From Kluyvera ascorbata (GTDB lineage Bacteria; Pseudomonadota; Gammaproteobacteria; Enterobacterales; Enterobacteriaceae): DNA of 34,798 nt. Location of the stretch: assembly GCA_016939855.1 (NCBI GenBank), contig CP070603.1, positions 1,334,870 through 1,369,667 of the forward strand, given 5' to 3'. A program made the translations under genes and the position numbers. Positions 1 through 34,798 of this stretch are shown here, in pieces. The notes below the pieces were generated by a model. The model saw only the letters and a program-made list of their open reading frames with translations, made no database searches and was not told the origin of the DNA. The first letter of the stretch is position 1; every line of letters starts with the position of its first letter.

Positions 1-552
1 GGTTTTACCGCTGCCGGGTCGCTAAGCTTCTACACCTTCACTACCTATATGCAGAAATATCTGGTGAATACGGCAGGCATGAGCGCTAACCTCGCCAGCG
101 TCATTATGACGGCAGCACTGTTTGTCTACATGTTGGTACAACCATTCTTTGGCCTGCTGTCGGACAAAGTTGGCCGTCGTACCTCCATGCTCTGCTTTGG
201 TGCGCTGGCAACGCTGTTTACCGTGCCAATCCTCTCCGCATTGCAGAACGTCACCTCGCCGTATGCCGCGTTTGGCCTGGTCATGTGCGCATTGCTGATC
301 ACCAGCTTCTATACCTCGATTAGCGGGATTCTGAAAGCTGAGATGTTCCCGGCACAGGTGCGCGCGCTGGGTGTCGGGCTCTCTTATGCGGTGGCGAATG
401 CGTTGTTTGGCGGTTCGGCTGAGTATGTCGCGCTATCGCTGAAGTCGGAAGGTATTGAGACCGCCTTCTTCTGGTATGTTACCGTGATGGCGGCGTTGGC
501 TTTCCTCGTATCGCTGAAGCTGCACCGCAAAGGGAAGGGGTTACGCCTGTAG
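1..552 (+). CDS. kgtP: Alpha-ketoglutarate permease KgtP, C-terminal part (5' end outside window)
   Basis: KgtP is an inner-membrane proton symporter of the major facilitator superfamily that imports 2-oxoglutarate. The frame is open from base 1 ([13 protein letters not shown]...) and ends at TAG 550-552, leaving 183 residues, about the last 40% of a protein of roughly 430. The visible part has the MFS loop signature [12 protein letters not shown] between transmembrane helices, several hydrophobic helices ([45 protein letters not shown]) and the basic tail [10 protein letters not shown] that I recall from E. coli KgtP. The stop lies two bases from the stop of the convergent yfiM gene, so no separate terminator fits between them. 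The start, promoter and N-terminal half cannot be seen. Identity is secure from the near-continuous match to the recalled E. coli protein. Confidence 0.95.
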
Positions 553-554
553 CG

Positions 555-881
555 TTAATGGTGCGCCAGCTGCCACACCGCATAGCCGGTTGTGGCGCCG
601 GCGACATCCCACGCAAAGTCTTTCCAGCTCCAGCCGCTCCCTGCAGGGCGGCTATCCCACAGCTCTTTCGATGCCCCCAGACTCACAGAAAACATAAAGC
701 CAATGGCGGCGCTGCGGTCACGGCTAATGCCCTGGTGCTGCGCATACTCATTACCGGCGGCAGATAGCATAGCTGATGCAATAAAGTGCTGTGCTTTATC
801 CTGACCGGCCCAGCTATCGTTTGCCATATGGCTACAACCGCTTAATACGAGCGTACAGAAAAGAACAAACACGCGGGTCAT
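555..881 (-). CDS. yfiM: YfiM family lipoprotein
   Basis: Small conserved enterobacterial lipoprotein of 108 residues with no established function. The N-terminus is a lipoprotein signal peptide: positive MTR, hydrophobic [10 protein letters not shown], then the lipobox LSGC with the acylated Cys at residue 16, followed by SHMAND. The residue after the Cys is Ser, not Asp, so outer-membrane sorting by Lol is expected (inference). The mature part has conserved blocks [18 protein letters not shown] and [17 protein letters not shown] good ribosome site (GGGAGCC) lies about 7 bases upstream of the ATG. The gene follows pssA on the same strand but a hairpin terminator stands between them, so it probably has its own promoter or lives on read-through. 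It converges on kgtP. Confidence 0.85.
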
Positions 882-894
882 TGAAGGCTCCCTG

Positions 895-920
895 AAAAAA
901 AGCCCCGTCGAAACGAGGCT
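895..920 (-). terminator. Rho-independent terminator of pssA
   Basis: Read on the minus strand, AGCCTCGT-TTCG-ACGGGGCT forms an 8-bp stem with one mismatch and a UUCG tetraloop, followed at once by TTTTTT. It begins 5 bases after the pssA stop and ends 13 bases before the yfiM start. The position and U-tract support termination of pssA transcription. Confidence 0.85.
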
Positions 921-925
921 GCAAT

Positions 926-2281
926 TTAAAGGATACGGCTGATGAGTCTGTCGATACGGATACGTCGCAGACGGCGGATAAGCTTACGTACCTTAATCGG
1001 ATATTCAGCGATACTCTGCAGATCGCGGAAATCATTCACTACGGTGGTGTGTTTGCGGATCAGATCCAGCTCTTTCTGGCGCATTGAGGCCAGTTGCTTT
1101 TTCGGATCGTGGATCAGCACGGCATTTTCCAGATCCAGACGCCAGGCGCGTGGATTGAGGTTATTCCCGGTGAGCAGGATCCACTCGTTGTCGACCCACA
1201 TTCCTTTCAGGTGGTAGGTATTATCCTCGTCTTTCCACAGACGTACGGTTAACTGATCGGTATTAATATAATACTGCAAGCGGCTCAGGAAGCGACGCAG
1301 GTTAATTTCATACAGATAAGGCAGCGCACCGATAATTTTAAACGGCTCGCTTTCCGGGATGTAGAAGTCATTTGCCGTCTTATCACCGACGATAATCTCG
1401 ACCTTTTTTCCATCCCGCAGCAGACGAATAATGTTCCGCACCAGCAGCGCAGGTAGGTTGAAGTACGGTGTACAGATGGTGAGTTTTTCCTCAGTACACG
1501 GCATCAGGTGGAAAATCGTTTTGTTCAGAACGCTGGTTTTACCCAGACCAACTAATGGTGTGACGGTGAGTTCATCATCGCTGGCATCGCCTTCAAAATG
1601 GTAACTGGTATCACGTAATTCCTGGCGGTACAGGCGGATATCGTTTTTGATTTCTGGGCTTTTTGGACGCTCGGTATTATCGAGGCGGTTAACGCCGCGG
1701 CCTTCAACCAGATTTTCCGACACCCAGTTAAACATGATGTCGGCCATTTTCGGATTGCGGATGCACTGATAGCGATCATAGCGATATTTATCGTGCTGAT
1801 GCAGATAGACATCGTTGATACTCGCGCCGCTGTACAGCACGCAGTCATCAATAATGAAGCCCTTAAAGTGCAGTACGCCGAGCGCTTCACGGGTGTTGAT
1901 AGGCACGCCGTAAACGGGAACCTCTACGCCCGGATTCTCTTTTGCAGTACGACAGTACCAGTCCGCGTTAGTATTAGACGCGGCAGCACCAATACGCCCA
2001 CGCTGTGCACGGTGCCAGTCAACCAGCACGCGGACTTCAAGCTCCGGGCGTTGACGTTTGGCGTCGTACAAGGCTTGCAGAATCGTCTTTCCGGCGTCGT
2101 CCTGTTCGAGGTACAACGCGACGATGCAGATTCGGCGCGTGGCGCTGGCGATTTTTGCGAGCAGAGCTTCACGGAAATCTGCTGGAGCATAGAAAAACTC
2201 AATATCATCAACAGACTGTGAAAGCTTGGGTAATTGGGCAAGGTGTTGTTGATGTTTATTACGCTTAAATTTTGACAACAT
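926..2281 (-). CDS. pssA: CDP-diacylglycerol--serine O-phosphatidyltransferase (phosphatidylserine synthase)
   Basis: PssA condenses CDP-diacylglycerol with L-serine to give phosphatidylserine and CMP, the committed step towards phosphatidylethanolamine. It belongs to the phospholipase D superfamily and associates peripherally with ribosomes and membrane. Both HKD motifs are present: H138-x-K140-x4-D145 (HFKGFIID) and H357-x-K359-x4-D364 (HLKGMWVD). The lysine/arginine-rich tail [22 protein letters not shown] matches the E. coli protein as I recall it, as does the length of 451 residues from the ATG at 2281. A GTG one codon upstream (2284) would add a residue, but the ATG fits MLSKFKRNK at the E. 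coli start. That ATG overlaps by one base the TGA of a 38-codon open frame upstream (TGATG). The only ribosome site is weak (AGAGAAG, far upstream), so translational coupling is plausible. Confidence 0.97.
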
Positions 2282-2397
2282 CACAGTGCGTTTCTTCTCT
2301 GGTTTAGTGAAGGGTCCTCTGTACCTGGCAGACGACGTAAGCGGTCAATGATACCATCTCTGTCGGGTAAGGGCAGCATTTCCAGCAACTTAGTCAT
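2281..2397 (-). CDS. Putative 38-residue small protein between patZ and pssA
   Basis: An open frame of 38 codons fills the patZ-pssA gap. It starts at ATG 2397, inside the last codons of patZ (AATGACTAA), and ends in TGA 2283-2281, overlapping the pssA ATG as TGATG. A plausible ribosome site, AAGG, lies 7 bases before the ATG. The peptide begins MTKLLEMLPLP and ends NQRRNAL, and is charged in the middle (DRDGIIDRLRRLPG). It has no signal peptide, membrane segment or domain I recognise. What is seen is the frame and the double overlap. That it is translated, and that it couples pssA translation to patZ or to its own, is inference. A chance frame in a 100-base gap remains possible. Confidence 0.5.
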   Translation of the reverse strand: MTKLLEMLPLPDRDGIIDRLRRLPGTEDPSLNQRRNAL

Positions 2398-5041
2398 TAC
2401 TCAGCCTTAATGAAAGACCCACAATGCCATCTTCCAGCTGAATATCAACGTCAAAGCCGAGCTTTCTCGCGAGCGCAATCATCCCGCGGTTATTGGGCAT
2501 GGTAATGCCATTCAGGCGCAGTAAACCGTGAGCGCGGGTATAGTTAATCAGTTTATCCAGCAGTCGCCCACCGAGCCCAAGGCCTTTCAAATCAGAACGT
2601 ACCAGTACGGCAAATTCTGCATCGATATTATCAGGATCGGAAATCGCGCGGGTTACGCCGAGGATCTCGGTATCATCGCCAGAACCGTGAACGGCGACAA
2701 AGGCCATTTCCCGATCGTAGTCGATCTGCGTCATATTGGCTAAATCGTCGTGGGTAAATTCGTTAATCTCGCTAAAGTAACGGTAGTAAAGATCCTCTTT
2801 CGTGACGCGCGCGATGAACTGCTGCAACAGCGGTTCATCTTCCGGGAGAATAGGACGGAATAAACAGCGCTCACCGTTTTTCATGACTACCCACTCCTCA
2901 AGATGTTGAGGATACGGGCGAATGGCGAGACGGCTTTCGCTTGAACCGCTAAACGGCGCGATATCCAGCGTGACGTCCAGTGCGGTAAATTCACTGCCGG
3001 AAACTAACAGCGGATGAATATCCAGGCGTTGAATCTCCGGACAATCAACAATCAGGTTGGAAACTTGCACCAGCAGCTGGCTTAATCCGGGAATATCTAA
3101 CGGGCGTAGCGCACTGCGTCCACGGATTTTTTTGCTCTTAATCGCCTGAATCACCAGATAGCGCGCCAGCGTCATATTGAGTGGCGGCAGTGCAACGGCT
3201 GCCTGGTTTTCCGCCCGCCACTCTACGCCGCCTTCGCCCAGCATAATCAGCGGGCCGAAAACCGGATCGTGCTCAACCACCACGCGTAATTCCTGTGCGC
3301 CAGCGCGGTTGGCCATGCTTTGCACCAGCAGGCCGTGAATGCGCGCCTGTGGCCAGGTCATTTTGACGCGGTCGAGGATCGCGTCGGCGGCCTGTTGCAC
3401 TTCGGTAGCGGTACGAAGATAGAGCATGACGCCCTGGACTTCCGATTTATGCGGAATATCCGGCGACCGTAGCTTCAATGCTACGGGATAACCAATTTGT
3501 TCGGCGATATGAACGGCCTCAGCGCTGTCGGAGGCAATCCAGGTCGGCAGCGTATTCAGCCCATAGGCTTCCAGAATCGGACGAACTTCATGGGTGTCCA
3601 GCGCGCTGATACCGTTGTCTATCGCCTGCTGCAATAGCTCGTGAGCCTGTGAGGTATTTGCCGTCAGGCTATGGGGCAGCGCCGGTGTTTCCCGCAGTTG
3701 TTTCTGGTTGCGCCGGTATTCCACCATATGCATAAAGGCGGTAATCGTCCCTTCCGGGGTGCGATAGGTTGGGATACCGGCATCGCTGAACATGCGGCGG
3801 GCTTCCCGCGATGAGTATTCGCCGCACCAGTTGGTCAACACGCTGATATAGTTCCCGCGCGGATGCTTCTTGATGAGATCAATTAACGCGGTCGCGCTTT
3901 CGCTGCCCGGCGCCGTTGCGCTTGGAGAGTGGATCACCATCAGGGCATCCAGATCCGGGCTATCGAGCAGCACTTTCACCGCCGCTAAATAGTGTTCAAT
4001 GCTGGCATCATCACGCAAGTCCAGCGGGTTATTAGCTTCGACGGTTTCCGGCAGCAGCTGCTGTAGCTGCTGGCGCGTCTCGTCGCTGAGTATGGCGAGC
4101 TTACCGTTGCGCGCCCAGTGCTCATCCAGCGCCAGCGCCGCCGGAGCCGCGCCGTTGCTGATAATCATCAACCGCTCGCCGCGTAAGGGGCGCATATGGC
4201 TGAGCGTTTCAACGGCAGAGAACAGCTCATGGGTATCCTGTACGCGCAGCAGACCCGCGCGTTGAATCGCGGCATCCCATGCCGGGTCCATACCCGAGTT
4301 GACGTGCAACAGGCGCTGAGCCGCCGGGCTGCGTCCGCTTTTAATCACCAGAATCGGCTTATTGCGCGAGGCGCTGCGAGCGGCAGAAACAAAGCGGCGC
4401 GCATCGCTGAGCTGCTCCAGATAGAGCAAGATGGCGCTGGTTTTGCTGTCCCGCGCCAGATAATCGAGCAGGTCGTCGACATCAATGTCCAGGCTGTCGC
4501 CGAGCGCGATAAAGTAGGAAAACCCCATCTCGCGCTGCTGGGCCCAGTCGAGAATGGTATTGGAAACGGCGGCTGATTGAGAAATAAAGGCCAGTTTCCC
4601 TTTGCGAATGGGCACCGGTGAAAAGCTGGCATTCAGGCCCTGCCACGGTGCGAGCAAGCCCAGGCTGTTTGGCCCAAGAAGGCGCATCTGGTAGCGGGTG
4701 GCGCATGCTTTCAGTTCACTGAACTGGTCGGGGGTTGAGGAAAGAATAATGCAGGTTTTACAGCCTTTTTCCCCCAGCGCTTCCAGCAGTTCGAGGTTAC
4801 GACGCGCATGGGTGCAAAGCACTGCAAGATCTGGGGAGAAGGGGAGGCTGGCAACGGTCGGCCAGGCAAGAACGCCAAGCACCGCTTTCCAGGTCGGGGT
4901 AACGGGCAGAACAGGGCCAGCAAAGCCGCCGGCCAACAGATTCTGCATCATTAAAAAACCGGCCCGCTGTGGTTTCATCGAGGCGCCAATCACCGCAATC
5001 GATTTTGGCCTCAGAAGTGCTTCCAGCCCACGTTGACTCAT
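2390..5041 (-). CDS. patZ: Protein lysine acetyltransferase Pat/PatZ (YfiQ)
   Basis: Pat acetylates lysines of central metabolic enzymes, classically the active-site lysine of acetyl-CoA synthetase, using acetyl-CoA in the cytosol. The 883-residue protein has the expected fusion. Residues about 1-700 resemble NDP-forming acyl-CoA synthetases: a CoA-binding Rossmann start (SIAVIGAS), a succinyl-CoA-ligase-like part (AFISQSAAVSN; ISNGAAPAALALD) and an ATP-grasp part (GYPVALKLRSPDIPHKSE). Residues about 725-883 are a GNAT domain with the acetyl-CoA loop SDLKGLGLGGRLL and the NxxMIALARKLGF helix. In characterised Pat proteins the synthetase part is regulatory, not catalytic. The start ATG at 5041 gives MSQRGLEALLRP, as in E. 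coli. It ends overlapping the small frame that precedes pssA, and tapT lies 35 bases upstream on the same strand. In E. coli patZ is under cAMP-CRP control; I did not locate a CRP site here. Confidence 0.95.
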   Translation of the reverse strand: MSQRGLEALLRPKSIAVIGASMKPQRAGFLMMQNLLAGGFAGPVLPVTPTWKAVLGVLAWPTVASLPFSPDLAVLCTHARRNLELLEALGEKGCKTCIILSSTPDQFSELKACATRYQMRLLGPNSLGLLAPWQGLNASFSPVPIRKGKLAFISQSAAVSNTILDWAQQREMGFSYFIALGDSLDIDVDDLLDYLARDSKTSAILLYLEQLSDARRFVSAARSASRNKPILVIKSGRSPAAQRLLHVNSGMDPAWDAAIQRAGLLRVQDTHELFSAVETLSHMRPLRGERLMIISNGAAPAALALDEHWARNGKLAILSDETRQQLQQLLPETVEANNPLDLRDDASIEHYLAAVKVLLDSPDLDALMVIHSPSATAPGSESATALIDLIKKHPRGNYISVLTNWCGEYSSREARRMFSDAGIPTYRTPEGTITAFMHMVEYRRNQKQLRETPALPHSLTANTSQAHELLQQAIDNGISALDTHEVRPILEAYGLNTLPTWIASDSAEAVHIAEQIGYPVALKLRSPDIPHKSEVQGVMLYLRTATEVQQAADAILDRVKMTWPQARIHGLLVQSMANRAGAQELRVVVEHDPVFGPLIMLGEGGVEWRAENQAAVALPPLNMTLARYLVIQAIKSKKIRGRSALRPLDIPGLSQLLVQVSNLIVDCPEIQRLDIHPLLVSGSEFTALDVTLDIAPFSGSSESRLAIRPYPQHLEEWVVMKNGERCLFRPILPEDEPLLQQFIARVTKEDLYYRYFSEINEFTHDDLANMTQIDYDREMAFVAVHGSGDDTEILGVTRAISDPDNIDAEFAVLVRSDLKGLGLGGRLLDKLINYTRAHGLLRLNGITMPNNRGMIALARKLGFDVDIQLEDGIVGLSLRLSND

Positions 5042-5076
5042 AGCCGTCTTCCTTACGCGACAGTAATTCTATGAGT

Positions 5077-5775
5077 TTAACCGTTTTCCGCTTCGGCTGT
5101 TGTGATGTTGCCCTGATGATGAGCTTTTCCCGCAAGGTAGTTATCGCGAAAGCGGGTGAAGTGCTGACTAAGCGCCGAAGCCGCGCCGGTATCATTGGCT
5201 AAATCCAGTAGCGCAATGGCCACTTCCGCCGTGCAGTACTGACCTTCGGCATGCACCTCCCGCAGGCTATAGGCGGACACGCGCGACAGGTCGACGGAGA
5301 TAAGCGGAATATTGTCCAGCCATGGGCTTTTGCGGAACATTTTCCGCGCTTCTGGCCAGGTTCCGTCTAACATAATAAACAGCGGTGGCTTGCCAGCGGG
5401 CGGCGCACTGAGTACCTGACGGTCCGGGTCGGCATAGGACGACGGGAAAACGACCATCGGCTGATAGTCCGGGTTTTTAACCAGCTCGAGTAACGCCTGG
5501 GGCGGTTCGGTACGTGACCATTGGAAGGCATCAGTTTGCGGCAAAATGTCGGCAATCAGGCGACCAGTATTACTGGGCTTCATTGGTTCGGTATCGAACA
5601 TCACCAGGCAAAAACGGCTCTTTGCCGGATGCGGGGCAATGGTGTCGCACAGACAATAGCGCTGCACCAGCAGACAACGCTGACAGCGGCGAACCCGATT
5701 ACCACGGGCAAGGAAAGGGCGAGTCGCGCGGGCTAAACGCTCAGCACGCAACCGAAGAACGGCGTTATCAATCAT
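5077..5775 (-). CDS. tapT: tRNA-uridine aminocarboxypropyltransferase TapT (YfiP, DTW domain)
   Basis: TapT transfers the 3-amino-3-carboxypropyl group of S-adenosylmethionine to uridine 47 of tRNAs (acp3U47). The 232-residue protein has the family features: a zinc-type cluster CQRC...CLC near residues 31-47, the SAM-site region MFDTEPMKPSNTGRLI, the name-giving D-T-W motif in variant form (MLDGTWPEARKM), and SVDLSRVSAYSLREV near the C-terminus. Length fits the E. coli protein closely. It is followed on the same strand by patZ after 35 bases, so the two probably share a transcript. No strong ribosome site is visible before the ATG at 5775. The tail is rich in small and charged residues (HHQGNITTAEAENG) and looks like a variable extension. 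Confidence 0.9.
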   Translation of the reverse strand: MIDNAVLRLRAERLARATRPFLARGNRVRRCQRCLLVQRYCLCDTIAPHPAKSRFCLVMFDTEPMKPSNTGRLIADILPQTDAFQWSRTEPPQALLELVKNPDYQPMVVFPSSYADPDRQVLSAPPAGKPPLFIMLDGTWPEARKMFRKSPWLDNIPLISVDLSRVSAYSLREVHAEGQYCTAEVAIALLDLANDTGAASALSQHFTRFRDNYLAGKAHHQGNITTAEAENG

Positions 5776-5844
5776 GGGAATCGTACGGCAAAGAGACTAT
5801 TGTCGCAGAGGCGGATACGGGGCACAAGATGTGCCCCGGTGGGA

Positions 5845-6270
5845 TTATGCCTGCAGAGCTTCGTTCAGCCAGCTTTCAAACGGCGCTTTCGGGACCGCGC
5901 CGTTAAGCATATCGACGACTTCACCATTTTTGAAAATCATGATGGTCGGGATGCTGCGGATACGGAAACGAGCGCTGAGTTCGCGTTCCGCTTCGGTGTT
6001 CACTTTCACAAAGCGAATTTTACCGCTTTGTTCTTCGGCCACATCCTCGAAGATGGGCGCGAAGTTACGGCATGGGCCACACCATGGCGCCCAGAAATCA
6101 ACAACAACGGGGAGATCGTCCTTCAGCAGTTTATCCAGCGTGCTGTCCGTGGCATTAATGACTTCGCCATCAAACAGGTCTTCACCACAGCGTCCACATT
6201 TTGCCGCTTCGTTAATACGCGCTTCTGGAATGCGATTAAGCGCCTGGCAGTGGGCACAAACGGTATTCAT
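5845..6270 (-). CDS. trxC: Thioredoxin 2 (zinc-binding thioredoxin TrxC)
   Basis: TrxC is a cytosolic protein-disulfide reductase reduced by thioredoxin reductase. Its N-terminal zinc finger tunes its redox state. The zinc ligands are two CxxC pairs (C5/C8 and C25/C28). The thioredoxin fold follows with the active site [11 protein letters not shown], the cis-proline segment RSIPTIMIF and [12 protein letters not shown]. The protein has 141 residues, two more than I recall for E. coli, from an extra QA at the end. The ATG at 6270 is preceded by GAGGTGAG as ribosome site. In E. coli trxC is induced by OxyR. The 5' gap here (6271-6474) holds a perfect dyad at 6324-6340 that does not read as a full OxyR site. 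Confidence 0.96.
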
Positions 6271-6323
6271 AACTCACCTCTGGGTCATCGTGTTGCAGAA
6301 CGGCAAGGTTGCCGAATGTTTCT

Positions 6324-6340
6324 ATAATGTTACACATTAT
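6324..6340. promoter_or_regulatory. Perfect dyad ATAATGT-TAC-ACATTAT in the trxC/yfiF divergent gap
   Basis: Two 7-base arms with a 3-base spacer form an exact inverted repeat, about 54 bases upstream of trxC and 135 bases upstream of yfiF. On the minus strand it overlaps a plausible trxC core promoter (TTGTTG, 16 bases, TAGAAA). The location suits an operator, but I cannot assign a regulator. AT-rich dyads can also arise by chance. Confidence 0.4.
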
Positions 6341-6440
6341 CAACAAGAGTGTATTAATCAACAAGGCGTTTTGTCCGATGGATACAATAGTCGTGGTCTT
6401 TTTTATGAAGTAATGGCTAAGCGCTAACACATCAGGTAAT

Positions 6441-6457
6441 CTGCGCGCTTCGCGCAG
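6441..6457 (+). other. Short hairpin in the yfiF 5' leader
   Basis: CTGCGC-GCTTC-GCGCAG is a 6-bp perfect GC-rich stem that ends 4 bases before the yfiF ribosome site (GGTGGAG). There is no U-tract, so it is not a terminator. It may stabilise the mRNA or modulate ribosome access. Function is unknown. Confidence 0.4.
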
Positions 6458-6474
6458 CGCAGGTGGAGAAAAAC

Positions 6475-7575
6475 ATGAGCGACGAACTGAAGAACAAAAA
6501 CGGCAAGGTCAAAGTGATGTACGTCCGCAGTGACGATGACTCGGACAAACGCACCCAAAATCCTCGTACTGGTAAAGGCGGAGGCCGTCCTGGCACATCC
6601 CGTGCTGGTGCTTCCCGTGCCGAAGGCGGTCGTCGCCCTGCCCGTGATGAGAGAAAGGGTCCTAACAGCGAACGCGGCCGTGAACGTGGTCGTGACCGCG
6701 ATGTAGAACGCGATCGCGATCGTGGCGAAGGCTCCCCATGGCGTACGGTTTCCCGTGCTCCGGGTGATGACGCGCCGGCAAAAGCCGATCACGGCGGGAT
6801 CAGCGGTAAAAGCTTTATCGATCCAGAAGTCCTGCGTCGTCAGCGCGCAGAAGAGACCCGTGTATACGGCGAAAACGCCTGTCAGGCACTGTTCCAGAGC
6901 CGTCCGGACGCTATCGTTCGCGCATGGTTCATTCAGAGCGTAACCCCGCGCTTTAAAGAAGCGTTGCGCTGGATGGCGGCAAACCGCAAAGCCTATCACG
7001 TGGTTGATGAAGAAGAGCTGGCGAAAGCATCCGGCACTGAGCACCACGGCGGTGTGTGCTTCCTGATCAAAAAACGTAACGGGACGTCCGTACAGCAGTG
7101 GGTCGCAAAAAGCGGCGAAGATGACTGCGTATTGGCGCTGGAAGACGCCGGTAACCCACACAACCTCGGCGCGATGATCCGCAGCTGCGCGCACTTCGGT
7201 GTGAAAGGCGTGGTACTGCAGGATGCGGCTCTGCTGGAATCCGGTGCGGCTATTCGTACCGCAGAAGGTGGCGCTGAACACGTTGAGCCGATTACCGGTG
7301 ACGGTTTCATCGACGCGCTGGAGCAGTTCCGCGATGCGGGCTACACCATCGTAACGACCAGCGGCAACGGCCGTGGCCTGCCGCTGTTCAAATCTGAACT
7401 GCCTAAGAAGATGGTTCTGGCGCTGGGTCAGGATCGCGATGGCGTTTCCGAAGCGGCAGCCGCTATTGCTGACATGAGTGTTTCTATCGACGGAACTCGT
7501 GCCGTTGAAGGACTGAATGTTTCCGTGGCGACGGGCGTGCTATTAGCCGAATGGTGGCGTCAGCATAAAGCGTAA
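6475..7575 (+). CDS. yfiF: SpoU-family tRNA/rRNA 2'-O-methyltransferase homologue YfiF
   Basis: Predicted SAM-dependent RNA ribose methyltransferase of the TrmH/SpoU class, RNA target not established to my knowledge. From the ATG at 6475 it has 366 residues, about 20 more than I recall for E. coli. The ATG is preceded by GGTGGAGA, and an upstream GTG (6463) is rejected because it sits inside that ribosome site. Residues 1-100 are a basic low-complexity arm with an [10 protein letters not shown]-type stretch. A substrate-binding domain ([20 protein letters not shown]) follows, then the SPOUT domain with motif 1 ([16 protein letters not shown]), motif 2 ([13 protein letters not shown]) and motif 3 ([15 protein letters not shown]). 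Motif 2 has Asp where most family members have Glu, a possible effect on catalysis. A terminator follows. Confidence 0.88.
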
Positions 7576-7590
7576 GCAAACGCGATGTTG

Positions 7591-7627
7591 AAAAAAACCG
7601 GAAGAGGCAACTCGACCGGTTTTTTTT
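7591..7627. terminator. Bidirectional terminator between yfiF and ung
   Basis: AAAAAACCGG and CCGGTTTTTT flank a 14-base loop, with a T-run in each direction. It lies 15 bases after the yfiF stop and 21 bases from the ung stop, so it can serve both convergent genes. Confidence 0.88.
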
Positions 7628-7648
7628 ATATCTGCAATATTTCCCGAA

Positions 7649-8329
7649 CTATTCCGGCAACACCGGCATCCAGTCGATCGGCGCTTCACCGCGCTGCTCT
7701 AGCCACTCATTCGCCTTCACAAAATGGTTACTGCCAAAGAACCCGCGGTGCGCGGAGAGCGGCGATGGGTGCGGTGCTTTCAGCACGCAGTGGCGCTGAG
7801 TGTCAATAATGGCGCCTTTTTTCTGCGCGTGTGAACCCCATAATAAGAACACGACGCCTTCGCGATGTTCGTTAATCAGCGCGATCACTTTATCGGTAAA
7901 GGTTTCCCAACCCAGGCTAGCGTGCGAGTGCGCCTGCCCTGCACGAACGGTCAGCACGGTGTTGAGCAGCAGCACGCCCTGGCGCGCCCAGCTCTCAAGA
8001 TAGCCGTGGTTTGGGCGCGTAAAGCCGGGGATGGTTCCCTCAAGTTCTTTATACATATTTAAAAGGGAGGGCGGCGTCGCGATGCCCGGCTGTACGGAGA
8101 AGGCCAGACCGTGCGCCTGGTTAGGACCGTGATACGGGTCCTGCCCGAGGATCACGACCTTCACATCGTTTAACTCGGTAAAGCGAAAGGCGTTAAAGAC
8201 ATCTTTCTGCGGCGGGTAGATAGTCTGGCCGGACTGACGCTCGCTGGCGACGGTGGCAAGGGTGTTCACAAAATAAGGCTGCTCTTTTTCAGCAGCCAGC
8301 ACGTCGTGCCAGGTTAAAGGGGTTGTCAT
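7649..8329 (-). CDS. ung: Uracil-DNA glycosylase
   Basis: Ung removes uracil from DNA arising by cytosine deamination or dUMP incorporation, and starts base-excision repair. The 226-residue family-1 enzyme carries the water-activating loop GQDPYHG with catalytic Asp64, the uracil-binding segment LLLNTVLTV, and the DNA-intercalation loop [13 protein letters not shown] with the catalytic His. The start [15 protein letters not shown] aligns with E. coli MANELTWHDVL, and GGAGAG stands a few bases before the ATG. It converges on yfiF across a shared terminator and diverges from grcA across a 319-base regulatory gap. Confidence 0.98.
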
Positions 8330-8469
8330 CTCGCTCTCCTGCGAATAGCTATCGGTATAGCTTAACTGCTTCTTTCGACATCACAAAATCAGAAGGCGGT
8401 GGATATCGCTGGTGGGGCAAAAAAAGTTGAATATTTACAAAGATTTTTGCGTGCACCGCAGGGCGTAAC

Positions 8470-8483
8470 TTGATGCAAAACAA
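8470..8483. promoter_or_regulatory. Upstream FNR-like site of grcA
   Basis: TTGATGCAAAACAA matches TTGAT-N4-ATCAA at 9 of 10 conserved bases. Its centre (8476.5) is exactly 53 bases upstream of the second site. E. coli grcA (yfiD) is described with FNR sites at -40.5 and -93.5, the same spacing. There the upstream site lowers transcription at full anaerobiosis. Confidence 0.75.
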
Positions 8484-8522
8484 GTATTTTCAGATATGAC
8501 CTCTTTTATGGTGTGGTTTTTA

Positions 8523-8536
8523 TTGATTTAAATCAA
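8523..8536. promoter_or_regulatory. Perfect FNR site of the grcA promoter
   Basis: TTGATTTAAATCAA matches the FNR consensus TTGAT-N4-ATCAA at all ten bases. Its centre at 8529.5 lies 40.5 bases before a start at 8570, a class II activation position, with a -10 of TATATA at 8559-8564. This predicts anaerobic induction. Confidence 0.92.
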
Positions 8537-8648
8537 AGAATCAAGGGTGTTCGAGGGGTATATATACACTCAAGCAACAATGGTTTTACCAATTGGCCGC
8601 GGTCAGGTCGGTTAAAAACGAATATAAAGAGCCTTAGGGAGGCATCAA

Positions 8649-9032
8649 ATGATTACAGGTATCCAGATCACCAAAGCTGCAAATAAAGACCTGCTGAACT
8701 CATTCTGGCTGCTCGACAGCGAGAAAAACGAAGCACGCTGCCTATGTGCAAAAGGCGGTTACGCAGAAGATGACGTTGTAGCCGTCAGCGCGCTGGGCGA
8801 CATTGAATACCGTGAAATCCCGGTTGAAGCGAAACCAGAAGTCCGCGTAGAAGGTGGTCAGCACCTGAACGTGAACGTGCTGCGTCGTGAAACCCTGATG
8901 GACGCGGTTGAGCACCCAGAAAAATATCCACAGCTGACCATCCGTGTTTCTGGCTATGCAGTGCGTTTTAACTCACTGACTCCAGAACAGCAGCGTGACG
9001 TTATTGCCCGTACCTTTACTGAGAGCCTGTAA
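8649..9032 (+). CDS. grcA: Autonomous glycyl radical cofactor GrcA (YfiD)
   Basis: GrcA is a spare glycyl-radical domain. It binds pyruvate formate-lyase whose own radical domain has been broken by oxygen and restores activity after activation by PflA. The 127-residue protein ends in the glycyl-radical signature [17 protein letters not shown], with the radical Gly at residue 102. The preceding [24 protein letters not shown] is the PFL-type C-terminal fold. The ATG has a strong ribosome site (AGGGAGGC). It is expressed alone: an FNR-controlled promoter lies upstream and a strong hairpin terminator downstream. In E. coli this protein is highly induced in low oxygen and at low pH. Confidence 0.98.
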
Positions 9033-9084
9033 TTTCTCAGGGGTGGGAAAATGGCGTGCTGGGCTAGCCGGCATCAGTAGACGA

Positions 9085-9119
9085 ATCCCCCCGCAGGGTG
9101 CCTGCGGGGGGATTTTTTT
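9085..9119 (+). terminator. Strong terminator of grcA
   Basis: ATCCCCCCGCAGG and CCTGCGGGGGGAT form a 13-bp perfect stem around GTG, followed by TTTTTT. The end of the T-run overlaps the stop codon (complement of TTA 9118-9120) of the convergent PTS gene, so the hairpin lies just past that gene and could end its transcript too, though without a good U-tract on that strand. Confidence 0.92.
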
Positions 9120-10485
9120 ATTTTGCTTCTTCGCGTCCGACCAGAAGGGTAGTGAGCGCAAAGGAGAGGATCAGCGCGATGGCCACGCCGGAAAGGGCAA
9201 AGACAAAGTAGGGGCCGATATAGGCGGGCAGGCTAAAAATACTCGATAAAATATAGCCATACAGCCGCACACCGAAGAAGGCGATAAATGCCGATGCCAG
9301 GGAACTGGCGATGGTTGCCGCAATAAACGCTTTTTTGTAGCGCGTAAGCACGCCGAACAGCGCGGGCTCGGTAATGCCCAACAGCGCGGAAATAGCGGCG
9401 GAAAGCGTTACCGTCCGGTTCTCTTTGCTCACTCGCCAGATGGCAAAGGTGGAACCTGCGATGGCCATGTTAGCCATAAACATCATCGGCATCAGCATGT
9501 CGTAGCCACGATCGCTAAAGTTCTGTAGCGCAATCGGCGTCATGGCGTGATGCATTCCGGTCAGAATCGCCACCGGGCGAATAGCTCCAACCACCAGTCC
9601 GGCAAAGCTTGCTGAAACGCCAAACAATCCCTCGATAAACCACGCCAGCATTTTACCCAGCCAGATACCAATCGGACCAATGATGACCAGCGCTGCCAGC
9701 GCAGCGAGGAATAGCGTCAACGTTGGGGTAAAGACTGTTTTTAATACATCCGGCATAATTTTATCGACTGCCTGATGGATATACTTCAGCGCCAGAATCG
9801 AGAAGATGACGGGGATAACACTTGAGGCGTAATTAAAGACCGAGACCGGAATCGCGTTAAATAACCAGAGCGCGGAGGCGGCATCCGCCTGATGGGTTGC
9901 CAGCGCTTTTGCCGCGTCAATCAGCGTCGGATACATCAAACATGCTGCAACCGCCGCCGCCAGATACTCATTGGTCTTAAAAATTTTCGCTGCCGAGACG
10001 GCCAGGAAAAACGGTAGGAAATAGAAAACACCGCTCGCTATCAGGTCGATTATCATCACGGTATCACTCTTCGGTGATACCAGTTTCAGGGCGATAAGCC
10101 CTGCCAGCAGGCCCTTAATCATCCCAGCGCCCGCAATTGCGGGTACGATTGGGCCAAATACGCCAGAGACCGTATCCATAAACAGCGACACCAGGCTTTT
10201 ACGCGCTTTAGGCGTGCTTTCAGATACGCTCTGGCCGCCGTTGCCTAAGGTCTCCTGCAGTTGTTCATACCAGCTATTGACCCTGGGCCCGATAATTATC
10301 TGAAACTGATCGCTTTGTAGCTGAGCGCCCAGCACGCCAGGTAAGTTTTTAATCTCTTCCTGTGCGACTTTATTATCATCAATTAAATCAAAGCGTAACC
10401 TGGTCATGCAGTGCCAGACTTTATTGATGTTTTCCCGACCACCCACCAGACCAATAATTCGGCTGATAGCCTCTTGCGTCCCCAT
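9118..10485 (-). CDS. PTS permease EIIBC, glucose/glucoside (Bgl-Scr-Tre) family, substrate unknown
   Basis: Inner-membrane phosphotransferase permease that imports a sugar and phosphorylates it. From the ATG at 10485 (AGGAG just upstream) it has 455 residues; 24 further in-frame residues upstream are rejected as non-coding. Residues 1-80 are an EIIB domain of the beta-glucoside/sucrose/trehalose type, with the phosphoryl-accepting Cys26 in WHCMTRLRF. Residues about 105-450 are EIIC, with around ten hydrophobic segments, IRPVAILTGMHHAMTPIALQNF and the hallmark GITEPALFGV. No EIIA domain is fused, unlike BglF, so phosphate should come from a separate EIIA such as Crr (inference). It is transcribed away from the enolase-superfamily gene across a 273-base gap. 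Neither gene is in the E. coli K-12 version of this locus. No phospho-glycosidase is adjacent, so the substrate cannot be named. Confidence 0.88.
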   Translation of the reverse strand: MGTQEAISRIIGLVGGRENINKVWHCMTRLRFDLIDDNKVAQEEIKNLPGVLGAQLQSDQFQIIIGPRVNSWYEQLQETLGNGGQSVSESTPKARKSLVSLFMDTVSGVFGPIVPAIAGAGMIKGLLAGLIALKLVSPKSDTVMIIDLIASGVFYFLPFFLAVSAAKIFKTNEYLAAAVAACLMYPTLIDAAKALATHQADAASALWLFNAIPVSVFNYASSVIPVIFSILALKYIHQAVDKIMPDVLKTVFTPTLTLFLAALAALVIIGPIGIWLGKMLAWFIEGLFGVSASFAGLVVGAIRPVAILTGMHHAMTPIALQNFSDRGYDMLMPMMFMANMAIAGSTFAIWRVSKENRTVTLSAAISALLGITEPALFGVLTRYKKAFIAATIASSLASAFIAFFGVRLYGYILSSIFSLPAYIGPYFVFALSGVAIALILSFALTTLLVGREEAK

Positions 10486-10758
10486 AGCGGCTCCTGCGAT
10501 ATGTTTGTTGTTATCTTTGTCTGTGGAAATGGTAAATAAGCTAATCAGTAAAAACAAACCAATAAATGATGATGAAAATCACATTCTTTCCTGTATTTGG
10601 TGTTGAGTGATGGGTAATTGGTAAATTGGTACGTTTTTTAAATATAAATATATCTATTTCCAGACCAAAATATTTATTCGATAAAAAGGTTTACCGAACC
10701 CTAAAAATAGGGTGAAGATAATAAGAAATTGATATTTATTTTGCACAGGGAGCTTTCT
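10486..10758. promoter_or_regulatory. Divergent control region between the PTS and enolase-superfamily genes
   Basis: This AT-rich 273-base gap carries the promoters of both accessory genes. It contains a tandem 8-base repeat AATTGGTA at 10616-10623 and 10624-10631. Related ATTTGGTG (near 10594) and inverted ACCAAT/ACCAAA copies (near 10557 and 10673) are scattered around it. A separate perfect dyad lies at 10698-10713. GATAAT at 10717-10722 is a likely -10 for the rightward gene, without a good -35. Which repeat the neighbouring GntR protein binds cannot be told from sequence. Confidence 0.5.
10698..10713. promoter_or_regulatory. Candidate operator dyad ACCCTA-AAAA-TAGGGT
   Basis: A perfect 6+6 inverted repeat with a 4-base A spacer sits 4 bases before the likely -10 (GATAAT 10717-10722) of the enolase-superfamily gene and 45 bases before its GTG start. 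A repressor bound there would block RNA polymerase. The GntR/UTRA protein encoded next door is the obvious candidate ligand, by inference only. Confidence 0.45.
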
Positions 10759-11958
10759 GTGAAACCGACGTTGATTACTGCGATTGAGTGCTTTATCACC
10801 CGCCCAGACCGCCACAACCTGGTGACGGTACGGGTGACAACGGATAACGGGGTGGTGGGGTTGGGCTGCGCAACGTTCCAGCAGCGCCCGCTGGCGGTGA
10901 AAACGCTGGTGGATGAGTATCTTCAACCGCTGCTGGTGGGGCGTGACGCCAACAATATCGAAGACCTCTGGCAGATGATGAACGTTAATGCTTACTGGCG
11001 TAACGGCCCGGCGATGAATAATGCCATCTCCGGTGTGGATATGGCGCTGTGGGATATCAAAGCGCAGCTTGCCGGTATGCCGCTGTATCAGCTGCTGGGT
11101 GGAAAATCCCGTGATGCGATTGCGGCTTACACCCATGCCAGCGGCGAAACGCCGGATGAGCTGTTTATCTCCGTCGATAAGCTTCTGGAACAGGGCTACC
11201 GCCATATTCGCTGCCAGCTTGGTTTTTACGGCGGTACGGCGCGAAAAATGCACACGCCAGAGAATCCAACGCCGGGCGCATGGTTCGATCAGGACGAGTA
11301 CGTGCGAAATACGGTTGAGATGTTCCGGCTGCTTCGCGCGCGTTACGGGCATCGTTTCCATATTTTACATGATGTCCACGAACGCCTCTTTCCGCAGCAG
11401 GCGCTACAGCTGGCAAAGCAGCTTGAACCTTATCAACCCTGGTTTATCGAAGATATTTTATCGCCACAGCAGAGCCCGTGGCTGGCGCAGATTCGCCAGC
11501 AGAGCAGCGTGCCGCTAGCGATGGGAGAATTGTTCAATAATCCTGCGGAGTGGCATGACCTGATCGTCAACCGACAGATTGATTTTATCCGCTGCCATAT
11601 TTCGCAGATTGGCGGCATTACGCCCGCGCTGAAGCTGGCGGTACTGTGCGAGGCCTTTGGCGTACGCCTGGCATGGCATGGACCGGGTGATATGACGCCT
11701 ATCGGTGTGGCGGTGAATACGCACCTGAATATCCATCTGCACAACGCGGCCATCCAGGAATTTATCCCACGCTCGGCTATGACGGATGCGGTATTCCCCG
11801 GTGCGCCTGAGGTGAAAAATGGCTTTATCTATCCGCCGACGGCGCCTGGTATTGGCGTAGGTTTTGATGAAACGCTGGCATTGCAGTATCCGGTGGTGTA
11901 CCGCCCGCACGAATGGACGCAGAGCCGTCTGCCAGACGGCACTATGCACACGCCGTAA
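10759..11958 (+). CDS. Enolase-superfamily protein, D-mannonate dehydratase (RspA-like) subgroup
   Basis: Cytosolic Mg-dependent enzyme homologue; subgroup members dehydrate D-mannonate or D-gluconate to 2-keto-3-deoxygluconate, and some have no known activity. The start is GTG 10759, six bases after AGGGAG, giving 399 residues; an upstream ATG (10729) lacks a ribosome site. The capping domain ([25 protein letters not shown]) and barrel are intact. Metal ligands are Asp205 (HDVHERL), Glu231 (WFIEDIL) and Glu257 (MGELFNN), with His307 in WHGPGDMTP. Arg151 of the Arg/Tyr base pair is present, but the position 12 residues later, Tyr in RspA as I recall it, is Lys163, and the following loop is about 11 residues shorter. 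The tail is DGTMHTP. The substrate may therefore differ from mannonate. Neighbours are a divergent PTS permease and a convergent GntR regulator one base away. Confidence 0.85.
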
Positions 11959-11959
11959 A

Positions 11960-12679
11960 TCAGCCTTGAGGCTGCTGGCGGAAGGTGAGGTTATCGCGGT
12001 TATGCGGGATCACGTAGGTGCAGCTGTAGTTGATATCAATAATGTCGCTTATCTCATACACGCGCCCACCGTCGAGGATCCCACGGTTATTAATGTGCAT
12101 CGCTGGGCTGCCCTTTTTGCAGCCCAGCAGCATTGACTGCTCGCGACTGACGCTGACCGCCTGGTAGCTGGTGAGCAGGTGGGAAATCTGCAATCCTTTG
12201 CTCAGCACGTATTGCTGCAACGAGCGTTCAATCACGACCTGGTTGAGATCGCTGAACATCTCGGCGGGCATGCGGGAGATTTCAATTTGGGTTGCGACTT
12301 CATCGACAAAGCGCAGGCGGCAGAACTGCCAGATAAAATCATCATCGGTAAGCCCGAAAATTTGCCGGTCTTCTCTCTCCGGCCGCTTTTTGTGCAGGCT
12401 TATCATGCGATAGCGCATCTGATCGAAACGCTTTTCGGTTATCGAGTTATAGACAAGCGGATTGTTGCGCGTCTGCTCATTAATCCAGATACCGGAACCT
12501 TGCACAATGCGAACCACGCCGATACTGGCGAGCTTCTCCAGCGCCTGACGAATGGTAAAGCGTGACACGCCATACTCCTCTGCCAGCTGCCGTTCTGGCG
12601 GGAGCTTACGTGGCCCTTCGCTGTGCTGTTGGTAAATTTTGCTGAGGAGGTCCTGAGTCACGAACTCTTTTTTCTTCAT
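11960..12679 (-). CDS. GntR family regulator with UTRA domain (HutC subfamily)
   Basis: DNA-binding transcription factor of 239 residues. Residues about 5-70 are a GntR winged helix-turn-helix (KLPPERQLAEEYGVSRFTIRQALEKL, then the wing GVVRIVQGSGIWI). Residues about 95-230 are a UTRA effector-binding domain, which in relatives binds sugar phosphates, sugars or similar small ligands. The ATG at 12679 follows GGAAG. The gene faces the enolase-superfamily gene with one base between stops, and it follows srmB on the same strand behind a terminator. It most likely controls the divergent PTS/enolase promoters 1.2 kb away (inference from association). A phosphorylated PTS product would be a natural effector, but no effector or operator can be shown here. 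Confidence 0.87.
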   Translation of the reverse strand: MKKKEFVTQDLLSKIYQQHSEGPRKLPPERQLAEEYGVSRFTIRQALEKLASIGVVRIVQGSGIWINEQTRNNPLVYNSITEKRFDQMRYRMISLHKKRPEREDRQIFGLTDDDFIWQFCRLRFVDEVATQIEISRMPAEMFSDLNQVVIERSLQQYVLSKGLQISHLLTSYQAVSVSREQSMLLGCKKGSPAMHINNRGILDGGRVYEISDIIDINYSCTYVIPHNRDNLTFRQQPQG

Positions 12680-12706
12680 GGCCAGCTTCCGTTACCTTTC
12701 AATATG

Positions 12707-12739
12707 AAAACGCCGGGAGGTTATCCCGGCGTTTGTTTT
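12707..12739 (-). terminator. Rho-independent terminator of srmB
   Basis: AACGCCGGGA (12709-12718) and TCCCGGCGTT (12724-12733) form a 10-bp perfect stem with a 5-base loop. On the minus strand it is followed by TT and then C, so the U-tract is short. It lies between the srmB stop and gntR and should separate the two transcripts at least in part. Confidence 0.75.
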
Positions 12740-14072
12740 ACTCTTCGCTAGTCTGCTCTGGGGCAGCGCTGCCGCTTGGTTTACGGCGTTTGCCTACGTT
12801 CTTGGCATCGCGATGGCGTACCTTCACGCGCGGTTTTTCTTTGTCCTTCTCTTTTTTCTTCTCGGCGCGTTTAGCGAGGACTTTCTTCGACGGTTTGCCC
12901 GTCATTTTGTCGCTCGGTGCGCGAGTCGTCGGACGCAGTTCTTCAATCACGCGAGACTTCAGTGGTTCTTCGATATAGCGGCCGATTTTGAGCAGCAGCA
13001 GGTGATCGTGCGTTTCTACCAGAGAAATCGCCGTCCCTTTACGACCGGCACGGCCGGTACGACCGATACGGTGCAGGTAGGTATCTGCGCCGCGCGGCAT
13101 ATCGAAGTTAATCACGTGGCTGACGTCGGGGATATCGATCCCGCGTGCGGCAACGTCTGTTGCGACCAGCACGTTAACGCGGCCATCGGTCAGACGCTTG
13201 ATGCCTTCGTTACGCTTGATCTGCGGCATTTCGCCTTCGAGGTAGCAGTTGTTGATACCGGCCTGGCGCAGGATTTCCGCCAGCTCGTGCACGCGCTCAC
13301 GCTTACGCACAAACACGATGGTACGGGTGGCATCTTCCTGCTTCAGCAGGTGTTTCAGCAGTTCAACCTTGTGCTCGAAGTTATCGGCGCGATAGTACCA
13401 CTGATGGATTTTTTTACGCTCGCGGGTCGACGGGGTCGCAGACACCTCTACCGGATCTTCCAGCAGACGTTCGGCAAAGTCTTTAATCGCTTCGCCTTCC
13501 AGCGTGGCGGAGAACAGCAGCGTCTGCTTACGCCAGCGGGTTTCACCGGCAATATGCTCGATATCCTGGGCGAAGCCCATGTCCAGCATACGGTCTGCTT
13601 CGTCGAGGATCAGCGTCTCAACGGCGCGGCAGTCGAAGTTTTCTTCTTTAATGTACTGCAGCAAACGACCGGTCGTCGCCACCACGATATCCTGGTTTTC
13701 GCTGAACACTTCGGCGTGGTTCATATACGCGACGCCGCCGGTGATGGTAGCGATATCCAGGTGCGTGTTTTTTGCCAGCTCGCGAGCATGATCGGCGACC
13801 TGCATCGCCAGTTCACGCGTAGGCGTGAGGATCAGAATACGCGGCGGGCCGGATTTTTTGCGCGGAAAATCGAGCAGGTGCTGCAACGCAGGCAGCAAAT
13901 ACGCCGCTGTTTTACCGGTGCCGGTTGGCGCAGAACCGAGAACATCACGTCCATCGAGCGCAGGCGGAATGGCGGCAGCCTGAATGGCAGTCGGGCGTGT
14001 AAAGCCTTTACTCTGGAGGGCTTCCAGAAGGCTTTCGTCAAGTTCAAGTTCGGAAAAAGTCGTTACAGTCAT
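12738..14072 (-). CDS. srmB: ATP-dependent RNA helicase SrmB (DEAD-box)
   Basis: SrmB acts early in assembly of the 50S ribosomal subunit, with ribosomal proteins L4 and L24 on 23S rRNA. The 444-residue protein carries the DEAD-box motifs in order: Q motif (GFTRPTAIQ), I (APTGTGKT), Ia (PTRELAMQ), Ib (TTGRL), II (DEAD in LILDEADRML), III (SAT), IV (TIVFVRKR), V (VATDVAARGID) and VI (HRIGRTGRAG). The C-terminal tail from about residue 385 is lysine/arginine-rich (KKVLAKRAEKKKEKDKEKPR) and typical for RNA binding. Length equals that of E. coli SrmB. It diverges from trmN and ends in a hairpin terminator before the accessory GntR gene. Long open frames on the opposite strand here are shadows of its codon use. 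Confidence 0.98.
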   Translation of the reverse strand: MTVTTFSELELDESLLEALQSKGFTRPTAIQAAAIPPALDGRDVLGSAPTGTGKTAAYLLPALQHLLDFPRKKSGPPRILILTPTRELAMQVADHARELAKNTHLDIATITGGVAYMNHAEVFSENQDIVVATTGRLLQYIKEENFDCRAVETLILDEADRMLDMGFAQDIEHIAGETRWRKQTLLFSATLEGEAIKDFAERLLEDPVEVSATPSTRERKKIHQWYYRADNFEHKVELLKHLLKQEDATRTIVFVRKRERVHELAEILRQAGINNCYLEGEMPQIKRNEGIKRLTDGRVNVLVATDVAARGIDIPDVSHVINFDMPRGADTYLHRIGRTGRAGRKGTAISLVETHDHLLLLKIGRYIEEPLKSRVIEELRPTTRAPSDKMTGKPSKKVLAKRAEKKKEKDKEKPRVKVRHRDAKNVGKRRKPSGSAAPEQTSEE

Positions 14073-14201
14073 GATTACCTCTGTTTGAGGCGCTGATTAT
14101 AGACGTTACGGCTCCAATCTTCATCTGTTTGTATGGCTATCTGTTCTCGGGTATTGTGCATAGCTATAAAAGCATATGCTGTTCCCCTGGCAAGGTTGAC
14201 C

Positions 14202-14942
14202 ATGATCTCTGATTCTAAATCCGCGCTGCGCCGCAACGGATTTACTTTTAAGCAGTTTTTTGTTGCCCACGATCGTTGTGCGATGAAAGTGGGTACGGAC
14301 GGTATTTTACTGGGGGCGTGGTCGCCTATCGCCCGGGTTAATCGGATCCTCGATATTGGCACGGGAAGCGGCCTGTTGGCATTAATGCTGGCGCAGCGTA
14401 CCGATGAAAACGTGGTTATCGATGCCGTTGAGCTCGATGACGACGCGGCGGGACAGGCACGGGAAAACGTGGCTGAATCACCGTGGGCTGAACGTATTCA
14501 GGTTCACACCGCGGATATTCAGCAGTGGGTGGCTGGGTTGACGACGCGCTATAACCTGATTGTCAGCAACCCGCCTTACTATGAGCAGGGCGTGGAGTGC
14601 GCTACGCCACAGCGCGAACAGGCGCGTTATACCACCTCGCTTGATCACCAGGCGCTGTTGGCCTGCGCGGCGAATGCCATTACCGAAGATGGTTTCTTCT
14701 GCGTCGTGTTGCCGGAAAACATCGGTCAGACGTTTACCCAACAGGCGTTATCCATGGGCTGGCATCTGCGTCTGCGCACCGACGTGGCGGAAACTGAAAT
14801 GCGTCTGCCGCATCGAGTTCTGCTGGCGTTTTCCCCAAAAGGGGGAGAGTGCTTTAGCGATCGGTTGGTGATCCGTGGGCCAGAACAGCAGTACTCGGAA
14901 GGCTACACCGCGCTGACCCAGGCGTTCTATTTATTTATGTGA
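14202..14942 (+). CDS. trmN: tRNA1(Val) (adenine37-N6)-methyltransferase TrmN (YfiC)
   Basis: This enzyme makes m6A37 next to the anticodon of tRNA-Val (cmo5UAC), using SAM. The class I methyltransferase signs are the SAM loop [15 protein letters not shown], the acidic [10 protein letters not shown] strand and the N6-adenine motif NPPY in [11 protein letters not shown]. The ATG at 14202 gives [20 protein letters not shown], in register with the E. coli start, and AAGG lies about 8 bases upstream. An earlier in-frame ATG (14133) would add 23 residues with no family match and is rejected. The length is 246 residues. The last 16 bases overlap the 3' end of convergent nadB (14927-14942), leaving no room for a terminator between them. 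Confidence 0.95.
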
Positions 14943-16546
14943 ACCAGCGGCGAAAGGACCGACGGGCCCGACTCCGTTAATAGATCCGGGTAATCCAGCG
15001 TGTAGTGCAGGCCGCGACTCTCTTTGCGCATCATCGCGCAGCGTACGATAAGCTCGGCAACCTGAACCAGATTACGCAGCTCCAGCAGGTTGTTCGACAC
15101 GCGAAAGCGTGAGTAGTACTCGTCCAGCTCCTGCTGCAGCATGGTGATTCGACGCAGCGCGCGTTCCAGCCGTTTGGTGGTGCGCACAATGCCGACGTAG
15201 TCCCACATAAAGAGGCGCAGCTCGTGCCAGTTATGCTGGATGACGACCAGCTCATCGGAGTTTTCCACCCGGCTCTCATCCCACGCGGGCAGTTTTTCCG
15301 CCTGACGCGCGTACGGCATGCGCTTGTGAATATCTTCCGCCGCCGACCAACCGTATACCAGACACTCCAGCAGTGAGTTCGATGCCATGCGGTTAGCGCC
15401 GTGCAGGCCGGTATAGCTCACTTCGCCAATGGCATAAAGGCCGTCAACGTCGGTGCGACCATAGTCGTCAACCATCACGCCGCCGCAGGTGTAGTGCGCA
15501 GCAGGCACGATTGGTACCGGTTCTTTGGTCAGGTCGATGCCAAGGCCCAGTAATTTGTCATAAATCATCGGGAAGTGTTGGCGCACAAAATCTTCTGGCT
15601 TATGGCTGATGTCGAGGTACATGCAGTCGACGCCAAGGCGCTTCATTTCATGGTCGATAGCGCGCGCGACGATATCGCGAGGCGCCAGTTCGGCGCGCTC
15701 GTCAAAGTCTGGCATAAAGCGGCTGCCGTCAGGGCGCTTCAGATGCGCACCTTCACCGCGCAGGGCTTCGGTCAGCAGGAAGTTGCGCGCCTGCGGATGG
15801 TATAGCGCCGTAGGATGGAACTGATTGAACTCGAGGTTCGCCACGCGGCAGCCTGCGCGCCAGGCCATGGCGATACCGTCTCCAGAAGAGATATCCGGGT
15901 TGGTGGTGTACTGATAAACCTTGGATGCCCCGCCGGTTGCCAGCACGACCGATTTCGCCGCACAGGTTTCGACCTTCTCTTTATTACGATCCCAAATCCA
16001 TGCTCCTACTACACGACGCGTGCCCGGCAGACCGACCTTATCTGAGATAATTAAATCGACGGCGTTGCTGCGCTCCAGAATACGGATGTTGGGATGGTTA
16101 ATGGCCTTACTCACCAGGGTATTTTCGACTTCGCGCCCGGTGGCATCGGCGGCGTGCAGAATACGGCGATGGCTGTGCCCGCCTTCGCGCGTAAGATGAT
16201 AACTCTCTTCTCCGTTTGCCTGTACCTGGGTATCAAAGAGCACGCCCTGATCGATAAGCCATTGCACACAGTGTTTGGCGTTGCTGGCGACAAACGACAC
16301 GGCCTGACGATCGCAAATCCCGGCACCGGCAATCAGCGTGTCATCAATGTGCGATTCAATGCTGTCCGTTTCATCGAAAACGGCGGCGATACCGCCTTGC
16401 GCGTAGAAGGTTGAGCCTTCGCTAATCGGCCCTTTGCTCAGCACGATAACTGAACTGTGCTCTGCAAGACGAAGCGCTAGCGACAACCCCGCAGCCCCGC
16501 TGCCGATAATCAGTACATCACAAGAAAGTTCTGGAAGTGAGTTCAT
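14927..16546 (-). CDS. nadB: L-aspartate oxidase
   Basis: NadB is the FAD enzyme that oxidises L-aspartate to iminoaspartate, the first step of de novo NAD synthesis, with NadA next. It can use oxygen or fumarate as acceptor. The N-terminal dinucleotide fold is [18 protein letters not shown]. Further conserved parts are [34 protein letters not shown], the substrate region [12 protein letters not shown] and [13 protein letters not shown], and the C-terminal FAD segment [20 protein letters not shown]. The succinate-dehydrogenase-like C-terminal helical domain is complete. ATG 16546 ([15 protein letters not shown], 539 residues) aligns with the E. coli start. An ATG directly before it (16549) would add one Met and cannot be excluded. 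A perfect NadR box lies 7 bases upstream. Confidence 0.97.
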
Positions 16547-16552
16547 CATCTT

Positions 16553-16570
16553 TGTTTAATTTACTAAACA
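16553..16570. promoter_or_regulatory. NadR operator upstream of nadB
   Basis: TGTTTAATTTACTAAACA is an exact TGTTTA-N6-TAAACA dyad, the known NadR (NadI) box of enterobacterial nadB and nadA promoters. It lies between a likely -10 (TATAGT on the minus strand, complement of 16589-16594) and the nadB ATG. It predicts repression when NAD is plentiful. Confidence 0.93.
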
Positions 16571-16853
16571 CGGTGATCGCAGAGTAGCACTATAAAAGCG
16601 AGGTGTGCAGGGTTTTTTTGAACTATGGTTGTAATGACTAAACACGCGGTGACAAAACAGGTGAAAAGAGGGGCTAAGAAATAAGAGGAAAGCTATGAGG
16701 TTTAAGACGTATTTATGGTGAAATAAAAGCCGGGTTACGTTACTCTTCTCGGGATTTGCGTTTTTATTTCGCAACTTACGTATTGGTAAACATCAGCAGA
16801 CTTATAATGATAGACAATGAACGGTCTGCGGCTAAACAAAAAACAAAGCGTAA

Positions 16854-16940
16854 CGGAACTTTACGAAACTCGAACACTCTAAGTCACTGCTTGCTCATAA
16901 TGTAGTGCTGGAGTGGCATTCTGATTATGCATGGGAATAA
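16854..16940 (+). other. rseD-like rpoE leader frame, ending early
   Basis: The frame 16854-16940 (TAA stop 16938-16940) contains LEWHSDYAWE, which resembles the segment MEWRFDSAWK in the E. coli rpoE leader as I recall it. There, the leader peptide rseD runs on and stops at a TGA overlapping the rpoE ATG. Here the TAA falls 24 bases before the ATG. No ATG starts this frame; only GTG 16905 or CTG codons could. Translation is unproven. Confidence 0.35.
16855..16882 (+). promoter_or_regulatory. Sigma-E autoregulatory promoter of rpoE
   Basis: The -35 GGAACTT (16855-16861) and -10 TCTAA (16878-16882) are 16 bases apart. This matches the sigma-E consensus and the known autoregulated rpoE promoter of E. 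coli. Transcription should start near 16888, about 75 bases before the rpoE ATG, and feed rpoE-rseABC. Confidence 0.93.
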
Positions 16941-16963
16941 GGTTTGGGGAGACATTACCTCGG

Positions 16964-17539
16964 ATGAGCGAGCAGTTAACGGACCAGGTCCTGGTTGAAC
17001 GGGTCCAGAAAGGAGATCAGAAAGCTTTTAACCTTCTGGTAGTACGCTATCAGCATAAGGTCGCGAGCCTGGTTTCCCGCTATGTGCCATCTGGCGATGT
17101 GCCGGATGTGGTACAAGAGTCTTTTATTAAGGCCTATCGCGCGCTGGATTCTTTCCGGGGAGATAGTGCTTTCTATACGTGGCTGTACCGTATTGCGGTG
17201 AATACAGCTAAAAATTACCTGGTTGCTCAGGGTCGTCGTCCACCGTCTAGCGATGTTGACGCGAACGACGCCGAAAACTTTGAAAGCGGTGGCGCTTTGA
17301 AAGAAATTTCGAACCCTGAGAACTTAATGTTGTCAGAAGAACTGAGACAGATAGTTTTTCGCACCATTGATGCGCTTCCGGAAGATTTACGCATGGCAAT
17401 TACCTTGCGGGAGCTCGATGGCCTAAGCTATGAAGAGATAGCGGCTATCATGGATTGTCCGGTCGGTACGGTTCGTTCTCGTATCTTCCGTGCGCGAGAA
17501 GCTATTGATAATAAAGTTCAACCGCTTATCAGGCGTTGA
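16964..17539 (+). CDS. rpoE: RNA polymerase sigma-E factor
   Basis: RpoE is the ECF sigma factor for the envelope-stress response to misfolded outer-membrane porins and lipopolysaccharide. It drives genes for periplasmic folding, BAM assembly and small RNAs. The 191-residue protein has region 2 (AFNLLVVRYQHKVASLV, then DVVQESFIKAYRALDSFRG and FYTWLYRIAVNTAKN) and region 4 (LPEDLRMAITLRELDGLSYEEIA and the helix-turn-helix CPVGTVRSRIFRAREAID). The ATG at 16964 gives MSEQLTDQVLVERVQ as in E. coli; an upstream ATG (16931) in frame is rejected. The ribosome site is GGGGAGA. It is first in the rpoE-rseA-rseB-rseC operon, and rseA follows after 31 bases. Activity is held down by RseA. Confidence 0.99.
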   Translation: MSEQLTDQVLVERVQKGDQKAFNLLVVRYQHKVASLVSRYVPSGDVPDVVQESFIKAYRALDSFRGDSAFYTWLYRIAVNTAKNYLVAQGRRPPSSDVDANDAENFESGGALKEISNPENLMLSEELRQIVFRTIDALPEDLRMAITLRELDGLSYEEIAAIMDCPVGTVRSRIFRAREAIDNKVQPLIRR

Positions 17540-17570
17540 TGGAAGCGGGATACTGGAAAAGGTATTAGGC

Positions 17571-18221
17571 ATGCAGAAAGAAAAACTTTCCGCCTTAATG
17601 GATGGTGAAACGCTGGATAACGAGCTGCTGACAGAGTTGACGCGCTCGCCAGAGTTACAGGAAACCTGGGCAAGCTATCACCTGATCCGCGACTCGCTTC
17701 GCGGCGACACGGGTGACGTGCTTCACTTCGATATTTCCTCTCGCGTTATGGCCGCCATCGAAAATGAGCCCGTTCGTCTCCCGACAGCGCCGCTTATTCC
17801 TGAAGCCCAGCCAGCGCCGCATCAATGGCAGAAAATGCCGTTCTGGAGCAAGGTTCGTCCGTGGGCCAGTTCGCTTACCCAGATGGGAGTGGCAGCTTGT
17901 GTATCGCTTGCTGTTATTGTCGGCGTTCAGCACTATAATGGACAACCGGAATCCTCCCAACCTGAATCGCCGGTATTCAACACGCTGCCGATGATGGGTA
18001 AAGCCAGTCCAGTGAGTCTGGGGGTTCCTACAGACGCATCGGCAGGCAGCACCGGGCCGCAACAGGTTCAGGAACAGCGTCGTCGTATTAATGCTATGCT
18101 GCAGGACTATGAATTGCAGCGTCGCTTGCATTCAGAACAGCTTCAGTTTGAGCAGGCACAAACCCAGCAAGCAGCTGTTCAGGTGCCAGGATACCAAACT
18201 CTAGGAACGCAATCGCAGTAA
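17571..18221 (+). CDS. rseA: Anti-sigma-E factor RseA
   Basis: Single-pass inner-membrane protein whose cytoplasmic domain sequesters RpoE. Stress triggers cleavage by DegS in the periplasm, then RseP in the membrane, then ClpXP. The 216 residues comprise the cytoplasmic anti-sigma part (1-66, MQKEKLSALMDGETLD...HFDISSRVMAAIE), a transmembrane helix at about 102-119 (LTQMGVAACVSLAVIVGV) with the Ala-Cys pair cut by RseP, and a periplasmic domain. The DegS site Val148-Ser149 (SPVSLG) is preserved. The coiled-coil-like, Gln-rich C-terminal part (VQEQRRRINAMLQDYELQRRL) is the RseB-binding side. The ATG at 17571 is chosen by alignment with E. coli. The stop overlaps the rseB start (TAATG), so translation is probably coupled. 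Confidence 0.98.
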   Translation: MQKEKLSALMDGETLDNELLTELTRSPELQETWASYHLIRDSLRGDTGDVLHFDISSRVMAAIENEPVRLPTAPLIPEAQPAPHQWQKMPFWSKVRPWASSLTQMGVAACVSLAVIVGVQHYNGQPESSQPESPVFNTLPMMGKASPVSLGVPTDASAGSTGPQQVQEQRRRINAMLQDYELQRRLHSEQLQFEQAQTQQAAVQVPGYQTLGTQSQ

Positions 18222-19174
18222 TGAAGCAACTTTGGTGTGCCATGTCCCTTGTGGCTGGTAGCCTGTTCTTCACCGCCAACGCCTCGGCTGATGTATCGTC
18301 CGGGGCGTTGTTGCAGGAGATGAATCTGGCCAGTCAGTCACTCAACTACGAGCTGTCGTTCGTCAGCATTAATAAATCAGGCGTCGAATCACTGCGCTAT
18401 CGTCACGTGCGTCTTAATGGGCAGCCGCTGGCGGAATTGCTGCAGATGGACGGCCCGCGCCGCGAAGTGGTTCAACGTGGAAATGAGATTAGCTATTTTG
18501 AGCCAGGTCTCGATCCCTTCACGCTGAACGGCGACTATATTGTCGACTCGCTGCCATCGCTGGTTTATACCGATTTCAAACGTCTGGCGCCTTACTACGA
18601 TTTTATCTCCGTAGGCCGTACGCGTATTGCGGACCGCATGTGCGATGTCATCCGCGTTGTGGCGCGAGACGGCACACGCTATAGCTATATCGTGTGGATG
18701 GACTCCGAAAGCAAGCTGCCGATGCGCGTTGATCTGCTCGACCGTGATGGTGAAACCCTGGAACAGTTCCGGGTTGTCGCTATTTCTACGGGCGATCAGG
18801 TGAGCACCAGCATGCAGGGGCTGGCGAAAGCCAACCTGCCGCCGCAGCTCTCCTTACCAACGGGCACCAGCGCGACCTTCAACTGGACGACAAGCTGGCT
18901 GCCGCAGGGCTTTAAAGAGGTCTCCAGCAGCCGTCGTACGCTGCCGAGCGTCGACAGCCCGGTTGAGTCCCGTCTCTATTCCGACGGTCTGTTTAGCTTC
19001 TCTGTGAACATCAGCCGCGCAACGGCTAATAGCAGCGAACAGATGCTGCGTACCGGTCGCCGCACGGTCACGACGACCATCCGCAATCAGGCCGATATCA
19101 CGATTGTTGGCGAGCTTCCGCCTCCGACGGCGAAACGCGTTGCTGACGGTATTCAATTCAAGGGTGCGCAATGA
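18221..19174 (+). CDS. rseB: Sigma-E regulatory protein RseB
   Basis: Periplasmic sensor that binds RseA and shields it from DegS, and is released when it binds lipopolysaccharide or lipid-like ligands. The 317-residue precursor has a signal peptide (MKQLWCAMSLVAGSLFFTANASA, cut before DVSSG). It is followed by the large LolA/LppX-like domain (LLQEMNLASQSLNYELSFV to about residue 210) and a small C-terminal domain (NWTTSWLPQGFKEVSSSRR onward) that contacts RseA. The ATG shares one base with the rseA stop and the TGA overlaps the rseC ATG (ATGA). All three genes are therefore tightly coupled on one transcript. Confidence 0.97.
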   Translation: MKQLWCAMSLVAGSLFFTANASADVSSGALLQEMNLASQSLNYELSFVSINKSGVESLRYRHVRLNGQPLAELLQMDGPRREVVQRGNEISYFEPGLDPFTLNGDYIVDSLPSLVYTDFKRLAPYYDFISVGRTRIADRMCDVIRVVARDGTRYSYIVWMDSESKLPMRVDLLDRDGETLEQFRVVAISTGDQVSTSMQGLAKANLPPQLSLPTGTSATFNWTTSWLPQGFKEVSSSRRTLPSVDSPVESRLYSDGLFSFSVNISRATANSSEQMLRTGRRTVTTTIRNQADITIVGELPPPTAKRVADGIQFKGAQ

Positions 19175-19647
19175 TTAAAGAGTGGGCTACCGTTATTGCG
19201 TGGAATAACGGTATTGCGCAGGTGAGCTGCGATGTAAAAGCCTCCTGCAATAGCTGCGCATCACGTGCAGGCTGCGGCAGCCGGGTGCTGAATAAGCTGG
19301 GGCCACAGACCACCCACACCATCTCTGTTCCTAGCGCTGAACCGCTGGTTACGGGGCAAAAAGTGGAGTTGGGCATTACCGAAGGTAGCCTCCTCGGCTC
19401 TGCGATGCTGGTTTATATGTCTCCGCTGCTGGGGCTGTTCGTGGTCGCGGCACTGTTTCAGGTCCTGTTCGGCACTGATATTGCGGCGCTCAGCGGCGCG
19501 GTGCTTGGTGGCGTTGGCGGGTTCCTGATTGCCAAAGGCCTCTCGCCGCGGCTTGCCGCGAGGGAAACCTGGCAGCCTATCATCATCAGCGTGGGGCTTC
19601 CGCCTGACCTGATTCGCACCACGTCTTCTACCGAAATGAGCCAGTGA
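19171..19647 (+). CDS. rseC: SoxR-reducing system / sigma-E operon protein RseC
   Basis: Inner-membrane protein of 158 residues. In E. coli RseC contributes to reduction of SoxR together with the Rsx proteins, and its link to sigma-E is modest. The N-terminal cytoplasmic part has four conserved cysteines (C20, C26, C29, C35 in VSCDVKASCNSCASRAGCG), likely a metal or redox centre. Two transmembrane helices follow (LGSAMLVYMSPLLGLFVVAALF and ALSGAVLGGVGGFLIAKGL). The C-terminal part ends in the polar PPDLIRTTSSTEMSQ. It is the last gene of the rpoE operon; a 298-base gap with an ERIC element separates it from lepA. Confidence 0.95.
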   Translation: MIKEWATVIAWNNGIAQVSCDVKASCNSCASRAGCGSRVLNKLGPQTTHTISVPSAEPLVTGQKVELGITEGSLLGSAMLVYMSPLLGLFVVAALFQVLFGTDIAALSGAVLGGVGGFLIAKGLSPRLAARETWQPIIISVGLPPDLIRTTSSTEMSQ

Positions 19648-19735
19648 TTACGCTGGCTTTATTATTTTTGGAACACTCCTCGCAGGAAGCGCTATGCTTG
19701 CGGGAAGAGCATTTCCTGGTTACGCGGTTGTAGTG

Positions 19736-19741
19736 TAGAAT
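19736..19741 (+). promoter_or_regulatory. Candidate -10 of a lepA promoter
   Basis: TAGAAT lies between rseC and the ERIC element in a GC-moderate stretch (GGTTGTAGTG-TAGAAT). The -35 is poor (TTCCTG with a 17-base gap). If used, the ERIC would lie in the 5' leader of lepA-lepB. Confidence 0.35.
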
Positions 19742-19759
19742 GCGGCGTTTTCGAACGAC

Positions 19760-19886
19760 TATACACAAAATCATTCGAGTTGCGTCAAGGCGGCAAGCGA
19801 ATGAATCCCCAGAAACGTACATAAGTACGTGACTGGGGTGAAAGAGTGCAGCCAACGTAGAGGCAACTTGAAGGATGACGTGTATA
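19760..19886. repeat. ERIC element (127 bp, complete)
   Basis: The element spans exactly 127 bases, the standard ERIC length. The ends are inverted (TATACAC at 19760-19766 and GTGTATA at 19880-19886), followed inward by GAGTTGC/GCAACTT. The conserved core is present: GAATCCCCAG, ACGTACATAAGTACGT and GACTGGGGTGA, which match the binding sites of the classical ERIC-PCR primers with a few differences. The RNA from either strand would fold into a long imperfect hairpin. It lies 60 bases upstream of lepA and after rseC, most likely inside the lepA leader. Confidence 0.95.
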
Positions 19887-19945
19887 CAACGTCAGGCTCC
19901 GTACCGCGGCCTCAAAGTATTCGTAAGGCATAAATATTTTAATAT

Positions 19946-21745
<1,800 letters not shown>

Positions 21746-21761
21746 TCTCTAAGGAGTTGGC

Positions 21762-22736
21762 ATGGCGAACATGTTTGCCCTGATTCTGGTGATTGCCACA
21801 CTGGTAACGGGCCTTTTGTGGTGCGTTGATAAGTTTATCTTCGCGCCCAAGCGGCGGGAACGTCAGGCGGCAGCGCAGGTTGCCACCGGCGAAGCGCTGG
21901 ATAAAAAAACGCTGAAGAAAGTTGGCCCGAAACCGGGCTGGCTGGAAACCGGCGCGTCGGTCTTCCCGGTGCTGGCCATCGTGCTGATCGTGCGTTCATT
22001 TATCTATGAACCGTTCCAGATCCCATCTGGTTCGATGATGCCAACGCTGTTGATTGGTGACTTTATCCTGGTGGAGAAATTTGCCTACGGGATTAAAGAT
22101 CCTATTTACCAGAAGACGCTGATTGAAACTGGTCATCCGAAACGTGGCGACATTGTGGTGTTCAAATACCCGGAAGATCCGCGCCTTGATTACATTAAGC
22201 GTGCTGTGGGTCTGCCTGGGGACAAAGTGACCTACGATCCCATCGCCAAGCAGGTGACCATTCAACCAGGATGCAGCTCCGGTCAGGCTTGCGGTAGCGC
22301 ACTGCCGGTGACCTACTCTAACGTTGAACCGAGCGATTTCGTCCAGACCTTCTCCCGCAGCAACGGCGGTGAAGCGACCAGCGGCTTCTTTGAGATGCCG
22401 CAGGGCGAAAGCAAAGCGGATGGCGTACGCCTGACGCAGCGCCAGGAAACGCTGGGTGATGTGAATCACCGTATCCTGACCGTGCCAATCGCGCAGGATC
22501 AGGTCGGCATGTATTACCACCAGTCCGGTTTGCCGTTGGCAACCTGGATTGTACCGCCAGGCCACTACTTCATGATGGGTGACAACCGCGACAACAGCGC
22601 GGACAGCCGTTACTGGGGCTTTGTGCCGGAAGCGAACCTGGTAGGTAAAGCGACCGCAATCTGGATGAGCTTTGAAAAACAAGAGGGTCAATGGCCAACC
22701 GGCGTGCGTTTAAGCCGCATCGGTGGGATCCATTAA
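21762..22736 (+). CDS. lepB: Signal peptidase I (leader peptidase LepB)
   Basis: LepB removes signal peptides from exported proteins at the periplasmic face of the inner membrane with a Ser-Lys dyad. The 324-residue protein, the same length as in E. coli, has two N-terminal transmembrane helices (FALILVIATLVTGLLWCV and SVFPVLAIVLIVRSFIY). A cytoplasmic loop rich in Lys/Arg lies between them. Catalytic Ser91 is in PSGSMMPTLLIGD and Lys146 in YIKRAVGLPGD. The S26 family motif GDNRDNSADSRYWG appears near the end. The start is ATG 21762 with a strong AAGGAG. It follows lepA in one operon; a hairpin lies 14 bases after the stop, before the rnc leader. Confidence 0.98.
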   Translation: MANMFALILVIATLVTGLLWCVDKFIFAPKRRERQAAAQVATGEALDKKTLKKVGPKPGWLETGASVFPVLAIVLIVRSFIYEPFQIPSGSMMPTLLIGDFILVEKFAYGIKDPIYQKTLIETGHPKRGDIVVFKYPEDPRLDYIKRAVGLPGDKVTYDPIAKQVTIQPGCSSGQACGSALPVTYSNVEPSDFVQTFSRSNGGEATSGFFEMPQGESKADGVRLTQRQETLGDVNHRILTVPIAQDQVGMYYHQSGLPLATWIVPPGHYFMMGDNRDNSADSRYWGFVPEANLVGKATAIWMSFEKQEGQWPTGVRLSRIGGIH

Positions 22737-22749
22737 TTCTTAGCCTGAC

Positions 22750-22787
22750 TTCACGCGGTGGCTGAATAGTCGCCGCGTGAATTATTT
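22750..22787 (+). terminator. Weak terminator or attenuator after lepB
   Basis: TTCACGCGG (22750-22758) and CCGCGTGAA (22773-22781) form a 9-bp perfect stem with a 14-base loop, followed by the mixed tract TTATTT. The poor U-tract suggests partial termination, leaving some read-through into rnc. Confidence 0.5.
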
Positions 22788-22810
22788 CGTGTTTTAATCC
22801 ATTCAAACTA

Positions 22811-24539
<1,729 letters not shown>

Positions 24540-24551
24540 GAGTAATCCCCG

Positions 24552-25265
24552 ATGGAAGGCTGGCAGCGCGCTTTCGTCCTGCATAGTCGTCCCTGGAGCG
24601 AAACCAGTTTAATACTGGACGTCTTCACGGAAGAGTCGGGTCGCGTGCGCCTTGTGGCTAAAGGCGCACGTTCCAAACGTTCCAACCTCAAAGGTGCGCT
24701 TCAGCCCTTTACTCCCTTATTAGTTCGCTTTGGTGGGCGTGGCGAAGTCAAAACGCTGCGTAGCGCGGAAGCGGTCTCACTCGCACTTCCCTTAAGCGGC
24801 ATCACGCTTTATAGCGGTCTGTACGTCAACGAGTTGCTCTCCCGCGTGCTGGAGCACGAAACCCGCTTCTCTGAACTCTTCTTCGATTATCTGTACTGCA
24901 TCCAGGCGCTGGCCGGTGCAACGGGCTCGCCAGAACCCGCGCTGCGCCGCTTTGAGCTCGCGCTGCTGGGGCATCTGGGCTACGGCGTCGATTTTCTGCA
25001 CTGCGCCGGTAGCGGCGATGAGGTTGATGACACCATGACCTACCGCTACCGTGAAGAGAAAGGGTTTATCGCGAGCGTGGTTATCGATAACAACACCTTT
25101 ACCGGGCGCCATTTGAAAGCGCTGGAGAGCCGTGAATTTCCTGACGTGGACTCGCTGCGCGCCGCGAAACGCTTTACCCGTATGGCACTGAAGCCGTATC
25201 TTGGTGGTAAACCGCTTAAGAGCCGCGAGCTCTTTCGCCAGTTTGTCCCCAAGCGGAAACCCTGA
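24552..25265 (+). CDS. recO: DNA repair protein RecO
   Basis: RecO works with RecR (and RecF) to load RecA on SSB-coated single-stranded DNA in gap repair, and can anneal strands. The 237-residue protein has the N-terminal OB fold ([39 protein letters not shown]). It is followed by the helical domain ([38 protein letters not shown]) and the C-terminal [21 protein letters not shown]. It is about five residues shorter at the C-terminus than I recall for E. coli. The ribosome site is weak; translation probably follows era. Confidence 0.96.
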
Positions 25266-25280
25266 TTGCACTCATCCCGT

Positions 25281-25322
25281 TTTTCCCTTGCTCTTTGGGC
25301 AGAGGGCCGGGGCGAGGGGAAA
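25281..25322. repeat. Imperfect palindrome of the GGGCCGGGGCGAGGG type
   Basis: TTTTTCCCTTGCTCT and AGAGGGCCGGGGCGAGGGG/AAA form a lopsided hairpin between recO and pdxJ. The core resembles the GGCCGGGG-type intergenic palindromes I know from enterobacteria, but only one copy is visible here, so repeat status is a guess. It may end or stabilise the recO transcript. Confidence 0.35.
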
Positions 25323-25354
25323 TGAACGTTAAAAATAAAGACACGAGGATTGTC

Positions 25355-26086
25355 ATGGCTGAATTACTGTTAGGCGTCAATATTGACCACATTGCCACCC
25401 TGCGTAACGCGCGCGGCACCGCCTATCCCGATCCGGTTCAGGCGGCATTTATCGCCGAGCAGGCCGGTGCGGATGGCATCACCGTGCATTTACGTGAAGA
25501 TCGTCGCCACATCACTGACCGCGACGTGCGCATTCTGCGTCAGACGCTGGACACCCGCATGAACCTGGAGATGGCGGTCACCGAAGAGATGCTGACCATC
25601 GCCTGTGAAACCAAACCGCATTTCTGCTGCCTGGTGCCGGAAAAGCGTCAGGAAGTCACCACTGAAGGCGGTCTGGACGTGGCCGGTCAGCTCGATAAAA
25701 TGCGCGATGCCTGCAAACGCCTGGCCGACGCTGGTATTCTGGTGTCGCTGTTTATTGATGCCGATAACGCACAGATTAAAGCCGCGGCCGACGTTGGCGC
25801 GCCGTATATCGAAATCCATACCGGCTGCTATGCGGATGCCACCACCGATGCTGAACAGGCGAAAGAGCTTGAGCGTATCGCGAAAGCCGCGACCTATGCC
25901 GCCAGCCTGGGGCTGAAGGTGAATGCCGGCCACGGCCTCACCTACCACAACGTTAAAGCGGTTGCCGCGCTGCCGGAAATGCATGAGCTGAATATCGGCC
26001 ATGCCATTATTGGTCGTGCAGTAATGACCGGCCTGAAAGAGGCGGTTGCCGAGATGAAACGCTTGATGCTGGAAGCGCGCGCGTAA
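25355..26086 (+). CDS. pdxJ: Pyridoxine 5'-phosphate synthase
   Basis: PdxJ closes the pyridine ring of vitamin B6 from 1-deoxyxylulose 5-phosphate and 3-amino-2-oxopropyl phosphate, giving pyridoxine 5'-phosphate. The 243-residue TIM-barrel protein begins [22 protein letters not shown] and carries [24 protein letters not shown], the Glu/His segment [14 protein letters not shown], and [13 protein letters not shown]. The ATG at 25355 follows GAGGA and is the E. coli start; an open extension to 25295 is rejected. The stop shares one base with the acpS ATG (TAATG). Confidence 0.98.
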
Positions 26087-26466
26087 TGGCGATTCTGGGG
26101 CTCGGAACCGATATCGTCGAAATCGCCCGTATTGAAGGGGTGATTGCCCGCAGCGGCGATCGCCTTGCTCGTCGCGTGCTCAGCGATAACGAATGGGCCA
26201 TCTGGGAGACGCACCAGCAGCCGGTGCGTTTTCTGGCGAAGCGCTTTGCGGTCAAAGAAGCGGCCTCTAAAGCGCTGGGCACCGGTATTCGTAACGGCCT
26301 GGCGTTTAACCAGTTTGAAGTTTACAACGATGAAATGGGTAAACCGAAGCTGCGGTTATGGGGGGAGGCCAAGCTGCTGGCAGAGCGAATGGGCGTGGCG
26401 CATATGCATGTGACGCTTGCCGATGAGCGCCACTACGCCTGTGCCACGGTGATTATCGAAAGCTAG
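26086..26466 (+). CDS. acpS: Holo-[acyl-carrier-protein] synthase
   Basis: AcpS transfers 4'-phosphopantetheine from CoA to apo-acyl carrier protein, making it able to carry fatty acyl groups. The 126-residue protein has the Mg-binding Asp9 (GLGTDIVEI) and Glu58 ([15 protein letters not shown]), and the C-terminal [19 protein letters not shown] typical of the family. It starts inside the pdxJ stop codon, so translation is coupled. Its 3' end overlaps the convergent yfhL gene by four bases. Confidence 0.98.
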
Positions 26467-26723
26467 ATCTTGTCCGCGTGATGCATCTGCACGAATTTAT
26501 CCCACAGCTGCTCTTCGCTCTCTGAATGTGCCGGATCCTTAAGAATGGTATTCGGGATCGGGCACACCTTCTGACAGGTTGGCGTATCGTAATGGCCAAT
26601 GCACTCGGTGCAGCGATCGCTGTTGATCTCATAGATGCTATCACCCATCGAAATCGCCTCGTTCGGGCATTCCGGCTCGCACATATCGCAGTTGATACAT
26701 TTTTTGGTGATTAACAGCGCCAT
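26463..26723 (-). CDS. yfhL: YfhL family 4Fe-4S ferredoxin
   Basis: Small electron carrier, partner not fixed by the sequence. The 86-residue protein has two [4Fe-4S] motifs. The first is C9-x2-C12-x2-C15-x3-C19-P, and the second is C38-x2-C41-x8-C50-x3-C54-P, whose eight-residue insert marks the Alvin-type ferredoxins (Allochromatium vinosum 2[4Fe-4S]). The C-terminal tail [16 protein letters not shown] is conserved in this family. It is probably single-gene, with a TATAAT upstream at 26760-26765. It faces acpS with overlapping stops. Confidence 0.95.
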
Positions 26724-26759
26724 CAGGATATTCTCAGAAACGAAATAAACAGGGCGCGC

Positions 26760-26765
26760 ATTATA
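26760..26765 (-). promoter_or_regulatory. Candidate -10 of yfhL
   Basis: The minus strand reads TATAAT at this site, followed by GCGCGCC, about 37 bases before the yfhL ATG. The -35 region is poor at spacings of 16-18, so the promoter may need an activator or another sigma factor. Confidence 0.5.
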
Positions 26766-26816
26766 CGCTCATTTTCCACTCAGGCCATACCTTTTCTGTG
26801 GTAATAGCACCGGCGA

Positions 26817-27665
26817 TCAAACCAGCTTTTTCACCAGCGCCTCGCTGTGGCGAATACGCTCCGGCGCGTTTTCCAGGTCCTGCTGTACCAGCCCCATAAA
26901 TAGCAGGTCGGTCAACATCATCTGCGCGCTAGTCGAAGAGATAGCCGCGCTGCGGGTGGCCTGCTCTTCGGCAATGGTATACAGACAGTGCGTCGCACGC
27001 TGCTGAAGGGCGTTGGGTGAAAAGCCGGTAATAGCCACCACCTTGCCACCGACACGCAGCATCTCATCGGCGGCGAGATTAATTTCACGACGCGCGCCGG
27101 AGTAAGAGATAGCCAGCAGCAAATCATCCTGAGTCATCGCCTGAACGGTCGCCAACAGGGCGTGCATATCCTGCTCGGAAACGACGTTCAGACCGATTTT
27201 CATCAGCTTCCAGCTAAAGTTACGCGCTACCAGGCCAGAGGCACCAATCCCCGTTAGCACAATGCGGCGCGCGTTGCGCAGCAGGTTGACCGTCTCCATC
27301 AGCTTGTCTTCGGTGTTGACGTCAAGCGAAGCGTGCATCGCCGCCACGTTGTCTTTAATTAGCTTCTCACCGACAAGACGCAGCGGGTCATCGCCGCAGA
27401 TCTGGTTATGAACCGGTACGGAATGCGGATTCGCGTTGCTGGCGAGCGCTTCGCTCAGTGCGAGTTTCAGCGCGGGAAAGCCTTTAAAGCCTAGCTTCTG
27501 GGCGAACTTCACCACACTAGACTGGCTAACGCCAGACTGGCTGGCGAGCTGCTGCGAGCTTAAATGCCGCGCTAAATCAGGCTGCGCCAGAATAAAATCG
27601 GCGAGCTTTCTGTCGCTTTGCGCCAGCTGGGGATAACGCTGACGGATACTGAGTAAACAATTCAT
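26817..27665 (-). CDS. yfhH: RpiR family transcriptional regulator YfhH
   Basis: Regulator of 282 residues with the RpiR layout. The N-terminal helix-turn-helix (residues about 20-65: ILAQPDLARHLSSQQLASQSGVSQSSVVKFAQKLGFKG) is followed by a C-terminal SIS sugar-phosphate-binding domain (IVLTGIGASGLVARNF and LLLAISYSGARREI). The effector and targets are unknown. The family usually controls sugar or amino-sugar metabolism and senses phosphosugars. It diverges from pgpC across 215 bases that include a 20-base dyad (27733-27752), a plausible autoregulatory site. The ATG at 27665 fits the E. coli start MNCL. Confidence 0.92.
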   Translation of the reverse strand: MNCLLSIRQRYPQLAQSDRKLADFILAQPDLARHLSSQQLASQSGVSQSSVVKFAQKLGFKGFPALKLALSEALASNANPHSVPVHNQICGDDPLRLVGEKLIKDNVAAMHASLDVNTEDKLMETVNLLRNARRIVLTGIGASGLVARNFSWKLMKIGLNVVSEQDMHALLATVQAMTQDDLLLAISYSGARREINLAADEMLRVGGKVVAITGFSPNALQQRATHCLYTIAEEQATRSAAISSTSAQMMLTDLLFMGLVQQDLENAPERIRHSEALVKKLV

Positions 27666-27732
27666 AATAACCTCACGGGCACAATGAGCACGACGTGCCA
27701 GGCCACCATTCTGCTCGTTTGCAAGAATTTTG

Positions 27733-27752
27733 TATTCTATTATAACGGAATA
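27733..27752. promoter_or_regulatory. Candidate YfhH operator dyad
   Basis: TATTC-TA-TTATAA-CG-GAATA has matching outer 5-base arms and a self-complementary TTATAA core. It lies about 68 bases upstream of yfhH, in its promoter zone. Recognition by YfhH is inference only. Confidence 0.4.
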
Positions 27753-27880
27753 TATCGAATTAAATGTGCTATGTGTTTGTAAAAACGTCGCTATTTCTAT
27801 CAGGCGTGCCCGGTGACGAAAGTCAAAGGGTTCTCTGGTAGTCTGTAATCTGGAACGCCAGGAACTGACAGGAGTTGCAT

Positions 27881-28516
27881 TTGATTAATCACGTTCGCCG
27901 CGTGGTGTTTTTTGACCTTGATGGCACGCTGCACCAGCAGGATCTGTTCGGTGCCTTTTTACGCTATCTGTTGCGCCGATTACCGCTTAATACGCTGCTG
28001 GTGCTCCCCTTATTGCCGATTATTGGCGCGGCAATGCTGGTGAAAGGCCGCTCGGCACGCTGGCCGGTGAGCGTATTGCTATGGGGATGTACCTTCGGCC
28101 GTCGTGAGACAACGCTGAAGGCGCTGGAGGCCAGCTTTATCGTCAGGTTTCGCGCTGCCGTCACTTCGTTTCCTGCGGTTCAGCAGCGGTTGGATAACTA
28201 TCTCCAGCATCAGGATGTCGACGTCTGGCTTGTCACCGGTTCACCGCAATCGCTGGTGGAGCAGGCTTATGCGGATGCGCGCTGGATGTCGCAGGTGAAC
28301 CTGATTGGCAGCCAGATGCGTCGGGCCTTCGGCGGCCGAGTGCTATCGGTACGCTGTCTGGGGCGTGAAAAAGTGGTGCAGCTTGAACAGCGTCTCGGCA
28401 CACCGCTGCGGTTATACAGCGGCTACAGCGACAGCAAGCAGGATAACCCGCTACTCTTTTTCTGTGAGCATCGCTGGCGAGTCACTTCCCACGGTGAGCT
28501 GGAGCAGCTGGAATAG
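27881..28516 (+). CDS. pgpC: Phosphatidylglycerophosphatase C (YfhB)
   Basis: Inner-membrane phosphatase that dephosphorylates phosphatidylglycerophosphate to phosphatidylglycerol, one of three such enzymes (PgpA, PgpB, PgpC). It is a HAD-type enzyme with the nucleophile motif FFDLDGTLHQQD (Asp12 and Asp14) and motif II TGSP. K and D residues of motifs III/IV lie in LGREKVVQLEQ and YSGYSDSKQDNPLL. A hydrophobic helix LNTLLVLPLLPIIGAAMLV follows the first motif. The start is TTG 27881: AGGAG lies six bases upstream, and MINHVRRVVFF is the same length as E. coli MATHERRVVFF, giving 211 residues. A TTG six bases earlier (27875) lies on top of the ribosome site and is rejected. Confidence 0.93.
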   Translation: MINHVRRVVFFDLDGTLHQQDLFGAFLRYLLRRLPLNTLLVLPLLPIIGAAMLVKGRSARWPVSVLLWGCTFGRRETTLKALEASFIVRFRAAVTSFPAVQQRLDNYLQHQDVDVWLVTGSPQSLVEQAYADARWMSQVNLIGSQMRRAFGGRVLSVRCLGREKVVQLEQRLGTPLRLYSGYSDSKQDNPLLFFCEHRWRVTSHGELEQLE

Positions 28517-28533
28517 TCAGCGCTGCGCTTTGA

Positions 28534-30617
<2,084 letters not shown>

Positions 30618-30770
30618 ATAGTTAATTCACTGCGTTGCCAGAGGAGAAACCAGATAATTTAATGCGTTATGACAGAATGAGCGGCATTTTGCTTAACATT
30701 GCGCCAGTTGGCAACTTATTCGAGAGATACGTCACATCTATTGATAAAGAAAAGAGATGCGTTTATTTCG

Positions 30771-30809
30771 ACGCAAACGGTTTCGTATGGGCGCGGGATT
30801 CTCTATAAT
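30771..30809 (+). promoter_or_regulatory. purL promoter with PurR operator
   Basis: ACGCAAACGGTTTCGT (30771-30786) matches the PurR operator ACGCAAACGTTTGCGT at 14 of 16 bases. TTTCGT (30781-30786) and TATAAT (30804-30809) are 17 bases apart, so the operator covers the -35. This predicts repression of purL when hypoxanthine or guanine is present. Confidence 0.92.
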
Positions 30810-30862
30810 AGCGCCCGTTCTCCCCCATTGCGCACACTGAAAGCTGAGAAGACGAGAGACTT

Positions 30863-33800
30863 ATGATGGAAATTCTGCGTGGTTCGCCTGCACTGTCTGC
30901 ATTTCGTATTAACAAACTGCTGACGCGGTTTCAGGCAGCCAACCTCCCGGTAAGCAATATTTACGCCGAGTATGTCCATTTTGCTGACCTGGACGCGCCG
31001 CTTAATCAAGAAGAGCGAGCCCGACTTGAGCGACTGTTGCAGTATGGCCCAAGCCTTAATAGCCATAACCCAACCGGTAAACTGCTGCTCGTCACCCCTC
31101 GCCCTGGCACCATCTCCCCCTGGTCTTCAAAAGCTACCGATATCGCCCACAACTGCGGTTTAGCGCAGGTTCTGCGCCTGGAGCGCGGCGTGGCGTACTA
31201 CATTGACGCTGCCAGCCTGACCGCTGAGCAGGTGAGCGTGGTGGCGGCTGAACTGCACGACCGCATGATGGAGAGCGTATTTGACTCGCTGCAGGACGCT
31301 GAAAAACTGTTTGCCCACCATCAGCCGGCACCGGTTGCTAGCGTGGATCTGCTGGGGCAGGGGCGTCAGGCGCTGATTGATGCCAACATTCGTCTGGGCC
31401 TGGCGCTGGCGGACGATGAGATTGACTACCTGCAGGATGCGTTTACCAAACTGGGTCGCAACCCGAACGACATCGAGCTCTACATGTTCGCCCAGGCGAA
31501 CTCCGAGCACTGTCGTCACAAGATTTTTAACGCCGATTGGATTATCGACGGTAAACAGCAGCCGAAGTCGCTGTTTAAGATGATCAAAAACACCTTTGAA
31601 ACCACGCCGGATCACGTGCTGTCTGCTTATAAAGACAACGCCGCGGTGATGGAAGGCTCTGAAGTCGGCCGTTACTTTGCCGACCACAAAACCGGCCGCT
31701 ACGATTTCCATCAGGAGCCTGCGCATATCCTGATGAAGGTCGAAACCCATAACCACCCGACGGCTATCTCTCCATGGCCGGGCGCGGCAACCGGCTCCGG
31801 CGGGGAAATCCGCGATGAAGGCGCAACCGGTCGCGGTGCCAAGCCAAAAGCGGGGCTGGTGGGCTTCTCCGTTTCCAACCTGCGTATTCCTGGCTTTGAA
31901 CAGCCGTGGGAAGAAGACTTCGGCAAGCCGGATCGTATCGTGACCGCGCTGGACATCATGACCGACGGCCCACTGGGCGGCGCGGCGTTCAACAACGAAT
32001 TCGGTCGCCCGGCGCTGACCGGCTACTTCCGTACCTACGAAGAAAAAGTGAACAGCCACAACGGCGAAGAGCTGCGCGGCTATCACAAACCAATCATGCT
32101 GGCGGGCGGGATCGGCAACATCCGCGCCGATCACGTACAGAAAGGCGAGATCGTGGTGGGCGCGAAACTGATCGTGCTCGGTGGCCCGGCGATGAATATC
32201 GGCCTGGGCGGCGGTGCAGCCTCTTCAATGGCTTCCGGCCAGTCTGACGCTGACCTCGACTTCGCTTCCGTACAGCGCGACAACCCGGAAATGGAACGCC
32301 GCTGCCAGGAAGTTATCGACCGCTGCTGGCAGTTGGGCGATGCCAACCCGATTCTGTTTATCCACGACGTGGGCGCGGGCGGTCTGTCTAACGCTATGCC
32401 GGAGCTGGTGAGCGACGGCGGACGCGGCGGTAAATTCCAGCTGCGCGACATCCTGAGCGATGAGCCAGGCATGAGTCCACTGGAAATCTGGTGTAACGAA
32501 TCCCAGGAGCGCTACGTGCTGGCGGTTGCCGCTGACCAGCTTCCGCTGTTCGATGAACTGTGTAAGCGTGAACGCGCGCCGTACGCGGTCATCGGTGAAG
32601 CCACTGAAGAGAAGCACCTGACGCTCAGCGACAGCCACTTCGACAATCAGCCAATCGATATGCCGCTTGACGTGCTGCTCGGCAAGACGCCGAAGATGAC
32701 GCGTGACGTGCAGACGCTGAAAGCGAAGGGCGAAGCGCTTGCCCGTGAACAGATTACGATTGCCGATGCGGTGAACCGCGTACTGCACCTGCCAACCGTC
32801 GCGGAGAAAACCTTCCTCGTGACCATCGGCGACCGTACCGTCACCGGCATGGTTGCGCGCGACCAGATGGTCGGTCCGTGGCAGATCCCGGTAGCGAACT
32901 GCGCGGTGACCACCGCCAGTCTCGACAGCTACTACGGCGAAGCGATGTCTATCGGCGAACGTGCGCCGGTCGCGCTGCTGGACTTTGCCGCTTCCGCCCG
33001 TCTGGCGGTAGGTGAAGCGCTGACTAACATCGCTGCGACCCAGATTGGCAACATCAAACATATTAAGCTCTCGGCAAACTGGATGTCAGCCGCAGGTCAC
33101 CCTGGCGAAGACGCCGGTCTGTACGAAGCGGTGAAAGCGATTGGCGAAGAGATGTGTCCGCAGCTGGGTCTGACCATCCCGGTGGGCAAAGACTCCATGT
33201 CGATGAAAACCCGCTGGCAGGAAGGCAACGAGCAGCGCGAAATGACCTCGCCGCTGTCGCTGGTGATTTCCGCCTTTGCCCGCGTTGAAGATGTGCGTCA
33301 CACCATCACGCCGCAGCTGGTCACTGAAGACAACGCCCTGCTGCTGATTGACCTCGGTAAAGGTCATAATGCGCTGGGTGCGACCGCGCTGGCGCAGGTT
33401 TACCGCCAGCTGGGCGACAAGCCAGCCGACGTGCGCGATGTCGCGCAGCTGAAAGGCTTCTACGAGGCGATTCAGGCGCTGGTCGCACAGCGTAAGCTGC
33501 TGGCCTACCACGACCGTTCTGACGGCGGCCTGCTGGTGACGCTGGCGGAGATGGCCTTTGCCGGTCACTGCGGCGTGGAAGCCGACGTGGCAACCCTCGG
33601 CGACGATCGTCTGGCGGCGCTGTTCAACGAAGAGCTGGGCGCGGTGATTCAGGTGCGTGCCGCTGACCGCGAAGCGGTAGAGGCGATTCTGGCGGCCAAC
33701 GGCCTGGTAGACTGCGTACACTTCCTCGGTAAAGCCGTGGAAGGCGACCGCTTCACCCTGACCGCCAACGGTCAGCCGGTATTCAGCGAAAGCCGGACTA

Positions 33801-34750
33801 CGCTGCGTATGTGGTGGGCAGAAACCACCTGGCAGATGCAGCGTCTGCGTGATAACCCAGAGTGTGCCGATCAGGAACACGACGCGAAAGCCAATGATAA
33901 CGACCCGGGCCTCAACGTGAAGCTCACCTTCGATATCGCGGCTGACGTCGCAGCACCTTACATCTCCACCGGTGCGCGTCCGAAAGTGGCGGTACTGCGC
34001 GAGCAGGGCGTGAACTCTCACGTTGAGATGGCGGCTGCTTTCCACCGTGCGGGCTTTGATGCCATCGACGTACACATGAGTGACCTGCTGGCTGGGCGTA
34101 CCGGTCTGGCAGACTTCCAGGCGCTGGTGGCCTGCGGTGGCTTCTCCTACGGTGACGTACTCGGCGCGGGGGAAGGCTGGGCAAAATCCATCCTATTCAA
34201 CAACCGCGTACGCGACGAGTTTGCGACCTTCTTCCACCGTCCGCAGACGCTGGCATTGGGCGTGTGTAACGGCTGCCAGATGATGTCTAACCTGCATGAG
34301 CTGATCCCTGGCAGCGACCTGTGGCCGCGCTTTGTGCGTAACCAGTCCGACCGCTTTGAAGCGCGCTTCAGCCTGGTGGAAGTGGCCAGCAGCCCATCGC
34401 TGCTGCTCGCCGGTATGGAAGGTTCTCGCATGCCAATCGCCGTTTCTCACGGTGAAGGCCATGTGGAAGTTCGCGACGGTGCGCATCTGGCTCAGCTTGA
34501 AAGCAAAGGGCTGGTGGCGCTGCGCTTCGTGGATAACTTCGGTAAAGTCACCGAAGCTTATCCGGCGAACCCGAACGGCTCGCCAAACGGGATCACTGCC
34601 GTGACCAACGAAAGCGGTCGCGTCACCATTATGATGCCGCACCCGGAGCGCGTGTTCCGTACGGTCTCCAACTCCTGGCACCCGGAAAACTGGGGCGAGG
34701 ACAGCCCGTGGATGCGTATCTTCCGCAATGCGCGTAAGCAGCTTGGTTAA
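30863..34750 (+). CDS. purL: Phosphoribosylformylglycinamidine synthase
   Basis: PurL makes FGAM from FGAR, ATP and glutamine in the fourth step of purine synthesis. The protein is 1295 residues, the usual length for the large enterobacterial enzyme. It has an N-terminal domain, a linker, the FGAM synthetase core with [35 protein letters not shown] near residue 300 and a second ATP-binding half ([25 protein letters not shown]). The C-terminal class I glutaminase from about 1045 has nucleophile Cys1135 in [10 protein letters not shown] and the His-x-Glu pair in [23 protein letters not shown] is the E. coli start; AGAGACTT before it is a weak ribosome site. Control is by the PurR operator. Confidence 0.99.
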
Positions 34751-34770
34751 GATTAACGCTTAACGTATCA

Positions 34771-34796
34771 AGCCCCTCCTGGTGAGGGGCTTTTTT
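34771..34796 (+). terminator. Rho-independent terminator of purL
   Basis: AGCCCCTC and GAGGGGCT form an 8-bp perfect stem with a CTGGT loop, followed by TTTTT. It begins 20 bases after the purL stop. Confidence 0.93.
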
Positions 34797-34798
34797 GT

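Follow-up and report, generated by a model that had tools for sequence, protein, structure and literature searches.

An open frame of 38 codons in the patZ-pssA gap of Kluyvera ascorbata, and a putative control region of pssA

Genes and features of the patZ-pssA gap

The window, by which we mean the whole analysed stretch of 34,798 nucleotides of Kluyvera ascorbata (contig CP070603.1), comes from an assembly of 2.83 Mb in one contig with a completeness rating of 53%, and its minus strand carries patZ and, downstream of it, pssA (Table 1). In searches with PssA the nearest matches were K. ascorbata and K. sichuanensis (99% in the best segment). Phosphatidylethanolamine, the main lipid in these cells, is made from the product of PssA, and to our knowledge the way in which PssA levels are set is poorly understood.

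A 38-codon frame does lie between the two genes. The original prediction of a frame that fills the gap and overlaps both patZ and pssA was exact, its coordinates agreeing with ours (2281..2397, minus strand), and the AAGG seven bases before the ATG and the TGATG fusion to pssA that it named are both present in the sequence. The AAGG (2408-2405) stands 7 bases 5' of the ATG (2397-2395), which overlaps the end of patZ with its stop TAA (2392-2390), as in AATGACTAA, while at the other end the TGA (2283-2281) has its A in common with the pssA ATG (2281-2279), giving TGATG. Length alone is unremarkable, because about 16% of random sequence would be open for 38 codons (61/64 to the 38th power), and the 38-residue product matched no Pfam family at E up to 1 and no NCBIfam family.

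Table 1. Positions of genes, frames and candidate control elements around the patZ-pssA gap of the window
Feature	Positions	Strand	Sequence	Basis or remark
patZ, peptidyl-lysine N-acetyltransferase	2390..5041	-		ORF list; gene order as in K-12 patZ-pssA
AAGG, possible Shine-Dalgarno (SD) of the 38-codon frame	2405..2408	-	AAGG	sequence; within patZ codons
38-codon open frame	2281..2397	-	MTKLLEMLPLPDRDGIIDRLRRLPGTEDPSLNQRRNAL	ORF list, 38 aa, ATG start
Conserved block	2371..2392	-	TAAGTTGCTGGAAATGCTGCCC	alignment; 5' of the -10 motif
Extended -10 promoter-like motif	2348..2356	-	TGGTATCAT	inside the 38-codon frame; ~75 bases before pssA
Leader hairpin H1 (candidate)	2314..2336	-		folds and pairing across relatives
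AGAGG, likely PssL SD in E. coli-type leaders	2316..2320	-	AGAGG	H1 3' arm; kept despite PssL loss
TAA where the PssL start codon would be	2304..2306	-	TAA	extra base beside it, within about 2301-2303
H2 5' arm (candidate)	2276..2289	-	GCACTGTGATGTTG	fold, pairing across rows; contains TGATG
pssA, phosphatidylserine synthase	926..2281	-		ATG 2281-2279; GTG at 2284 also in frame
H2 3' arm (candidate)	2238..2251	-	CAACAACACCTTGC	fold, pairing across rows; pssA codons 11-15

Conservation of the frame and loss of PssL

Conservation of the frame was surveyed at 112 loci plus the window, which came to 111 loci once two duplicates of the window (L001 and L003) were set aside. TGATG was found at 111 of 111, whatever frame lay upstream, and for that reason it is no sign of coupling by the 38-codon frame; more generally, a conserved TGATG alone is no evidence of coupling by whichever frame ends there. 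The 38 codons were open with an ATG at their head at 14 of the 111 loci, all of them Kluyvera or Pseudocitrobacter and the window among them. Across the survey the open length of the frame that ends in TGATG ranges between 6 and 41 codons; the frame is mostly closed 13 codons up and devoid of a start in Citrobacter and Salmonella, and of other lengths or lacking a start at its head in Escherichia, Kosakonia and Enterobacter. Two more distant loci have no TGATG (TGATA in L130, TCATG in L132). At L130 the pssA start reads TGATATTG versus TGATGTTG in the others, and pssA there probably begins at GTG, ATA or TTG.

These counts of TGATG are anchor-free, drawn from the 111-locus survey, from 40 fetched loci and from 10 dropped loci that were re-read; the latter are the 10 of the 40 fetched loci that the protein anchor had missed and that were dropped at first and read later. 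A larger set of 243 loci was anchored on TGTGATGTTG, so that TGATG is present there by construction, and it lost L130, L132 and L145. For the clade itself, further genomes of Kluyvera (10) and Pseudocitrobacter (4) brought the set to 27 loci with 9 distinct sequences (the window counted, its duplicate L157 excluded, some genomes present twice). The ATG, the open frame and TGATG were kept at 27 of 27, all within this single clade, while the possible SD was AAGG at 10 loci, GAGG at one and neither at 16. The original prediction had looked to close relatives for an open frame, and there the outcome divides: stops or frameshifts occur outside Kluyvera and Pseudocitrobacter, and none occurs inside the clade.

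In E. coli K-12 the same site holds the 13-residue pssL (b4782), annotated at 2722702-2722743 and overlapping the pssA start at 2722727; its product, PssL, is Pfam PF22869. Excerpts of PMC8708949, citing Weaver et al. 2019, describe a positive effect of pssL translation on pssA in E. coli, and excerpts of PMC12350097 report pssL as recovered by a further method. A discussion passage of PMC9426594 assigns pssL to the ppsA 5' UTR, which seems a confusion of gene names, given its place at pssA in the K-12 annotation. The original prediction knew of no name for the frame, which holds for the 38 codons as such and does not hold for the site, home to a named upstream open reading frame (uORF).

On sequence grounds PssL is gone from the window, because its start codon reads TAA and one base has been inserted. 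Among 141 loci the codon at this place is ATG in 64, ATA in 37, TAA in 14 and another in 26. TAA was found in 14 of 14 Kluyvera or Pseudocitrobacter loci, and a single change accounts for it on a tree of 95 pssA genes (local support 99). The 37 loci with ATA include Klebsiella, Raoultella, Kosakonia, Phytobacter, Trabulsiella and Superficieibacter with the remaining frame intact (e.g., L013, L026, and L063), and several distant relatives have ATG at the place of the PssL start or one codon further on. Judged by its start codon, PssL is widespread and far from universal, and it is apparently not needed everywhere, because ATG is missing at its place in 77 of the 141 loci.

The TAA and the inserted base together have a consequence for the upstream frame, which therefore runs through to TGATG. 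Like PssL, the resulting 38-codon frame is short, occupies the same site and ends at or just past the pssA start, and its upstream part is the PssL frame until the inserted base. Unlike PssL, which in E. coli is reported to aid pssA expression, it begins in patZ and has another C-terminus with no Pfam match, PF22869 included; where PssL starts 25 bases before pssA, the window and 14 of 14 clade loci have TAA; and whereas PssL overlaps into pssA out of frame, the 38-codon frame has one base in common with the pssA ATG. A further likeness is to iraD of E. coli, described in excerpts of PMC5574718 as translationally coupled to a short uORF: there too a short upstream frame feeds ribosomes to the next gene, with the difference that CsrA acts on the frame of iraD.

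Synonymous bias, the check proposed with the original prediction, gave disagreeing answers for the 38 codons, ranging from P 0.001 to 0.15 by counting and reaching P 0.23 in the codon model. By random placement, 8 of 17 changes were synonymous (P 0.09; 7 distinct sequences); along a minimum spanning tree, which counts common changes more than once, 17 of 29 (P 0.001); and by Fitch reconstruction on the pssA tree, 12 of 26 (P 0.15). We rest the conclusion on the codon model (omega 0.59, P 0.23), by which coding selection on the 38 codons appears weak and is unproven. Small codon tests of this kind are noisy, as other frames show: omega was 0.26 (P 0.047) for Kosakonia in a different frame, and it rose well above 1, with P as low as 0.001, when Citrobacter/Salmonella and Kluyvera/Pseudocitrobacter were read in shifted frames.

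Promoter-like motif and predicted pairing ahead of pssA

Inside the 38-codon frame lies an extended -10 promoter-like motif. Of 141 loci, 137 have TGnTAnnAT at a distance of 72-90 bases from the pssA ATG, on its 5' side. Among distinct sequences the count is 89 of 93, where single-base shuffles gave 1.6 on average and 6 at most, and the remaining four distinct sequences keep TATCAT at the right distance and miss the TG. The wider set agrees (234/243 loci), as do 9 of the 10 loci dropped earlier. In the window the motif suggests a transcription start near 2341, and an mRNA of pssA begun there would lack the start of the 38-codon frame, because the motif lies inside the frame. A scan for consensus sigma-70 hexamer pairs found none in the window or in K-12, and none of the sources consulted, for any species, contained a transcription start in the patZ-pssA gap. 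An extended -10 can manage without a good -35. A TTGACC block was considered as a fixed -35 and rejected, its spacing to the -10 varying from ~17 to 20 bases in the alignment, as judged by eye. Further 5', a block like TAAGGTACTGGAAATG (2392-2371 in the window) is kept across many genera although the patZ stop shifts relative to it, and from this alignment it may bind a regulator.

Two pairings are predicted in the leader that would follow. H1 was assessed in 62 distinct leaders of 65 bases (188 of the 243 loci), a count to which the 66-base leader of the window does not belong. Its partners pair in 88% of cells, a figure that excludes a middle position pairing in 24%, versus at most 53% when the pairing is slid, and 0 of 500 permutations, which ignore relatedness, reached 88% (mean 83%, maximum 86%). 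A pair-keeping change from C-G to U-A occurs in 10 leaders at one pair; double-changed pair types number 6, not above the slid versions (1 to 6), and the fold is absent from some relatives, e.g., Leclercia. H1 is thus partly supported. An Rfam scan of 2050-2550 returned two matches far under their gathering scores, which we regard as chance.

H2 would pair the pssA start with early codons of the same gene. In 52 distinct rows, 570 of 572 cells pair, with variant cells falling at its 3 unpaired positions (7 cells) and at its 11 pairs (5 cells); no compensatory change occurs among these 52 rows, and the structure was drawn from the consensus. Codons 10-14 of pssA, which lie within or adjoin the H2 3' arm, show zero synonymous variation across 95 distinct genes of the core genera, a leucine CTT among them, while the same residues do vary synonymously elsewhere in the gene, and distant relatives do vary at these codons. 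In the same 95 genes, no other run of 14 codons is as constrained as codons 2-15. Gene starts in bacteria commonly show little synonymous variation. As a modelled structure, H2 is consistent with these data, if not proven by them. An unusually stable pssA start was also considered and is rejected, natural starts being no more stable than their synonymous recodings (z +0.3 to +2.2, 10/10).

When start regions of the window were compared with those of K-12, pssA matched at 94 of 100 bases around the start, a top score tied with rnc and srmB; the comparison covers 28 of 38 genes, ten having been dropped for want of a match or an aligned start. Locus L155 has no pssA row, its stretch ending just inside pssA. 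The start regions of rnc and srmB are as conserved as that of pssA in this comparison, and the srmB leader is perhaps worth attention.

Readings of the gap

We think it somewhat probable that the gap serves to control pssA, as a promoter plus a leader, and is not primarily a small gene. RNA polymerase would start at the extended -10 promoter within the gap and make a leader of ~60 bases holding H1, then a purine-rich zone for loading ribosomes, then H2 over the pssA start codon. In loci that have PssL, the ribosome translating it would pass the H2 5' arm and stop in the H2 loop, and the pssA start would be opened; this role of H2 is modelled from the predicted pairing. Before Kluyvera and Pseudocitrobacter diverged, a stop would have replaced the PssL start and one base would have been inserted; the open frame that comes out of patZ would thereby have gained the TGA of TGATG as its end, creating the 38-codon frame. 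If that frame is translated from patZ read-through mRNA, a ribosome terminating on H2 could restart at pssA much as with PssL. At the most, then, the frame would replace PssL in this lineage, on mRNA that reads through from patZ, any coupling in Kluyvera being something we infer.

What the control-region reading offers is concrete: an internal promoter, a leader hairpin and pairing over the start codon, with PssL in some genera and lost in others. A PssL-type uORF at pssA was already known; new is a pssA uORF region in which PssL has been lost and another frame stands in its place, and in the excerpts seen of the open-licence literature we found no paper on the Kluyvera frame or on a folded pssA leader. 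One result is not predicted by a pure promoter-and-leader reading, namely a weak coding bias in the 49 distinct sequences whose gap-spanning frame is unbroken (omega 0.69, P 0.02).

In its plainest form, the control-region reading would leave the 38 codons as a chance open frame over regulatory DNA, without translation, which we rate as slightly short of an even prospect. The frame is confined to one clade, the open length before TGATG varies widely (6 to 41 codons), and the tree-based coding tests are non-significant; set against this, start and stop are kept in all clade loci examined and the omega estimate lies below 1.

Less probable, in our judgement rather unlikely, is that the 38 codons are a translated coupling uORF, in which ribosomes from patZ end at its TAA, restart at the overlapping ATG and reach pssA via TGATG. 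The geometry of a stop overlapping the next start suits it, as do the retention of ATG, frame and TGATG in the 9 distinct clade sequences, the synonymous excess of the spanning-tree count (17/29) and the loss in this clade of PssL, which could do the same job. The remaining counts and the codon model are non-significant, however, the SD is not conserved (AAGG at 10 of the 27 loci in the clade) and mRNA begun at a promoter within the frame would skip its start. Coupling through a short peptide, as first proposed, thus holds up in kind, since PssL of E. coli is reported to act on pssA (PMC8708949, in the excerpts cited above), and falls short in the particular case, with a frame confined to one clade among the loci surveyed, omega of 0.59 (P 0.23), an SD that is not conserved and a promoter-like motif inside. 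A more specific version is a doubtful one: PssL would have been retired in the ancestor of Kluyvera and Pseudocitrobacter, and the opening of the pssA start handed to the longer uORF from the end of patZ. If true, control of phosphatidylserine synthase would have moved towards patZ read-through, in a natural frame switch of a coupling uORF.

A longer ancestral small protein or uORF of ~44 codons in the gap is likewise improbable; E. coli PssL would preserve its 3' end, and the frame of Kluyvera would be a variant whose tail has changed. In its favour, 50 loci (32 distinct) are open in the PssL frame back to the end of patZ at one length, (x)SKVLEMLTTLTGTGVIIARLCRLHSTEDPSMNREEMHCDVVKI. Omega is 0.51 (P 0.07) when Citrobacter/Salmonella are taken alone and 0.69 (P 0.02) when every sequence of that spacing is included; on the shorter stretch open to comparison, neither Kosakonia (1.48; frame shifted) nor Klebsiella/Raoultella (1.16) differs from 1. 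Enterobacter gave omega 0.69 (P 0.33), and the Citrobacter/Salmonella type of long frame matches PF22869 at E 4.4e-8. Yet the coding bias is weak, the test on the 50 loci (P 0.014) is biased by the choice of intact frames, and the intact Enterobacter rows all lack a start codon at the head. A conserved long protein is unlikely because non-triplet indels break the frame in several genera (Escherichia, Kosakonia, some Enterobacter, Citrobacter sedlakii and some Phytobacter), while a loosely kept uORF is possible.
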